From the NCBI GenBank assembly GCA_021371795.1, contig JAJFVK010000013.1, positions 124,001-188,000 on the forward strand: a stretch of 64,000 nucleotides of DNA. The letters run 5' to 3'. Source of the DNA: Planctomycetaceae bacterium (lineage in GTDB: Bacteria > Planctomycetota > Phycisphaerae > Sedimentisphaerales > UBA12454). Of the stretch, positions 1-64,000 are shown piece by piece (position 1 is the first letter of the stretch; every line of letters begins with the position of its first letter). Made by a program: the position numbers and the translations under genes. Under the pieces are notes generated by a model. It did not search any database. It was not told the DNA's origin and saw only the letters and a list, made by a program, of their open reading frames with translations.

Positions 1-650
1 GCGTAGGTTTGGCGCTGGTGATCGGCGTAATAAATAATTATATAACAAATCCGGTCGGCAACGCAGCGATGCTCTTTATAGGTGTTGCAGGCGTAGTAGC
101 TGCAATCATTATCGACGGCCTTGCATATAAAAAGCTTTCCAGCACAGGCCAAAAAACAGCGACAAAAGGAATCGTGCTTTCTGTTCTTGCCGGCGTTTTG
201 ATGGGCTGGTTCTTCTGGTTTGTGGCACAATCGATGTCGAGTAACTTCGTAACAATTGAACCGGGCAAATTCACGCCATACAGCGCAGTTGTTTTCTTCT
301 CAATCGGTGTGCTCGTATCAAATTTCATCTGGAACACAAAACCGTTCACAGGCAGTTCTATTCAAATGGCTGATTATTTCAAAGGCTCAATGAAACTGCA
401 TTTAATCGGCATACTCGGCGGCATAATCTGGAATACCGGTATGTCGTTCAGTATTATCGCTTCAGGCCAGGCTGGTTTCGCTATTTCTTACGGTCTTGGA
501 CAGGGCGCTACATTAGTCGCGGCGTTTTGGGGCGTGTTCATCTGGAAGGAATTCAAGAACGCACCAAAAGGCGTTAATCCGATGCTCGCATTGATGTTCC
601 TGCTTTACATCGTCGGCCTTACGATGATTATCGTTGCAAGACTGGCATAA
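1..650 (+). CDS. GRP/DMT-type sugar permease, C-terminal part (cut by window edge)
   Basis: The reading frame is open from base 3 to the stop at 648-650 and begins before the window, so only about the last 216 residues are present. The protein is very hydrophobic, with about six to seven membrane segments separated by short loops, and is rich in Gly. The repeated-half architecture and the late stretch AISYGLGQGATLVAAFWGVF resemble the glucose/ribose uptake (GRP) family of drug/metabolite transporters. Its likely role is inner-membrane uptake of a monosaccharide; the substrate cannot be read from sequence. A secreted glycosidase gene converges on it from the other strand. Confidence 0.7.
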   Translation, partial: VGLALVIGVINNYITNPVGNAAMLFIGVAGVVAAIIIDGLAYKKLSSTGQKTATKGIVLSVLAGVLMGWFFWFVAQSMSSNFVTIEPGKFTPYSAVVFFSIGVLVSNFIWNTKPFTGSSIQMADYFKGSMKLHLIGILGGIIWNTGMSFSIIASGQAGFAISYGLGQGATLVAAFWGVFIWKEFKNAPKGVNPMLALMFLLYIVGLTMIIVARLA

Positions 651-666
651 TATGCCTGAAAACACA

Positions 667-704
667 AAAGGCTGTAATACCACTTCGTACTACAGCCTTT
701 TTTT
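667..704. terminator. Bidirectional intrinsic terminator
   Basis: GGCTGTA (670-676) pairs with TACAGCC (691-697). The stem is followed on the plus strand by a run of nine or more T and flanked on the other side by AAAA, so it can end transcription of both the permease (plus) and the GH31 gene (minus). Confidence 0.85.
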
Positions 705-723
705 TATTACACAAAATTAATTT

Positions 724-3369
724 CTAATTAATTTGCAGCCATTCGAGATATGGCCTCCAGTCCTTTTTATCAGCGGACTTGCTTTCGATAATCTTAACAG
801 CATTGGCATAATCGTTTTCAAAATTATTCACAATCTCCGCAGCCGAAGATGGATTGTACGTCATCTTCGTGCCGGCAAGCGACGTGCTTATAACAGGCTC
901 AAACTCGTACATCGGCTCTGGTGCCCTGCCGACAAAATCGACAAACCTGTGCAGATGGTTCATTTTGCCTTTTACGCCTGAAAGCTTCGCAACATCCGCA
1001 TCGCTTTGCTCGACAGAAACCTGAACAGCTTCATTTGTGTTTTGTTTGCCGAGGCAGATTATTGTCGCGACTTCTTCGCCATCGTAGTGCCAACTATTTT
1101 CAGCAGGTTCCATGCAGTATACAATTTCTTCGCCGTTCACTGAAACTGATTTCGGCGGGAACGTATTTACAAGTTTTATCTCATAACCGCGAGATGTCAG
1201 CATATTATCATAACCGCCTTTGGCCGGGCTTATTGTAATATCTGTTTTGCCGCCGCTGCGTGTAAAGCTTACATCCGTGAAAGCGAATTTATCATTTTTA
1301 TATCCCTGGTCGTTGCCGGCGTCTTCATAAACGCTGAAAAATCCTTTATCGCCTGGGTAAATCGCTAAAATCATCGGGTCGAGCGGTTTTTCATCCACGC
1401 GCTTCATCTTCGGCATCATCGGAATAATCGCACCGGCCTTTACATACATCGGAATCTCATCGAGAGCGAACGGCCTTTCAATTACAGCATTGCCATCGAA
1501 AACTTTTCCGGTTTCATATTCAATCCACCGACCTTCCGGCAGCCAGGTTTTCTGCATTACATATTTTTTACCCTTGGCCATCGGCGACACTACCGGATTT
1601 ACCAATATATTATCGCCGAACATATATTCATTTTTAAATTCGTAAGCTTCCTGATTTCTCGGCCAATCATAATACAACGGCCTGCAAAGCGAAACGCCCG
1701 TATCGTAAGCCTGCCGTGCGGAAGTATAAACATAAGGCACAATCGCATAGCGTAAATCATAGCATTTGCGCATCGCCTGGAAATTTTCCATCGGATACGC
1801 CCATGGTCGGCGCTCTATTTCACTGCTGGCAGTCGCGTGCGTTCTGAAAATCGGGCTCAACACGCCCCACTGAATCCAGCGTGTATAAAGTTCCGGATTA
1901 TTAGGTTCGCCCACCAAACCGTACCTGCCATAACGCCCACCATAATGCCCGCCGATATCGTGGCTCCAGAAACCAAAACCGACGTTCGCCGCGTTCGTTG
2001 TAAAATAAGGCTGATACGCAAGCGATTCCCATGTAATAATAGTATCGCCGGAAAAGCCGATTTGATACCTGTGATTGCCAAGCCCGCCCCAGCGATGGAA
2101 AATCAACGGCCGAACTTTATTCTGACGCTCCATATCGCTGAAGTGAACGTAGTTCAAATAAAAAGTCGGATTAACGCCTGCAATTTTCGTCGTACCCCCC
2201 TGCTGCCAGTCGAGCCACCAGAAGTCAATGCCCATTTTCTCCATCGGATGCAAAAGAACATCCATATACGTCTTTGCGAAATCCTTATTGACAATATCGA
2301 ACGGCACATATTTTTTCGTATTTGGGTCAACGCCCATTACTTTTGCAAACTCATTATACTGCTCTTCATGCGGCTGAATACCGCTTGCAGGATGCAGATT
2401 CATACACGTCCTGATGGAGTTTTCATTCGCCCACGCGAGAAACTTTTCAGGGTCTGGAAAATAATTTCTGTTCCATGTGAAACCTGTCCAGCCGCAAGAC
2501 TCTTTTGCCTGGTCTTTTTTCCTTTTGCCCTTCTCATTGTACCACGCCGGCATTGATGTAATATGCCAATCCATATCGATAACCATAACGTCAAGGCCGA
2601 GGTCGTAACGTGTGAACTGCTCTGCCAAATCTCTCAACTGCTGGTCGTCATAGTTCCAGAATTTCGACCACCACACACCGAACGCGAACTTCGGCGGCAA
2701 TGCGATATTACCCGCAACGGCAACGAAATCCTTCATCGCCGTTTTATAATCATAGCCATAGCCGAAGAAATAAATATCCTGCCGATTACCTTCAGGCCTC
2801 GCGATAACCCACTGCCAATCGGAATTGTCAAATAACGGATTATTCGTATCATCGACCGCGCACCAGCCGATGCGGGAAATAATACCCTGGCAAAATTCGA
2901 CCTTTTTTTTATCTATAAAACTCCTGTCGCCGTTGCAGGTGTCCAGTGTTCTGGTCGTGCCTAAAAGATTTTTATCGTCAAGATCGCCGAAATGCCATAC
3001 TGCTGAAAAATCGCCGGAAACCACATCGATACTCAAATTTTCTTTCGTGAATTTCCCGCTGCCGATTTTATATTTTAAGGATAATTTTTTGGTTTTGATT
3101 TCAAGAACGCCGTCGCTGCGAGAAACTTTATATTCAGGAACACTGGTATTGCGATTAATAAACGTAAGACTGGCTCTATCCTCGAATTTTTTGTCCGCAG
3201 ACCATTCGAGCCGTAAAAGCCCCGGCGTTAAAACCGTGATACGTACATCGTCGCTGACAACACACGCTTTACTGCCAGCGACAGGATTATATTCCGAACA
3301 AAAAGCCGTAACATTAACAATAGTCATAAGCAATACCGCCAATTTTAAAGTCTTGTTAAAATTTTCCAT
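724..3369 (-). CDS. Secreted glycoside hydrolase family 31 (alpha-glucosidase/alpha-xylosidase type)
   Basis: An 881-residue exported enzyme expected to hydrolyse alpha-glycosidic bonds in the periplasm or outside the cell. Start chosen at the ATG at 3369: it follows GAGGGA at good spacing and opens directly into a signal peptide (LKLAVLLMTIVNVTAF); an upstream in-frame Met at 3429 lacks this. An N-terminal GH31 beta-sandwich is followed by the catalytic barrel (about residues 225-580). The nucleophile Asp is in FWWLDWQQGG (about D387), and the acid/base Asp is in GFSGDTIITWE (about D442). FGFWSHDIGG and the C-terminal beta-sandwich (DUF5110-like) complete the family pattern. Exact substrate (maltosyl, xylosyl or other) is not decidable here. 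Confidence 0.9.
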   Translation of the reverse strand: MENFNKTLKLAVLLMTIVNVTAFCSEYNPVAGSKACVVSDDVRITVLTPGLLRLEWSADKKFEDRASLTFINRNTSVPEYKVSRSDGVLEIKTKKLSLKYKIGSGKFTKENLSIDVVSGDFSAVWHFGDLDDKNLLGTTRTLDTCNGDRSFIDKKKVEFCQGIISRIGWCAVDDTNNPLFDNSDWQWVIARPEGNRQDIYFFGYGYDYKTAMKDFVAVAGNIALPPKFAFGVWWSKFWNYDDQQLRDLAEQFTRYDLGLDVMVIDMDWHITSMPAWYNEKGKRKKDQAKESCGWTGFTWNRNYFPDPEKFLAWANENSIRTCMNLHPASGIQPHEEQYNEFAKVMGVDPNTKKYVPFDIVNKDFAKTYMDVLLHPMEKMGIDFWWLDWQQGGTTKIAGVNPTFYLNYVHFSDMERQNKVRPLIFHRWGGLGNHRYQIGFSGDTIITWESLAYQPYFTTNAANVGFGFWSHDIGGHYGGRYGRYGLVGEPNNPELYTRWIQWGVLSPIFRTHATASSEIERRPWAYPMENFQAMRKCYDLRYAIVPYVYTSARQAYDTGVSLCRPLYYDWPRNQEAYEFKNEYMFGDNILVNPVVSPMAKGKKYVMQKTWLPEGRWIEYETGKVFDGNAVIERPFALDEIPMYVKAGAIIPMMPKMKRVDEKPLDPMILAIYPGDKGFFSVYEDAGNDQGYKNDKFAFTDVSFTRSGGKTDITISPAKGGYDNMLTSRGYEIKLVNTFPPKSVSVNGEEIVYCMEPAENSWHYDGEEVATIICLGKQNTNEAVQVSVEQSDADVAKLSGVKGKMNHLHRFVDFVGRAPEPMYEFEPVISTSLAGTKMTYNPSSAAEIVNNFENDYANAVKIIESKSADKKDWRPYLEWLQIN

Positions 3370-3484
3370 AAGTCCCTCAATAAAATTTCCCAACAAGCAG
3401 TTTACAGATGAAATCCTTTTCTTCAACATTTAATTCCATCGAAAATACAGATTCCTTTAGCCGTCAAGGCACATATATAACTTG

Positions 3485-3575
3485 TAACCACGAATTACAC
3501 GAATTGACACAAAGTTTTTTAGACACGGATTCCGCAGCCGCAGAACACAAACGGATTTCGGTTGGGATTACAAAG
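3485..3575. repeat. Degenerate ACGGATT/ACGAATTACACG dispersed repeat
   Basis: Intergenic stretch with AACCACGAATTACACGAATT and TTTTAGACACGGATT. The second string recurs in similar form at 33102-33149, upstream of enolase. It looks like remnants of a dispersed non-coding repeat; no coding potential is apparent. Confidence 0.5.
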
Positions 3576-3590
3576 ACTGGCGATACGCAT

Positions 3591-3620
3591 TTATGTGAAA
3601 TTGTGAATAAAATCACATAA
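3591..3620. promoter_or_regulatory. Predicted Rex operator
   Basis: TTGTGA (3601-3606), six bases, then TCACAT (3613-3618) closely matches the known Rex operator form TTGTGA-N6-TCACAA. An outer perfect inverted repeat TTATGTGA (3591-3598)/TCACATAA (3613-3620) overlaps it. It lies just upstream of the rex promoter, which suggests autoregulation by the NADH/NAD+ ratio. Confidence 0.7.
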
Positions 3621-3626
3621 TTTTCA

Positions 3627-3656
3627 TTGACAAATTATAATAACTGATTGTAGAAT
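3627..3656 (+). promoter_or_regulatory. Sigma70-type promoter of rex
   Basis: TTGACA (3627-3632), an 18-base spacer, then TAGAAT (3651-3656). This gives a leader of about 57 bases before the rex start codon. Confidence 0.7.
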
Positions 3657-3719
3657 ACATTTTATAATGATTCGTATTCAATTAACTAACGACTATCTTC
3701 TACATACTGACAACTAAAA

Positions 3720-4346
3720 ATGAGCAACAGAAGCAGGATATTACGGTTATCACGATACAAGAATGCCGCCCTTCGTTTAAAATCCCTCAATTTTCTGAAA
3801 GTCTTTTCTGACAATCTGGCTGACGCTACCGGCGTAACGGCTTCGCAGGTTCGCAAGGATTTTTCGATTTTCTCAATCTCCGGCAACCGCCGAGGCGGGT
3901 ATCAAATCGAAGAACTGCTCACGCAACTCAATAGAGTACTCGGCAAAGACAAGTTACAGAAGTTTATCATTATCGGCGTTGGCAATTTGGGCCGGGCGCT
4001 GATTAATTATCAGGGCTTCGCGAAAAGTGAGATAAAAATCGTCGCGGGTTTTGATATAGACCCTGCGAAATTCAATCGCAAAGCTGATACGCTGATATTG
4101 CCGATGGATGAGCTTGCGGGCTTTATAAAGACAAATGAAGTAGAACTGGCGATAGTAACTGTGCCTGAATTTAACGCACAGGATGCGTTTGATAAGCTCA
4201 AAGCGGCCGGGATAAAGGGGATATTAAATTTCGCTCCAACCAGATTAAAAAGCGACGATAAGGTAATTGTTCACAATCTGAATCTTGAGACGGAATTCGA
4301 GAATCTGATTTATTTTGTGAATACCAAGACGCTTCCGTCAGAGTAA
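3720..4346 (+). CDS. rex: Redox-sensing transcriptional repressor Rex
   Basis: 208 residues, typical Rex length. An N-terminal winged helix (about 1-75) contains the family sequence SQVRKDFS, with a Gly-rich wing (SGNRRGGY). A Rossmann domain follows with the dinucleotide motif GVGNLG (86-91). Rex is a cytosolic homodimer that leaves DNA when NADH binds, derepressing fermentation and respiration genes. The gene has its own promoter and a Rex-like operator upstream. The start has no clear Shine-Dalgarno sequence but is the first Met of the conserved domain. The last 9 bases overlap the end of the convergent sirtuin gene. Confidence 0.93.
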   Translation: MSNRSRILRLSRYKNAALRLKSLNFLKVFSDNLADATGVTASQVRKDFSIFSISGNRRGGYQIEELLTQLNRVLGKDKLQKFIIIGVGNLGRALINYQGFAKSEIKIVAGFDIDPAKFNRKADTLILPMDELAGFIKTNEVELAIVTVPEFNAQDAFDKLKAAGIKGILNFAPTRLKSDDKVIVHNLNLETEFENLIYFVNTKTLPSE

Positions 4347-5057
4347 ATTTAAAACATCGCTTGAAAACTGTTCCAAATCGGTATCAAATTTATGATGTGC
4401 GATTTTGTCGTAAGGTGTTGTGCCTTTTGTGATGATAATCACTTTTGCGCCATTGTAGAAGGCTGATTCGGTCAACGACGCGGCAGGATTAACGACCAAA
4501 GACGAACCCAAAGCTATGAACAAATCACACCTGCTGCAAATATCCTGTGAAGCCAAAAGAACATTATGCGGTATCATATCACCATAGAAAACAATATCCG
4601 GCCTGATTAAAGAGCCGCACTTATCGCATTTCGGCACGCCGGCGGTATCGATTTTTTCATCGACTTGTACCCTTGTGTATTTTTGCGGACATTTTGTGCA
4701 GCTAAAAGTTACGACATTGCCGTGAAATTCCACAACATTTTTTGAGCCTGCCTTTTGATGCAGCCGATCAATGTTCTGCGTAATTACAGCTTTTAACAAT
4801 CCCCGGGTTTCAAGCTTCGCGAGCATTTGATGGGTAACATTTGGCGTTTTGTCAGCCAGCGGATGAATAAACTGTTTGGCGATTTTATAATATTCTTCCG
4901 GCTGACTATTGAAGAAATCTATTTCGAAAGTTTCCTGTGAAATTTTGCTGAACAGTCCGTTTGTACTTCTGAAATCCGGTATTCCCGACGCTACCGAAAC
5001 TCCCGCGCCGGTAAGCACGACAGCATATTTAGATTTGCTCAAACTCTCGATAAACAA
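4338..5057 (-). CDS. cobB: Sir2-family NAD-dependent protein deacylase
   Basis: 239 residues. Motifs in order: GAGVSVASGIPDFRS (about 17-31, NAD binding), TQNIDRLH (93-100), catalytic His in EFHG (H112), four zinc Cys (C120, C123, C144, C147), and late GSSLVVNP. It removes acyl groups from lysines using NAD+. The only usable start in this frame is TTG at 5057, 24 bases after the murJ stop; the frame is the same as that of murJ. No Shine-Dalgarno sequence is visible, so translation may be coupled to murJ. It converges on rex with a 9-bp overlap, placing two NAD(H)-dependent regulators side by side. Confidence 0.9.
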   Translation of the reverse strand: MFIESLSKSKYAVVLTGAGVSVASGIPDFRSTNGLFSKISQETFEIDFFNSQPEEYYKIAKQFIHPLADKTPNVTHQMLAKLETRGLLKAVITQNIDRLHQKAGSKNVVEFHGNVVTFSCTKCPQKYTRVQVDEKIDTAGVPKCDKCGSLIRPDIVFYGDMIPHNVLLASQDICSRCDLFIALGSSLVVNPAASLTESAFYNGAKVIIITKGTTPYDKIAHHKFDTDLEQFSSDVLNLL

Positions 5058-5081
5058 TTTGTTATCTGAATTGTTTATAGT

Positions 5082-6719
5082 TTACACCTTTGCGGTATTT
5101 TGTTTTCGTTCCTTAATGCTGCCGATAAATTCGTAAAGCTCCGGCGCTTTCATCAGCCAAAGCATTCCAATAAAAACTATTGTACCGGCAGGTACGCAAA
5201 CACTCAAAACAATAAGATAACCAGTCTGCATCAATTTCCATTTCAGTAAATAAACCACAAGTGCCATTGCTGTACAGGCAACTGCCGAGCGGATTACGCA
5301 GGCTGCGATTTTCCGGCCACCTAATAATCCAAGTCTTTTACGAAGAATATACATCAATACAAGAGCATTAATCATAAATGTTATCGACGTCGAAAGGCCA
5401 AAAGCACCGGGGCCTATTTGCGGTATCCATATAAACGCAAGCAAAAGCACAAGATTTACAACCGCTAAAATGCACGAAACCTTTAATGGCGTTTTGGTGT
5501 CTTTGCAGGCATAAAACGCCCTTGCAAGGATTTGATAACTGCAATACGCCCACATTCCAATCACATACATCTTCAAAACAAATGCCGACTGCATCGCGTC
5601 AGGAAGCGTAAATTTTCTGCGTGCATAAATCATCATAATCGGCTCGGCAAGTATAAACAAACCTACACCTGTCGCGAAACCTTCCATTAGCGAAAGACGA
5701 ATAGCACGATTTACCGCGTCACGCAGATTTGGAATATCGCCTCGCTGCGAGTAACGAGTCAGCAATGGGAAAACCGCGACGCCAAGTGAAATCGCAAGTA
5801 CACCCATTGGAAATTGATAAAAGTTACGCGCAGCCTGAACGCGTGTAATAACGCCTTCTTTCAGAGGACGCGGAATTGTCCAGTCCATTATCCTAATATC
5901 TGTAGAATCTTTTACAGCGGTAAGATTATATCCGACGATATCCTGAAAATATTCCGAGAACTGCAAAAAGCCAAGACCAAGCAGCATCGGCAAAAGAAGC
6001 GTAAGTATCTGGTGTATTCCCGGCTCAATTGGTTTAAGCCTTGGAGTCATGAAAAGGCCGCACCTTTTCAGCAGCCATATAATTGCAACAAGCTGCACAA
6101 CGCCTGCGATAATAACACTGAACGCAACCAGTGTAAGCTGACCTTCAAGGTTTTCCATAAAAACCGGCGCAAGCCACCATGCGGCAACAATTCCAAAGAT
6201 ATTAAAGATAATCGGCGCAAATGCCGGAAAAACAAAGTGCCCCTTGGCATTAAGTGCGGATGAACAGAGCGCAAGCAGACAAACCGTAAACATATATGGA
6301 AACATGATAACCATCATGCTCATCAGGAAATTCCTGTCGTGCGGACCGGGTATAAGTGAAATAACAAAAAAAACTATCTCACCAATAACCAACAACACTG
6401 CAAGAAAAACCGCCAATAACGCAAATGAATTCGCGAGCAATTTACGTGCTTTTTCAGTACCTTCTTTTTCATACACCTCTGTAAAAACAGGCACGAACGC
6501 AGAGGCAAGCGCTCCTTCGCCAAATAATCGTCTGAAAAGATTAGGGAGTTTAAACGCAACGCCAAAAGCATCGGTATATCTGGTAGCACCAAGAGATGTG
6601 ATTCCCATATCACGGAAGAAACCGAATATGCGGGAAATGAGGGTGATAAACGCCACCATTTTTGCGGCGTTGAAAAAATGCTCACGTTCCTTATGTTCGC
6701 TGTGCGCTTTGGTATCCAT
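5082..6719 (-). CDS. murJ: Lipid II flippase MurJ (MviN family)
   Basis: 545 residues with about 14 hydrophobic segments. The N-terminal signature includes SRIFGFFRDMGITSLG, AFKLPNLFRRLFGEGALASAF and a conserved Arg/Asp pattern typical of MurJ/MviN in the MOP exporter superfamily. It flips the lipid-linked peptidoglycan precursor across the inner membrane. The start ATG at 6719 has no Shine-Dalgarno sequence. A TATAAT (minus strand, 6733-6728) sits only 8 bases before the ATG, so the transcript may be leaderless. The gene is followed by the sirtuin gene in the same frame. Presence of murJ (and murA further on) supports a peptidoglycan-containing planctomycete. Confidence 0.93.
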   Translation of the reverse strand: MDTKAHSEHKEREHFFNAAKMVAFITLISRIFGFFRDMGITSLGATRYTDAFGVAFKLPNLFRRLFGEGALASAFVPVFTEVYEKEGTEKARKLLANSFALLAVFLAVLLVIGEIVFFVISLIPGPHDRNFLMSMMVIMFPYMFTVCLLALCSSALNAKGHFVFPAFAPIIFNIFGIVAAWWLAPVFMENLEGQLTLVAFSVIIAGVVQLVAIIWLLKRCGLFMTPRLKPIEPGIHQILTLLLPMLLGLGFLQFSEYFQDIVGYNLTAVKDSTDIRIMDWTIPRPLKEGVITRVQAARNFYQFPMGVLAISLGVAVFPLLTRYSQRGDIPNLRDAVNRAIRLSLMEGFATGVGLFILAEPIMMIYARRKFTLPDAMQSAFVLKMYVIGMWAYCSYQILARAFYACKDTKTPLKVSCILAVVNLVLLLAFIWIPQIGPGAFGLSTSITFMINALVLMYILRKRLGLLGGRKIAACVIRSAVACTAMALVVYLLKWKLMQTGYLIVLSVCVPAGTIVFIGMLWLMKAPELYEFIGSIKERKQNTAKV

Positions 6720-6727
6720 CGCGGGAA

Positions 6728-6733
6728 ATTATA
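6728..6733 (-). promoter_or_regulatory. Possible -10 element of murJ (leaderless transcript)
   Basis: TATAAT on the minus strand, 8 bases from the murJ ATG. A hairpin TTGCAG/CTGCAA lies just upstream and no convincing -35 is seen. If used, transcription would start at or next to the start codon. Confidence 0.3.
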
Positions 6734-6776
6734 ATTGCAGATTGGCTGCAACTCCAGACAAAAACCATTGAAAAAA

Positions 6777-8636
6777 TTATTGTCCGCCCTTACGGGAAGC
6801 TCTGCGTCTGTCCTCTTCTCTAAGGAATCTTTTTCTGATTCGAATCGAACTTGGACAAATCTCGACAAGCTCATCGCCCTGTATGTATTCCATTGATAGT
6901 TCAAGACTCATTATTCTGGCCGGTCTGACCTTTGCAGCCTCGTCTTTACCGGACGCACGCATATTACTCATCTGCTTTGCCTTTACCGGATTTACAGGAA
7001 TATCATTTTCCTTGCAATGCTCGCCGACGACCTGGCCGTCATAAACGGTATCGCCCGGCTCAACAAAGAATATTCCCCTGTCATATAACGCATCCAACGC
7101 GTAAGCCGTAACCTGGCCGGCATTGGTCGCAACCATAACGCCGTTCTTACGCTGCGGAATCGAACCTCTCATCGGCTCATATCTTTCGAACGAGTGGTGC
7201 ATAATCGCCTTACCCTGCGTAGCGTTCAACATTCTTGCGTGCAGACCGAACAGTCCGCGTGACGGAATGAGAAATTCCATGTGTACAAAACTGCTTGCGC
7301 CGCTCTTTGTGTCTATTCTGACTATTTCGCTCCGCCTCTCGCCCAGAAGCGACATGACCGCGCTTTGACAATCCATAGGACAATCAATAGCAAGCATTTC
7401 TATCGGCTCATGAGTAATTCCATCAACTTCTTTCAAAATAACTTCCGGCTTGCCGACACAAATTTCATATCCTTCACGCCGCATATTTTCGAGCAGAATG
7501 CCCAGATGCATAAGCCCTCGGCCTGAAACGCAATATTCTTCAGGTGTTCTGCCGGGGCCAACCCGCAACGCAACATTATGCTGAAGCTCCTTTTCAAGTC
7601 TATCACCGATTTGTCTGCTTGTAACGTATTTGCCATCTTTTCCTGCGAATGGGCCATCGTTGACTCTGAACGTCATCGACATTGTCGGCTCATCAACAGC
7701 GATTACTGCAAGCCTTGAAGGATTGCACGGACAGGCAATCGTATTGGCAATATCGACAGGGTCGAGGCCAGACACGGCACAAATGTCGCCTGCCAAAACA
7801 GTGTCAACCTGCTTTCTGCCCAGACCGTCGAATGAATGAATCTGCAAAATTTTCTGCAATGTATGAACATTTTTGGTATCGATAACAGTAACGGCCTGCC
7901 CTGCCATAATCTTACCGGCGAAAACTCTGCCAACTGCGATTTTGCCGACGTAATCTGAATATTCAAGACTCGTTACGAGCATTTGAAGATGAGCATCCGG
8001 AACAACTGTCGGAGCAGGAACTTTTTTGATGATTGTATCAAATACAATCTTCATATTATTTGTTTTTTCATCCGGGTCGCTTGATGCCCAGCCCTGTCTG
8101 CCTGAAGCGTAAATAACAGGGAAATCAAGCGCATCATCATTGGCACCAAGCTGAACGAGCAAATCGAAAACTTCATTTACAACTTCATGCGGACGACTGT
8201 TTTCACGGTCCACTTTATTTATCACAACGATTGGTTTTAACTTATTCTCAAGAGCCTTGCTCAAAACGAATCTTGTCTGCGGCATAGGACCTTCGAACGC
8301 ATCAACCAAAAGCAGTACGCCATCGGCCATTTTCAAAACACGTTCGACTTCGCCACCAAAATCGGCGTGGCCGGGAGTGTCGATGACGTTAATTTTGTAT
8401 TCATCACCTTCATCATCGGTATAGTTTATTGCGCAATTTTTGCTCAAAATTGTAATGCCGCGTTCACGCTCGATTGGATTCGAGTCCATAATCAAACCTT
8501 CGACGCCGCCAGCCAGCTTGTCAAGGTCTTCACTGCGGAACATTCCAGATTGATACAAAAGCCTGTCAAGCAAGGTAGTTTTACCGTGGTCAACGTGTGC
8601 AATAATCGCTACATTACGAATATAATTGTAATACAT
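6777..8636 (-). CDS. typA: Translational GTPase TypA/BipA
   Basis: 619 residues, usual size. The GTPase domain shows G1 AHVDHGKTT near residue 14, the switch region ERERGITI, G3 DTPGHADF and G4 NKVD. These are followed by EF-G-like domains and the TypA C-terminal domain. It is a ribosome-binding GTPase linked to stress responses and 50S assembly. It lies on the same strand as murJ with a 57-base gap. It is divergent from the ABC ATPase gene, with a 126-base shared upstream region. Confidence 0.95.
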   Translation of the reverse strand: MYYNYIRNVAIIAHVDHGKTTLLDRLLYQSGMFRSEDLDKLAGGVEGLIMDSNPIERERGITILSKNCAINYTDDEGDEYKINVIDTPGHADFGGEVERVLKMADGVLLLVDAFEGPMPQTRFVLSKALENKLKPIVVINKVDRENSRPHEVVNEVFDLLVQLGANDDALDFPVIYASGRQGWASSDPDEKTNNMKIVFDTIIKKVPAPTVVPDAHLQMLVTSLEYSDYVGKIAVGRVFAGKIMAGQAVTVIDTKNVHTLQKILQIHSFDGLGRKQVDTVLAGDICAVSGLDPVDIANTIACPCNPSRLAVIAVDEPTMSMTFRVNDGPFAGKDGKYVTSRQIGDRLEKELQHNVALRVGPGRTPEEYCVSGRGLMHLGILLENMRREGYEICVGKPEVILKEVDGITHEPIEMLAIDCPMDCQSAVMSLLGERRSEIVRIDTKSGASSFVHMEFLIPSRGLFGLHARMLNATQGKAIMHHSFERYEPMRGSIPQRKNGVMVATNAGQVTAYALDALYDRGIFFVEPGDTVYDGQVVGEHCKENDIPVNPVKAKQMSNMRASGKDEAAKVRPARIMSLELSMEYIQGDELVEICPSSIRIRKRFLREEDRRRASRKGGQ

Positions 8637-8762
8637 AAAAAATCTCTATTCAGGTAAATTAATATACGGTTTGTTTAAATTCCGATAGTTGAAGCGGGAT
8701 ATTTTACATTGTTTTTCGCAAATGTCAATGTAAAATAGTACTCTTTAATTAGCAATGGTTTA

Positions 8763-9560
8763 ATGAAACCACAAAAGCCCATAATTGATTTAAAAAACGT
8801 AACTGTCGTTCAGGACAGCTTTAAGATTTTAAGAAACATAAGTTTCGAGATTATGCCCGGCGAGTGCTGCGCGATAATCGGGCCTAATGGGGCGGGCAAA
8901 TCGGCTCTTGTCGCCGTGATTAGCGGATATTTGTGGCCGCAGGATGGTTCGGTGAGCGTTTTTGGCGAAACTTTCGGCGAAGTTGACCTTCAGAGCGTTC
9001 GCGGCAAAATCGGCATAATTGAGCCTTCACGAATGCCGCATTTCGATGAGGGTTTAACCGTAAGAGACGTAATCGCGACCGGATTATTCGGTACGTTAAT
9101 GTTGCCCTTCTATCGAAAAATTACAAAGCAGCAATGGAAAAAAGTCGATTCGCAAGTCAGCTTTTTCAAACTACGAAAACAAGCCTCGCTTCCAATTGGT
9201 ACGCTATCGAGCGGCGAACAGACAAAAGTACTGATAGCACGCGCGATGATATCGCAGCCGAAAATGCTGATTTTGGATGAGCCGACAAATGCACTTGATA
9301 TGGGAAATCGCGCGATTGTCGTAAAGATTCTGAATAAACTTCGCAAACAAAAAAATCCGCCTGCGATTGTGATAATTTCTCATCATTTAGACGAACTGCC
9401 GAAATCCCTCGATTACGCGGTACTTTTAAAAAGCGGAAAAATCATCAGTCAGGGAAAACCACAAAAAGTGTTCACTTCCGCGAACCTTAGCAAAACTTTC
9501 GGCTGTAAAGTCAGGGTTTTGAAAAACAGAGGTATGTATCTGGCGTCAGTACAGATTTAA
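8763..9560 (+). CDS. Stand-alone ABC transporter ATPase
   Basis: 265 residues. Walker A GPNGAGKS (40-47), signature LSSGEQ (148-153), Walker B MLILDEP (168-174) and H-loop His (about 207) are present. The usual Q-loop Gln is replaced in IGIIEPS, as in some ATPases that act without a dedicated permease (YlmA/ModF-like). No permease or binding protein is adjacent, so substrate and partner are unknown. No Shine-Dalgarno sequence is visible before the ATG. The C-terminal tail after residue 220 is short and lacks a regulatory domain. Confidence 0.75.
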   Translation: MKPQKPIIDLKNVTVVQDSFKILRNISFEIMPGECCAIIGPNGAGKSALVAVISGYLWPQDGSVSVFGETFGEVDLQSVRGKIGIIEPSRMPHFDEGLTVRDVIATGLFGTLMLPFYRKITKQQWKKVDSQVSFFKLRKQASLPIGTLSSGEQTKVLIARAMISQPKMLILDEPTNALDMGNRAIVVKILNKLRKQKNPPAIVIISHHLDELPKSLDYAVLLKSGKIISQGKPQKVFTSANLSKTFGCKVRVLKNRGMYLASVQI

Positions 9561-9801
9561 GATTGAAGATCCGCCTGCGGCGGACCAAACGAAAAGTTAA
9601 AAGTGAAGAGTGAAAAGTTGTGGAATCACCTGAAGGTGATGAGATTTTAAGAGATTTCTCACCACTCTAATTTTGTTTTCAAGGAAACAAAATTCTGATG
9701 TTCAAAACTAATTTACCGCCTGGGCTAAAGCCCACCCTACAAACTATTTACCCTGCGCTAATCCTTGCGCAGGATCTTCGACGCTCATGGCTCTGACTTA
9801 T
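9561..9801. repeat. Cluster of five small palindromes between convergent genes
   Basis: The convergent gap holds TCCGCC/GGCGGA (9570-9584), TCACCTGAAGGTGA (9626-9639), ATTTTGTTT/AAACAAAAT (9670-9693), TGGGCTAAAGCCCA (9721-9734) and CCTGCGC/GCGCAGG (9752-9773). This is the pattern of REP-like extragenic palindromes, and any of them may also act as a terminator. No ORF is credible here. Confidence 0.6.
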
Positions 9802-10344
9802 TTAAACGAGCATTGCCTTTGCAAGTTCTCTGCTTTTTTCGGCACCAAATAAAAGCTCAACCAATTTCAGTGAAAATTCCAAAGCGGTTCCCGGTCCCTG
9901 TGAAGTAATGCAGTTGCCGTCAACGACAACCCGCTGATTTGTCAATTCTTTCAATTTACCGCCCATTCCAGGGTAACATGTCGCTTTTTTGCCGGCAAGC
10001 AAGCCGTGATGCTCAAACACAACCGCAGGCGAGGCACAAATCGCGGCGTAAAATCGGTCCGATTCCTTTTGCTTTTTGAGCATTTCGATAAGCTCGCTAC
10101 TGTCGCGAAGGTGCTCTGCGCCGGGCATTCCGCCGGGTAAGACGATAAGGTCATAAATGCTTGTTTTGCAATCTTTTATGAGGCAATCAGCTGTGATTTT
10201 TACCTTTCTGGCAGTGCTTATTTGCAGATTTTGAACTGACGCGATTGTTAAATCAGCGCCCGCCCTGCGAAGACAATCAATAATCGCTATCGCTTCAAGC
10301 TCTTCTGTGCCGTCGGCGATCGGAACAAGTACTTTTTTACTCAT
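9802..10344 (-). CDS. DJ-1/PfpI family protein (YajL/ThiJ-like)
   Basis: 180 residues. Start at the ATG at 10344 because AGGAGA lies just upstream; an in-frame start 30 bases earlier has no such support. The nucleophile elbow is AICASPAVV with C103, and the conserved acidic residue is in DGTEELE (E16). This matches the DJ-1 superfamily of cysteine proteins (deglycase/chaperone/oxidative-stress roles are debated). Cytosolic, single domain. It is divergent from the phoB operon. Confidence 0.88.
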   Translation of the reverse strand: MSKKVLVPIADGTEELEAIAIIDCLRRAGADLTIASVQNLQISTARKVKITADCLIKDCKTSIYDLIVLPGGMPGAEHLRDSSELIEMLKKQKESDRFYAAICASPAVVFEHHGLLAGKKATCYPGMGGKLKELTNQRVVVDGNCITSQGPGTALEFSLKLVELLFGAEKSRELAKAMLV

Positions 10345-10389
10345 ATTTTTATCTCCTGAAATTTTAATTAACATAATTCTAATACAATG

Positions 10390-10427
10390 TTAAAATAACA
10401 CTAACAATGCCTAACTAAGATTATAAT
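10390..10427 (+). promoter_or_regulatory. Weak Pho-box-like repeats and -10 upstream of phoB
   Basis: TTAAA (10390), CTAAC (10401) and CTAAC (10411) are spaced 11 and 10 bp, followed by TATAAT at 10422-10427 with no -35. This resembles, less regularly, the repeats upstream of pstS and the pseudopilin gene, and would allow autoregulation of phoBR. Confidence 0.4.
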
Positions 10428-10452
10428 AAAAATAATCTTAAAGAGAAATCTT

Positions 10453-11136
10453 ATGTCAAAAGAAAAAATATTGATTGTCGATGACGAAGAAGATGTAGTC
10501 GAGCTGGTGCGGTTCAATCTTGAAAAGGAAGGCTACAAAACGGAAACGGCGGCTTCCGGCGAAGAAGCCCTCGTGGAAGCTAAATCAAAGCAGCCCAATT
10601 TAGTCATCCTCGACCTTATGCTGCCGGGGATAGATGGACTGGAGGTCTGCAAAAAACTCAAAAGTGATTCCAAAACTGAAAACATCCCCATCATAATGCT
10701 TACCGCAAAAGGCGAAGAATCCGACATTATAACAGGCCTGGAACTCGGAGCCGACGATTATATTACCAAACCATTCAGCCCGAAAGTGCTGACGGCAAGA
10801 GTACGCAGGATTCTGCAAAGACATATTGCCCGCAATCTTGAGACGTCGGCGGTGAAAATACACGAAATTTCCATCGACCCTGCGCGGCATGAAGTAATGG
10901 TAAAAAACAAAGTTGTGGAACTTACCTTCACCGAATTTAGCATTCTCTATACTCTGGCCAAACGGCCGGGGATGGTTTTCACAAGGTATCAGATTGTCGA
11001 TGCAATTCGCGGAAACGATTATCTTGTTACCGACCGCGCAATCGATGTGCAAATAGTCTCGCTACGGAAAAAACTCGGCGCGGCAGAAAAATATATAGAA
11101 ACTGTTCGAGGAATCGGCTATAAGTTTAAAGACTAA
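10453..11136 (+). CDS. phoB: PhoB-like response regulator (OmpR family)
   Basis: 227 residues. Receiver domain with acidic pocket (VDDEE) and phospho-acceptor D54 in LVILDLMLPG, then a winged-helix DNA-binding domain (about 130-225) ending RGIGYKF. Two bases separate its stop from the cognate kinase gene. The assignment to phosphate control comes from the PhoR-type partner, the pst operon downstream, and 11-bp direct repeats in front of target genes, which are typical of PhoB/PhoP dimers. Family membership is certain; the phosphate role is a strong inference. Confidence 0.88.
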   Translation: MSKEKILIVDDEEDVVELVRFNLEKEGYKTETAASGEEALVEAKSKQPNLVILDLMLPGIDGLEVCKKLKSDSKTENIPIIMLTAKGEESDIITGLELGADDYITKPFSPKVLTARVRRILQRHIARNLETSAVKIHEISIDPARHEVMVKNKVVELTFTEFSILYTLAKRPGMVFTRYQIVDAIRGNDYLVTDRAIDVQIVSLRKKLGAAEKYIETVRGIGYKFKD

Positions 11137-11138
11137 TT

Positions 11139-12428
11139 ATGGCCAAAAAACTTTTTATCTGGAAACTGTATATTTCTTATATTTTAGTTATTGTCGCGAC
11201 TCTCGGGACGGCAACGTGGTATTTTTCAATTCATTTCCGCCGATTTCATCTTGAGCAGACAACTGAAAAACTTACTACTTACGCAAAATTGTACGCACCG
11301 CAAATCGCTCCGCTAATAGAAGACTCCAACAATGCGCAAATTGATATTCTGTGCAAAACTTTCGGACAGTTAAGCTCGGCAAGAATCACGGTGATAAGAC
11401 CTGACGGTACGGTTATTGGCGATTCCGACCAGCCCCCTGATACAATGGAAAATCATTTCAACCGAAGCGAAATTGTCGAAGCCATCAAGAAAGGTTTCGG
11501 TAAATCATCAAGATTCAGCAGTACAGATAGAAAGAATATGACGTATGTCGCGGTACCTATCGAATACGACGGCAAAACAATCGCAATTATCCGAACCGCT
11601 GTTTCCATCGAGGAAATTGAAAAGTCGCTTCATAATATTTATATCAGAATCGCTGCCGTCGGGATTATTATCTCACTTACCGCGGCTGTGTTAAATATCG
11701 TTATTATTATTTTCAATGACTCCGCGAGATTCCGCAAACTTGAGAATATCCGGAAAGATTTTGTCGCGAACGTATCGCACGAACTGAAAACGCCAATCAC
11801 ATCCATCAAAGGCTTTGCCGAAACGCTGCTTGAGGGCGACTTGACAAATCAAGCTCAAACACGCCAGTTTCTTGATGTTATAGCGAAAAACACTCAAAGA
11901 CTCGATGCAATTATAGACGACCTCTTGAGCCTGTCGCGGCTTGAAGACGGGCAATCAAAAAGAGACCTTGTGTTCAAGACGGTTTATCTAAAAACCATAC
12001 TGGCAAACGCGATTGAATTATCACACATTAAAGCACAGCAAAAACAAATCACCATAACACTGAACTGTCTTGACGATTTGAAGGTAAACGCCAACACGCT
12101 GCTGCTGGAACAAGCGGTATTCAATCTAATCGACAACGCAATAAAATACAGCGAAGCCAACAAAACCATAAAAGTCGTCGCAAGAGAATCCGAAAAAGAA
12201 CTGCTGATTTCAGTGGAAGACAACGGCTGCGGAATGGAACACAAACATTTATCCAGAATTTTCGAGCGGTTCTATGTCGTGGACAAAAGCAGAAGCCGAA
12301 AACTCGGCGGCACCGGGCTGGGACTGGCAATTATAAAACATATCGTCGGGCTGCACAAAGGTTCGGTCAATGTCGAAAGCTTACCCGGCACAGGCAGCAC
12401 CTTTACAATTCACTTGCCCAGAACATAA
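11139..12428 (+). CDS. phoR: PhoR-like membrane sensor histidine kinase
   Basis: 429 residues. Two membrane helices (about 10-30 and 168-192) enclose a roughly 135-residue sensor region. H-box VANVSHELKTPITSIKGF carries phospho-acceptor H214. N-box (NLIDNAIKYS), G1 (DNGCGM) and G2 (GTGLGL) complete the kinase. The sequence around the H-box is the form common in PhoR. It would phosphorylate the adjacent PhoB-like regulator and is expected to be held inactive by PhoU/Pst when phosphate is plentiful. Confidence 0.88.
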   Translation: MAKKLFIWKLYISYILVIVATLGTATWYFSIHFRRFHLEQTTEKLTTYAKLYAPQIAPLIEDSNNAQIDILCKTFGQLSSARITVIRPDGTVIGDSDQPPDTMENHFNRSEIVEAIKKGFGKSSRFSSTDRKNMTYVAVPIEYDGKTIAIIRTAVSIEEIEKSLHNIYIRIAAVGIIISLTAAVLNIVIIIFNDSARFRKLENIRKDFVANVSHELKTPITSIKGFAETLLEGDLTNQAQTRQFLDVIAKNTQRLDAIIDDLLSLSRLEDGQSKRDLVFKTVYLKTILANAIELSHIKAQQKQITITLNCLDDLKVNANTLLLEQAVFNLIDNAIKYSEANKTIKVVARESEKELLISVEDNGCGMEHKHLSRIFERFYVVDKSRSRKLGGTGLGLAIIKHIVGLHKGSVNVESLPGTGSTFTIHLPRT

Positions 12429-12477
12429 CAATCCTTTATCATGAGTGGTTTACGGCATTTTGCTCGAAAGGATTGGT

Positions 12478-13419
12478 ATGAAGATAAAAAACTTCAGATT
12501 ATATGTTTTTTTGTTTGTTCTGATTCTGCACTTTGGTTCTGCGGGTATCTTCGCAAGGGATATTCTTTTCTACACATGGTCGGATACGCATTTCGGAGCC
12601 TGCAATAATCAAAACCGGCTCGATGTAATAACGCAAATGAATAAACTGCCCGACACACCATACCCTGCATATTACGCAGCGGGTAAACCTGTCGGAATGC
12701 CCGCGTTTCTGATAAACCTCGGCGATATTACTGAAAGCGGGAAAGCATACCAGTGGAACGACACCAACGCACCGGATTACGCGAGCTATATTCAAACGAT
12801 AAAAAATTTAATGCCCGACTGTCCGACTTATGAAGTGCTCGGCAATCACGACTGCAAAAAAGAAAATGTTGTACGTCAGAAGGTCGCTGAAAAATTCGGC
12901 AAAACATATTATTCCTTCGACGTGAACGATGTTCACTTTGTCGTACTCGACCCCTATACAGCAGGACTTGTCGCCGCTCCGGATTTGGATGCCAATCAGC
13001 TCGACTGGCTGGAGAAAGATTTGGAAAAACTTCCGAAAGACACTTACATCATTATCGCAATGCACGTTCAGCCGGATGCCAACGCGAATACCGACCGCTC
13101 AAGCAAATTGGGCGAAGAAAGCTCGGCGAAACTTGCGGCCATTTTGAAAAATAAAAATGTTTTGGCGATAATGCACGGACACTGGCACAAATTAAACGCT
13201 GCGGTTTGGAACGGCATAGATGTTATAAGCCCTGCCGGCTATGTTTACGGTATTCCCGGGTGCAGTTGCGCAAACAGACATTGCAGTCAGGTTTGGGGCA
13301 TGATTCATATTACAGATATGACGATTACCAGTCTTGCGTATAACTGGGAGTTCGACAGATGGGAAACTGAAAAAGAAATCGTGCTGAAAAAATCTTTGCC
13401 GGAAATAAAGAAAAATTAA
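12478..13419 (+). CDS. Exported calcineurin-like metallophosphoesterase
   Basis: 313 residues. Start at the ATG at 12478, preceded by AAAGGA; the in-frame GTG at 12445 is less likely. The N-terminus is a signal peptide (LYVFLFVLILHFGSAGIFA). Metal-site blocks follow in order: SDTHFG, GDITESG, GNHDC and MHGHWHK. It is a bimetallic phosphatase or phosphodiesterase acting outside the cytoplasm. It sits 49 bases after phoR and 17 before a sugar-kinase gene, so a role in releasing phosphate under Pho control is plausible. The substrate is unknown. Confidence 0.82.
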   Translation: MKIKNFRLYVFLFVLILHFGSAGIFARDILFYTWSDTHFGACNNQNRLDVITQMNKLPDTPYPAYYAAGKPVGMPAFLINLGDITESGKAYQWNDTNAPDYASYIQTIKNLMPDCPTYEVLGNHDCKKENVVRQKVAEKFGKTYYSFDVNDVHFVVLDPYTAGLVAAPDLDANQLDWLEKDLEKLPKDTYIIIAMHVQPDANANTDRSSKLGEESSAKLAAILKNKNVLAIMHGHWHKLNAAVWNGIDVISPAGYVYGIPGCSCANRHCSQVWGMIHITDMTITSLAYNWEFDRWETEKEIVLKKSLPEIKKN

Positions 13420-13436
13420 CAAGCGGAAAGTAAATT

Positions 13437-14408
13437 ATGTATTATCTTGGTGTTGACGCAGGCGGAACGAAAACGACAGCGATATTGGCTGATGAAAACG
13501 CAAATGTCATACAGGTCGTCAAAATCGGCAGCGGAAATGTCGTTTCTCTTGGGCAGACTAAAATAACAGAATTAATCAAAAATCTGCTTGCGGAGTTTTC
13601 ATCGAAATGCAAGCCGGAAAATATAAACTCATCAACTTTCGCATTTGCCGGCGCAGGCCGAAAACCCGAAAGAGAAATTTTAGAGGCGGCTCTGAAAGAT
13701 AACCGCTTAAGAAATTTTCGCATAATGACCGACGCAGAAATTATGCACTATTCAATTTTCGGCAGCGGCGATGGTATTCTTGTCATTGCAGGCACCGGGT
13801 CGGTATGTCTTGTGCGAAGCCGCAACAGCAGCGGTAACGGCAAATTAGTTCAGCTTGGCGGAAACGGATTTCTGCTCGGCGACGAGGGCAGCGGCTACTA
13901 CATCGGCAGGCAAGCAATAAAAAAAGCCCTCGACGATGCAGAGATTGGCAGGCAAGTAAGTTTGCTGACTGAAAAAATTATAAAATTTTATAATTTTCAG
14001 CAGCCTAAGGAATTTGTCAGCAAAGTTTGCTTTTCAGAACATCCGCAAACAGATATTGCGGCAATTGCACAGGTCGTTTGCGATTTGGCTGAACAGAACG
14101 ATACACAAGCACTTGAAATTATCAACAACGCGAGCAAAGCATTGACCGATTTGGCCGTTAAGGCGATAAAACATTACTGCCCCGCTGATGCGGAGTTTTA
14201 TAATATCACGCTGGGCGGCGGAATTTTACAGAAAGATTCCGTTGTCGAGCGGGCATTCAAACGACAAATGCAAAATTATAATTTTGAAATCGTTTACCAT
14301 TCCGCGAAGATGTCTGCGACTGCGGCGGCGGTGATGTATTCGATGGTACAAAATGACCTGCGGATTGATGAAGCGATGATGCAAAAATTGAAAAATATTA
14401 AAATATAA
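13437..14408 (+). CDS. BadF/BadG-type ATPase, N-acetylglucosamine kinase-like
   Basis: 323 residues of the ASKHA fold. Phosphate-1 loop is GVDAGGTKT (5-13), the second phosphate motif is IAGTGSVCL, and LLGDEGSGYYIGRQA is typical of N-acetylglucosamine/hexosamine kinases of the BadF family. It probably phosphorylates an amino sugar or hexose in the cytosol. It lies between a secreted phosphatase and a sodium/solute symporter with 12-17 base gaps, so the three may dephosphorylate, import and rephosphorylate a sugar. Confidence 0.78.
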   Translation: MYYLGVDAGGTKTTAILADENANVIQVVKIGSGNVVSLGQTKITELIKNLLAEFSSKCKPENINSSTFAFAGAGRKPEREILEAALKDNRLRNFRIMTDAEIMHYSIFGSGDGILVIAGTGSVCLVRSRNSSGNGKLVQLGGNGFLLGDEGSGYYIGRQAIKKALDDAEIGRQVSLLTEKIIKFYNFQQPKEFVSKVCFSEHPQTDIAAIAQVVCDLAEQNDTQALEIINNASKALTDLAVKAIKHYCPADAEFYNITLGGGILQKDSVVERAFKRQMQNYNFEIVYHSAKMSATAAAVMYSMVQNDLRIDEAMMQKLKNIKI

Positions 14409-14420
14409 CCGAGGACAGGG

Positions 14421-15899
14421 ATGACCTTTTCAACGATTGATGTTTTTATAGTGGTTATTTACATAACAGTTTCAATCGCTTTCGGCTTTTGGATGGGCCG
14501 AAATCAAAAAGGCACAACCGATTATTTTCTCGGCGGCAGGCACATTCCGTGGCTGGCGGTAACGTTCAGTATCGTAGCCGCTGAAACAAGCGTTTTGACA
14601 TTCATCAGCATACCGGCAGTGTCGTATCTGGGCGACTTACGCTTTATTCAGTTGATTATGGGCTATGTCGTCGGAAGGCTTGTTGTAGCTGCAATAATGA
14701 TACCTGCGTATTATCGGGGCAATATCGACACGGCTTATCATTTCCTCGGCAAACGCTTCGGACAAAAAATGCGGAATATCGCGGGCATTACTTTCATGGC
14801 GACGCGGCTTTTTGCCGACGGCGTTCGGCTGTTCGCAACGGCAATCCCGCTTGCGCTTATTCTCAAGAACAGCAGTTTCTTCGCTTGTATTTCCGACAGA
14901 AATATTTATATCATCGCGATTATTACCATCGGGCTTGTTACAATGATTTATACCTGTTTCGGCGGAATTCGTTCCGTTGTGTGGGTTGACGTGATTCAAA
15001 TGGGCGTTTATGTCGGCGGAGCGATTCTTGCAGTTATAATAATCATTTCAAAACTGCCGAGCGGGCTTTCTATCCCTGCGGGAAAATTCCAATGGTTTTA
15101 TCTCGGCAGCGATTTATCCTTCGTACAATTTATCAAACAGCCATATTCGTTTTTTGTCGCCTTCTTCGGCGGAGCTATTTTCACACTCGCTTCTCACGGC
15201 ACCGACCAGTTAATCATTCAGCGTGTTCTTGCCTGCGGCAGTAAATCGGCGAGTCAGAAAGCAATAGCAACAAGCGGTTTGTTAGTGTTTCTGCAATTCG
15301 GGCTGTTTCTTTTTCTCGGCATTCTGCTGTTCGCGTATTACAAGGGACAATCCTTCGCTCAACTCGGCCTGCTGCGTGCTGACGGTATTTTCCCGAAATT
15401 TATAGTCGAACAGATACCATCGGGAATTTGCGGCTTTATTGTGGCAGCCCTTTTCGCGGCGGCGATGAGTACGTTGGCGGGAAGTCTTTCAAGTCTTGCT
15501 TCCACTACGGTGCTGGATATTTACGTGCCGCTTTTCGGCAAAGATAAATCGCAGCAGCAGCTTTTGAAGCTTTCAAGAATCGCTACATTTATATGGGGTA
15601 TAATTTTAATCATCACCGCGATAACATTCATCAACCTTAAAGGCACAGTTGTTGAGACGGCTCTTGGAATCGCATCTTACACCTACGGCGGACTGCTTGG
15701 CGTTTTTTTGCTCGGTCTGTTTTATAAAAAAGCCATTCAGCGCGACGCTATTATCGCATTTTTCACGGCTATTATTGTGATGACCGTTGTAATTCAAACT
15801 GTAAAAATCGCCTGGCCTTTATATGTAGTCATCGGAAGCGCCACCGCAGTTACAACGGGTATTATTTCATACAATATCTTCAACTTCAGACAAAAATAA
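14421..15899 (+). CDS. Sodium:solute symporter (SSS family)
   Basis: 492 residues with about 13-14 membrane helices. Family hallmarks include DYFLGGRHIPW near the N-terminus, AAETSVLTFISIP in helix 2, and AAMSTLAGSLSSLASTTV in the second Na+-site helix. Start preceded by GAGGACAGGG. It imports an organic solute with Na+; sugars are the best guess from the neighbouring kinase. Last gene of the phoB-phoR-phosphatase-kinase-symporter run. Confidence 0.88.
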   Translation: MTFSTIDVFIVVIYITVSIAFGFWMGRNQKGTTDYFLGGRHIPWLAVTFSIVAAETSVLTFISIPAVSYLGDLRFIQLIMGYVVGRLVVAAIMIPAYYRGNIDTAYHFLGKRFGQKMRNIAGITFMATRLFADGVRLFATAIPLALILKNSSFFACISDRNIYIIAIITIGLVTMIYTCFGGIRSVVWVDVIQMGVYVGGAILAVIIIISKLPSGLSIPAGKFQWFYLGSDLSFVQFIKQPYSFFVAFFGGAIFTLASHGTDQLIIQRVLACGSKSASQKAIATSGLLVFLQFGLFLFLGILLFAYYKGQSFAQLGLLRADGIFPKFIVEQIPSGICGFIVAALFAAAMSTLAGSLSSLASTTVLDIYVPLFGKDKSQQQLLKLSRIATFIWGIILIITAITFINLKGTVVETALGIASYTYGGLLGVFLLGLFYKKAIQRDAIIAFFTAIIVMTVVIQTVKIAWPLYVVIGSATAVTTGIISYNIFNFRQK

Positions 15900-15910
15900 T
15901 TTATGTATTT

Positions 15911-15953
15911 TTAACACTAATGTAATCAGTTCCTAAAGACGCCTATTTATAAT
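15911..15953 (+). promoter_or_regulatory. Predicted Pho box and -10 of the pseudopilin operon
   Basis: TTAAC (15911), GTAAT (15922) and CTAAA (15933) are spaced exactly 11 bp, followed by TATAAT at 15948-15953, about 10 bases after the last repeat. The arrangement copies the PhoB/PhoP box replacing a -35 element. Confidence 0.55.
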
Positions 15954-15989
15954 TACCTTCGAAAAATTAATTTATTTGGAGGCTATTAA

Positions 15990-17030
15990 ATGGACGTTAA
16001 ATTAGGACAACAAACACACAAAAAAGGTTTTACGTTGGTCGAACTGCTGGTGGTGATTTCAATTATCGCTATGCTGCTTGCAGTTTTAATGCCGGCGCTA
16101 AGCAAGGCGAAGAAACTGGCGCAAGGCGTCGTCTGTGCGGCACATATGCGAGGTATCGGCACAGGAATGCTCGCTTATGTAACAGAATTTCAGTATTTTC
16201 CCGCTTCGTATTTGTATCCATCAAATGCAACCGGCGGATACAGCACCTTAAATCAGGACCCCGGTCACCCCTACGGCTATCTGCACTGGTCGTGGTATCT
16301 GTTCAATTCAGGTAAAGTTGACGGAAAACTTTTCAGTTGCCCGGCAATGAAAGGCGGCGGCGCACCAAGAACCAATCCAGGACCAAGACAAGAAGATTGG
16401 GAAAAAGGCCAGCAGGATCAGGGCGGACAATCAAGCCCAAACAGCCTTATGGATAAACAGGCGCCGAGAATATCAATTACTGCCAATGCCGTGATTATTC
16501 CGCGAAATAAGTTTACTTCACTATTGGCCGGCGGCGGTCAGAGAGTGAACCGCTTTGTCAACGGCGGCGAATTGCGAAATCCATCTTCACTTATTATGGC
16601 AACGGAATTCAATAATAACTGGAAAGCACTGGGAAATGAGCAAGGCAGCGGTGTTTTAGTCAAGAGCCATCGTCCAATCCTCGCGTTTTCGCATACAGGT
16701 ACAGGCTACAAAGACAATGCAGTTTATCAGGCGCCGCTGAATACTCCATATTACGTTTACGGCGACAACAACGCGACAAGAAACTTCGGTTTAAAACCTA
16801 TCAAAGAAGTCGAACAATCCACAGACTTACTCGACGGCGGAGCAGGCCATCCAATCAATGCGGTCGGCCGCCATCATTCAGGCAGCGGTTCAACAAAAGA
16901 GTTCGGCGGATGTGCGAACTTCATCTATGTTGACGGACACGTCGCAAGAAAATCAATCCTTCAAACGCTTGAAGCCCGCGAATGGGGAACAAAATTCTAC
17001 AGCATTACAGGAAGAAACGATGTCAAATAA
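15990..17030 (+). CDS. Type II secretion-like pseudopilin with N-terminal methylation motif
   Basis: 346 residues. A short basic leader precedes the prepilin peptidase site, cleaving before FTLVELLVVISIIAML, followed by one membrane helix. The C-terminus has GCANFIYVDGHVARKS, the H-X9-DG type tail abundant in planctomycete pseudopilin-like proteins. Start supported by GGAGG 7-8 bases upstream. The middle is Gly/Asn-rich with no known enzyme motif. It is preceded by predicted Pho-box repeats and followed by a 39-residue peptide gene and a PstS-like protein gene, so it may serve export or surface display during phosphate starvation. Confidence 0.85.
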   Translation: MDVKLGQQTHKKGFTLVELLVVISIIAMLLAVLMPALSKAKKLAQGVVCAAHMRGIGTGMLAYVTEFQYFPASYLYPSNATGGYSTLNQDPGHPYGYLHWSWYLFNSGKVDGKLFSCPAMKGGGAPRTNPGPRQEDWEKGQQDQGGQSSPNSLMDKQAPRISITANAVIIPRNKFTSLLAGGGQRVNRFVNGGELRNPSSLIMATEFNNNWKALGNEQGSGVLVKSHRPILAFSHTGTGYKDNAVYQAPLNTPYYVYGDNNATRNFGLKPIKEVEQSTDLLDGGAGHPINAVGRHHSGSGSTKEFGGCANFIYVDGHVARKSILQTLEAREWGTKFYSITGRNDVK

Positions 17031-17139
17031 CATAATAATTTACGCAATGTTTTTCAAGTTAGGACTGATAACGCTAATGGTTATCTCAATGGCAGTATGT
17101 GATTATAAAAGTTGTATAAGAAGAAAAAGATTGAGTTAA
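17020..17139 (+). CDS. Small 39-residue single-span membrane peptide
   Basis: ORF starting at the ATG at 17020, inside the last codons of the pseudopilin gene in another frame. AGGA (17009-17012) lies 7 bases upstream. The product has one hydrophobic helix (IIIYAMFFKLGLITLMVISM) followed by a Cys-containing, strongly basic tail (CIRRKRLS), so it would insert with the basic end in the cytoplasm. It ends 22 bases before the PstS-like gene. Function unknown. Confidence 0.5.
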   Translation: MSNNIIIYAMFFKLGLITLMVISMAVCDYKSCIRRKRLS

Positions 17140-17161
17140 ATTTAATGGAAGGAAGATTAAG

Positions 17162-19786
17162 ATGAAATCATTTGTGAAAAAAACCTGTTTAGCGGCACTT
17201 ATTTTAGCTGTGGGCGCGTTGACGAATCAGCTCTATGCCCAGCAGCATCAGGTAAACATCAGCGGCGCGACGCTGTTCGCTGATTTTTTTTCCGCACCGG
17301 CATCAACAAACGATTATATCGATGCGGACGGCGACGGCCTGTATGGCTCTCTCGAGTATGCGCCGTGGACTGACCAGTTGGCAACAACGTACAGCACTTC
17401 CGGCTGGTCGTCATACTGGTCGGTAGCATATCGCGGCGTAGGTTCAGGCAGCGGACTGACAGACCTTGTTAACTGGTACAACAGAGACCCTGAACTGTTC
17501 ACAGACCTGACCGTTCCGGCAGATTTCGGCTACATCAACCGAATCGAGTGGGCAAAAGCAGGAGTCATGAAACCAATCGCGGACCCATATCTACCGGGCG
17601 GATGTCCAGTTGACCCGTGCAACATTGACATCGCGGTTATGGACGTTCCAACAACGTGGTTTGTTTACACCGGAGCAGATACAGATGCGCAATGGAACAA
17701 AAAACCTGCACAAACCGGTTATGGCAGAAACCCGGTCAAGTGCTGGAATACAACCCAGAGCAATAAATTGAAAAGCCTTGGCGCTCTTAATACAAACACA
17801 ACATCACCAAACGCACAAACAGTATTCGATACAGAAATCGCCTGGGTTCCAATCGCGATTATCGCAAATCAGGGCGTTGGTCTTCCTTCGGGAAATATCA
17901 GCGCAGAACAACTGCAATACCTCAACGTAACGGGCCGTATGCCAAGCGGTGAAAATCTCGCAGCGGTAACGCGCGACAGCGGTTCGGGCACACGAAATGG
18001 TGCAATGAACACTCTGGGCGTTGACCCAAGCTGGGGACGCGGCGATAACATCGGCACAAAATTCGACGCTGAAGCAGAAACAATGCTTGGCAAAACTCAT
18101 AAATATACAAATTGCGGCGGTTCAGGCACATTGGAAAAAGCAGTTGAAACCAGAAGACTCGCTGTTGGTTATACGGGCCTTTGCGGTACGAGCCGAGCAC
18201 GCGGCGATGTTTACAGCGGAAGATACGAAGTATGCAGCGTGAAAAATATCGGCGGCACAACTTATATCCGTCCGACACTCGATAACATTCTTGACAACGG
18301 CAATGCTGACAGCGGCTGGAGAATCGGCGGAAACGAAACTTTCGCAACAGTTGGCGATCCAAATCAGGACGCGACTTATGCGATGGCAAATCCTCACGCT
18401 GCCGCTTACATCAACAACATAACTAAAAGTATCGCAGACTTTGTTGATTCCACCGAATTAAGCTTAAATTACAATATGCCAGGCGAATATATGGCTTATA
18501 ATTATTTCCTTGTGGCTTCTATTGATGCGATGCCGACATCTGCCGACCCGACAGTCTTCGCGGCAAACGCGAAACTGAATCAGTCATTGCAGGATTTCGT
18601 GCGAGCAAGCGACCACGAGCTTAAAACTTTACCTATACCTGCTTACGGTTCAATGAAACTGTCAGGTATCGCTCCGAACAGAACAGGTCTTTCAGGCAGC
18701 GCAACCTATAGCGACGGCAGAACATCGTCATACATCGACAACGGTGAAAACGGTGGAAACGAAGTTGTCGGCGGTTCTACCTCGCTTTCAGAACGCAATA
18801 AAGTTTCCGGCGATTTTAACTATGCAGGCACAGAGAAACACAAACGCAATGTAAACGATATCGCTAAATTAGTTGAAGCAGTAAAAAATCCGAGAGCCTT
18901 TGAAGCAGGCGTAAATCACGGCGGATATTACGGCACACAGGCCGGCGATTACGTAGTTCCGGAAATTATCGGCGATTTTGACGGCGATGGAAATTTCGTT
19001 GCCGCTGACATTAGATATTTCGCAGACGGCCTTGCGATTGACGCAGTTACGGGAAATCTTGACCGCAGTAAAGGTTTTACCCTTGTTGACCAGTCGGATA
19101 AAGCTACCGGCGGCAACGGAAACTATTTCAATACTGCCCTTGCGACAGGTTTAGCTTATGAACCAAATTCAGGCTGGTCAAAAGCTGATATCGCGGGCAA
19201 AGAAATCAGTTCTACCGACCATAACAACGTTAAGGTAACGCCCGGTGCAAATCCTGTTGCGGCAGACGGTGTCATCAACGCAAAAGATATCGACTGGATA
19301 TGCACAGTTCTGCGAGGTGGAATAAAGGCCGCAGCTCTGGGACAAACACCTTCAGTTAATTCCGATGTTCACAGTAACGTTCTGAACTGGAACAATCTCG
19401 ATGACGCATCGTGGATGGATTTGAACTGCGATATGAACGGCGATTTGATTGTTGACGGCGAAGACCTCGACATAGTAGTTATCGACATTCTCGGCACAAA
19501 CTACGGCGATGTAAATCTCGACGGCGAAATTAATGCTGCTGATAGAGACATTATCGTTGCAAACATAAGCACAAGCTACGGCAAAAGCTGGGCTGACGGC
19601 GATATTAACGGCGACGGCTACGTAACAGCGGACGACCTTGCAATGTACAGAAATATACAGCTTGAAGTTTTCGCAAGTTACTGGCTTGAGACCTGTTCTT
19701 CGCCGGATTGGTGCGAAGGTATGGATTACAATCACAGCGGAAGAGTTAATTTTGTGGACTTCGCTACCTTGGCGCAAAACTTATAA
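17162..19786 (+). CDS. Secreted PstS-like phosphate-binding protein with dockerin-like C-terminus
   Basis: 874 residues. Signal peptide 1-26, cleavage after QLYA. Residues about 30-560 resemble a PstS-type binding protein: ISGATLFADFF near the start, YRGVGSGSGLTDL, VPIAIIANQGVG and the anion loop TRDSGSGTRN (270-279). From about residue 640 there are Ca-binding loops of dockerin/EF-hand type (DFDGDGN, DMNGD, DVNLDGE, DINGDGY, DYNHSGR). The C-terminus (WLETCSSPDWCEGMDYN) is a signature I associate with Phycisphaerae secreted proteins. It probably binds phosphate outside the cell and is anchored or assembled through the repeats. GGAAGGAAG precedes the start. Confidence 0.75.
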   Translation: MKSFVKKTCLAALILAVGALTNQLYAQQHQVNISGATLFADFFSAPASTNDYIDADGDGLYGSLEYAPWTDQLATTYSTSGWSSYWSVAYRGVGSGSGLTDLVNWYNRDPELFTDLTVPADFGYINRIEWAKAGVMKPIADPYLPGGCPVDPCNIDIAVMDVPTTWFVYTGADTDAQWNKKPAQTGYGRNPVKCWNTTQSNKLKSLGALNTNTTSPNAQTVFDTEIAWVPIAIIANQGVGLPSGNISAEQLQYLNVTGRMPSGENLAAVTRDSGSGTRNGAMNTLGVDPSWGRGDNIGTKFDAEAETMLGKTHKYTNCGGSGTLEKAVETRRLAVGYTGLCGTSRARGDVYSGRYEVCSVKNIGGTTYIRPTLDNILDNGNADSGWRIGGNETFATVGDPNQDATYAMANPHAAAYINNITKSIADFVDSTELSLNYNMPGEYMAYNYFLVASIDAMPTSADPTVFAANAKLNQSLQDFVRASDHELKTLPIPAYGSMKLSGIAPNRTGLSGSATYSDGRTSSYIDNGENGGNEVVGGSTSLSERNKVSGDFNYAGTEKHKRNVNDIAKLVEAVKNPRAFEAGVNHGGYYGTQAGDYVVPEIIGDFDGDGNFVAADIRYFADGLAIDAVTGNLDRSKGFTLVDQSDKATGGNGNYFNTALATGLAYEPNSGWSKADIAGKEISSTDHNNVKVTPGANPVAADGVINAKDIDWICTVLRGGIKAAALGQTPSVNSDVHSNVLNWNNLDDASWMDLNCDMNGDLIVDGEDLDIVVIDILGTNYGDVNLDGEINAADRDIIVANISTSYGKSWADGDINGDGYVTADDLAMYRNIQLEVFASYWLETCSSPDWCEGMDYNHSGRVNFVDFATLAQNL

Positions 19787-19848
19787 TAATCCAAACTGTG
19801 AATAGTATAGTCTCCGGCATAAGTCAGTTGGCAGGAGATGGAAGATTA

Positions 19849-19882
19849 GCAGGTGTGTCCAAAATGACACACCTGCGTTTTT
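19849..19882 (+). terminator. Intrinsic terminator after the PstS-like/dockerin gene
   Basis: GCAGGTGTGTC (19849-19859) pairs with GACACACCTGC (19866-19876), followed by GTTTTT. It separates the upstream island from the pst operon. Confidence 0.9.
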
Positions 19883-19958
19883 AACCAACTTTTAACTTTG
19901 TCCTAACAGAATCCTAACATATCTTTAGTATTATTAATATAGACTATAGTGGTATAAT
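19881..19958 (+). promoter_or_regulatory. Predicted Pho box and promoter of the pst operon
   Basis: TTAAC (19881), TTAAC (19892), CTAAC (19903) and CTAAC (19914) are in exact 11-bp register, with a weaker fifth unit TTAGT (19925). Candidate -10 elements are TAGACT (19940) and TATAAT (19953-19958). The repeats match the spacing of PhoB/PhoP boxes and lie between the terminator and pstS. Confidence 0.65.
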
Positions 19959-19973
19959 TTAAAGGAATATATT

Positions 19974-20819
19974 ATGAAAAAATTATGTATTGTTTTGGTC
20001 GTTTTATTCGCATCTGCATTCGCATCGGCGGCATCTAATATGCTGCAGGTTAAAGGTTCTGACACAATGGTCAACCTCGGTCAGGCTTGGGCGGAAAGTT
20101 ATATGGAAACCAATCCGCAGGATTTCATATCTGTAACCGGCGGCGGTTCAGGTACAGGGCTATCCGCTTTGATTTCCGGAACGTGCGATATTGCGATGAG
20201 TTCCAGAGATATCAAAAAAAAGGAAATTGAATTTGCCGGCAAAAAAGGTATCAAACCTTTCGAGATTAAAGCAGCCCTTGACGGTCTGGCAGTTGTTATA
20301 AATCCCAAAAACACGGTTGTTAAATTAACCATGGACCAGCTCGCCGACATTTTCACCGGCAAAATTACAAACTGGAAACAGCTTGGCGGACACGATGGCA
20401 AAATCGTTCTTCTATCAAGAGAAGTCAATTCCGGCACACACGTTTATTTCAAAGAACACGTCTTGCGAAAAGGCAATCCGGCAGGCACTGAAGAATTCGC
20501 ACCATCGGCACTTATGCTTTCTTCATCACAGGCAATCGCCGATGAAGTGGCGGGCAACGCAGACGCTATCGGTTATTATGGTATGGGATATATTTCACCA
20601 AAGCAAAAGCCTGTCAGTGTCGCCAAAGACGCAAACTCGGAATACATCGCCCCGACTATTGACAACGTCGTCAGCGGACATTATCCAATATCACGTCCAT
20701 TGTACCTTTACACAAAAGGTGAACCAACGGGATTAGTAAAGAAATTCGTCGACTTTATCCTTTCAAAAGCAGGACAGGAAATCGTCGTTGCAACAGATTT
20801 TGTTCCAGTGTCGAAATAA
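19974..20819 (+). CDS. pstS: Phosphate ABC transporter substrate-binding protein PstS
   Basis: 281 residues with signal peptide (LCIVLVVLFASAFASA). Phosphate-binding loops: KGSDTM, TGGGSGTGLSAL, DIAMSSRDIK and LSREVNSGTHVYF. It captures phosphate for the PstCA permease. AAAGGA precedes the start. First gene of pstS-pstC-pstA-pstB1-pstB2-phoU. The standard-sized PstS contrasts with the 874-residue dockerin-bearing paralogue just upstream. Confidence 0.95.
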   Translation: MKKLCIVLVVLFASAFASAASNMLQVKGSDTMVNLGQAWAESYMETNPQDFISVTGGGSGTGLSALISGTCDIAMSSRDIKKKEIEFAGKKGIKPFEIKAALDGLAVVINPKNTVVKLTMDQLADIFTGKITNWKQLGGHDGKIVLLSREVNSGTHVYFKEHVLRKGNPAGTEEFAPSALMLSSSQAIADEVAGNADAIGYYGMGYISPKQKPVSVAKDANSEYIAPTIDNVVSGHYPISRPLYLYTKGEPTGLVKKFVDFILSKAGQEIVVATDFVPVSK

Positions 20820-20837
20820 CTTCAATACAAGATTATT

Positions 20838-21701
20838 ATGCGTAAGATAAAGGAATTCTTCATAGAAAAATTAATCCTGCTTTGCGGACTGGCGTCCATA
20901 TTTTTCGTGGGATTGATTTTCATATTTCTGCTCAAGGAAGGTTTTCAGGTTTTAAAAACTGTTTCTTTGGGGAAATTTCTGTTCGGCAGCAAATGGTATC
21001 CCATTTCCGAACCTGCGCAGCTCGGTATTTTGCCCCTTATCCTCGGCTCGCTTTTAGTAACATTAGGCGCAGCAGTTATTTCAATACCAATCGGCGTCGG
21101 CAGCGCAATCTTTATCGCTGAAGTCGCGCCGGCAAAATTAAAAGAAATTCTTAAAGCAGGCATTGAGCTTCTCGCCGCGATTCCAAGCGTAGTGTTGGGC
21201 TTCATCGGAATGGTAACGTTAGTGCCGTGGGTAAAAACACTCTTTCATCTTCCTACTGGATTAACGGCGTTGTCCGGCTCGATTATGCTGGCGTTTATGG
21301 CAATGCCTACAATTGTTTCAATCGCAGAAGACGCTCTTTATTCCGTTCCGAAATCATACAAAGAAGGCGCGTTGGCTTTGGGAGCAACGCAGTGGCAGGC
21401 AATCTGGCGAGTTATGCTGCCTGCGGCGTCGTCTGGAATTTTGGCCGCTGTTATGCTCGGCATCGGTCGCGTAATAGGTGAAACTATGGCGGTGATGATG
21501 ATAACCGGAAACGCGGCAGTGCTTCCGCATAGTATTTTACAACCGGTGCGAACGCTGACTGCGACAATCGCCGCTGAAATGGGCGAAGCTGTCGTCGGCA
21601 GCGAACATTATTTCGCGCTGTTCGCAATCGGCATAGTTTTGTTTGTCATAAGTTTTGGAATTAACGTAACGGCTGATATTTTCCTGCACAGACGAAAATG
21701 A
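20838..21701 (+). CDS. pstC: Phosphate ABC transporter permease PstC
   Basis: 287 residues, about six membrane helices. Family features: EGFQVLKTVSLGKFLFGSKW near the N-terminus, AIPSVVLGFIGMV, and the ATPase-coupling EAA loop SYKEGALALGATQWQAIWRVMLP. Inner-membrane channel half. The last four bases overlap pstA (ATGA). Confidence 0.95.
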   Translation: MRKIKEFFIEKLILLCGLASIFFVGLIFIFLLKEGFQVLKTVSLGKFLFGSKWYPISEPAQLGILPLILGSLLVTLGAAVISIPIGVGSAIFIAEVAPAKLKEILKAGIELLAAIPSVVLGFIGMVTLVPWVKTLFHLPTGLTALSGSIMLAFMAMPTIVSIAEDALYSVPKSYKEGALALGATQWQAIWRVMLPAASSGILAAVMLGIGRVIGETMAVMMITGNAAVLPHSILQPVRTLTATIAAEMGEAVVGSEHYFALFAIGIVLFVISFGINVTADIFLHRRK

Positions 21702-22543
21702 ACTCTAAAAAATCACAAAAAATAGCTTTCTTTTTACTGCTGCTTGCAACGCTGCTTATCGTTGTGCCGGTCGGTCTGATTGTTGTTATCATCATTCAGA
21801 AAGGCATCGGCGGAATAAGCTGGCAGTTTCTTACCGATATCCCGCGTAAAGGAATGCGGGAAGGCGGAATCTTCCCCGCTATCGTCGGAACGTTTTACCT
21901 TGTTACGGGCGCAATTGTTTTCGCGCTGCCGGTGGGTCTGCTTGCCGCGATATACTTGAGCGAATACGCAAAAGACAATTTCCTTACACGAATGATAAAA
22001 CTGGCAATCGTTAATCTGGCGGGTGTGCCTTCGGTAGTTTACGGTCTGTTCGGGCTAGCGATTTTCGTAATATTTTTCAACTTCGGCACTTCAATTCTTT
22101 CCGGTTCGCTGACACTCGGTATTATGATACTGCCGGTGATTATCACAACTTCACGAGAGGCGCTCGAAAGCGTGCCATATTCATTCCGTGAGGCAAGTCT
22201 GTCGCTTGGCGCAAGCAAATGGCAAACTATCAGGCACATCGTTTTGCCGAACGCGATTCCGGGAATCTTGACCGGAACGATACTCGGCCTTGGCAGAGCG
22301 GCAGGCGAGACGGCTCCAATACTTTTCACCGTCGCGGCGTTTTATCTGCCGAGATTGCCTAAAGGCATTTTCGACCAGGCGATGGCGCTGCCCTATCATC
22401 TTTATGTAATTTCAACGCAGGTGCCGAATGTCGATGAAAGCATCAGATACGGAACCGCCCTTGTCCTTTTATTTCTTGTACTGTTTATGAATCTTATCGC
22501 TATCATCATTCGATACAAGTTCAGGAAGCAAAAGAAATGGTAA
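21698..22543 (+). CDS. pstA: Phosphate ABC transporter permease PstA
   Basis: 281 residues, about six membrane helices. DIPRKGMREGGIFPAIVGT and the EAA loop FREASLSLGASKWQTIRHI are typical of PstA. It pairs with PstC to form the channel. Overlaps pstC by 4 bases and pstB1 by 7. Confidence 0.95.
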   Translation: MNSKKSQKIAFFLLLLATLLIVVPVGLIVVIIIQKGIGGISWQFLTDIPRKGMREGGIFPAIVGTFYLVTGAIVFALPVGLLAAIYLSEYAKDNFLTRMIKLAIVNLAGVPSVVYGLFGLAIFVIFFNFGTSILSGSLTLGIMILPVIITTSREALESVPYSFREASLSLGASKWQTIRHIVLPNAIPGILTGTILGLGRAAGETAPILFTVAAFYLPRLPKGIFDQAMALPYHLYVISTQVPNVDESIRYGTALVLLFLVLFMNLIAIIIRYKFRKQKKW

Positions 22544-23289
22544 ATACTAAAATTGAAATCACAAACCTTGATATCTGGTTCGATTCAACTCCGGCGGTGA
22601 AGAATCTGACTTTGAAAATTTACGAAAATGAGATTTTGAGCATCATCGGCCCGTCTAACAGCGGTAAAACAACTTTCCTGCGGATGCTGAATCGACTTAA
22701 TGAACTTGAGTCGAAATTTAAAATAAGCGGCATCGTGAAAATGGACAGAAAAGACATAACTAAAATGGATGTCGAGCTGCTGCGGAAAAAAGTCGGAATG
22801 GTTTTCGCCCTGCCGCTGCCGCTGCCGCTGTCGATTTTTGACAACATCGCTTATGGCGCACGAATGCACGGAATCACGAACAAAAAGAAACTACAGGAAA
22901 TTGTCGAGCAGGCACTTCAAAAATCGTATCTATGGGAAGAAGTCAAAGACAGATTGAGCACGTCAGCGTTTAAACTTTCCGGCGGCCAACAGCAAAGACT
23001 TTGCATCGCAAGAACGCTTGCCGTCGAGCCGGAAGTTATTTTGTTCGATGAGCCTTGTTCGGGTCTTGACCCTATTTCGACGGCTAAAGTCGAAGAAGCC
23101 ATGCTCAAACTTAAAAAAGATTATACGATTGTTCTCGTTACCAATAACGTCAAACAGGCCGCTCGTGTCGGCAGCAGGACGGCGTTCTTTTTGAATGGCG
23201 ATTTAATTGAAGTTGACAACACCGACAAAATATTTACAAATCCGTCAAACCAGCAGACCGACGATTACATTCGAGGAAAATTCGGCTAA
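22537..23289 (+). CDS. pstB: PstB1: phosphate transporter ATPase with degenerate Q- and H-loops
   Basis: 250 residues. Walker A GPSNSGKT (38-45), intact signature LSGGQ (147-151) and Walker B ILFDEP with catalytic E172. The Q-loop Gln is Ala (A91, codon 22807-22809, in [11 protein letters not shown]; usual form VFQxPNPFPxS). The H-loop His is Asn (N203, codon 23143-23145, in [11 protein letters not shown]; usual form [11 protein letters not shown]). On its own this subunit would probably hydrolyse ATP poorly. It is followed at once by pstB2, whose defects are complementary, so a PstB1-PstB2 heterodimer is likely. The TAATG junction couples the two genes. Confidence 0.92.
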
Positions 23290-24038
23290 TGAATATACAA
23301 GTTGAAAATTTGAATCTTTGGTACGGCAAGTTTCAGGCGCTGATAAACGTAAATGCCGTGTTTTCTGAAAAACTGATAACCGCGATGATCGGTCCTTCCG
23401 GCTGCGGAAAATCAACTTTGCTGCGGACATTCAACCGGATGAATGATTTAATCGACGGCGTGAAAACATCCGGACAGATTCTGATTAATGACGAAAACAT
23501 TTTCGAGCCGGAGACAGATTTGGTTACGCTGCGGAAAAAAGTCGGTATGGTTTTCCAGCGGCCTAATCCTTTTCCGCTTTCTATTTATGAAAACATAGCG
23601 TTCGGTATGAAGATTCACGGCTCGGCAAAGCGAAGTATGCTCGACGAGGTTGTGCAGCAGAGTCTTCAGCAGGTTGACCTTTGGGACGATTTAAAAGATA
23701 AACTGAAAAAATCCGCGTTTAGCCTTTCGTTAGAGCAGCGACAAAGGCTGTGCATCGCAAGATTAGTTGCGGTCAAACCGGAGATTCTGCTGATGGATGA
23801 ACCGTGCTCGGCGCTCGACCCGCAATCGACCGCGAAAATCGAAGAATTAATGCGTGAACTCAAGCATAATTATACTATAATAATCGTTACGCATAATATG
23901 CAGCAGGCGGCTCGTGTTTCCGATGAGACTGGATTTATGCTGCTTGGCGAATTGGTTGAATTCGGAAAAACCGAAGATATATTCACGAAACCAAAAGATA
24001 AAAGAACTGAAGACTACATTACAGGCCGATATGGCTAA
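23289..24038 (+). CDS. pstB: PstB2: phosphate transporter ATPase with degenerate signature motif
   Basis: 249 residues. Walker A GPSGCGKS (35-42), Q-loop Q90 in VFQRPNPFP, Walker B LLMDEP with E171 and H-loop H202 in [11 protein letters not shown] are all intact. The ABC signature is LSLEQ (146-150, bases 23724-23738) instead of LSGGQ. In a heterodimer its Walker A/B, Q and H would face the intact LSGGQ of PstB1 (consensus site), while its LSLEQ would face the Q/H-less PstB1 site (degenerate). Sequence similarity to PstB1 shows an old duplication. It precedes phoU by 14 bases. Confidence 0.92.
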
Positions 24039-24052
24039 GGAGATAAAACCTA

Positions 24053-24712
24053 ATGGAAAGACATTTTGACGAAGAATTGAACGACCTGCGCAGCAGCATC
24101 ATGAAAATCAGCGACCTTGCCCGCAAGGCGATTACTGAATCCATAGAAGCATTAAAAAACGGCGATAAGACACGTGCCCAAAAAGTTATCGACAACGACC
24201 AGGTAATTGATGAGCTTGAACTTGCAATCGACGAAAAATGCATCGATTTACTGGCACGTTATCAGCCGATGGCTGCTGACCTGCGCTTCATCACTACCGG
24301 ACTGAAACTTAATGCCGAACTGGAACGCATCGCGGATTTGGCGGTTGACGTTGCGCAGCGTGTGCAGATACTGGCAGACAAACCTCTGCTGAAACCGATT
24401 ATAGACATTCCAAAACTTGGCGAAGTCGCACAAAATATGGTTCATGACGCTATCGAATCGTTTATCGAACGAGATGTTTCAATCGCTCAAAAAGTTGTAC
24501 AGGCAGACGATGAAGCGGATACATTAAAAGATAAAATCTGCGATGAACTTGTCAATGAGTATATGTCAAAAGACTGCTCTTGCGTAAACCGTGCGGTTCC
24601 ATTATTATTAGTCGCACGGCATCTTGAGCGTATTTGCGACCACGCCTCGAATATCGCTGAAGATGTTTTTTATATGGTTCAGGGAAAGGTAATCAGGCAT
24701 CAACATCTGTGA
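24053..24712 (+). CDS. phoU: Phosphate signalling protein PhoU
   Basis: 219 residues, all-helical, with two PhoU repeats. Metal-binding type motifs such as EKCIDLLARYQPMAADLR and ERICDHASNIAEDVFY are visible. It links Pst transport state to PhoR and lowers Pho signalling when phosphate is high. AAGGAG precedes the start. Last gene of the pst operon; the permease gene 18 bases downstream may be co-transcribed. Confidence 0.95.
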   Translation: MERHFDEELNDLRSSIMKISDLARKAITESIEALKNGDKTRAQKVIDNDQVIDELELAIDEKCIDLLARYQPMAADLRFITTGLKLNAELERIADLAVDVAQRVQILADKPLLKPIIDIPKLGEVAQNMVHDAIESFIERDVSIAQKVVQADDEADTLKDKICDELVNEYMSKDCSCVNRAVPLLLVARHLERICDHASNIAEDVFYMVQGKVIRHQHL

Positions 24713-24730
24713 TAAATTCAGGGAGGAGCA

Positions 24731-26077
24731 ATGCTGAACGTTTTTTTTAAACTTTCAGAAAAGCAAACGTCTGTACGTACGGAGACAATAGCCGGCGCGA
24801 CGACATTTCTCACAATGGCATACATTATTTTTGTCAATCCCGCGATTTTATCGCAGGCAGGGATGGACAAAGCATCACTCGTTGCGGTAACCTGCATAGT
24901 AACCGCTCTTTCGACAATCGTTACAGGCCTTTTCGCAAATGCCCCTATCGCGATGGCGCCGGGGATGGGGCTTAACGCGTTTTTCGCATACACGCTTGTC
25001 ATCACGCAGAAAATAAGCTGGCAGACCGCGCTGGGCGTGGTTTTTCTTTCAGGTCTGTTTTTTATGATTCTCACGATTATCGGCCTGCGTAAAAAACTCG
25101 TCGAGGCGATTCCAGTATCGCTCATCTCGGCGATATCCGTCGGTATCGGGCTTTTTATCGCTTTCATCGGCTTGCAGAATCTCGGCATTGTCATCGCCCA
25201 CCCTGCCACTCTTGTTCAGGCTGGAAACTTAAATTCGACAATACTGATTGGCCTGGCGGGTTTAATCGCAATGATTTACCTTGAAATCCGAAAATTTAAA
25301 GGCTCACTGCTTGTCGGCATACTCTTTTCAACACTACTGGCGATTTGTTTAAGCAATTATCTTCCGCAGCAGCAAAAAGTACAAATCCCAAATACTATTT
25401 TTTCAACAGATATAAGCATCTCCGCGATTGCGTTAAAACTTGACATCATCGGCGCAATTAAATGGAGTTTATTCGGCGCGATTTTTTCGCTGATGTTTAT
25501 GGATATGTTCGACAGCATCGGCACACTTGTCGCCTGCTGCCATGAAGCGAAAATGGGCGGCGAAAACGGTAAAATTAAGGAACTCGACAGACTATTAACC
25601 ATCGACGCCGGCGCGACAATGTTCGGCGCTCTGATGGGAACTTCAACGACAACGGCGTATATCGAATCAGCCGCAGGTATCGCCGAGGGCGGCAAAACCG
25701 GTCTTACTTCGGTTGTAACCGGAATTTTATTTTTAGCTGCGGCGTTATTCGTACCTCTTGTTGGAATCGTGCCGGCTTACGCGACGGCTCCTGCGCTGAT
25801 TATGGTCGGCTTTTTTATGATAAGAGAAATCAGAAGAATTGATTTTACGCATGTGGAAACGGCATTTCCCGCATTTATAATTATAATAATGATCGCGTTG
25901 AGCTACAGTATAAGCACAGGACTTGCGTTTGGTTTTATATGTTTTTCGCTGCTGAAAATCATCACCGGCAAAGTCAATCAAATTAAGCCGGCGATGTGGC
26001 TGATAACAGGGCTTTCAATATTGTACTTCGCGATTCCAGTGCTGGTTAAATATTTTTCACAAACGCCCCAGCCATAA
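24731..26077 (+). CDS. Purine permease, AzgA/PbuG (NCS2) family
   Basis: 448 residues, about 12-14 membrane segments. The N-terminal block GATTFLTMAYIIFVNP, APGMGLNAFFAYT and MFDSIGTLVA are characteristic of AzgA-like hypoxanthine/guanine/adenine permeases. GGGAGGAG is the ribosome-binding site. It is 18 bases after phoU, so it could be induced with the Pst genes for nucleobase scavenging. The final 32 bases overlap the end of the convergent FHA gene. Confidence 0.88.
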   Translation: MLNVFFKLSEKQTSVRTETIAGATTFLTMAYIIFVNPAILSQAGMDKASLVAVTCIVTALSTIVTGLFANAPIAMAPGMGLNAFFAYTLVITQKISWQTALGVVFLSGLFFMILTIIGLRKKLVEAIPVSLISAISVGIGLFIAFIGLQNLGIVIAHPATLVQAGNLNSTILIGLAGLIAMIYLEIRKFKGSLLVGILFSTLLAICLSNYLPQQQKVQIPNTIFSTDISISAIALKLDIIGAIKWSLFGAIFSLMFMDMFDSIGTLVACCHEAKMGGENGKIKELDRLLTIDAGATMFGALMGTSTTTAYIESAAGIAEGGKTGLTSVVTGILFLAAALFVPLVGIVPAYATAPALIMVGFFMIREIRRIDFTHVETAFPAFIIIIMIALSYSISTGLAFGFICFSLLKIITGKVNQIKPAMWLITGLSILYFAIPVLVKYFSQTPQP

Positions 26078-26912
26078 GCGAAATAAAAATCATATAGTCA
26101 AGGTCGTTGACGCCATAACGCTCATGGTCAAGCGAATTATCGGCATACAACACACCGTAACATTCCTTGTCGCTCATAATGGGTGCAATAATCGCGGAAT
26201 TAACCTTGCTGTCGCTTTCTGTTCGCAGCGGCAGACGCGGAATAAGAATATACTGATGATTCTTCAAGGCCTCTTTGACTTTCAATGAAAACGCGAGGTC
26301 TTCCAATTTTACAGAAGTACCGCTGATTGACTTTCCTTTAGAAAACTCAACAGCACCCTGCGGGTCTTTTCGCAATCCGACCCAGACGTGAAAAGGATTA
26401 AACTGATGAAAGAGTAAATCCACAACCGCTTTGACCATCTCCTGACTGTCGAGGCACTTGCAAATCGTATTCGCGGCGTAAGCGAAATCTTTGCCGCGTT
26501 TGGCCTGCATCTTTATCAGCGCCGCATCTGAACTTTCAAGATGACGCACAACAACCTGCGCATCGTGCAAAGTCGCATGCAAAGTATCTTCAAGGCTTAT
26601 AATCGGAACGCCAGCTTTTTCGCTCTCCTCGATGCGTATCTCGATTTGAAAATCAGCAATTTTCAGAATATCGCCGTCTTTTATTTCGGCTTTCTGAATG
26701 ATATCTTTGTTGAGATATGTCTTATTGGCTGAATCAAGGTCTTCGGCGACCCATTTGCCATCCGTTGTGGTGTAAATTACGGTATGCTGACGCGAAACAG
26801 CCCTGTCCGGCAGAAAAACCTGGCTGCCTATTTGTCTGCCTATGTAAATTGGCCCTTTTGCAAATCGTAGTTCATTGATGATTCTATCCTGGTGTTTTAC
26901 AGTAAGCCGCAT
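26046..26912 (-). CDS. FHA-GAF domain signalling protein
   Basis: 288 residues. An N-terminal FHA domain (about 20-95) has GRQIGSQVFLPDRAVSRQHTVI, the phosphothreonine-binding Gly-Arg, Ser-Arg-x-His pattern. From about 130 on, a GAF-like domain follows (SAIIAPIMSDKECYGVLYADN). No kinase or output domain is present, so it is probably an adaptor recognising Ser/Thr-phosphorylated proteins. GGAGG is the ribosome-binding site. Directly upstream lies a 120-bp sequence also found before the CBM48 gene at 35592-35948. Confidence 0.85.
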   Translation of the reverse strand: MRLTVKHQDRIINELRFAKGPIYIGRQIGSQVFLPDRAVSRQHTVIYTTTDGKWVAEDLDSANKTYLNKDIIQKAEIKDGDILKIADFQIEIRIEESEKAGVPIISLEDTLHATLHDAQVVVRHLESSDAALIKMQAKRGKDFAYAANTICKCLDSQEMVKAVVDLLFHQFNPFHVWVGLRKDPQGAVEFSKGKSISGTSVKLEDLAFSLKVKEALKNHQYILIPRLPLRTESDSKVNSAIIAPIMSDKECYGVLYADNSLDHERYGVNDLDYMIFISLMAGAFVKNI

Positions 26913-26926
26913 AGTTTAACCTCCAC

Positions 26927-27060
26927 TAATACCAATTGGTATTATTACTCTCGCATCGTGAGGTTCGTAAATTCGCTGCCAGCCCCAAAGGGATGCCAGC
27001 ACTTCGCTTCAACCGCGGAGGACGACGCGAATAATTTTCAAATCCGTATAAACCATTTGA
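26927..27060 (-). repeat. Shared upstream element, copy A (with 18-bp palindrome)
   Basis: Contains the perfect palindrome TAATACCAATTGGTATTA (26927-26944) and a core with CCGCGG and AAGCGAAG. Copy B (35964-36075) matches in the same order over about 110 bases, and in both cases the palindrome lies about 25 bases before a minus-strand start codon. AACCTC..TAATACCAAT recurs at 27112-27127. Confidence 0.6.
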
Positions 27061-27133
27061 TTTATAACAGACAAACTTGCTTTATACTATCGACACTATC
27101 CCCTATTTGTCAACCTCTAATACCAATACCAAT

Positions 27134-27165
27134 AAAAAAGGCAGGATTATAAATTCCTGCCTTTC
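27134..27165 (-). terminator. Intrinsic terminator of rpmB
   Basis: On the minus strand AAAGGCAGG/CCTGCCTTT (plus 27156-27164 and 27137-27145) is followed by a run of T. Confidence 0.85.
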
Positions 27166-27190
27166 TAAACTTTTTAATTAAAAAACGCTG

Positions 27191-27442
27191 TTAAGCCTTT
27201 TTGTAGTCTCTTTTCAATGGTTTTTGAACCAGACCCATTTTAATTGCCTTGGCAGAGACTTTAATTCTTGTAGCTTTGCCGTCAACTAAAGCCGTAACTT
27301 TGTGGATATTGGCCTTGAATTTGCGTTTTGTTATGCCGGTTGTCTTAACACCGACACCGCCTAAATATTTAGCCTTACCGCGTCTGGATATTGTATTTCC
27401 GCTCGTAGTTCTTTTGCCTAATATACTGCATACTCTTGACAT
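27191..27442 (-). CDS. rpmB: 50S ribosomal protein L28
   Basis: 83 residues, basic. MSRVCSILGKRTTSGNTIS at the N-terminus, KRKFKANIHKV in the middle and a Lys/Arg-rich tail match L28. It is a monocistronic gene with its own terminator. Only one Cys remains, so this is the non-zinc form. Confidence 0.93.
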   Translation of the reverse strand: MSRVCSILGKRTTSGNTISRRGKAKYLGGVGVKTTGITKRKFKANIHKVTALVDGKATRIKVSAKAIKMGLVQKPLKRDYKKA

Positions 27443-27555
27443 AACTCTTTTGCTCCGTTTAAATCAGTCAAATTCAATTCTTATTAGTCCTGTAAGTATA
27501 AAGATTTGTTTTGGTTTTGCAAGGGCAAATTTCGCTTTATTCAATTAATAACAAC

Positions 27556-27584
27556 TTGTCAAAAGTCCTTTTTTGGCTTATACT
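27556..27584 (+). promoter_or_regulatory. Sigma70-type promoter of dapB
   Basis: TTGTCA (27556-27561), 17-base spacer, TATACT (27579-27584). Leader of about 60 bases to the dapB ATG. Confidence 0.6.
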
Positions 27585-27651
27585 TACGACAGTTTGACAT
27601 TTAAACACGCTGTACAAATTAGATTTTTATGCAATATATAAGGAATAAACA

Positions 27652-28431
27652 ATGAAATCTAAATTAATAATCGTTGGCGCTGCCGGCCGAATGGGCAAAA
27701 GAATAGCGGCTATCGCAGCCGAATCCGGACAATTTGAAATCGTCGGAGCGGTAGATGCCGCCGGGTGCCCAGCTATCGGCACAACTTTAGAACAGACAAA
27801 TATTAAAATATCCTCTGAATTTCCGCCAAAAGCAGATGTCGTTATAGATTTTTCACTGCCTGTCGCTTTCAAAGGCACAGTCAATTACTGCCTGAAAAAT
27901 AATTGCGCACTTGTACTGGGCACAACAGGATTGTCCACGGAACAAATCAAAAAAGTCGATGAGGCCGGCAAAAAAATCCCAGTAATACAGGCGACAAATA
28001 TGAGCGTCGGAATGAATCTGCTGTTCGACATCGTCGGACAAGTTGCCAAAAGGCTCGGCGAAGAATACGATATCGAAATCATAGAGGCACATCACCGTTT
28101 CAAAAAAGACGCACCCAGCGGCTCGGCTGTGACTTTGGCAGAAAGAATCGCAGCGGCCACAGCTAAAAAATTTCCGGATTGCCTGGACATGAGCAGAAGC
28201 GGAAAAGAATGCCTTCGCAAAAAAGGCACTATCGGTATGCAGGCACTTCGGCTTGGCGATACGGTCGGAGAACATTCTGTAATGTTCGGAACTCTCGGCG
28301 AAACGGTAACGATTTCGCACAGCGCTCACAGCAGAGATACTTTCGCGGCAGGAGCCGTAAGAGCGGCAGGCTGGCTTATCGGCAAAAAAGCGGCAAGATA
28401 TTCGATGGCAGATGTTTTAGGATTGAAGTAA
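27652..28431 (+). CDS. dapB: 4-hydroxy-tetrahydrodipicolinate reductase
   Basis: 259 residues. Rossmann motif VGAAGRMGKR at the N-terminus, DFSLP, GTTGLS, and the catalytic/substrate block EAHHRFKKDAPSGSA. It catalyses the NAD(P)H-dependent step to tetrahydrodipicolinate in lysine and diaminopimelate synthesis, which fits peptidoglycan formation. AAGGAA precedes the start. The last 15 bases overlap the convergent CPBP gene. Confidence 0.95.
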   Translation: MKSKLIIVGAAGRMGKRIAAIAAESGQFEIVGAVDAAGCPAIGTTLEQTNIKISSEFPPKADVVIDFSLPVAFKGTVNYCLKNNCALVLGTTGLSTEQIKKVDEAGKKIPVIQATNMSVGMNLLFDIVGQVAKRLGEEYDIEIIEAHHRFKKDAPSGSAVTLAERIAAATAKKFPDCLDMSRSGKECLRKKGTIGMQALRLGDTVGEHSVMFGTLGETVTISHSAHSRDTFAAGAVRAAGWLIGKKAARYSMADVLGLK

Positions 28432-29241
28432 TAGAGCCAAAGCAATCTGCGAAGAATTGAAAATGCAGTGAATGAAAATCGAACGCAAAAGCGAACCGCT
28501 CTTTTCGTACACATAACCCATCGCTACCGACAAAATAAAAATTGCCGGCAGGTGCATTAAGGGGTGAAGCACGCTGAAAATCGCAGAGACCATAAATATG
28601 CTCATCCACGGTTTGTAGCCGAGATTTTCACGGAAATATGTTTGCAGCAGACCACGGAAAACAAGCTCCTCGAAAATCGGTGTAAGGCCGGCGGCGAAAA
28701 CAATCATTAAAACTCTCAAGCTGATTTGCTTATATTCAAGAAGAACCGCAAGTCCTTCATTTTTTTGCATCTGAAAATCAGAACCGAGAAAATACTCGCC
28801 CAGCATAACAACCAAAGCCAGTGAAAGCGTAACGAACGGCCAAACGATTATAAAAACCCCTGTCGATGAGATTAAATCCTGAAAAACATCTTTGGCTCTA
28901 ATACCAAAACTTTTCAGTCCGTTCACAAAATATTTCTGTGCGGAAAAGATAATAAAAAAGACCGCGACAACCTCCACGGTGAAAAAAAACGAAAACGTGG
29001 CGAATTTCTGCCGCCAGTCGGTTAGCTCCGAAGTTAAACTGTCCGCTATGCTCGAACCCAGCGAGGCAAGAGCCAGCCAGCCCAAAAGCACAGCAAACGG
29101 GAAATAATACGGCATAAAATTCGGCCTTGGCGGTGCGCTGTCGAGAGATTTTGTCCCCAATGACGTCTCTGCGAGCCATTTTATGATAAATCCGCCGCCA
29201 ACAAGAAACGTCAGCCACAAAACAATAGAATATATTATCAT
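28417..29241 (-). CDS. CPBP-family intramembrane metalloprotease (Abi/CAAX)
   Basis: 274 residues, about seven membrane segments. The two active-site motifs are FEELVFRGLLQ (EExxxR) and IFIHCIFNS (HxxxN), with a further His in VLHPLMH. It is probably an inner-membrane glutamic/metallo protease of the CAAX/Rce1-like group; its target is unknown. It is divergent from murA. Confidence 0.85.
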   Translation of the reverse strand: MIIYSIVLWLTFLVGGGFIIKWLAETSLGTKSLDSAPPRPNFMPYYFPFAVLLGWLALASLGSSIADSLTSELTDWRQKFATFSFFFTVEVVAVFFIIFSAQKYFVNGLKSFGIRAKDVFQDLISSTGVFIIVWPFVTLSLALVVMLGEYFLGSDFQMQKNEGLAVLLEYKQISLRVLMIVFAAGLTPIFEELVFRGLLQTYFRENLGYKPWMSIFMVSAIFSVLHPLMHLPAIFILSVAMGYVYEKSGSLLRSIFIHCIFNSSQIALALLLQS

Positions 29242-29258
29242 ATTTTAACCCTGCTGTT

Positions 29259-29290
29259 GCAATAATCCGCATTTTGTATTAGATTATTGC
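29259..29290. promoter_or_regulatory. Inverted repeat between the CPBP protease and murA genes
   Basis: GCAATAATC (29259-29267) and GATTATTGC (29282-29290) form a perfect 9-bp inverted repeat, overlapping a possible murA promoter (TTGCAA, 17 bases, TAGATT). A possible operator. Confidence 0.35.
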
Positions 29291-29323
29291 TTTCTTTGCA
29301 ACATTATAAAGGGATTTAAACTT

Positions 29324-30595
29324 ATGGCTATGGATATCTTTAAAATTACAGGCCCTGTGAGGCTTGACGGAACAATAAACGTTAGCAACTCGAAAAATGC
29401 AGCGCTGCCGGTTATGGCGGCGACAATTCTGGCCGGCGGCAAGAACACACTCATCGGCCTGCCGAATCTAAGCGATATCGCCGTGATGGGGCAACTGATG
29501 GAATCGCTCGGCTGCAAAAAACAAATCGTAGACGGCAATACCATTTTTGACACAACTGTAATTGACAAACCTTTCGGCGATTATGAAATCGTGCGAAAAA
29601 TGCGAGCCGGTATCTGCATACTCGGGCCACTGCTTGCCCGATGCGGCAAAGCGGAAATATCTCTGCCGGGCGGCTGCGCTATCGGGTATCGCCCTGTCGA
29701 TATTCACGTCAGAGGTTTGCAGGAAATGGGCGCTAAAATCGAGCTGAAAAACGGCTACATCGTCGCTCATTCGAACGGCGGACTGAAAGGCGCAAATATT
29801 TTTCTCGGCGGTCCGTTCGGGTCGAGCGTTCTGGCGACCGCGAATATATTATCAGCAGCAGTTCTTGCGAAAGGCAAAACCATTATCGAATACGCTGCCT
29901 GCGAACCGGAAGTTACAGACCTGGCAAACTGTCTTGTAAAAATGGGAGCTAAAATCACAGGTATTGGTTCGCCTCAATTAATAATCCACGGCGTAAAAGA
30001 ATTAAAGCCGATAGAATACAAAATTATTCCGGACAGAATCGAAGCGGGCACATTCCTTTGCGCAGCGGCGATTACAAAAGGGAAATTAAAACTTAAAAAT
30101 TGCCGACTCGACCATCTTTGGGCGGCTGTAAATAAATTAAGAAGTATGAACGTCAAAATCGACGAAACAGAAGATGGCTGCGAAGTTGAGTGCGACAGTC
30201 ATCTCGAAGCAACTGACCTCACAACGCTTCCGTATCCCGGTTTCCCGACAGATTTGCAGGCACAGTTTATGGCGTGTCTTTGTCTTGCCCGCGGCAACAG
30301 CGTTATAACTGAAAAAATATTCGAAGACAGATTTATGCACGTCGCGGAATTGAGCAGAATGTCGGCAAACCTCCGCAAAGAAGGCCCGCACGTAATTATC
30401 AGCGGTGTTGAGAAATTAACGGCCGCTCCTGTTATGGCATCGGATTTGAGAGCATCGGCCGCCCTTGTCGTTGCCGCTCTGGCAGCACATGGCGAAACAA
30501 TCATAAACCGCGTCTACCATATAGACAGAGGTTATGAGAAAATAGAAGAAAAATTAAACGCTTGCGGAGCAAATATTCAGAGACTAAGCGTGTAA
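29324..30595 (+). CDS. murA: UDP-N-acetylglucosamine 1-carboxyvinyltransferase
   Basis: 423 residues, two inside-out barrels. SNSKNAALPVMAA at the N-terminus, catalytic Cys (about C118) in SLPGGCAIGYRPVD, and late YPGFPTDLQAQFMA. First committed step of peptidoglycan synthesis; with Cys at this site the enzyme should be fosfomycin-sensitive in principle. AAAGGGA lies about 10 bases before the start. A second in-frame ATG six bases later could also be used. Confidence 0.96.
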   Translation: MAMDIFKITGPVRLDGTINVSNSKNAALPVMAATILAGGKNTLIGLPNLSDIAVMGQLMESLGCKKQIVDGNTIFDTTVIDKPFGDYEIVRKMRAGICILGPLLARCGKAEISLPGGCAIGYRPVDIHVRGLQEMGAKIELKNGYIVAHSNGGLKGANIFLGGPFGSSVLATANILSAAVLAKGKTIIEYAACEPEVTDLANCLVKMGAKITGIGSPQLIIHGVKELKPIEYKIIPDRIEAGTFLCAAAITKGKLKLKNCRLDHLWAAVNKLRSMNVKIDETEDGCEVECDSHLEATDLTTLPYPGFPTDLQAQFMACLCLARGNSVITEKIFEDRFMHVAELSRMSANLRKEGPHVIISGVEKLTAAPVMASDLRASAALVVAALAAHGETIINRVYHIDRGYEKIEEKLNACGANIQRLSV

Positions 30596-30709
30596 ATAAA
30601 ATTGCTTCAACCCAAAAATGGGACCCCGCTTCGCTTATGGGTTTTCGCTGCGCTACAACAGGCACACGGCGTCGCAAAAGCGATCCGCCTTTGAGCCAGT
30701 TCCATTTTT
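30596..30709. other. Non-coding gap with low-complexity palindromic sequence
   Basis: Holds CCC/GGG hairpins (CCCAAAAATGGG) and CGCTTCGCT-like repeats between murA and the repeat-protein gene. No gene recognised; it may contain a terminator for both convergent genes. Confidence 0.3.
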
Positions 30710-31210
30710 TTATCCGGCAAGTCCAAAGAATTTTTCCCAAAGGCCTTTGAAGAAGTTTACCGCCTCAAAATCTCTGGTTGACATACTTAATATATATTGA
30801 CCATAAGCAATTTGGCCGAGAGCGTAATAACCGTAAGCAAACTGACCGATAGCGACAACGCCAATCGCACCCTGACCAATTGAAAAGAATCCCGCGATAC
30901 TCAATTGAGCAAGAGCAAACCCCAGTGCAATCGAAAGCTGGCCTATAGCGATAACACCTATTGAAAGCTGACCCAGTGCGAAAACGCCGATAGCTTTTCT
31001 GCCGATTGCGATAACGCCTTTAGCCCAGAGTCTTTTGCCGGTTTCCGGGCAAACGCCCATTGTGATGTGGACGAGAGGAAAACTGCCGATTTTCATTTTG
31101 GATTTGAAGTCTTTGAAAAGCATCCCGCTTTCGTAGAGATATTTACGAGTTTCGCCCCAGCAACTCTGCGTTATCACATAGTCCGGCTGTTTGTTAAGCA
31201 GATTTCCCAT
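30710..31210 (-). CDS. Hydrophobic pentapeptide-like repeat protein of unknown function
   Basis: 166 residues. Residues 63-139 consist of about 15 tandem five-residue units of form (A/S)(I/L/Y)G(Q/V)x, for example AIGQL, SIGVI and AYGYY, with two one-residue insertions. Flanking parts (1-62 and 140-166) are ordinary and partly basic. Period five suggests a quadrilateral beta-helix as in pentapeptide-repeat proteins, but the inner residue here is Gly and the rest hydrophobic, so membrane association is possible. GGAGG precedes the ATG. It is 11 bases after the HD-domain nuclease gene, hence the same operon. I do not recognise the family. Confidence 0.65.
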   Translation of the reverse strand: MGNLLNKQPDYVITQSCWGETRKYLYESGMLFKDFKSKMKIGSFPLVHITMGVCPETGKRLWAKGVIAIGRKAIGVFALGQLSIGVIAIGQLSIALGFALAQLSIAGFFSIGQGAIGVVAIGQFAYGYYALGQIAYGQYILSMSTRDFEAVNFFKGLWEKFFGLAG

Positions 31211-31221
31211 AATCGCCTCCG

Positions 31222-32187
31222 TTAATCAACGACTCTTTTCCTGTAAATTTTAGAATCCAAACTTTTTATGAACGCCGTCCAGTTGGCATCGCCCGGCTCG
31301 CTGTCTATTTTGCCTGTAACCTGATTAATCTTAGCGTCGATATTGTCCAAAAAGCCGACAAGGAACGCCTCGGCAGTCATAGGCAGTTTCGGCGAACCAA
31401 ATTCATACTCGCCGTGATGGGCAAGAATTATATGTTCAAGGCTCTGGAGAATTTCTCTATTAACTTCTTTGCCTGCCGCTTCCATCGCTACGGCTTTTCG
31501 CTCCACCATATTCACCGTCATCACAATATGGCCGAGCAGTTGCCCGCTGTCGCTGTAGCCGAATGCCATTTTGTAAGTCAGCTCTTCGGTCTTGCCCATA
31601 TCGTGCAGGAATATTCCCGCCAGTACAAGGTCGGTTTGAAGCTGCGGATAGCAAGGCATCATAGCTTTTGCGGTATTGAGCATAGTATTGGTATGCTCAA
31701 GAAGGCCGCCGATATAACTGTGATGATTCGCGGTTCCGCCCGGCGCGGTGCAGAATTGCTTCATCATTTCTTTATCATTAACAAATTCACCGACGAGGGA
31801 TTTCAAAAATGGATTTTTAATTTCAGATACGATTTTTACCGTATCGTCCCACATTTGCTTTACATCTTTTTCCGTTCTCGGCAGATAATCATTAATATCC
31901 ACCTTCTCGGCAGGAACAGCATTTATCCTATCGCCAACGATTTGCATCGCGTTTTGATATATTTCGCTTCTGCCTTTGATGTGCGCGAAGCCCTCTTTGG
32001 GCAGTGAGTTGAAAAGCTCTTCGCTTGCCTGCCAGATTCTGCCGTTGACTTTGCCGGTGCGGTCGCTGACGAACATCGCGATGTACAAATCGCCGCGAGT
32101 GGTGCTGCGCAAAATCGGCTGACTAATCATATAAACGTCATCAATTGTAGTGCCCGGCTGAAGCTGATTTATGAAAATATGTCCCAT
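31222..32187 (-). CDS. OB-fold/HD-domain 3'-5' exoribonuclease, YhaM-like
   Basis: 321 residues from the ATG at 32187, which has AGGATGA upstream; an in-frame start 75 bases earlier would add a sequence with no similarity. The N-terminal OB fold (about 10-95, with VSDRTGKVNGRIW) is followed by an HD domain with HHSYIGGLLEHT, FLHDMGK and LAHHGEYEFGSPK. This order matches YhaM exonucleases, which trim RNA and single-stranded DNA in the cytosol. Confidence 0.82.
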   Translation of the reverse strand: MGHIFINQLQPGTTIDDVYMISQPILRSTTRGDLYIAMFVSDRTGKVNGRIWQASEELFNSLPKEGFAHIKGRSEIYQNAMQIVGDRINAVPAEKVDINDYLPRTEKDVKQMWDDTVKIVSEIKNPFLKSLVGEFVNDKEMMKQFCTAPGGTANHHSYIGGLLEHTNTMLNTAKAMMPCYPQLQTDLVLAGIFLHDMGKTEELTYKMAFGYSDSGQLLGHIVMTVNMVERKAVAMEAAGKEVNREILQSLEHIILAHHGEYEFGSPKLPMTAEAFLVGFLDNIDAKINQVTGKIDSEPGDANWTAFIKSLDSKIYRKRVVD

Positions 32188-32209
32188 TTGGTCATCCTGT
32201 AAAAAAAAC

Positions 32210-32276
32210 GTGAAGCGTATCTCGTGAAGCGTATTTCGTCGTTTTATCGCTTCACACTTCACGAATAACGAGATAC
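32210..32276. repeat. Inverted repeat upstream of the YhaM-like gene
   Basis: TCGTGAAG (32223-32230)/CTTCACGA (32257-32264), flanked by GTATCTCGT (32217-32225)/ACGAGATAC (32268-32276). It can form a cruciform or hairpin. It consists of repeated GTGAAGCGTAT units. Confidence 0.6.
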
Positions 32277-32307
32277 AATTCTATAAATATAGTTTAATTA
32301 TAAGGAT

Positions 32308-32427
32308 ATGCAAGCAAAAGATATAGAGCAAATCTACAATTTTCGCCTTGATTTTGGACGAGATAAGGTTACTATAAATAAAAATATAGTTACGCAAATT
32401 GTTCTTCGAAGAGAAAAATATCAATGA
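32308..32427 (+). CDS. Possible 39-residue ORF coupled to the next gene
   Basis: An open frame of 39 codons from the ATG at 32308, product charged and without a membrane segment. Its stop overlaps the start of the 198-residue gene as ATGA (32424-32427), the usual sign of translational coupling. AAGGA is only a base or two before the ATG, which is too close, so the evidence is mixed. No family recognised. Confidence 0.3.
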   Translation: MQAKDIEQIYNFRLDFGRDKVTINKNIVTQIVLRREKYQ

Positions 32428-33020
32428 TATATGGACTGCAATATCTTGGTCACGAAATATTATTCTGGCCTATTTGTTCCGGAAGAACTCTCTGGCTGGC
32501 ATCAGATAATTATTTTTTCATTGATAGAAAACTCGTATCAAAATCTGGCGGTTGTTGCTTTCGTAGTGAAGCAAAATCATCACTACAATACGGCGGCACT
32601 CAAGTACCAATTCAAATGAAAACAAAAACATCTGGTAAAGGGGGCATTGATTACGAACTTCATATAGGAGAAGATTTGATCGACAGAGGCAATCTAAAAT
32701 GTTCTTATATGTTTAAGACACCTTTTGATATTGAACAAGCCGCAGCGCAAATATTGGAAAAACCATGGCTAATACATTATGGTGGTATCAACAAACCACA
32801 AATATATGAACCACTCGTGTCAAACTTAGACTATTTAATACAGTTCAGCGTACTTTTTAGTTGTTTTATATTTTTTAATATTATCGACAGATTTTATGGT
32901 TTCAGATGGGCATCCTTAGTTTTAATTGTTTTTGTGATTATTGGTATCTGCATATCAAGATTACGAAACAGACAAAAAATTGCTAAATTTAAAAAAATGA
33001 ATCAAAATACTCCAGAGTAA
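32424..33020 (+). CDS. Hypothetical protein with two C-terminal membrane helices
   Basis: 198 residues. The first two thirds are soluble with Cys pairs (GGCCFRSE) and no motif I recognise. Residues about 139-180 form two adjacent hydrophobic segments, then a basic tail. The region is more AT-rich than its neighbours and uses codons such as ATA and AGA more often, hinting at later arrival. No partner genes except the possible 39-residue ORF overlapping its start. Confidence 0.5.
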   Translation: MIYGLQYLGHEILFWPICSGRTLWLASDNYFFIDRKLVSKSGGCCFRSEAKSSLQYGGTQVPIQMKTKTSGKGGIDYELHIGEDLIDRGNLKCSYMFKTPFDIEQAAAQILEKPWLIHYGGINKPQIYEPLVSNLDYLIQFSVLFSCFIFFNIIDRFYGFRWASLVLIVFVIIGICISRLRNRQKIAKFKKMNQNTPE

Positions 33021-33101
33021 AAATTGAAGCATCAATAATCAACAAAAAGCCATTAACTTTAAGACTTGACTAATCGGGGCAAAATCGTTACCTTTCTGGG
33101 G

Positions 33102-33195
33102 TTTTAGACGCGGATTAACGCCGATACGTTTAGACACGGATTAACACTGTAATATAAAAAAAGTACACCTCTGTGTCCTCTGTGTTCTCTGTGGC
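33102..33195. repeat. Dispersed ACGGATTAACAC and CTCTGTGTCC repeats
   Basis: TTTTAGACGCGGATTAACG, then TTTAGACACGGATTAACAC (33102-33149), and a tandem of CTCTGTGT/CTCTGTGG (33167-33195). The first part is related to 3514-3575. Non-coding, upstream of enolase. Confidence 0.55.
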
Positions 33196-33232
33196 TATAT
33201 ATAAAAAAATTAACTCTATGGCAAATTTTTAG

Positions 33233-34534
<1,302 letters not shown>

Positions 34535-34559
34535 ATAAAACTATTTAAAGCAAGGCAAT

Positions 34560-35324
34560 ATGAAATTGCCAATAATGATTTTGATTGCAGCATTGGGTTC
34601 GGTCTGTTTGGCTGAACCTAATGCCGCACCTGATAAATTAGAGCCCGGCAAAGAGGTGAGGCTCGGTTCAATAGCGGGTGAAATCCTCGTTTATGTACCA
34701 ACCGATTACAACGAAACCTGTAACTGGCCGGTGGTATTTTATTATCATGGTCAGGGGCAAACGCTTTCGACAGACTGGCTTCAAACCGCAACAGGACGCA
34801 AAGGCTTTGTTATTGTAAGCATAGAATTCGCTCCTGTGCCATCTGAACGTATGACTGCAACTCAATACAGGATTTATGTTGAGCAGGAAATGAAAAATAT
34901 TGGCGCGGTCAGGCACATGCTGCAGGGGAAACTCAAGATAGACCCAAAAATGACAATTCTTGCAGGCGTCAGCAAAGGCGGCTGGCTTGTATCAAGTATT
35001 ATTGACTATCGACCCCAAATCGGAGCCGGGGCACTGATAGCTTGTGCCGGAGTTAGAAATGGCATACTTCAGAAAACTTTCCCATTAACAAACAGATACA
35101 TCTTTATAGGAGCAGGTGAAACAGACCAAAATCTTAATGCCGCAAAAAAAGCTTCAACATATTTTCAAGGCAGAGGAGCCAATGTTGTATTCGAAGCATG
35201 GAAGGGTTTAGGACATGAGATAAACCCAAATTCACAGGTAATGCAAAAATGGTTTTCAGATTTTCGTAACAATCTCAATCGTCCCGCCTCAAAAACACCG
35301 CCGGCCGGTGAAGCAACAAAATAA
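34560..35324 (+). CDS. Exported alpha/beta hydrolase (esterase-like)
   Basis: 254 residues with a signal peptide (MILIAALGSVCLA). Nucleophile elbow GVSKGGW (S138), putative Asp in GAGETDQN and His in KGLGHEINP complete a Ser-Asp-His triad; the oxyanion strand is FYYHGQGQ. It probably hydrolyses esters (for example acetyl or feruloyl groups on polysaccharide) outside the cytoplasm; the substrate is unknown. Confidence 0.75.
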   Translation: MKLPIMILIAALGSVCLAEPNAAPDKLEPGKEVRLGSIAGEILVYVPTDYNETCNWPVVFYYHGQGQTLSTDWLQTATGRKGFVIVSIEFAPVPSERMTATQYRIYVEQEMKNIGAVRHMLQGKLKIDPKMTILAGVSKGGWLVSSIIDYRPQIGAGALIACAGVRNGILQKTFPLTNRYIFIGAGETDQNLNAAKKASTYFQGRGANVVFEAWKGLGHEINPNSQVMQKWFSDFRNNLNRPASKTPPAGEATK

Positions 35325-35591
35325 TGCCGCAGCGAGTGGTCGCTGATATGCGCTACGCATAACCTTCTGAAGTTGTGGCGAAGCGGAAAAGTCTGCTGGA
35401 ATTGATAGAAAGGTTGTTTGTCGGCAAATTAGTCGGGGATGAAATCCGTCCAGCCGAAAGTAAGTGAATGTTATAGTTAAAATTTGAATAATAGTAGGTA
35501 ATGTCAGAAAAAATGAGCCGTCCTGCTCACACAGCCATCGAATCCAACGGTTGGATTTGAAAACATTGTGCAACAGGCTCCTGACAAAATT
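35325..35591. other. Convergent gap, no gene recognised
   Basis: Contains a 17-base palindrome AATCCAACGGTTGGATT (35541-35557) and GCGAAGCGG-type motifs resembling the element upstream of the CBM48 gene. Probably decayed repeat sequence. Confidence 0.35.
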
Positions 35592-35948
35592 TTATTTGCT
35601 TACCTTCAAAACTGAATTAAGTCCGCCATACGGATTCGGTTCTGTATCGGGATTATGCGGGTCGTGCTGCCAATGGCCGTCAACAACGAAACGATACCTG
35701 TAACTGCCGGGCGTAAGAGGCAGCTCTATCTGCCAATCACCTTTGTCGTCTATTTTCTTCATCGGCGCAAGCTGCGGCTGCCAGCCGTTGAAATCACCTG
35801 CGACACAAACCGTCGAAGCTGAAGGATAAAACGCGGTAAAAACAACCCCGCCCCTGACTTTACTGATACCGTAAAGTTTTTTAATTTCCTTCGTAATTAC
35901 ACTTCGTGTCTTCGCCGCAACTCTCCTGATGTCCTTGACTGTTTTCAT
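35592..35948 (-). CDS. Small CBM48 (glycogen-binding) protein
   Basis: 118 residues. A basic N-terminal helix (1-30) leads to a single CBM48/AMPK-type glycogen-binding domain: VCVAGDFNGWQ, then GDWQIELPLTPGSYRYRFVVDG and DPHNPDTEPNPYGG. No catalytic domain. It probably docks on glycogen as an adaptor. AAGGGAG precedes the start. It lies downstream of the GH57 and glycogen-synthase-like genes on the same strand, with upstream repeat copy B in between. Confidence 0.85.
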   Translation of the reverse strand: MKTVKDIRRVAAKTRSVITKEIKKLYGISKVRGGVVFTAFYPSASTVCVAGDFNGWQPQLAPMKKIDDKGDWQIELPLTPGSYRYRFVVDGHWQHDPHNPDTEPNPYGGLNSVLKVSK

Positions 35949-35963
35949 TTTCTAACTCCCTTC

Positions 35964-36075
35964 AGATACCAATTGATATAATTGCTCACGCGTCGCACAG
36001 TTTGCAAAATTCTATACCAGCTTCGCTTTACCCGCGGATAACGGTAAGAATTTTATTCAGAATCCGTCTGAATAT
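35964..36075 (-). repeat. Shared upstream element, copy B
   Basis: ATACCAATTGATAT, then CCGCGG and AAGCGAAG, in the same order and distance from a start codon as copy A (26927-27060), minus an 18-base insert. Its far end runs into the last codons of the GH57 gene (stop at 36053). Confidence 0.6.
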
Positions 36076-37342
36076 ACGTCCTTTCCCTATTCGTACGCAG
36101 CGATCGCTGTTTTACTATACTCTTAATCTTCACCGGCTGCACAGTCGCAGTTTCGACAGGTGTAACTTTCGAGCTGCGGGAACTTAAATCTTCCATAACG
36201 TTCATAAAATTAATATACGAATCATACGGCGTATCATAAGGATTGAAATACTTATGAACATCGCCATCCGAAAACCATTTTGTGCACATATAATAAAAAT
36301 GGTCGGATGTCTGAAGCCTTCGCCAGTCAGAAATAATTTTTTCGTCGCGTGTGCCCTTTACGGCCTTTTCAAGTTTGTACAATTCAGTCAGCGCGTTTTG
36401 CTGCATAGGATTTCCAAGCCACGCGGACAAATCACGTTCGATATCCGCCCAGCTTATCGTATAAGGTATGTCAAGCGGTTCGCAAGCCGAATACGCAGCG
36501 GCAGTTTCCGAGACAGTTTTAAAACTGTTGTCCGGATGCCTCAATATTTCTCCCGGCAAATGACGCATAAAATTGAATATGCCCGTATCCTCCCACTGAT
36601 GCTCGCCAAAGGTTTCATAATCCATAAAAAGATTGACAGTGTAGCCGCAGCCGTTAACCGCGTTTACCCACTTAGTGAATTTTGTCGCATCCAAAGGCCA
36701 TTCTTTCCAGCCTCTGTTCGAGAAACGAAACGCGATGTCGTCGCTCAAGCTGTAATTCTTCAGCAGCAGTTTCAAATTAGGACACCGCAGCGGCTGGTAA
36801 ACAAAATTCGGACTCTTATAGCCGAGTATATGATCCGCACCCTCGGCTAAAATCGCGTCGAATCTTCCTGTGCTTTCTATCAGCTCTGCTATCTGGTTAT
36901 TGTACACCAGTTCGGTATTACGGAATACACGCGGGGTTTGGCCGAAATGCTTCTGTATCGCCTGCGTATGCAAATCTATCTGTTCAAGAAATTCCTTGTG
37001 TGAATAGAGCGAACTTAAACTGTGATAGTATGTTTCAGCAAGAAACTCTACACAGCCTGTCGCGGCAAGCTCTTTAAAACTCTCAAGAACATCGCCGGCG
37101 TAAGCCTCCATCTGATCAAGCACTACGCCCGTGATACTGTATGATATCCTGAATTTGCCCTCGTACTTTTTTATAAGTTCAAGCATCAGCCGATTGGTCG
37201 GCAAATAGCATTTATCCGCTACTTTACGGCAAATCTGATGATTCTTGGAATCGTCAAAGTAATGACTGTCCGTGTCGAAAATCGTGTAATTCCTCAACCT
37301 GTATGGCTGATGGACCTGAAAATAAAAACATACCGACGCCAT
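36053..37342 (-). CDS. Glycoside hydrolase family 57 alpha-amylase-like enzyme
   Basis: 429 residues from the ATG at 37342 (AGGATGG upstream; an in-frame start 24 bases earlier is less likely). The N-terminal FYFQVHQPYRLR is the GH57 opening motif. The nucleophile Glu is in FRNTELVYN and the acid/base Asp in LFMDYETFGEH. It acts on alpha-glucan (glycogen or maltodextrin) in the cytosol, as no signal peptide is present. It lies next to a glycogen-synthase-like gene and a glycogen-binding protein gene. Confidence 0.9.
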   Translation of the reverse strand: MASVCFYFQVHQPYRLRNYTIFDTDSHYFDDSKNHQICRKVADKCYLPTNRLMLELIKKYEGKFRISYSITGVVLDQMEAYAGDVLESFKELAATGCVEFLAETYYHSLSSLYSHKEFLEQIDLHTQAIQKHFGQTPRVFRNTELVYNNQIAELIESTGRFDAILAEGADHILGYKSPNFVYQPLRCPNLKLLLKNYSLSDDIAFRFSNRGWKEWPLDATKFTKWVNAVNGCGYTVNLFMDYETFGEHQWEDTGIFNFMRHLPGEILRHPDNSFKTVSETAAAYSACEPLDIPYTISWADIERDLSAWLGNPMQQNALTELYKLEKAVKGTRDEKIISDWRRLQTSDHFYYMCTKWFSDGDVHKYFNPYDTPYDSYINFMNVMEDLSSRSSKVTPVETATVQPVKIKSIVKQRSLRTNRERTYIQTDSE

Positions 37343-37520
37343 ATTCCATCCTATATAAAAAATCAAATATCAAAAGTATTGATTCGGCTGGAACGCCGAA
37401 ACTATTTTTATATATAAAAAAATAAAATACCATCACGACGAAGTCGGGATTCAGTAACTAACGACTAAAAACTAACAACTAACGACTCTCAAACCGGCCT
37501 TGGGGCAGTTTGAGTAATAT

Positions 37521-38765
37521 CTATGCACAGGCAAGAACCTGTTTGTAAATTTTATTCACTTTAGCAGCAGACGATTCCCATTTAAAACTCCCAGCCTCAT
37601 AAAAGCCGTTTTCCGACAGCATTGTCCGAAGCGGGCTATGCTTGAGTACCGCTGCGATTTTATTTGCCATCTGGTTAACATCCCAGAAATCAACCTTTAA
37701 CGCATTTTGCAATGTTTCCGCTACACCGCTCTGTTTGCTTATCAGAATCGGCACATTATTCTTCATAGCCTCCAACGCGGCAATTCCGAAAGGCTCTGAC
37801 ACCGAAGGCATCACGAACAAATCAGCCATCTGATATATCCTGTTGACGTTTGCGCCTCTTAAAAATTTCGTGAAGAAAACCTTATGGCCAATGCCAAGAT
37901 ACGCGGCGTATTCTATCATTCTTCGCGTCATATCGCCATCGCCGGCCATAACAAATTTCACATTGCTCATTTTTTCCAGAACTTTTTTGGCGGCGGCAAT
38001 AAAATAATCCGGGCCTTTCTGGAAAGTAATTCGGCCAAGAAACAAAACCACTTTGTCCCTCTTGTCAGCGAGTTCCCGCCTTGTGCCATTGTCCTCGACA
38101 CCGTTGTAAACAACATCCACCTTTTCAGACGATATGCCGTAGCGGTTAATTACAATATTCTTCGTGTAATTGCTGACGGCGATAATTTTATCAGCGTTGT
38201 GCATACCATAACGCTCGATATCATAAATCTCCTGGTTGATATTTTCTCCGCTGCGGTCAAATTCGGTCGAATGAACGTGAACAATAACCGGTTTACCGCT
38301 CAATTTCGCAACGCTTATCGCCGCCGGATATGTCATCCAGTCGTGTGCGTGAATAACGTCAAAATCTTCAGTAGAAGCTATATCGGTCGCGTTTTCTTCA
38401 AATTTATGAACGTCTTCAAAGATGTTGGTTCCATAATGCTGCTGCTGTGTCGACTGACTGAACTGCCAGGCACTTGCGCCGACCTGTGTACGACTTAAAC
38501 TGCCCACTTTAACACTGGCAGGCATATATGGCTTCAAAGTTGACTTAATAGTCCTGAAACGAATATTTTTGAATTCGCCTGGAAGTAAATAACCCTGCGC
38601 AGCGAGAATTTCCATAAAATCACAGCCCGCATCGTTGCCAGTCGGCAGAACGAACGTGATTTCAGTGCCCTGACTGCTTAGCGCCTTTGTAAGGCCATAG
38701 CAGGCAGTGCCTAAACCTCCGCTTATAAACGGAGGAAATTCCCAACCTAACATAAAAACTTTCAT
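37521..38765 (-). CDS. GT4/GT5-type glycosyltransferase, glycogen-synthase-like
   Basis: 414 residues from the ATG at 38765; this begins KVFMLGWEFPPFISGGLG, the donor-loop motif of glycogen/starch synthase-like GT-B enzymes. An earlier in-frame start would add 42 unrelated residues. DVIHAHDWMT, the LGRITFQKGPDYF block and the nucleotide-sugar motif PSVSEPFGIAALEAM follow. It probably builds alpha-glucan from an activated glucose donor, in line with adjacent GH57 and CBM48 genes. Exact donor (UDP- or ADP-glucose) is not visible. Confidence 0.85.
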   Translation of the reverse strand: MKVFMLGWEFPPFISGGLGTACYGLTKALSSQGTEITFVLPTGNDAGCDFMEILAAQGYLLPGEFKNIRFRTIKSTLKPYMPASVKVGSLSRTQVGASAWQFSQSTQQQHYGTNIFEDVHKFEENATDIASTEDFDVIHAHDWMTYPAAISVAKLSGKPVIVHVHSTEFDRSGENINQEIYDIERYGMHNADKIIAVSNYTKNIVINRYGISSEKVDVVYNGVEDNGTRRELADKRDKVVLFLGRITFQKGPDYFIAAAKKVLEKMSNVKFVMAGDGDMTRRMIEYAAYLGIGHKVFFTKFLRGANVNRIYQMADLFVMPSVSEPFGIAALEAMKNNVPILISKQSGVAETLQNALKVDFWDVNQMANKIAAVLKHSPLRTMLSENGFYEAGSFKWESSAAKVNKIYKQVLACA

Positions 38766-38924
38766 AATGAGACCGCTTATCCTAATTTGTATATATACGC
38801 TGAAGGGATACGAGATGTTTTCAATTGCAAATAATAATTCCCTTCGAAGCAATCTCTGAACCCAATGTTGAGACCACTTTAAATATCGCAATTGTTCAAT
38901 TGTACCTTTTAATCACTCCTTTAA

Positions 38925-39584
38925 TTAATGAGACTCCGCTGATGTCAGCCCCTCTCTTATAGCATACTTTGTAAGATTTGCAATACTGTCAATTTCAAGT
39001 TTGTGCATAATTCTTGTGCGATGCCCCTCAACCGTTTTGGGGCTGACGTGCAGCATTCTGGCAATTTGCTTTGTTATCATACCCTCGGTGATAAGCTGCA
39101 AAACTTCGCGTTCCCTGCTTGAAAGCACAGCAAATGCGTCATACCCATCGGTTCGGCTCTGATGAACCATATAATTATCAACAACGACGCCTGAAATAGA
39201 TGGGCTAAGATATGTCATATTCCGTATAACAACACGGATTGCGTTTATCAGCTCTGCATACTCACAATCCTTTAGCAGATAACCCATTGCGCCTGTTTTA
39301 AACATCTCGTGGATAAATTTTTTGTTGGAATGCATCGATAACGCGACAATTTTTACCTGCGGATTCACTTTCAGGATTTGTCGTGTCGCCTCAATGCCGT
39401 TCAATTCGGGCATTGCTATGTCCATAATCATAATATCCGGAGTCAACTCCTGTGCAAGTTTAACAGCCTGGTAACCAGTTTCCGCCTGACCCACAATCTC
39501 CATATCCTCTTCGCAACTAAGTGCCTGACTTAGACCATGCCGAAGAATCTTGTGGTCGTCAGCCAACACAATCCTAATTGACAT
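38925..39584 (-). CDS. NarL/LuxR-type response regulator
   Basis: 219 residues from the ATG at 39584, with AAGGAG upstream. Receiver with D55 in IMIMDIAMP, followed by a LuxR-type helix-turn-helix (LSSREREVLQLITEG through SPKTVEGHRTRIMHKL). A DNA-binding output regulator, 4 bases after the REC-HisKA_3 kinase gene, which is its probable partner. Last gene of a four-gene phosphorelay operon. Confidence 0.93.
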   Translation of the reverse strand: MSIRIVLADDHKILRHGLSQALSCEEDMEIVGQAETGYQAVKLAQELTPDIMIMDIAMPELNGIEATRQILKVNPQVKIVALSMHSNKKFIHEMFKTGAMGYLLKDCEYAELINAIRVVIRNMTYLSPSISGVVVDNYMVHQSRTDGYDAFAVLSSREREVLQLITEGMITKQIARMLHVSPKTVEGHRTRIMHKLEIDSIANLTKYAIREGLTSAESH

Positions 39585-39588
39585 TATT

Positions 39589-40806
39589 CTACTCCTTTTT
39601 ACTGCTTTCCGTCCCCAAGGGTACACTTAATGTAACGGTAGTACCTTTACCTTTAATCGACTTAATTTTAAATTTACCGCCAATCGCCTCGAGTCGTTCC
39701 CTGATGCTGAACAGACCAAAACCTGCTTTGCCCTGTGCGTTGATTTCTTTTAAGTTGAAGCCAAATCCATCGTCTCTCACATCTATCCGCAAGCCATTAT
39801 AAGAGCCTTTCAAAGTAATAGCAACATTTTTAGCCTGACTATGTTTAATAATATTTGTCATTAACTCACGGACAGACCTATAGAGCAGCACTTTAATCTG
39901 TTCGGGTATCTGAATTTCCTTATTGTCTGATTTGAATTTGAATTTAAAAATTCCTCTTTTTGCGAAATCTTCGCCAAGCTCCTCTATAGCGGCCGGGAGC
40001 CCTAACGTATATAGCGAAGCAGGACTTAAATCAAAAGTCAGAGTTCTTGTCTGCTCAACGGCCTCTTTTATCATACCCCAAACCTCTATCAGCGAAGGCT
40101 TAATTGACTCCGGAGCGTTTAACACCAAAACGCCAAGCTCTTTTTTGGAGAAAGCTAAAAGCTGACCAATCGAATCGTGAAGCTGCGTCGCAACCTGACG
40201 GCGTTCACGCTCCTCAACGAACATAATTTCAGACGATAAAAAACGAAGCTTTTCCTGATGCTCCATAAATTGCTTTTCGATTTCTTTTCTTTTGGTTATT
40301 TCCTTCTGTAAAACAGCGACCATGTTCTCAAGCTGACTGGTACGGTCTTTGACGCGTAATTCAAGCACCGTATTTATTGAGCGAAGTTCCTGCTGACTCA
40401 AATGCAGCGATTTTTCAACCGCTTTTCTTTCAATCGAGTATTTTATCGCGCGAACAACAGTCTGCCCGTCAGCCTGTCCTTTAACGAGATAATCTTCTGC
40501 GCCGAGCCGAACTGCTTTAACGCCCGTTGTCTCATCTTCTATGCCCGTGAGGACAACTATCGGCAGTTGAGGAAATTCCTGTCTTGTCTTTTTTACGGTG
40601 TCCAACCCGCTGCTGTCGGGCAGCGATAAATCAAGCAATACCGCATCTACACAATTATGCATAAGCAAACGGAAGGCTTCTCTCAAAGAACTTGCCATGC
40701 TCAAAGAAATATTTTTCCTGGTTAGCTTAACGCGCTCTTTGAGCAACAGCGCATCAGACGCGCTATCCTCCACCAGCAGTACTTGCAGCATTTTGTTGTC
40801 ATCCAT
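39589..40806 (-). CDS. REC-HisKA_3 hybrid histidine kinase
   Basis: 405 residues. N-terminal receiver (D59 in AVLLDLSLP), a long coiled coil (about 125-195), then a DegS/NarX-type dimerisation domain with H210 in QLHDSIGQ and a GHKL ATPase (DDGFGFN, GFGLFSIRER). No membrane segment. The order receiver-then-kinase fits an intermediate that receives phosphate from the upstream sensor and passes it to the NarL-type regulator. Confidence 0.92.
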   Translation of the reverse strand: MDDNKMLQVLLVEDSASDALLLKERVKLTRKNISLSMASSLREAFRLLMHNCVDAVLLDLSLPDSSGLDTVKKTRQEFPQLPIVVLTGIEDETTGVKAVRLGAEDYLVKGQADGQTVVRAIKYSIERKAVEKSLHLSQQELRSINTVLELRVKDRTSQLENMVAVLQKEITKRKEIEKQFMEHQEKLRFLSSEIMFVEERERRQVATQLHDSIGQLLAFSKKELGVLVLNAPESIKPSLIEVWGMIKEAVEQTRTLTFDLSPASLYTLGLPAAIEELGEDFAKRGIFKFKFKSDNKEIQIPEQIKVLLYRSVRELMTNIIKHSQAKNVAITLKGSYNGLRIDVRDDGFGFNLKEINAQGKAGFGLFSIRERLEAIGGKFKIKSIKGKGTTVTLSVPLGTESSKKE

Positions 40807-40817
40807 TTAATTCATTA

Positions 40818-41267
40818 CTACTTCCTCGGCGGCAGTGTCGCGACTTCGAGCCAAAAATGCTCAATAGACTTAATAACCTCGATGAAGCGTTTGAAATCCA
40901 CCGGCTTTGCGATATAACAATTGGCCAGAAGTTCATACGACCTGAAAACATCCTCATCCGCACTTGAAGTTGTCAGCACAATTACCGGAATAACCTTAAG
41001 CACAGGGTCGCTTTTTAACTGCACAAGCACTTCCCTGCCGTCTTTTCTGGGCATATTTAAGTCCAGAAGAATAAGGTCGGGCCTCGGCGCGTTTTTATAC
41101 ATGCCCTGCCGCCTTAAATACGCCATCGCTTCGACACCATCCTCGACACTAAAAAGTCTGTTAGGTATTTTTCCGGCCTTGAGAGCTTCGACAGTCAACG
41201 CAGTATCGCTGGGGCTGTCTTCAATAAGCAGAATTTCAATAGGACAGGTTGCTACGTTACCATTCAT
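40818..41267 (-). CDS. Single-domain response regulator (Rcp1-like)
   Basis: 149 residues. Receiver only, with D69 in [13 protein letters not shown] and the conserved Lys-Pro in [11 protein letters not shown]. The C-terminal helix with [11 protein letters not shown] is typical of Rcp1-like regulators paired with PAS/GAF kinases. It starts 1 base after the kinase stop (GGAG inside the end of that gene serves as ribosome-binding site). Confidence 0.92.
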
Positions 41268-41268
41268 A

Positions 41269-44200
41269 TCAGCTTACTCCTATCTCTGGAACTGTAAAAT
41301 AGAAAGTCGAACCCTGTCCCGGCTGGGATTCGACCCAAATTTTACCTCCGTGACGCTCGACAATTTTCTTACATATCGACAAACCAATACCTGTTCCCGG
41401 ATACTTTTCGCGTGTATGAAGTCTTTGAAAAATTAAAAAAATACGTTCCGAATATTCCTGCTCAATGCCAATGCCATTGTCCCTCACCGAGAATTGCCAA
41501 AAACCATCATTCTTTTCGGCAGTAATATGAACGTGAGGATTCTTATCACTTTTAAATTTAATAGCATTGCCAATAAGATTCTGAAAAAGCTGCATAAACT
41601 GCACTTCGTCTATTTTAACTGTCGGCAAATCACCCGCAGTAATCTTAGCGCCAGATTCATCAATAGCAATTTTCAAATGCTCCATCGCGTATTTTAGCGG
41701 TCTTTCAGCATCAATCATCGCCGGTGCTTTAGAGTGCGATCCAACACGTGAATACTCAAGAAGCCCCTGAATAAGCGATTGCATCCTGTGAGCTCCACCA
41801 ACCGCGAAATTCATATATTTCAAACTTTCTTCTTCAAGAGAATCTGCAAGCCTGCTTTTTAAAAGTTCCATAAATCCCGCGACAGCCCGAAGCGGCTCCT
41901 GCAAATCGTGACTTGCGACATAAGCAAACTGCTCCAGTTCCTTGTTCGACCGTGCCAGTTCCTGCGTACGTAATTCAACCTTCTCCTCAAGATGCCGGCG
42001 ATATTCATCAAGCTCTGCCTCTGCGTTAAATCTGTGAACGGCTTCGCCGAGCATCACAGAAATCGTTATTTCGACAAATTCTATTTTCGATAAAGGAACC
42101 ATATCTTTTTTCAAATCGGCTATACGAATCACGCCAAGAACTTCTTTCCGGTAATGAATGGGTATAACCGCCAAAGACCGGAATCCCCATTTTATACAGG
42201 TTCCGCGATATTGTTTTCGTTCCTCTGCCGAGAGAGATTCCAGGAACGCTTCTGTATCGTTACAGAAAAAGGAATCACCCGCAGTCCTGTACTTTTTCTC
42301 ATGGTCTGTAAGTTTCTTCGTAATCGCCCGCGTACACACACAGTTGTCTTTATGTGCGTGCAGCAAATTTCCCAATTTAATAAAATCCTTATCAAACCAG
42401 ACGTAAGATTCATAAGGAATATTTCCATTCCCATCGTTAAGGCGGATTCCTGCGAATTCACATCCGCTCCACTGACGAAGCATTTCAATCGTTGAATCAA
42501 GATACTCTTTGCGGGTACTTTTTTTTGCGAATAATTCAAGCATCGCGTTTGTGAAGTTTTGCATGTCTTCAGCGGCTTTCCGCTTTGTAATATCGCGCGC
42601 GGAAGCAAAAACTCCCTGTACATTGCCGGCTTCGTCTTTATACAACGTAGCATTACACAGCATACGCATTATTTCCCCGGATTTAAGCCGGATATCGAGC
42701 GGATAATCCTGTACCTGACCTTCTGACATCACTAACTCACAGCCCTGCTTTGCTTTTTTAGGCTCGGTAAAATGTTGTGAAAAATCGCTGCCGATAAGTT
42801 CATCCCGCCCGATACCAGTCGCATTTTCAGCGGATTTGTTTACATCGGTAACTTTCCCATTCAAATCGACTATAAACATCGGGTCAGCATTGGCCTCGAG
42901 CAGGCCGCGTATATACAAAGAACTTGACTTAAGCGATTTCAAAGCCTGCTTGTGCGCACTGACATCAAGACCAATTTCCATAATCAAAGGAGAGCCGTCA
43001 GAATCCTTGAAAGGATAATCATATATATCGTAACTACTGCCGTCAGGACTTGTCCACTCCCAAAATACGGGCTTATTTGTTTTCAAAACATTAAATGTTT
43101 GGCAATTTTCACACAGTTCGGTTCGTCCAAAAATAAGTTCATAGCATTTTTTTCCGTTATGTTTGCCAAAACGCTCTTCAAAAAAATTGTTCGCATATAC
43201 GATATGGCAATCAGGCGTAAGCAGTACCGCATGAACCGGCAGCATATCGAGCACATCTTCAAACCGCTTGCGTTCGGCTCGGACTTTTTCCTGGGCATAC
43301 GTGCGAAGATGAATTTCCTCTTCGAGTTTTTTCACAGTCTCTGCAAGTGCAGCAGTTCTTTCCACGACCCGTTTTTCAAGTTCATCGCGAGACTGGCGCA
43401 GTTCCAGTTCCGCCTTCTTGCTTTCAGTTATATCACAAGCATAAGCTGCAACGGCAGTCACCCGATCATGCGCATCTTTCACGGGATATAAACTCACCTT
43501 ATAAACCACATCATCAATTAGATCTTCAAACTCCACCACTTTTCCAGACTCAACGGCTTTTTTGAAATACGACATACGCACTTTGTGAACTTCCGGCGGA
43601 GTAAAATCACCCAGATACCTGCCAATCACATCCTGATTTCCAAAACGCTCAATAGCGGTTTGGTTCCCCATAATCGCCACACCGTCAGGAGCCAGGAGCC
43701 AGATCGACTCCTTAGTCGCGTCCATAATTGTCCGAAGTTTGGCTTCATTTACTCGCAGAGTTTCCTGTGCCTTTCTTTGCTCCTCTAAAACATTTGCAAG
43801 TTTAATGTTGGTATAACTTAGCTGCGAAATATTGTGCGCAAAATCGATAAAAAATTGTTTCGCGGCATCCAAAGTATCTCTGTTTATTCGCGGCACTTTT
43901 CCAATAGCCGCAATATATTCCTCTTCGCCAAAACAATAAGTTTGCGCCTGCCTGCGAAATAATTCATAATCGAGATGTTCATCCTCAAAGAAAAACTGCC
44001 CGATAAAAATATGACCCATGTGCATGTCGCCGACATAAATAGGCGAGGCCATATCCCACATATTGTTTTTGCATTTGTAAAGTTTGAAATGCCCTTTTGG
44101 AATGTCTTTGGCAAGCTGCGTGTCACTTTCGAGACAATGCTTGCATGACACTGGATTTACGCGGTGAAATTTTGTGCAGACATCCTGCCAGCCGACACCG

Positions 44201-44334
44201 ACAAGCACTTTGCCCTTCAGGTCTACAATAGCCATCGCAATATGGGCGAGCTTATAAAAGCTGTCCATCATTTCCTGAATCCTGGAGACGTCGATTACAT
44301 CCCCAAGCTCCAATGCGATACCAATGTCCGGCAT
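41269..44334 (-). CDS. PocR-PAS-GAF sensor histidine kinase
   Basis: 1021 residues from the ATG at 44334, chosen over the GTG at 44346 because GAGG lies 6 bases upstream. Order: PocR ligand-binding domain (about 10-180, with [13 protein letters not shown] and Cys spacing suited to metal or Fe-S), PAS (about 200-310), PAS (360-470), PAS (480-595), GAF (600-770), HisKA ([14 protein letters not shown]) and ATPase ([18 protein letters not shown]). No membrane helix: a cytosolic sensor. The PocR domain suggests a small organic ligand. It heads a phosphorelay operon upstream of glycogen genes. Confidence 0.92.
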
Positions 44335-44346
44335 ATTCGTCCTCAC

Positions 44347-44688
44347 TATCCCACAGAAAGACCAAAGTTTATAAGAATCATTTTAAAACCTGCGATACCA
44401 GTGTATCCTGATGTATTCCATTCTTCCTCTACGGTCTGCCCGACAGTGTTGTGTGCAGATTATAACATTTTTATTGTACATTTCAAACAAAAACCTAAAA
44501 CGCAAACAATTTCCCCTGCATTAAAACCCCTATATTAACTTATCTTGAAAATTATAAAAAAAACATTTGATAACGCTTCAACAATCTTTTAAATATGCTT
44601 CTGTAATAATAGGAGTTCTCTCTGCTTGTTGTCCAAATAAACTTTCTATTGGCTGTTTCGTATGTAGTTCAATAACAGGATGTGTTTT
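44347..44688. other. Intergenic region between divergent genes, nothing recognised
   Basis: About 340 AT-rich bases that should hold promoters for the PocR kinase (minus) and the second GH57 gene (plus). No hairpin, repeat or small gene stands out. Confidence 0.4.
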
Positions 44689-47115
44689 ATGGATAGATAT
44701 GTTTGTATCCACGGTCATTTCTACCAGCCGCCGAGGGAAAACCCCTGGCTGGAAGACGTTGAACTTCAGGACAGCGCTTATCCTTACCACGACTGGAACA
44801 CTAAAATCACAGAAGAATGTTACCGCCAAAATGCGGCTTCGCGAATTTTAAGTCCTGAACGCAAAATTATAAACATCGTAAATAACTATTCGAAAATGAG
44901 TTTTAATTTCGGACCGACGCTGATGATTTGGCTCGAAAAACACGCGACTGATGTTTACGAAAGTATCCTTGAAGCAGACAGGCAAAGCCAAAAGAATTTT
45001 TCCGGTCACGGCGCAGCAATTGCGCAGGCATACAATCATATGATAATGCCATTGGCCAACAGACGGGATAAAATAACACAGATTATCTGGGGGCTGGCAG
45101 ATTTCGAAAAACGATTCGAACGCAAAGCCGAGGGTATGTGGCTTCCCGAAACGGCTGTCGATAATGAGACGCTAGACATTATGGCCGAATACGGCGTCAA
45201 ATTTACAATACTTTCGCCAACACAGGCCAAACGAATCCGCAAGATTGGTGATAACAACTGGTATAATATAAACCGAGATCAGATTGATATAACACAGCCT
45301 TATTTGTGTAAACTGCCGTCAGGGCGAACAATTAATTTATTCTTCTACCATGGGCCAATTGCCAATGACGCCGCGGAAGGAAGAATACTCCAGCACGGCG
45401 ATGTATTAGCTGATAAACTTTTGTGGCTTTTAGAAGACCATGGCGAAAAGGCCAAACTGTCGCATATCGCTCTCGACGGCGAAACCTTCGGCCATCATCA
45501 CAGATTCACCGATATGGCATTGGCATACTGTATGCACTATATTGAGGCAAAAAAATCAGCCCAAATAACCGTTTACGGCGAGTATCTTGAAAAATTTCCG
45601 CCGACCTATGAAGCGGAGATTAATGAAAACAGTTCGTGGAGCTGTATCCACGGCATCGAACGATGGCGCAGCAATTGCGGATGCAACGGCGGTAGATTCC
45701 CTTCCGGTAAACAACAATGGCGACAGCCTTTGCGTGAAGCGATGGATTGGCTGCGGGACCAGCTTGTACCTGTTTATGAAAAAGAAATGGCAAAGTACGC
45801 AAACTACCCATGGCAGGCGAGAAATGAATATATAAATGTAATTAGCAACAGGCAGCCGGAAAATGTCAATGCGTTTTTAAAACAAATCGCCGGCAGAGAA
45901 CTGGCAGACGATGAAAAAATCAGGGCGATGAAACTTCTTGAACTGCAAAGAAACGCGATGCTGATGTATACAAGTTGCGGCTGGTTTTTCGACGATATCG
46001 CGGGAATTGAAACTGTACAAATAATGCTGTACGCTTCGAGAGTGATTCAGCTCGCCAAAGAAATATTCGAAAAAGATTTAGAGCCGGAATACGAAAATAT
46101 TCTTGAAAAAGCACAATGCAATTTGAAAGAATACGATAATGGCAAAAAAGTTTATGGAAATATTGTCAAAAATTACGTTATTGATTTAAACAGGGTCGGC
46201 GCTCATCTGGCGTCAGTTTTAGTTTTCGAGAAATGCGATAAAATCAGAGAAATCTTTTGTTATTCCACGAAAATTGAATCATACGAACGAATCGAAGAAG
46301 GAATTCAGGTACTGGCTGTCGGGCAGGCCACAATCCAATCCAATATAGTTCTCGACAAACATCTAATCGATTTCGCGGTACTGCATTTCGGAGACCATAA
46401 CCTGAACTGTGCAGTAAATACGCGTTCGTCTGGCGCAGAGTTTAATAAAATGAAAGAAGATTTGAAAAAGTCCTTCGCCAATGGCGATACAGCCGAAGTT
46501 ATGCGAGTTATGAGCGTATTCTTTAAAGGCAATAATTATTCACTGTGGCATTTGTTCAAAGACCAGCAGCGGCGGGTAATCAATGAACTGCTGACATCCG
46601 CATCAGAAGAAATCGAGGCGATTTTAAGAGGTATTTATGAACGTAATTATACGATTATGCATATGATGCGGAAGATGCGTATGCCGTTGCCAAGCGCACT
46701 TTGCGACCCCGCGGAGTTTATTATCAATAAAGACATCTGCGATGAAATTCGCTCCGAGGAAATCAATGTCAAACGACTTGGAAAATTAATCGACGACGTT
46801 ATTAAACTGTCGCTGCAAATTGATACGCAAACCCTGCGATATGAAACAAGCCGGAAAATCAATTACCTTATGGGCAAACTTAAAAATTCGCCAGACGATA
46901 TAAAACTGATGGAAACAATAGCCAACACCTTGGGCATCATAATGAACATTGTGCCGGAACTTGATTTGCAGACCTCGCAGAATATTCTCTACGGTATAAC
47001 AAAAACACAATATACTGATATAAAGCAGAAATGCCAGGCAGCGGACAAAACAGCGAAAGACTGGTGCGGGCATTTTCAAAAGCTGGCAAATTATCTCGGC
47101 GTTAAAGTTGATTGA
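44689..47115 (+). CDS. Large GH57/DUF3536 glycoside hydrolase
   Basis: 808 residues from the ATG at 44689 (AGGA 8 bases upstream; the ATG at 44680 would overlap that site). The N-terminal CIHGHFYQPPRENPW is the family opening. EGMWLPETAVD and HIALDGETFGHHH hold the likely nucleophile and acid/base. The DUF3536 part makes up the second half. It probably acts on alpha-glucan in the cytosol. It belongs to a different GH57 subgroup from the 429-residue enzyme at 36053-37342. Confidence 0.88.
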   Translation: MDRYVCIHGHFYQPPRENPWLEDVELQDSAYPYHDWNTKITEECYRQNAASRILSPERKIINIVNNYSKMSFNFGPTLMIWLEKHATDVYESILEADRQSQKNFSGHGAAIAQAYNHMIMPLANRRDKITQIIWGLADFEKRFERKAEGMWLPETAVDNETLDIMAEYGVKFTILSPTQAKRIRKIGDNNWYNINRDQIDITQPYLCKLPSGRTINLFFYHGPIANDAAEGRILQHGDVLADKLLWLLEDHGEKAKLSHIALDGETFGHHHRFTDMALAYCMHYIEAKKSAQITVYGEYLEKFPPTYEAEINENSSWSCIHGIERWRSNCGCNGGRFPSGKQQWRQPLREAMDWLRDQLVPVYEKEMAKYANYPWQARNEYINVISNRQPENVNAFLKQIAGRELADDEKIRAMKLLELQRNAMLMYTSCGWFFDDIAGIETVQIMLYASRVIQLAKEIFEKDLEPEYENILEKAQCNLKEYDNGKKVYGNIVKNYVIDLNRVGAHLASVLVFEKCDKIREIFCYSTKIESYERIEEGIQVLAVGQATIQSNIVLDKHLIDFAVLHFGDHNLNCAVNTRSSGAEFNKMKEDLKKSFANGDTAEVMRVMSVFFKGNNYSLWHLFKDQQRRVINELLTSASEEIEAILRGIYERNYTIMHMMRKMRMPLPSALCDPAEFIINKDICDEIRSEEINVKRLGKLIDDVIKLSLQIDTQTLRYETSRKINYLMGKLKNSPDDIKLMETIANTLGIIMNIVPELDLQTSQNILYGITKTQYTDIKQKCQAADKTAKDWCGHFQKLANYLGVKVD

Positions 47116-47120
47116 TAGCA

Positions 47121-47707
47121 GTTTTAGGGCACCTCTAAAAATGCATAAATCAGAGCCGCGAGCGTTGGAGCATTGCGCAAACCCTGTAAGGGGAGACCCC
47201 GCGATGGGGTTAGCGACGGGTAAACAATTCGTTAAAAAATCCGCATGTTTTCAAAACACCGATTTTTAATTTTTATTATTTCTGACGATTTTAATGTTGT
47301 TTTATATTAATTTAGTTTATTTCAGTGTGTTTTACTGTCATTTAATGATTTTTTTTATTCGCGAAACTTGTCGAAGCGTAGCGAAGATCCCGCAAAGCGG
47401 GACAACTTGCGCAAATTTAAAGTAAAAACGCGCAATTTCTATTTGCTACTGGCTACTGACTACTACTAATAGTGTGTTTGAAATTTTGCGCACGTGGAAA
47501 CCTGCGCGAAATTTGCGATTTTTCAAAAATTTTGATTTTTCAGAATGATTTTGATGTGTTTTTTGGCGTTTTGCCGAATACGTGCGCATTTTAAACAGTG
47601 TTTTTGACAAAAAACATGAAAAATGAAAATCTCGCTAATTGTTTTGGCGGTATGGGGTTGTATTAAAAATGAGACAAAACGTGCGCATTCTGATTTTGCC
47701 CTAAAAC
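47121..47707. mobile_element. MITE-like non-coding element with terminal inverted repeats
   Basis: GTTTTAGGGCA (47121-47131) and TGCCCTAAAAC (47697-47707) are perfect 11-bp inverted repeats 587 bp apart, with weaker similarity further in. The interior is AT-rich, has no ORF, and carries a hairpin TCCCGC/GCGGGA (47388-47402) and several TGCGCA motifs. No clear target duplication was found, so a MITE is a hypothesis. The whole 47116-47757 gap holds no gene. Confidence 0.45.
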
Positions 47708-47757
47708 GCTCATAAGTCTTTTATTTTAATAGATTATGCTGTAACAGACTTGCTTAT

Positions 47758-48324
47758 CTATGCCGCATAGTGCAGCATGCTCAAACTATGCCTGCGAAGT
47801 TTTTTGGCGACGGATTTAGAGTTGGCGACATACTTATCTAATTCGTTCCAAAATTTTCTGCTGTGGTTTTTAATTTTTGTATGAACTAACTCGTGCAGCA
47901 GAACATAATCCTGCAATTCTTCAGGCAGCCTGACAAGATTTATATTCAGATTAATATTATTACTGCCGCTACAGCTGCCCCAGCGGGTTTTCTGATTCCG
48001 GACGGAAACCTTATTGTATGTGAAGCTATATTTATCCGCCAAAAACTTCAATTGAGATGTCAGGAAAATTTTGGCCTGTGTCTTATTTATTTTCGGCAAA
48101 TCTATTTTCGCCGGCGTTTGCTTTTCGATTTCCTTCATTTTCAAAATTGCTTTTTTTACCCATTCGATATTCGAATAGAGAAACTCCTGCGCTTTTCCCT
48201 GCGATACCCTTGCCGGGAAAGTTACCCTTATCGGCTTGAAAGGCTTTATGGAAACAGTCAATCGCCTTGCACGAAAAGATTTATTAAAAACGACCGGCGT
48301 CTCCAGACCTGTTATATATTCCAT
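47758..48324 (-). CDS. YgjP-like zinc metallopeptidase (DUF45/M48 type)
   Basis: 188 residues. The metal site is LLHELVHTKIKNHSRKFW (HExxH plus downstream His), preceded by RWGSCSGSNNINLN, the DUF45 signature. A cytosolic SprT/WSS1-like peptidase fold; substrate not known. It stands alone between two long non-coding regions. Confidence 0.85.
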   Translation of the reverse strand: MEYITGLETPVVFNKSFRARRLTVSIKPFKPIRVTFPARVSQGKAQEFLYSNIEWVKKAILKMKEIEKQTPAKIDLPKINKTQAKIFLTSQLKFLADKYSFTYNKVSVRNQKTRWGSCSGSNNINLNINLVRLPEELQDYVLLHELVHTKIKNHSRKFWNELDKYVANSKSVAKKLRRHSLSMLHYAA

Positions 48325-48446
48325 TAATATAATCCCGTTAAAACCTGTTTTTCGACATTTTACATCAAATTAGCAATTCCGCAAGCCGAACGAATAAATT
48401 TAACAAAATTCTAACTTGCTAATTATAACTTTGTTTCGTACAGTAT

Positions 48447-48549
48447 AAAAGAGCGGAATAAGCCCTTGCGATGGACGTTCGCCAATTCAGGCTGCCGGAA
48501 GCTTCCGGCTTGGCGTTACGCCGGCATCGCAGGCAGGCCGCTTTTTTTT
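48447..48549 (+). ncRNA. Candidate structured small RNA with its own terminator
   Basis: About 100 bases fold into nested helices: AAAAGAGCGG (48447-48456) with CCGCTTTTTT (48538-48547); GCC..TGCGATG (48462-48473) with CATCGCAGGC (48525-48534); CGCCAA (48480-48485) with TTGGCG (48510-48515); apical palindrome GCCGGAAGCTTCCGGC (48494-48509). GGCG/CGCC (48512-48522) offers an alternative pairing. Eight T follow. No ORF begins within 400 bases downstream, so an independent RNA is more likely than a leader. Not a family I recognise. Confidence 0.55.
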
Positions 48550-48955
48550 GCGCTGTAAAAAAATCCCCACATATTAATTAATCAACCTTTTAAATTCCGT
48601 AATTTTTCAGGCCTCGCCAATACTGGTAAAGGTATTTTTATCAGACCATTTTAAACCTCAAAATTCCTGTAAATTCCGGTACTTTCCGATATTAACGCAA
48701 TACTAAAATGGGTCGAAATAGGAACAACGGACATGAGAAATAGAATCATGAAAGTTCATAAAATATGGGAAATCACAGCAGCTTGATTATTAACTATGTC
48801 ACAAAAAATCATTTACAAGTATCCGATAGCTCAAACTGTTATTCGTAAAACTGTTAGCCCTGTCAGGTAAAAGTTAAGAGACGGTTTGTGCTATTTATTT
48901 AATTTGCTGGAACGTTTTCGGCATTGATTAACTGTTTGTTTTGAAGGGGAATAAA
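48550..48955. other. Intergenic region before cheW, nothing recognised
   Basis: About 400 AT-rich bases without a credible ORF or repeat; it presumably holds the cheW promoter. Confidence 0.4.
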
Positions 48956-49465
48956 ATGGCAAATATTGCAGCTCAAGCAGAGCAGTCGCACAAGGCTCTG
49001 CAGGACAAAGAAGGTAAATACCTTACCTTCGCACTGGGCAGCGAAGAATACGGCCTGGAAATCCTGAAAGTCCGTGAAATCATCGGATATATGGATATTA
49101 CAGCCGTCCCTCAAACACCTTCTTATGTGAAAGGTGTCATCAATCTGCGCGGACAGGTCATCCCTGTCGTTGATTTACGCACAAAGTTCGGAATGGAAAC
49201 CGCACAAGTAACGGAAGAAACTTGTATTATCGTCGTCGAAATACATCAGGATGGACGTAAATTCAGTACCGGTATTGTAGTTGACCATGTCCAGGAAGTG
49301 CTTGATATAGATGGTGAAAACATCGAAGAAGCACCACAATTCGGCGTTTCAGTCAACACTGATTTCATTCTCGGCATTGGCAAAGTCGGCGAATCTGTAA
49401 AGATTCTCTTAGACATTGACAAAGTACTGGGCAGTAGTGAGCTTGAAGGTATCGGACAAGCATAG
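48956..49465 (+). CDS. cheW: Chemotaxis adaptor CheW
   Basis: 169 residues. Start at the ATG at 48956, with AAGGGGA six bases upstream. The CheW fold is marked by GSEEYGLEILKVREII, the PSYVKGVINLRGQVIPVVDLR block and a C-terminal GVSVNTDFILGIGKV stretch. It links chemoreceptors to CheA. The MCP gene follows 75 bases later; no cheA is in the window. Confidence 0.95.
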   Translation: MANIAAQAEQSHKALQDKEGKYLTFALGSEEYGLEILKVREIIGYMDITAVPQTPSYVKGVINLRGQVIPVVDLRTKFGMETAQVTEETCIIVVEIHQDGRKFSTGIVVDHVQEVLDIDGENIEEAPQFGVSVNTDFILGIGKVGESVKILLDIDKVLGSSELEGIGQA

Positions 49466-49540
49466 CAAAAAGTGTTCTGTAAAAAGTATCCAAAGTAAGT
49501 ATCCAATTTTTTGGCAAAAAGTATTTTAAGGAGACTAAAA

Positions 49541-51535
49541 ATGTTTAAAAATATGAAACTCGCGACCAAAATGTCGCTTGGATTCGGAGTATTAGTTTTC
49601 ATCGCAGGCCTATTAGGTTATGTCGGTTGGATGGGACTAACAAGTGTATCTGAAAAGACGGATATTCTCGTCCAGGGCAACAGTTGCCAGCAGCTATTAG
49701 ACCTTTGCGCAAAAATTCGCAGAGATTTCACAATTAATGGCTTTGCAAAAGATGAAAAAACCGGAAAAACAGCCGCAGACAAATGGTTCGACGCCTATGA
49801 GCAGTTTACAAAAGAGATTAACACTCTGACAAACATTAAAGGCTTGAATTCCACTAATAAGGAACTGGCAAGCAGTACTTTCAGCAAATCCAAAGGCTAT
49901 AAAGACGCTTTCGAGGGCCAGGTAGAAGCTCAAAAAATGAAAGACGACGCCTTTGCTGAATGGGGCAAAGTCGGCAATGAAATCACTAAAGAAATCGCAG
50001 ATACAAAAACTAAAGTCATTGACCCTGCAAGAAACGCCGCTCAAGAAGCAAAAGATACAAATGCCATGATTAAATGGGCAAAAGTTGATGATAAACTTAA
50101 TGCCGGAATCGTAGCTAATTTCCTGCTCTTGAGAGTTCAGGCAGTCTATTTGGTTGCAAAAAATACTGACACTCAATACAACAATTACGTCACGCAGCTT
50201 AATGTTTGCAAACAGGCCAAAACTGATTTTACTGACCTGGTAAAAGGCAACAGTGAGCTTGAACAAGTCGCTGCCAAAATAGGTGACTATTTCGGCAAAT
50301 ATGAAACAGCCGGTGCAAACTATTACAAAGGTATGATCGCATATTCCAAAGCAGATAAGGATATGATAGTCAGTGCTGCTGATATGGTTCAGCTTGTTTC
50401 TACTCTTAAAGAAAACCTGATGAAAGAACTGAACACATTAAGCACACGTACAAATACTCTTATGATTACAATGGCATTATGCGGCATAGTTCTTGGCATA
50501 ATACTTGCGTATTTCATTACCAAAAGTATTGTGGGCCCAATCGGCAAAATCATAGCCGGTTTGACCGATGGAGCCGAACAGGTTGCTTCCGCGTCCGGCC
50601 AGGTTTCAAGTGCTTCGCAGTCTCTTGCTGAAGGCGCTACCGAACAGGCCGCTGGTCTGGAAGAAACATCTTCAAGCCTTGAAGAAATGTCTTCTATGAC
50701 AAAGCAGAACGCTGACAACGCACAGCAGGCAAATACGCTTGCAAGCGAAACACGCAAAGCCGCAAATAACGGCTCTGAAGCTATGGGCAGAATGAGTTCA
50801 GCTATTCGTGACATACAAAAATCATCTGATGAAACAGCGAAAATCATTAAGGTCATCGATGAAATAGCTTTCCAGACTAACTTACTTGCATTAAATGCCG
50901 CTGTTGAAGCCGCTCGTGCAGGCGAAGCAGGCAAGGGTTTCGCAGTTGTCGCTGAAGAAGTTCGCAATCTTGCGATGCGTTCAGCCGAAGCCGCTAAGAA
51001 TACAGCTAATATGATTGAAGAGTCTGTAAAGAATTCAAAGAACGGCGTTGACATCGCTAATGAAGTCGGCAAAGTTCTTGAAGAAATAGTATCGAGCATC
51101 GGCAAAACAACCGACCTCGTCGGTGAAATAGCCGCCGCTTCATCTGAACAGGCACAGGGCATTGACCAGGTCAATACAGCCGTCGCCCAGATGGATAAGG
51201 TAACACAGCAGAACGCTGCCAATGCTGAAGAGTCTGCAAGTGCTTCTGAAGAGTTAAGTGCACAGGCAGAACAGATGAACCAGATAGTACAGGAACTGGT
51301 AAATCTCGTCGGCGGAAACAACAACAAGTCAGAAGCACGTCAGGCTCCGGTAGTTCATAAGACTGCACAGAAGCATTTGACAACTTTTGACCATGCGATA
51401 CATCATGTCGCCAGTGGCACAGCCAAAAAGGTTGAAAAGAGAGCCACAACAGCACAGAAAGCCGCTGCTGCAAGGGCTATTCCTTTGGATGACCACAACA
51501 TAAAGACGGATGATTTCAAAGATTTCAACAGCTAA
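49541..51535 (+). CDS. Methyl-accepting chemotaxis protein
   Basis: 664 residues from the ATG at 49541 (AAGGAG upstream). TM1 about 11-31; a roughly 270-residue helical periplasmic sensor (HBM/four-helix type); TM2 about 307-327; only a short HAMP-like linker; a long signalling coiled coil with the hairpin tip at about 440-480 ([20 protein letters not shown]). The tail is basic and disordered and has no CheR-tethering pentapeptide. It works with CheW. Confidence 0.95.
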
Positions 51536-51563
51536 CAATTAGCTGACTGAAATAACTTATATT

Positions 51564-51599
51564 CCAGGCAGGTACATCATACCTGCCTGGATTTTTTTT
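51564..51599 (+). terminator. Intrinsic terminator after the MCP gene
   Basis: CCAGGCAGGT (51564-51573)/ACCTGCCTGG (51581-51590) followed by A and eight T. Confidence 0.95.
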
Positions 51600-51623
51600 G
51601 CTCTAAAATATTCCTGAAGCCGC

Positions 51624-51651
51624 TTTACAATAATGTTCGCATTGATATAAT
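51624..51651 (+). promoter_or_regulatory. Sigma70-type promoter of phosphoketolase
   Basis: TTTACA (51624-51629), 16-base spacer, TATAAT (51646-51651), 35 bases before the start codon. Confidence 0.7.
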
Positions 51652-51685
51652 GGCTCAGTGGAGTTAAATTAACAAGGATGTAATT

Positions 51686-54052
51686 ATGAACACGCCGCTT
51701 TCCGAAAACGAATTAAACGCAATAAACGCATACTGGCGGGCAGCAAATTATCTTGCAGTCGGACAAATCTATTTATATGACAACCCCCTGCTTAAAGAAC
51801 CGCTGAAAATCGACCACATCAAGCCTCGCCTGCTCGGCCATTGGGGAACAACACCGGGTCTTAATTTTATCTATGTTCACCTCAACCGCATTATCAAAAA
51901 ATACGACCTTGATATGATTTATATCGCCGGCCCCGGCCACGGAGGCCCTGCTATGGCGGCCAACACGTATCTGGAAGGAACATACACTGAATTCTATCCG
52001 GGCATTTCGCAGGACGCTGAAGGAATGAAAAAATTCTTCAGGCAGTTCTCTTTCCCCGGCGGAATACCCTCGCACGCAGCGCCTGACATTCCAGGCTCAA
52101 TTCACGAAGGCGGCGAATTAGGCTATTCTGTCTCGCACGCATTCGGAGCGGCTTTCGATAATCCCGATTTGATTGTCGCAGCAGTTGTCGGCGACGGCGA
52201 AGCTGAAACCGGCCCCCTTGCGACCGCGTGGCATTCGAATAAATTTCTTAATCCTGTTACTGACGGAGCCGTTCTGCCGATTCTGCATTTAAACGGTTAT
52301 AAAATCGCCAATCCAACTGTTCTGGCAAGAATCCCGCAGCAGGAATTAGACGATTTATTCAGGGGTTACGGCTACAAACCATATCTCGTTGAAGGCAGCG
52401 AACCGACAGAGATGCACCAAAAAATGGCGGAAACGCTCGATACGATAACTTCAGAAATAAAAGAAATTCAGCACAACGCTCGCAACAACAATAAGACGGA
52501 ACGCCCAACTTGGCCGATGATAATTTTTAAAACTCCAAAGGGCTGGACTGGCCCAAAGGAAGTTGACGGTAAAAAAACCGAAGGCTCATGGCGCTCGCAT
52601 CAGGTGCCCTTCTCACAAATGTCGGAAAAACCGGAGCATGTTACATTACTTGAAAACTGGATGAAGAGCTACAAGCAGTGGGAACTTTTCGACGATAACG
52701 GTAAATTCAAGGCTGAATTCGCAGAACTTGCGCCAAAAGGCAACCGCAGAATGGGGGCTAATCCGCACGCCAACGGCGGACTGCTGCTGAAAGATTTAAG
52801 AATGCCCGATTTCCGCGATTATGCGGTCAATATCAACGAGCCGGGAAGTATGAGAGCCGAATCGACCAGAGTGCTCGGGTATCTCCTGCGCGATATAATG
52901 AAACTCAACAGCGAAAATAAAAATTTCAGAGTATTCGGCCCTGATGAAACCGCGTCTAACAGACTCGATGCGTTATTTGAAGTTACAGGCCGAACGTGGA
53001 TGGGGCAAACACTGCCCGAAGACGATGAAAAACTCTCGGCGGCCGGCAGAGTAATGGAAATTCTTAGCGAACATACCTGTCAGGGCTGGCTTGAAGCATA
53101 TCTGCTGACCGGTAGACACGGCTTCTTCTCCTGCTACGAAGCGTTTATTCATCTTATTGACTCAATGTTCAATCAGCACGCAAAATGGCTCAAAGTTACG
53201 CGGGACGAAATCCCGTGGCGGCGGCCGGTTGCTTCGCTGAATTATCTTTTGACTTCGCACGTCTGGCGGCAGGATCATAATGGTTTTAGCCATCAGGACC
53301 CGGGCTTTATAGACCACGTCGTAAATAAAAAAGCCGACGTTGTGCGAGTTTATTTCCCGCCGGATGCCAATACCCTGCTGTCCGTTGCCGACCACTGCCT
53401 GCGGAGCAGAAATTACATCAACGTTATCGTCGCCGGCAAACAGCCGGAACTCCAATGGCTGAATATGGATCAGGCTGTTAAGCATTGCACGTATGGAATC
53501 GGTATCTGGGAATGGGCAAGCACAGACAGGGGAACTGAACCGGATGTCGTAATGGCCTGTGCCGGCGATGTACCGACGGTTGAGACGATGGCAGCCGTGA
53601 AAATTCTGCGGCAATATGCGCCGGATTTAAAAATCAGAGTCGTCAACATTGTCGATTTAATGACGCTTCAGCCGAACGAGGAACATCCGCACGGCCTGAC
53701 AAATAAAGATTTCGACGGCATATTTACCGCTGATAAACCTGTTATCTTCGCTTATCACGGCTATCCGATGCTTATACATCGTTTGACGTACCGACGAACA
53801 AACCATAAAAATATCCACGTCAGGGGCTACAAGGAAGAAGGTACAACAACAACGCCTTTCGATATGCTCGTACGAAACGATCTGGATAGATTCCATCTTG
53901 CGATAGACGCTTTTGACAGAGTGCCAAAACTGGCCAATATCGCCGCTTACGCCAAACAGGAACTACAGTACAAAATAATCGACCATAAAAATTATATTTT
54001 AAAGCATGGTATCGATATGCCTGAAATCAGAGATTGGAAATGGAAGGACTAA
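51686..54052 (+). CDS. xfp: Xylulose-5-phosphate/fructose-6-phosphate phosphoketolase
   Basis: 788 residues, usual size. [26 protein letters not shown], the thiamine diphosphate motif [14 protein letters not shown] and [10 protein letters not shown] are typical. It splits xylulose-5-P or fructose-6-P with phosphate into acetyl-phosphate and a sugar phosphate, giving ATP and acetate. It is monocistronic with its own promoter and AAGGA ribosome-binding site. It fits a fermenting organism and also consumes inorganic phosphate. Confidence 0.97.
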
Positions 54053-54088
54053 AATAATTTTGAAAGTTACGCTCTGTAAACAAGGCTT

Positions 54089-54131
54089 GCAAATGACGGT
54101 TTATCCGCGTCTATAAAGTTGCGTCATTTGC
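54089..54131. repeat. Inverted repeat across the malQ stop codon
   Basis: GCAAATGACG (54089-54098) and CGTCATTTGC (54122-54131), perfect over 10 bp with a 23-base loop, between convergent xfp and malQ. There is no T run, so any terminator role is uncertain. Confidence 0.5.
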
Positions 54132-55564
54132 GAGAGCTTGCGCGATATTTCGGCGGTGAGCAATCCGTCTTTTAATCGCCATCGCCAATTGCCCTGCCTT
54201 TTTGCGGGATTGTTCATTCGGCTTTGCTGTCCAAGATTCAAAATATCCTGCACAGGAAAAATCGCAACTCTGGCGGCAGAGGCCATTGTCCGCCCGATTA
54301 ATTCCCAGTTCAATTCACCAATAGGCACCCTTTTGCCGAGATATCTGAAAAGATTTTTCTTCTTTTTCGCCTCTGCTTCATTTGTAAACCAGCCGCGAAT
54401 CGTGTTATTGTCGTGCGTACCGGTATAAACTACGCTGTTTTCAGTATAATTACTCGGCAGATGTTCGCTTTTGCCTTTGTTATCATCAAAAGCAAACTGC
54501 AAAACTTTCATACCTGTCAAATTCAGCTTTTTTATCAACGCCTTGACGTCTTTAGTGATATGCCCCAAATCTTCAACGATTAAATCAGCGTTTGGAAAAT
54601 TTTTAAACAGCGTATTAAAAAAGTCCTCGCCCGGCCCCGGCATCCATTTACCGTTTATTGCGGTTTTATCTTTTCCTGGAATTTGCCAGTATTTTACAAG
54701 CCCGCGGAAATGGTCTATGCGAACCACATCAAATAATTTCAGATTTTGCCCGAATCGCTGCATCGGCCATTGGTAATTTGTCTTTTTTATTCTCGCCCAA
54801 TCATAAATTGGATTACCCCATAACTGCCCTGTTTTGCTGAAATAATCAGGCGGAACGCCGGCTTTAAAAATCGGCTTTTTATTTCGCAGTTTGAAAATAT
54901 CCCGATGCGCCCATACATCCGCACTTTGATATGCGACATAAATCGGAATATCGCCAATGATTTTTATTCCGCGAACATTACAATATTCTTTCAGCGCAAA
55001 CCATTGCTTGAAAAACAAGTATTGCAGGAATTTTTCTTTTTCTACACATTGTTTTATTTTGTCGTCTGTTGTTTTTTCAGACCATTTCGCCCAGTCAGAA
55101 GTTTTGTATTCCTCCGTCATCGCGGCAAAAACAGAATAATCATCAAGCCAGTATTTATTTCCACGGCAGAATTTTTTAAAATCTTTTTTATCAGAATGTG
55201 ATTTGAATTTATTAAATGCTTTATCGAAAAGTTTTGATTTGTAACTGAAGACTTTTTTAAATTCCACGCGATTTTTCGAAAAGGCCGGCGGATTGCTTAT
55301 ATCGGCTTTATTCAACAAACCGGCTTTGTACAAAAATTCCGGACTGATAAGCATCGTGTTGCCCGCAAAAGCTGAAAGCGAATCATAAGGCGACCAGTCT
55401 TTGAATCTGTTCGGAGGCGTAAGAGGCAGAATCTGCCAGTAAGTTTGGCCGCTTTTTTGTAAAAAATCTGCGAATTTAAAAGCCTGCGGGCCGAAATCGC
55501 CGATTCCGAACCTGCTCGGCAGTGAAGTGATATGCAGTAATATCCCGCTTGCTTTGTTTTTCAC
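54101..55564 (-). CDS. malQ: 4-alpha-glucanotransferase (amylomaltase, GH77)
   Basis: 487 residues. SGILLHITSLPSRFGIGDFG at the N-terminus, nucleophile Asp in DVVRIDHFRG, acid/base Glu in LIVEDLGHI and the THDNNT block are diagnostic. It transfers glucan chains between maltodextrins in the cytosol. Its start is 6 bases after the response-regulator gene, so it ends the hydrogenase-maturation operon although its function belongs with glycogen use. Confidence 0.96.
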   Translation of the reverse strand: MKNKASGILLHITSLPSRFGIGDFGPQAFKFADFLQKSGQTYWQILPLTPPNRFKDWSPYDSLSAFAGNTMLISPEFLYKAGLLNKADISNPPAFSKNRVEFKKVFSYKSKLFDKAFNKFKSHSDKKDFKKFCRGNKYWLDDYSVFAAMTEEYKTSDWAKWSEKTTDDKIKQCVEKEKFLQYLFFKQWFALKEYCNVRGIKIIGDIPIYVAYQSADVWAHRDIFKLRNKKPIFKAGVPPDYFSKTGQLWGNPIYDWARIKKTNYQWPMQRFGQNLKLFDVVRIDHFRGLVKYWQIPGKDKTAINGKWMPGPGEDFFNTLFKNFPNADLIVEDLGHITKDVKALIKKLNLTGMKVLQFAFDDNKGKSEHLPSNYTENSVVYTGTHDNNTIRGWFTNEAEAKKKKNLFRYLGKRVPIGELNWELIGRTMASAARVAIFPVQDILNLGQQSRMNNPAKRQGNWRWRLKDGLLTAEISRKLSQMTQLYRRG

Positions 55565-55570
55565 GTGTTT

Positions 55571-55948
55571 TTATAAATTCATTTTGGTATGTATTATATT
55601 TAGAAGTGATTTGGCATTGACCGGTTTTTGAAGTACGCCGCTTAATCCCAATTCTGAATAGTCTGTGTTCTGACTCAAACTGTCGCCGACACTTGAAAGC
55701 ATATAAATCGGCGCCTTGTTGTTCAGCAGTCTGATTTCCTTTACAAAATTCAATCCCGCGTCAACTTCCTCCATCATTAAATCGACAAGAATAAAATCAG
55801 GTTTTGATTCCTTATATTTTTTCAGACCATCCTCCGCAGAATATGCCTGAACCATTTCCATCCCACTTGCCTCAAGAATAATTCTCAAACCATTAAGCAC
55901 ATCAGGGTCGTCATCAATCGCAAGAATCACAAATTTCTTGTCTGCCAT
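55571..55948 (-). CDS. Single-domain response regulator of the hyd operon
   Basis: 125 residues, receiver only. Phospho-acceptor Asp in FILVDLMMEEVDAG, Lys-Pro in VLQKPVNAKSL. The unusual DLMMEE.DAG sequence is shared with the regulator at 62215-62601, showing that the two are paralogues at opposite ends of one operon. It has Ser in place of the usual Thr after the fourth strand (MLSSVGDS). Twelve bases after hydF. Confidence 0.92.
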   Translation of the reverse strand: MADKKFVILAIDDDPDVLNGLRIILEASGMEMVQAYSAEDGLKKYKESKPDFILVDLMMEEVDAGLNFVKEIRLLNNKAPIYMLSSVGDSLSQNTDYSELGLSGVLQKPVNAKSLLNIIHTKMNL

Positions 55949-55960
55949 CTGCTTTCCCTT

Positions 55961-57184
55961 TCATTTCCTGAAATCTTCCAGCACTTCTGAAAAAGGCCTC
56001 AGCGCCCTTTCAAATATACCAAGAATATACGCTATTGCAACTCCATAATTTGTAATCGGCACATCTTTTTTTCGGCACTGCTCTATCCGTGAAAGAATCT
56101 GCCTGCGGTTGGTCATACAGCCTCCGCATTGCAATACAAGCTTATATTCCACAAGGTTTTGCGGAAAATCATTACCCTGATAAACATCAATTTTAAGCTC
56201 TCCCCCGACATATTGTGTCAGCCAGCGGGGAATTTTTACTCTGCCGATATCCTCGGCAATTGGATGATGCGAGCACGATTCAGCTATCAAAACCTTATCG
56301 CCGGGCTTTAAATTATCTATTGCGTGAGCGCCTTTTACAAATGCGTTCAGGTCGCCTTTGTATCTTGCGAAAAGTATTGAAAACGAAGTCATCAGAATAT
56401 TGTCAGGCGTATCGCCCGCGACCTTCAAAAATGCCTGCGAATCGGTAACAACAATTTTCGGCGGATTATTTTCAAACCTCTTGAGAGCATCGCTCAATTC
56501 ACGTTCCTTGACAACCACACAGTAAGCGTCATTATCAAGAATGTCGCGAATGCACTGAACCTGCGGCAAAATCAATCTGCCCTTCGGAGCCTCTTTATCG
56601 ATTGGAACAACAAGTACCGCAAGTTCGCCCGGCTTCAAAAGGTCGCCCATAATTGTCGGCGTATTTATAAAATCTTCAGGAGCGGCATCTATCAACGCCT
56701 GCCTGAATTCCAAAATTCCTTTATTTTGATTAGCACAGGTCTGAACACAAACAACGTTCGTCAATTTTAGTTTTTCAATTACATCCTGTCGGACAGGTGC
56801 GATATCATATTTATTAAAAACAGCAATAACAGGCGTTTTGCGCTCTTTCAGTTCATCGTAAATGCCCTGCTCAAAACTGCCCCACTGGCCGTTATCGCTT
56901 ACAATTACGCACAGTTCGGTTCTGTCGAAAACCTGTTTCGTTTTATCGATACGCATCTGCCCCAGAGCGCCGACATCATCAACACCTGCGGTATCGATAA
57001 ACAGTACCGGCCCAATAGGCAAAAGTTCCATCGGTTTTTCGACAGGGTCGGTAGTCGTGCCTGCGACATCTGAAACAATTGAAACCTGCTGACGTGTAAT
57101 AGCATTTAATAATGAGGATTTACCGACGTTCCGTCGTCCAAAAATTCCTATATGCAAACGTAATGATTTTGGAGTCGTTGTCAT
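55961..57184 (-). CDS. hydF: [FeFe]-hydrogenase maturation GTPase HydF
   Basis: 407 residues. GTPase domain with P-loop GRRNVGKSS (16-24) and DTAG; C-terminal Fe-S domain with C304, H306, C353 and C356 (CxH-46-CxxC), the HydF pattern. It is the scaffold that carries and transfers the 2Fe subcluster to apo-hydrogenase. ATGA overlap with aspA. Together with HydE and HydG it shows that the organism makes an active [FeFe]-hydrogenase, whose catalytic gene is not in the window. Confidence 0.96.
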   Translation of the reverse strand: MTTTPKSLRLHIGIFGRRNVGKSSLLNAITRQQVSIVSDVAGTTTDPVEKPMELLPIGPVLFIDTAGVDDVGALGQMRIDKTKQVFDRTELCVIVSDNGQWGSFEQGIYDELKERKTPVIAVFNKYDIAPVRQDVIEKLKLTNVVCVQTCANQNKGILEFRQALIDAAPEDFINTPTIMGDLLKPGELAVLVVPIDKEAPKGRLILPQVQCIRDILDNDAYCVVVKERELSDALKRFENNPPKIVVTDSQAFLKVAGDTPDNILMTSFSILFARYKGDLNAFVKGAHAIDNLKPGDKVLIAESCSHHPIAEDIGRVKIPRWLTQYVGGELKIDVYQGNDFPQNLVEYKLVLQCGGCMTNRRQILSRIEQCRKKDVPITNYGVAIAYILGIFERALRPFSEVLEDFRK

Positions 57185-58581
57185 TTATTATCCGGGCTTC
57201 CGAGCATTGCAACTTTCTGCGGTGTAATCAAAGCGTCAAATTCCGCTTCGCTCATGATATTTCGTTCAAGAACAATTTTACGAACCGTCTTATTTTCATT
57301 TTTTGCCGCAGCGGCTATTTCCTGCGAAGTTTTATATCCGATTTTTTCTACCAGTGCTGTAACTATCGCTGTCGATGTTTCGATGTTTTGTTTACAGCGT
57401 TTTTCATTAGCCTCAATTCCGCTTACACAAAACTTCGCGAAAATATCGCACGCATTGGTCAAAAGCTGAATATTCGTCAGTATCGTATCGGCAATCAGCG
57501 GCATAAACTGATTCAGCTCAAGATTGCCCGCCGAACAGGCCTGCGTAAGCGCGACATCATTGGCCATTACCATAATCGCCGCCTGCGAAACCGCTTCTGG
57601 TATCACAGGATTAACTTTACCGGGCATAATCGAAGAACCTGCCTGTCGTGCCGGCAGAATAATTTCGCCGATGCCGCCGTCCGGCCCGCTGGAAAGAATC
57701 CGCAAATCGTTCGAAATTTTCAACAGATTGCTCGCCAGTGCTTTTAAAATTCCGCTTACCTCAACAAAAACATCCGTGTTTTGCGTAGCGTCAATTAAAT
57801 TTTCCGCCCTGCACACCGGAAGTTTTGCAATATCTTTAAGATGTTCAGCCGCCCTGAAAATAAATTTCCGCGGTGCACCCAATCCTGTTCCAATGGCCGT
57901 GCCGCCGAGGTTTACGACTTTAAGCCTTTCGCCGCATTTATAAATCCGCCACCGGTCGCGCCCAATCGCATCGGCATACGCGCTCATTTCTCTGCCGAGC
58001 GTTGTCAGCACGGCATCCTGTAATTGCGTTCTGCCGAGTTTGACAATGTGCGCGAATTGCTTTTCCTTCTGCTGAAAAGTTTCGAGCAAAATGACAACCT
58101 TTTGTTCAAGTTCCGCAAGCTGCCATAATGCCGCAACTTTTAACGCTGTCGGATAAGTATCGTTTGTTGACTGATGAAGATTAATATCGTCGATTGGCGA
58201 AATAATATCATATTCGCCGGCCTTTTTGCCGAGAATAATCAATGCGCGATTGGCCAGCACTTCGTTAACGTTCATATTTGTGCTTGTGCCCGCCCCGCCC
58301 TGCAGAGCATCGACTTTTATATACTCATCGAGTTTGCCGGCAAGCATTTCATTGCACGCCTGCTCCATTGCGGAATATTTCGCATCATCGAGTTTTTTCA
58401 GTTCATAATTTGTTTTAGCGCACGCAAGCTTGACCGCACCAAACGCAGAAATAAGTTTTTTGTGTACAGGCCGAATCGCAAGAGGAAAATTTTCCATCGC
58501 ACGTGCCGTATGAATACCATAAAGGCAATCAGCAGGTATTTCCATTTCGCCCAACAAATCTTTTTCTTTTCGTAACACCAT
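57181..58581 (-). CDS. aspA: Aspartate ammonia-lyase
   Basis: 466 residues of the fumarase/aspartase superfamily. GGAGTSTNMNVNEVLANRA and the signature GSSIMPGKVNPVIPE are present; HQSTNDTYPT is the substrate loop. It converts aspartate to fumarate and ammonia. Placed between hydG and hydF with a 10-base gap and an ATGA overlap, an arrangement known from other hyd clusters. Its role there is not settled from sequence. Confidence 0.93.
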   Translation of the reverse strand: MVLRKEKDLLGEMEIPADCLYGIHTARAMENFPLAIRPVHKKLISAFGAVKLACAKTNYELKKLDDAKYSAMEQACNEMLAGKLDEYIKVDALQGGAGTSTNMNVNEVLANRALIILGKKAGEYDIISPIDDINLHQSTNDTYPTALKVAALWQLAELEQKVVILLETFQQKEKQFAHIVKLGRTQLQDAVLTTLGREMSAYADAIGRDRWRIYKCGERLKVVNLGGTAIGTGLGAPRKFIFRAAEHLKDIAKLPVCRAENLIDATQNTDVFVEVSGILKALASNLLKISNDLRILSSGPDGGIGEIILPARQAGSSIMPGKVNPVIPEAVSQAAIMVMANDVALTQACSAGNLELNQFMPLIADTILTNIQLLTNACDIFAKFCVSGIEANEKRCKQNIETSTAIVTALVEKIGYKTSQEIAAAAKNENKTVRKIVLERNIMSEAEFDALITPQKVAMLGSPDNK

Positions 58582-58591
58582 ATTCTGTATT

Positions 58592-60007
58592 CTAAAAGTA
58601 CAAGTCTCTTTGCTCTGAATTTTTAATTATCTCAAGCCGTTTTTTAATTTCTTCTTTAATTCTCTCGTCTTGGACCTTTGAAAGTTCCGCCTCAATAAGT
58701 TTCAGGCCGGCTTCTCTTGTCTCTTTGGATGCGTAATCGACAAGGTATTCCATCAGGGTAGATAACGCATTCGGCTGACAGAATCGTTTTATAAAGCCGG
58801 GAATAGCGAATTCCATAAAATGTTCGCCTGTGCGTCCAAGCCTGTAACAGGCCGTGCAAAAACTCGGCACAAACCCGTCGTCGATAAGTTCTTTCATTAC
58901 GCTGTCAAGACTGCGAATATCGCCGAGCACAAACTGCTCACGTTCTTTCACCTGTTCGCTGCCGCAATCGGTATAGCCGCCGATTTCAATTCTGCTGCCT
59001 GCGTCGATTTGCGAAACGCCAAACCCCATCATTTCTCTTCGCAGAGCGGGATTTTCACGTGCGGTTAAAATCAAACCGGTATAGGGAACTGCAAGTCTTA
59101 AAATCGCGACAAGTTTTTTAAAATCTTCGTCTTTTACAATCCATTTTTTATCAACATTAACACCTGCCGCCGGCTGAATTCTCGGAAAGCTGATTGTATG
59201 CGGCCCGACGCCGTAACTTTTCTGCAAAAACAGCGCGTGGCTTACAAGCCCCAAAGCCTCAAACCGCCAGTCATATAATCCAAACAGCGCACCAACACCG
59301 ACATCGTCGCAGCCGCCTTCAAACGCCCTGCTCAAACCGTCCAGTCGATACAGGTAATCGCCCTTTTCCGTACCTGCCGGATGATATTTCGCGTAAGTCG
59401 GATGATGATACGTTTCCATAAAAATCTGGTACGTACCAATCCCGGCAGCCTTCATCTTTTTATATCCCTCGATATCCAAAGGAGCAGCGTTGATATTAAC
59501 TCTGCGGATTTCTCCTTTGCCCACCTTTGTGCTGTAAACTTTCCTAACACACTCGGCCATAAAATCCGCGTCATAATCCTGATGTTCGCCGAAAACAAGA
59601 ATCAATCTTTTATGCCCGACGTTTTCCAGTGCTTCGACCTGTTTGACTATTTCTTCACTGTTCAACGTTCGTCGGATTTGCTCTTTATTGGAAGACCGAA
59701 AAGCACAATAACCACAGTTATTGATGCATTTATTACCTATGTAAAACGGAGCAAACAGAACAATTCTGTTGCCATAAACTTCACGTTTGAGTTTTCGTGC
59801 CGCTTCAAAGATTTCCTGCGTCATTTCACTATCTGCAGCCAGAAGCACCGCTGTATCTTCGACCGACAGTGCCTGCTTATTAAGACTTTTGGCGATTATA
59901 TCTCTTACCGCCTGTTTATCAGATTTGGTTTGGTCAACCAGTTTCTGCAAATAATCGTCATCAATGAAATCTTTTACTGTTTTGCTGAACGTTTTTTCTT
60001 TTTTCAT
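58592..60007 (-). CDS. hydG: [FeFe]-hydrogenase maturase HydG (radical SAM)
   Basis: 471 residues. Radical-SAM Cys C94, C98, C101 in CINNCGYC and a C-terminal CTAC...C set (CX2CX22C) for the second cluster. It cleaves tyrosine to make the CO and CN ligands of the H-cluster. ThiH-like fold. ATGA overlap with hydE. Confidence 0.97.
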   Translation of the reverse strand: MKKEKTFSKTVKDFIDDDYLQKLVDQTKSDKQAVRDIIAKSLNKQALSVEDTAVLLAADSEMTQEIFEAARKLKREVYGNRIVLFAPFYIGNKCINNCGYCAFRSSNKEQIRRTLNSEEIVKQVEALENVGHKRLILVFGEHQDYDADFMAECVRKVYSTKVGKGEIRRVNINAAPLDIEGYKKMKAAGIGTYQIFMETYHHPTYAKYHPAGTEKGDYLYRLDGLSRAFEGGCDDVGVGALFGLYDWRFEALGLVSHALFLQKSYGVGPHTISFPRIQPAAGVNVDKKWIVKDEDFKKLVAILRLAVPYTGLILTARENPALRREMMGFGVSQIDAGSRIEIGGYTDCGSEQVKEREQFVLGDIRSLDSVMKELIDDGFVPSFCTACYRLGRTGEHFMEFAIPGFIKRFCQPNALSTLMEYLVDYASKETREAGLKLIEAELSKVQDERIKEEIKKRLEIIKNSEQRDLYF

Positions 60008-61071
60008 AATTTGGCCTCGCTTTTGGTTCTTTCCGCAAATTTGAGCGAGACGCCCTTTCCGTTTCCTGCGGTTCTGTTAATCTTTTCGATTCGTTGCCTT
60101 ATAGTCATATCGAACTCGAAAAGCTGCCGGCAGGTTTTACCTTCATATAAATTATAATGCTGCCTGTATTTCATAGGTGTAATATTCGGCATAATAACAT
60201 TACATCCGCACGCAAGTGCTTTTTCATATCCGCTTTCAGGATTCATTGTTGCCAGCGCCGTCGTCGCGGGAATATTCGTCTTCGGACACAAAATTCTCGC
60301 AATCGCATATACCTTATACGTCATTTCTTCACTTGCCGGCACCTGATTTTTGTCATCGAGTAAAAATTTATCAATGTCTGCGACAAGTTTAGTATCGTTA
60401 TGCTTTATATAAGGCCCGACGCCGATCATATCGAGGTCAAGCTCCTGAAATTTCAACAAATCATTTGCCAGTGTCTCATAACTTTGTCCCGGCAGACCAA
60501 TCATCACACCGCTTCCCGCTTCGTATCCGATATTTTTCAGTAATTTTAACGCTTCGAATCTTTCAGCCGCACCTTCTTTGCTGTCGGGGTGTAATTTTCG
60601 GTATAATTCATCGTCGCTGGTTTCGAATCGAAGTAAAAACCTGTCCGCGCCGGCATCTTTCCACATTTTATAAGTTTCAGCGTCCCACTGACCGACGCTC
60701 AATGTTACCGCAAGTCCTGTTGTATTTTTTATTTCACGAATCGTCTCGGCCAAAAGACCTGTGTCTAATTTTCTGTTTTCACCGCTCTGTAAAACAACCG
60801 TGCCATATCCCAGTTCTTTGGCCGTTTGTGCGCATTCGACAATCTCTTCTTTGCTCATTTGGTAGCGTTCGATTTTGCTGTTGGATGCGTTGATGCCGCA
60901 GTATGAGCATCTTCTGCTGCAAACATTGGAAAATTCGATTAAGCCGCGAAGGTGAATTTCATCGCCGACATTTTCCCTGCGAACTCTGTCGGCCTCGATA
61001 AAAAGTTTATCGAGTTCAGTTGGTTCCTTCTGCTTTAGCCGGGATATTATTTGCCTGTGTTCCACTTTCAT
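60004..61071 (-). CDS. hydE: [FeFe]-hydrogenase maturase HydE (radical SAM)
   Basis: 355 residues from the ATG at 61071; an earlier in-frame start (61161) would overlap the upstream kinase gene further and adds an unrelated basic peptide. Radical-SAM Cys C51, C55, C58 in CSRRCSYC, then GEGDEIHLRG-like and SVGQWD blocks usual in HydE. It takes part in assembling the dithiolate-bridged 2Fe precursor. It overlaps the 3' end of the kinase gene by 56 bases; no strong ribosome-binding site. Confidence 0.95.
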   Translation of the reverse strand: MKVEHRQIISRLKQKEPTELDKLFIEADRVRRENVGDEIHLRGLIEFSNVCSRRCSYCGINASNSKIERYQMSKEEIVECAQTAKELGYGTVVLQSGENRKLDTGLLAETIREIKNTTGLAVTLSVGQWDAETYKMWKDAGADRFLLRFETSDDELYRKLHPDSKEGAAERFEALKLLKNIGYEAGSGVMIGLPGQSYETLANDLLKFQELDLDMIGVGPYIKHNDTKLVADIDKFLLDDKNQVPASEEMTYKVYAIARILCPKTNIPATTALATMNPESGYEKALACGCNVIMPNITPMKYRQHYNLYEGKTCRQLFEFDMTIRQRIEKINRTAGNGKGVSLKFAERTKSEAKL

Positions 61072-62212
61072 CTTTTGGATTTTGTTGTAAATTTTTCGCA
61101 AGTTCCGCAGTAAAAACGCTGCCTTTGGAAAATTCGCTCTGCACGCTGATTTTCCCGTCATACATCTGCACTAATTTATTTACAGTCGAAAGTCCAAGTC
61201 CGCTTCCAATGATATTTCTTGTCTGTTCGTTTTTGATTCTTACAAAATCTTTGAATAATTTCTTTGTCTCTTCTTCTTTCATACCGATGCCGGTATCGCT
61301 GACTTTTATAATCACGAAATTTTCATTTTCACTTATATTGACATCTACTTTGCCGTTCTCTTTATTGTACTTGACGGCATTGGACACGAGATTGTTGAGA
61401 ATTATGTCTATTTCGAGAACATCGCCGTTCATCGTAATATTGTCCGGCCCCTCGAAATTGATGGTTATATTATGTTCTTTCGCCGCTTGAGCCGACGTTT
61501 CAATCGCTTTTTTGGTATGCTCGCAGATATTTACCGTTGTAAATTCTCTTTTTCGCTGTTCGGATTCGATTCTGGTCAAATCGAGCAAATCGAATATCAG
61601 TTTTTTCATACCTTCGAGTCTTATCAGGCTTCGTTCTATCATAGACTCGTAAACTTCAAGGTCGTTGCCCAGAATTTTCTCGTTAACAATATTCAAATAC
61701 CCCTGAATCGCCGCCAGCGGAGATTTTAATTCGTGCGCAAGAATCGAAATAAATTCAAAACGCACTTTTTTCTTTTCTTCCGCAAGTGCCATCGCCTGCC
61801 GTTTGTATAAAATTCTCACCGAAGCCTTGCGAATAAGATTTTTAAGCTCCGCAGGTGAAAACGGTTTGGCCAGAAAATCGTAAGCACCGTTTCGTGTCGC
61901 CTCTACTGCCGTCTCAAGCGATGCGTAAGCTGTCATCATAATGACAAGGATATCTGTTTTATTTTCAGCCAGCTTTACAAGAAGTTCAAGTCCGCTCATC
62001 CCCGGCAAATTAAGGTCGAGTATCGCCATATCCGGCTTCTGCGATTCGATTATTTCAAGTCCACGCTCTGCGCTTTCTGCGTCAATGACTGTAAAAGCAA
62101 CTTCCGTTTTCATCTCCGGCAGATTAACGACGTAATCGTTTAAAACTCTCGCTACACCGGAACGCATTCCGGGTTCGTCATCAACTACAAGGACTTTGAA
62201 TAATTCAGCCAC
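61016..62212 (-). CDS. REC-HisKA histidine kinase
   Basis: 398 residues, GTG start 2 bases after the preceding regulator gene. Receiver (phospho-acceptor in MAILDLNLPG, KPFSP) is followed directly by HisKA (ILAHELKSPLAAIQG) and an ATPase domain (DTGIGM, GSGLGLSTVNKLVQ). The tail is disordered. No membrane helix. A relay protein between the hydrogenase-like sensor and other regulators is likely; the DNA-binding output is not visible. Confidence 0.92.
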   Translation of the reverse strand: MAELFKVLVVDDEPGMRSGVARVLNDYVVNLPEMKTEVAFTVIDAESAERGLEIIESQKPDMAILDLNLPGMSGLELLVKLAENKTDILVIMMTAYASLETAVEATRNGAYDFLAKPFSPAELKNLIRKASVRILYKRQAMALAEEKKKVRFEFISILAHELKSPLAAIQGYLNIVNEKILGNDLEVYESMIERSLIRLEGMKKLIFDLLDLTRIESEQRKREFTTVNICEHTKKAIETSAQAAKEHNITINFEGPDNITMNGDVLEIDIILNNLVSNAVKYNKENGKVDVNISENENFVIIKVSDTGIGMKEEETKKLFKDFVRIKNEQTRNIIGSGLGLSTVNKLVQMYDGKISVQSEFSKGSVFTAELAKNLQQNPKDESGTQANNIPAKAEGTN

Positions 62213-62214
62213 AG

Positions 62215-62601
62215 CTAATTTCCTAAAAGCCTGTTAAGCTCCTTTTTAAGCTGCTCAAATCTTATGGGCTTTGCCAAGAAAGCATCCGCACGAATCCACG
62301 ACTTTTCTTCTTTCGTACCGGCGTCGAACTGGAAGCCCGTTTCGTTCGTAACAGCCGTTACCATTATAACCGGAAGATTATTATATTGTTTCTTTATGTG
62401 ATAGCAAAGCGCAAATCCTGCGTCTGTTTCTTCCATCATCAGGTCAACTATCGCCAAATCCGGCTTGTTTTTCTGGAGATATTCTTCCGCTTCGGCCCTG
62501 CTGAACGCCTTGTCGATTGAATAATCCGACTGTTTGAGCATAATTTCCAGTTGTTCGATAAAGTCTGTGTCATCATCAACGATTAAAATTTTCTTACTCA
62601 T
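62215..62601 (-). CDS. Single-domain response regulator, hydrogenase-cluster type
   Basis: 128 residues. DDDTDF acidic pocket, phospho-acceptor Asp in AIVDLMMEETDAG, Thr in VTAVTNETGFQFD and KPIRFEQL. The DLMMEE and ETGFQFD strings are shared with regulators I associate with sensory Fe-hydrogenase loci. Located between the sensor kinase (32-base gap) and the REC-HisKA kinase. Confidence 0.93.
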   Translation of the reverse strand: MSKKILIVDDDTDFIEQLEIMLKQSDYSIDKAFSRAEAEEYLQKNKPDLAIVDLMMEETDAGFALCYHIKKQYNNLPVIMVTAVTNETGFQFDAGTKEEKSWIRADAFLAKPIRFEQLKKELNRLLGN

Positions 62602-62633
62602 TTTTTTACTTCCAAATTTTAAATGTTAAATTA

Positions 62634-64000
62634 TTACTGGTATCCGATAATATGTTTTCTCGGGAACGATACTGTAAATGTTGAACCGGTTGGCCCTTTG
62701 CTCAAATCGACGTTCGACTCGACCTGTATATCGCCCCTGTGCATTTTGATAATTCCGTAAGCTACCGCAAGTCCAAGACCTGTTCCTTCGCCGATTTGCT
62801 TTGTTGTGAAAAACGGGTCGAAAATTTTCGATACATTTTCTTTTGCAATTCCGGTGCCGTTATCAACGACTTTAACATTCATTCTTTTATCGTCGCCGCC
62901 GATTACTATTTTTATCAAACCGCTTTTATCCACCGCGGCAATAGCGTTAGAGACAAGATTGCTGAACACCTGGCTCATCTGGTCGCCGTCAACTTCGGCA
63001 ATCGTATCTTTCGTTTGAGTTTCAACTTTTATTTCAACGCCTTTTCCGTTCGGAATGGCCTGTATCGCTTTGTCGACTATATCGCAGATATTCGTAGGCT
63101 GCAAAATCGCCTTGTTCTTTCTGGCGAAATTCAACAGACCGCCGACAATCTTCTTGCACCTGTCGGCCTGCTCGGCAATGAGCTTTAAATCATCCTTCAG
63201 TGCCGGGTCTTTTTCATACTTCTCAAGAAGCAGATTAGCGTACATCAGAACAACACCCAGCGGGTTATTAATCTCGTGCGCAACACCCGCCGCAAGCTGG
63301 CCCATACTCGCCAGTTTTTCAGATTGCATCAGCGCTTCCTGCGTACTTGCAAGCTGCGTATTGGACTGTGCCAAATCATCGACAGTCTTATGAAGCTGCT
63401 CAATGGAATAAGGCAGACACATTTCGCTCTCTGCCAAACCCTTCCAAATCGCAATCGCGTGCTGTCGGCACGTCGGATAACCACAGGCTCCGCAGTTAAG
63501 TTCATCAGCAGGAGTATTTTTGCCCATTCGTTTCAGAATCTGCTCGATTTCTTCTTCCTGCGTTATTTGTATTCGCTGGTCGTAAACCGCGAATTTACGT
63601 AAAAGGTCAAGGCCGTTAAATTGTTCAAGATATTTGTCCCATTTTTTCTGGTCAAACTTTTTCATTTTCCCCTGAACATATTTGCTGACAGACGCTTTTC
63701 TGCTGAACAATGGTTTGGTATTTGAAACGCCCGGCCCCATAATGCAGCCGTTGCAGGCCAGCGATTCGAGCAGTTGAACATTCAGTCCGGTTTCGTCGAA
63801 TTCACGGAAAACTTCAACAAAACTGTTGCCGCTTTCGACAGTTCCAACGTTTCCCTTAATAAGGTCTTCCCTTATGTCTGCGGTTTGAAACAATCCGCCG
63901 CTTATTGGGAATATCGCACCGATACCGGCAAACGGCTCATCAAAGCTGCTGTCCTGTGAATTTTCAGGCGTGATGTTCTGTTCTGCGAGCATTTCACGCA
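62634..64000 (-). CDS. [FeFe]-hydrogenase-like/Fe-S sensor histidine kinase (N-terminus outside window)
   Basis: At least 455 residues; the frame stays open to the right edge, so the true start lies beyond 64000. Numbering from the Met at 63992: a fragment of the hydrogenase large-subunit C-terminal domain (about 15-110) with [12 protein letters not shown] (C80, C83); a four-Cys Fe-S motif [10 protein letters not shown]...C (C167, C170, C175, C192); HisKA with H239 in [10 protein letters not shown]; and an ATPase domain ([17 protein letters not shown]). Probably a soluble kinase that senses H2 or redox through Fe-S clusters and controls the hyd genes. Confidence 0.88.

Follow-up and report, generated by a model that had tools for sequence, protein, structure and literature searches.

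The window analysed here is a 64-kb stretch of the planctomycete genome G000 (2.85 Mb, 98% complete). Judged by the relatives of its cheW, the genome falls near Sedimentisphaerales/Phycisphaerae within the Planctomycetota. Between a divergently transcribed gene for a YgjP-like metallopeptidase and cheW, it contains a predicted small RNA gene on the plus strand (48447-48549), the sequence of which folds into four nested stems followed by U8. The cheW gene is followed by a methyl-accepting chemotaxis gene, and a phosphoketolase gene (XFP, window positions 51686-54052) lies downstream of the chemotaxis receptor gene. The features of the locus are as follows.

47758-48324, minus strand: YgjP-like metallopeptidase gene, divergent from the RNA (gene calls)
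48416-48421, plus strand: putative -35 element TTGCTA, weak (4/6), aligned with TTGACA of the homologue L009 (sequence)
48439-48444, plus strand: putative -10 element TACAGT, weak (4/6), after a 17-nt spacer (from the homologue)
48447-48549, plus strand: predicted small RNA gene (fold, single copy, homologue at L009:1494-1595)
48447-48456, plus strand: 5' arm of P1, the terminator stem, AAAAGAGCGG (minimum free energy, MFE, fold)
48458-48461, plus strand: conserved internal-loop AUAA, of which UAA is also found in DUF3800-V RNAs (sequence comparison)
48462-48473, plus strand: 5' arm of P2, GCC+TGCGATG with a CU bulge (fold; compensatory changes in L009)
48476-48485, plus strand: 5' arm of P3, CGT+CGCCAA (fold, covariation analysis)
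48486-48493, plus strand: conserved unpaired segment UUCAGGCU, UUUAGGCU in the homologue (comparison with L009)
48494-48509, plus strand: apical hairpin P4, GCCGGA-AGCU-UCCGGC (fold; one compensatory change in L009)
48510-48520, plus strand: 3' arm of P3, TTGGCG..ACG; P3 has 9 bp and is interrupted
48522-48526, plus strand: CGGCA motif, internal loop into P2, present in nearly all DUF3800-V-type planctomycete RNAs
48525-48534, plus strand: 3' arm of P2, CATCGCA+GGC; P2 has 10 bp and a 2-nt bulge
48538-48547, plus strand: 3' arm of P1, CCGCTTTTTT, pairing with 48447-48456 (10 bp including one G-U)
48538-48549, plus strand: predicted intrinsic terminator, the 3' arm of P1 plus U8 (sequence, fold)
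48542-48549, plus strand: run of eight T (sequence)
48550-48553, plus strand: GCGC directly behind the T-run, common to most members of the group
48956-49465, plus strand: cheW, also the downstream gene at the homologous locus (gene calls, homologue locus)

Folding recovers P1 to P4 at the positions given by an earlier sequence-only reading of this DNA, which had also described the terminal run of eight T. The MFE of segment 48440-48555 is -50.2 kcal/mol, against -39.1 +/- 3.7 kcal/mol for shuffled sequences (z -3.0), and none of 200 shuffles is as stable as the native fold. The P4 arms (GCCGGA, 48494-48499, and TCCGGC, 48504-48509) form six base pairs in the MFE fold, the full palindrome comprising eight, and the upper domain as a whole amounts to 43 nt. 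Rfam 15 returns no credible match to the element, even at E<=10, and the only match of the genome to SRP RNA (RF00169) is located elsewhere (C2:71105-71202). That reading had named many copies as the sign of a mere palindromic repeat; the search of the 2.85-Mb genome found one copy only, and the element is thus not a dispersed palindromic repeat.

A full homologue is present in one of 59 related genomes, G001, which belongs to the same genus as G000 (L009:1494-1595; 79% identity, E 2e-14); its assembly is 8% contaminated, and the close copies thus compared number two, from one genus. The homologue also lies upstream of cheW, and the preceding gene is, by inspection, rsmE-like instead of ygjP-like. 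The cheW genes of the two loci are 81% identical at the DNA level while the spacer between RNA and cheW is mostly unalignable, which puts the conservation of the RNA about on a par with that of coding sequence. With the gap placed in the bulge, 23 of 24 pairs of P2-P4 are kept and five compensatory double changes are found (permutation P 2e-5); the plain MAFFT alignment gives 22 of 23 pairs and four such changes (permutation P 3e-4). One broken pair is thereby set against four to five compensatory double changes, those of P2 in L009 being G-C to U-A and G-C to A-U. Changes affect 5 of 32 unpaired and 13 of 48 paired positions, the loops being better conserved than the stems. The predicted structure of the G001 copy is much alike, but its P1 is bulged and forms with the register shifted, and its overall fold is weaker, with no extra stability over shuffles (z 0.06), so that the argument for an RNA rests on covariation and not on stability. 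Compensatory changes in relatives were what the sequence-only reading had proposed to look for, and their presence in this single close homologue supports, at the level of sequence comparison, a function as RNA. That the element might be no more than an intrinsic terminator or a palindromic repeat, devoid of any function of its own, agrees with the strong terminator at its end, but is barely credible, as no plus-strand gene runs into it (the ygjP-like gene is divergent), it occurs once in the genome, and P2-P4 and the loops are conserved, with covariation.

Upstream of P1, the homologue exhibits a near-perfect sigma-70 promoter (TTGACA-17-TATCAT) that ends about 7 bases before P1. The window counterpart, TTGCTA-17-TACAGT, is weaker and is not listed by a consensus promoter scan. 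The RNA is predicted to start near 48450, and the putative promoter and the terminator together delimit a predicted transcript some 100 nt long; we infer from these signals that the RNA is transcribed. Within the RNA, an ATG frame of 36 codons is uninterrupted in the window, and in G001 it meets a stop after 6 codons. Conservation of a reading frame was not seen, and a coding gene was rejected on these grounds. The element thus has the attributes of a free trans-acting sRNA: a terminator in both genomes, a promoter that is strong in L009 and weak in the window, and no conserved coding frame. Together with the structure, the covariation in a relative and the single copy, they are in line with the free small RNA put forward by the sequence-only reading.

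The U-tract is followed by 406 nt before the cheW start (48956), in keeping with the earlier remark that no ORF follows closely. An alternative stem that could act as a switch had also been suggested, and the pairing of GGCG (48512-48515) with CGCC (48519-48522) is indeed possible in the window; its counterpart in G001, UCGU against CGCC, is unpaired. The loss of this stem in G001 and the distance to cheW make a free small RNA a better fit than a cheW switch. If the element were a cis-acting attenuator or riboswitch, it would be part of a long cheW leader and would stop transcription until P1 was opened by a ligand or factor; its position upstream of cheW, in the same orientation in both genomes, is in favour of this reading. 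We regard it as improbable given the 406-nt distance, the proposed alternative stem that is not kept in L009 and the absence of any visible antiterminator; a mutually exclusive stem that would govern the following gene was not found. Moreover, the other cheW loci searched are devoid of the RNA, its relatives adjoin unrelated genes, and a separate, conserved motif lies in the cheW leader closer to the gene. The predicted duplex energy of the RNA with the cheW start ranks 7th among the 59 starts of the window, which is nothing special, and pairing with the cheW start was dropped.

The leader motif, CCCTGTCAG, is located at window positions 48857-48867 and is found 84-128 nt before the ATG of many planctomycete cheW genes (the window, L009, L013, L025, L030, L106, L107, L109 and L110). 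It also occurs at -190 in L014, and the flanking leader sequence is otherwise diverged. It may represent a second conserved element of the cheW leader. In G001, two close cheW copies are arranged in tandem about 3 kb apart (C140:26409-29874; L112 and L106), with the RNA upstream of the first copy only.

A covariance model built from the window element and L009 (R1) was searched in 161 genomes of the order, and its two best extra matches are L085 (26.6 bits) and L086 in genome G098. L085 is located inside an ATP-grasp-like coding gene and was discarded as a false positive. L086, the best credible new match, is a member of the DUF3800-V family (RF02964), and a DUF3800 gene adjoins it in tail-to-tail orientation. 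A second model (R2) was built from seven planctomycete DUF3800-V-type RNAs, with the window element and L009 left out. In the 64-kb window, R2 places the element on top (E 0.0014; next match E 0.06), and in the whole of G000 it is the sole match (21.3 bits, E 0.06, the calibration of the model being rough). The matched parts are P1, the UAA loop, P2 and CGGCA, at both ends of the model, with 41-46 upper positions skipped; L009 alone scores 12.8 bits, which is not significant and no higher than for ordinary terminators. The basal platform of RF02964 (terminator stem, UAA loop, P2) is thus recognized with moderate significance. A profile of the 3' half based on sequence alone, likewise built without the two sequences, ranks L009 first (E 2e-4) and the window element third (E 3e-4) in 616 kb, and these two are the only strong matches that span CGGCA and P2, the others covering the terminator alone. 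The ranking is conservative, since the searched set included terminators chosen by a third model.

This third model (R3), made of the basal platform with the upper part cut out, found mostly short ordinary terminators and did not span the 43-nt upper part; its counts were therefore not used, except for one match, L135, that R2 confirms. Searching many genomes loses weak matches, and the window element itself was lost in the R3 run. The tail TTTTTTTATGCGC also follows short terminators of the ordinary kind in many genomes of the order (L134, L136, L141, L142, L145, L148 and L150), probably by chance because the model that selected them rewards this tail. The 5' motif recurs exactly on a viral contig (L095) that shows no further likeness to the element and no R1 match, and its recurrence there was taken as chance; a plasmid search gave no match.

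Like DUF3800-V RNAs, the window element is of the free sRNA type of about 100 nt, with its own putative promoter ending at P1, a GCGG/CCGC terminator stem, the UAA internal loop, P2 with CCUGCAAUG/CAUUGCAGG, CGGCA, a T-run and a GCGC tail. In contrast, its upper domain is devoid of the GUGUUCCC...GGC motif of RF02964, its basal loops contain one to two extra bases, and its genome has no detectable DUF3800 gene. The element stays below the RF02964 gathering threshold (37.4 bits), the Rfam model giving no match to it at E<=10, and a family search for RF02964 found no member in G000. As judged from the sequences, the link to DUF3800-V is therefore moderate. The earlier description as a candidate new structured RNA stands as to structure and to its place outside Rfam; "new" has to be qualified, as the basal half matches RF02964 and relatives of the same genus. 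It could be argued that the sRNA is unrelated to DUF3800-V and that its lower half merely converged with it, as GC-rich terminator stems of this lineage may do: many ordinary terminators of the order carry GCGG..CCGCTTTTTTT, those retrieved by R3 often also ATGCGC, and the whole-genome R2 value is only 0.06. Such convergence appears rather unlikely, since the window element and L009 match across CGGCA and P2 in the 3' profile, unlike other strong matches, and since length, UAA loop and upper-domain size agree as well. In addition, none of 12 unselected terminators of the window carries GCGC after its T-run, which is thus no general feature of the terminators of this lineage.

Further RNAs of this kind, beyond those recognized by Rfam, are reported by R2 within the genus (E 1.7e-10 to 0.08), at L117:1501-1600 and L123:1501-1593 in G003, L118:1501-1598 in G006 and L122:1501-1604 in G002. 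L122 is a second copy, so that G002 and G003 possess two such RNAs each. L135:1501-1599, in G026 from another family, is a further one, confirmed by R2, the Rfam scan covering the other four. An R2 match in G001, L120, has no U-tract and was taken as chance. These orphan RNAs have in common a TATAAT-type promoter that ends at P1, the sequence GAGCGGGUAA or a close variant, P2, CCGCTTTTTTT with ATGCGC and, in most of them, CGGCA. Their upper domains measure 36-46 nt and differ among themselves. P2 covaries across twelve combined sequences, a count that yields no formal probability as the sequences are related. The neighbouring genes, named by inspection, are unrelated (tadA, folP, folC, a solute-binding protein gene and a gene with ankyrin repeats), and none of the orphans, L135 included, has a DUF3800 gene as neighbour. 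The same-genus orphans (L122, L117, L123 and L118) thus resemble the window element in platform, promoter position, terminator, tail and upper-domain length, and none adjoins a DUF3800 gene; they differ from it in having their own upper-domain sequence and neighbours, and a basal sequence nearer to DUF3800-V.

Regarding the DUF3800 protein, one study predicted an RNase H fold for a DUF3800 domain and noted a link to putative non-coding RNAs (PMC10910872). At five loci (L096, L097, L099, L100 and L101), the DUF3800 gene lies tail to tail with a DUF3800-V RNA, an arrangement in which gene and RNA may share one two-way terminator. We know of no established function for the DUF3800-associated RNAs. 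A search with PF12686, which does pick up the partner genes of RF02964 copies, reports no DUF3800 gene anywhere in G000, G001, G002 and G003. Among the 13 genomes of the family, only G006 and G010 contain DUF3800 genes above the cut-off, none with such an RNA nearby. With no detectable DUF3800 gene in G000, the orphan RNA would work without DUF3800 or with another protein.

Taken together, the element is likely an orphan, diverged relative of the DUF3800-V-type sRNAs, free-standing, about 100 nt long, with its own promoter and most likely acting in trans. RNA polymerase would start at the base of P1 from a sigma-70-type promoter belonging to the RNA, and transcription would stop at P1 and U8. 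The product would be a long imperfect hairpin in which a conserved basal platform (P1, the UAA internal loop, P2 and CGGCA) carries a separate 43-nt upper domain. In some DUF3800-V-type members, the RNA and a DUF3800 gene are arranged tail to tail; the window element and several others of the genus stand alone. The platform may bind a protein and the upper hairpin may provide specificity, the whole most likely being a trans-acting RNA-protein particle or regulator; action in trans is favoured because the neighbours of the relatives vary and cheW is 406 nt away.

A broader and more tentative proposal is that planctomycetes keep a modular class of sRNAs in which the protein-binding platform stays constant and the upper hairpins can be exchanged; the DUF3800-linked RNAs would be only one branch of it, and orphans such as the window element would use another protein. 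That DUF3800-free genomes keep copies with compensatory changes would point to a DUF3800-independent job or to a different partner protein, and a comparison of genomes that have the DUF3800 gene with those that lack it could thereby put the RNA-protein link to the test.
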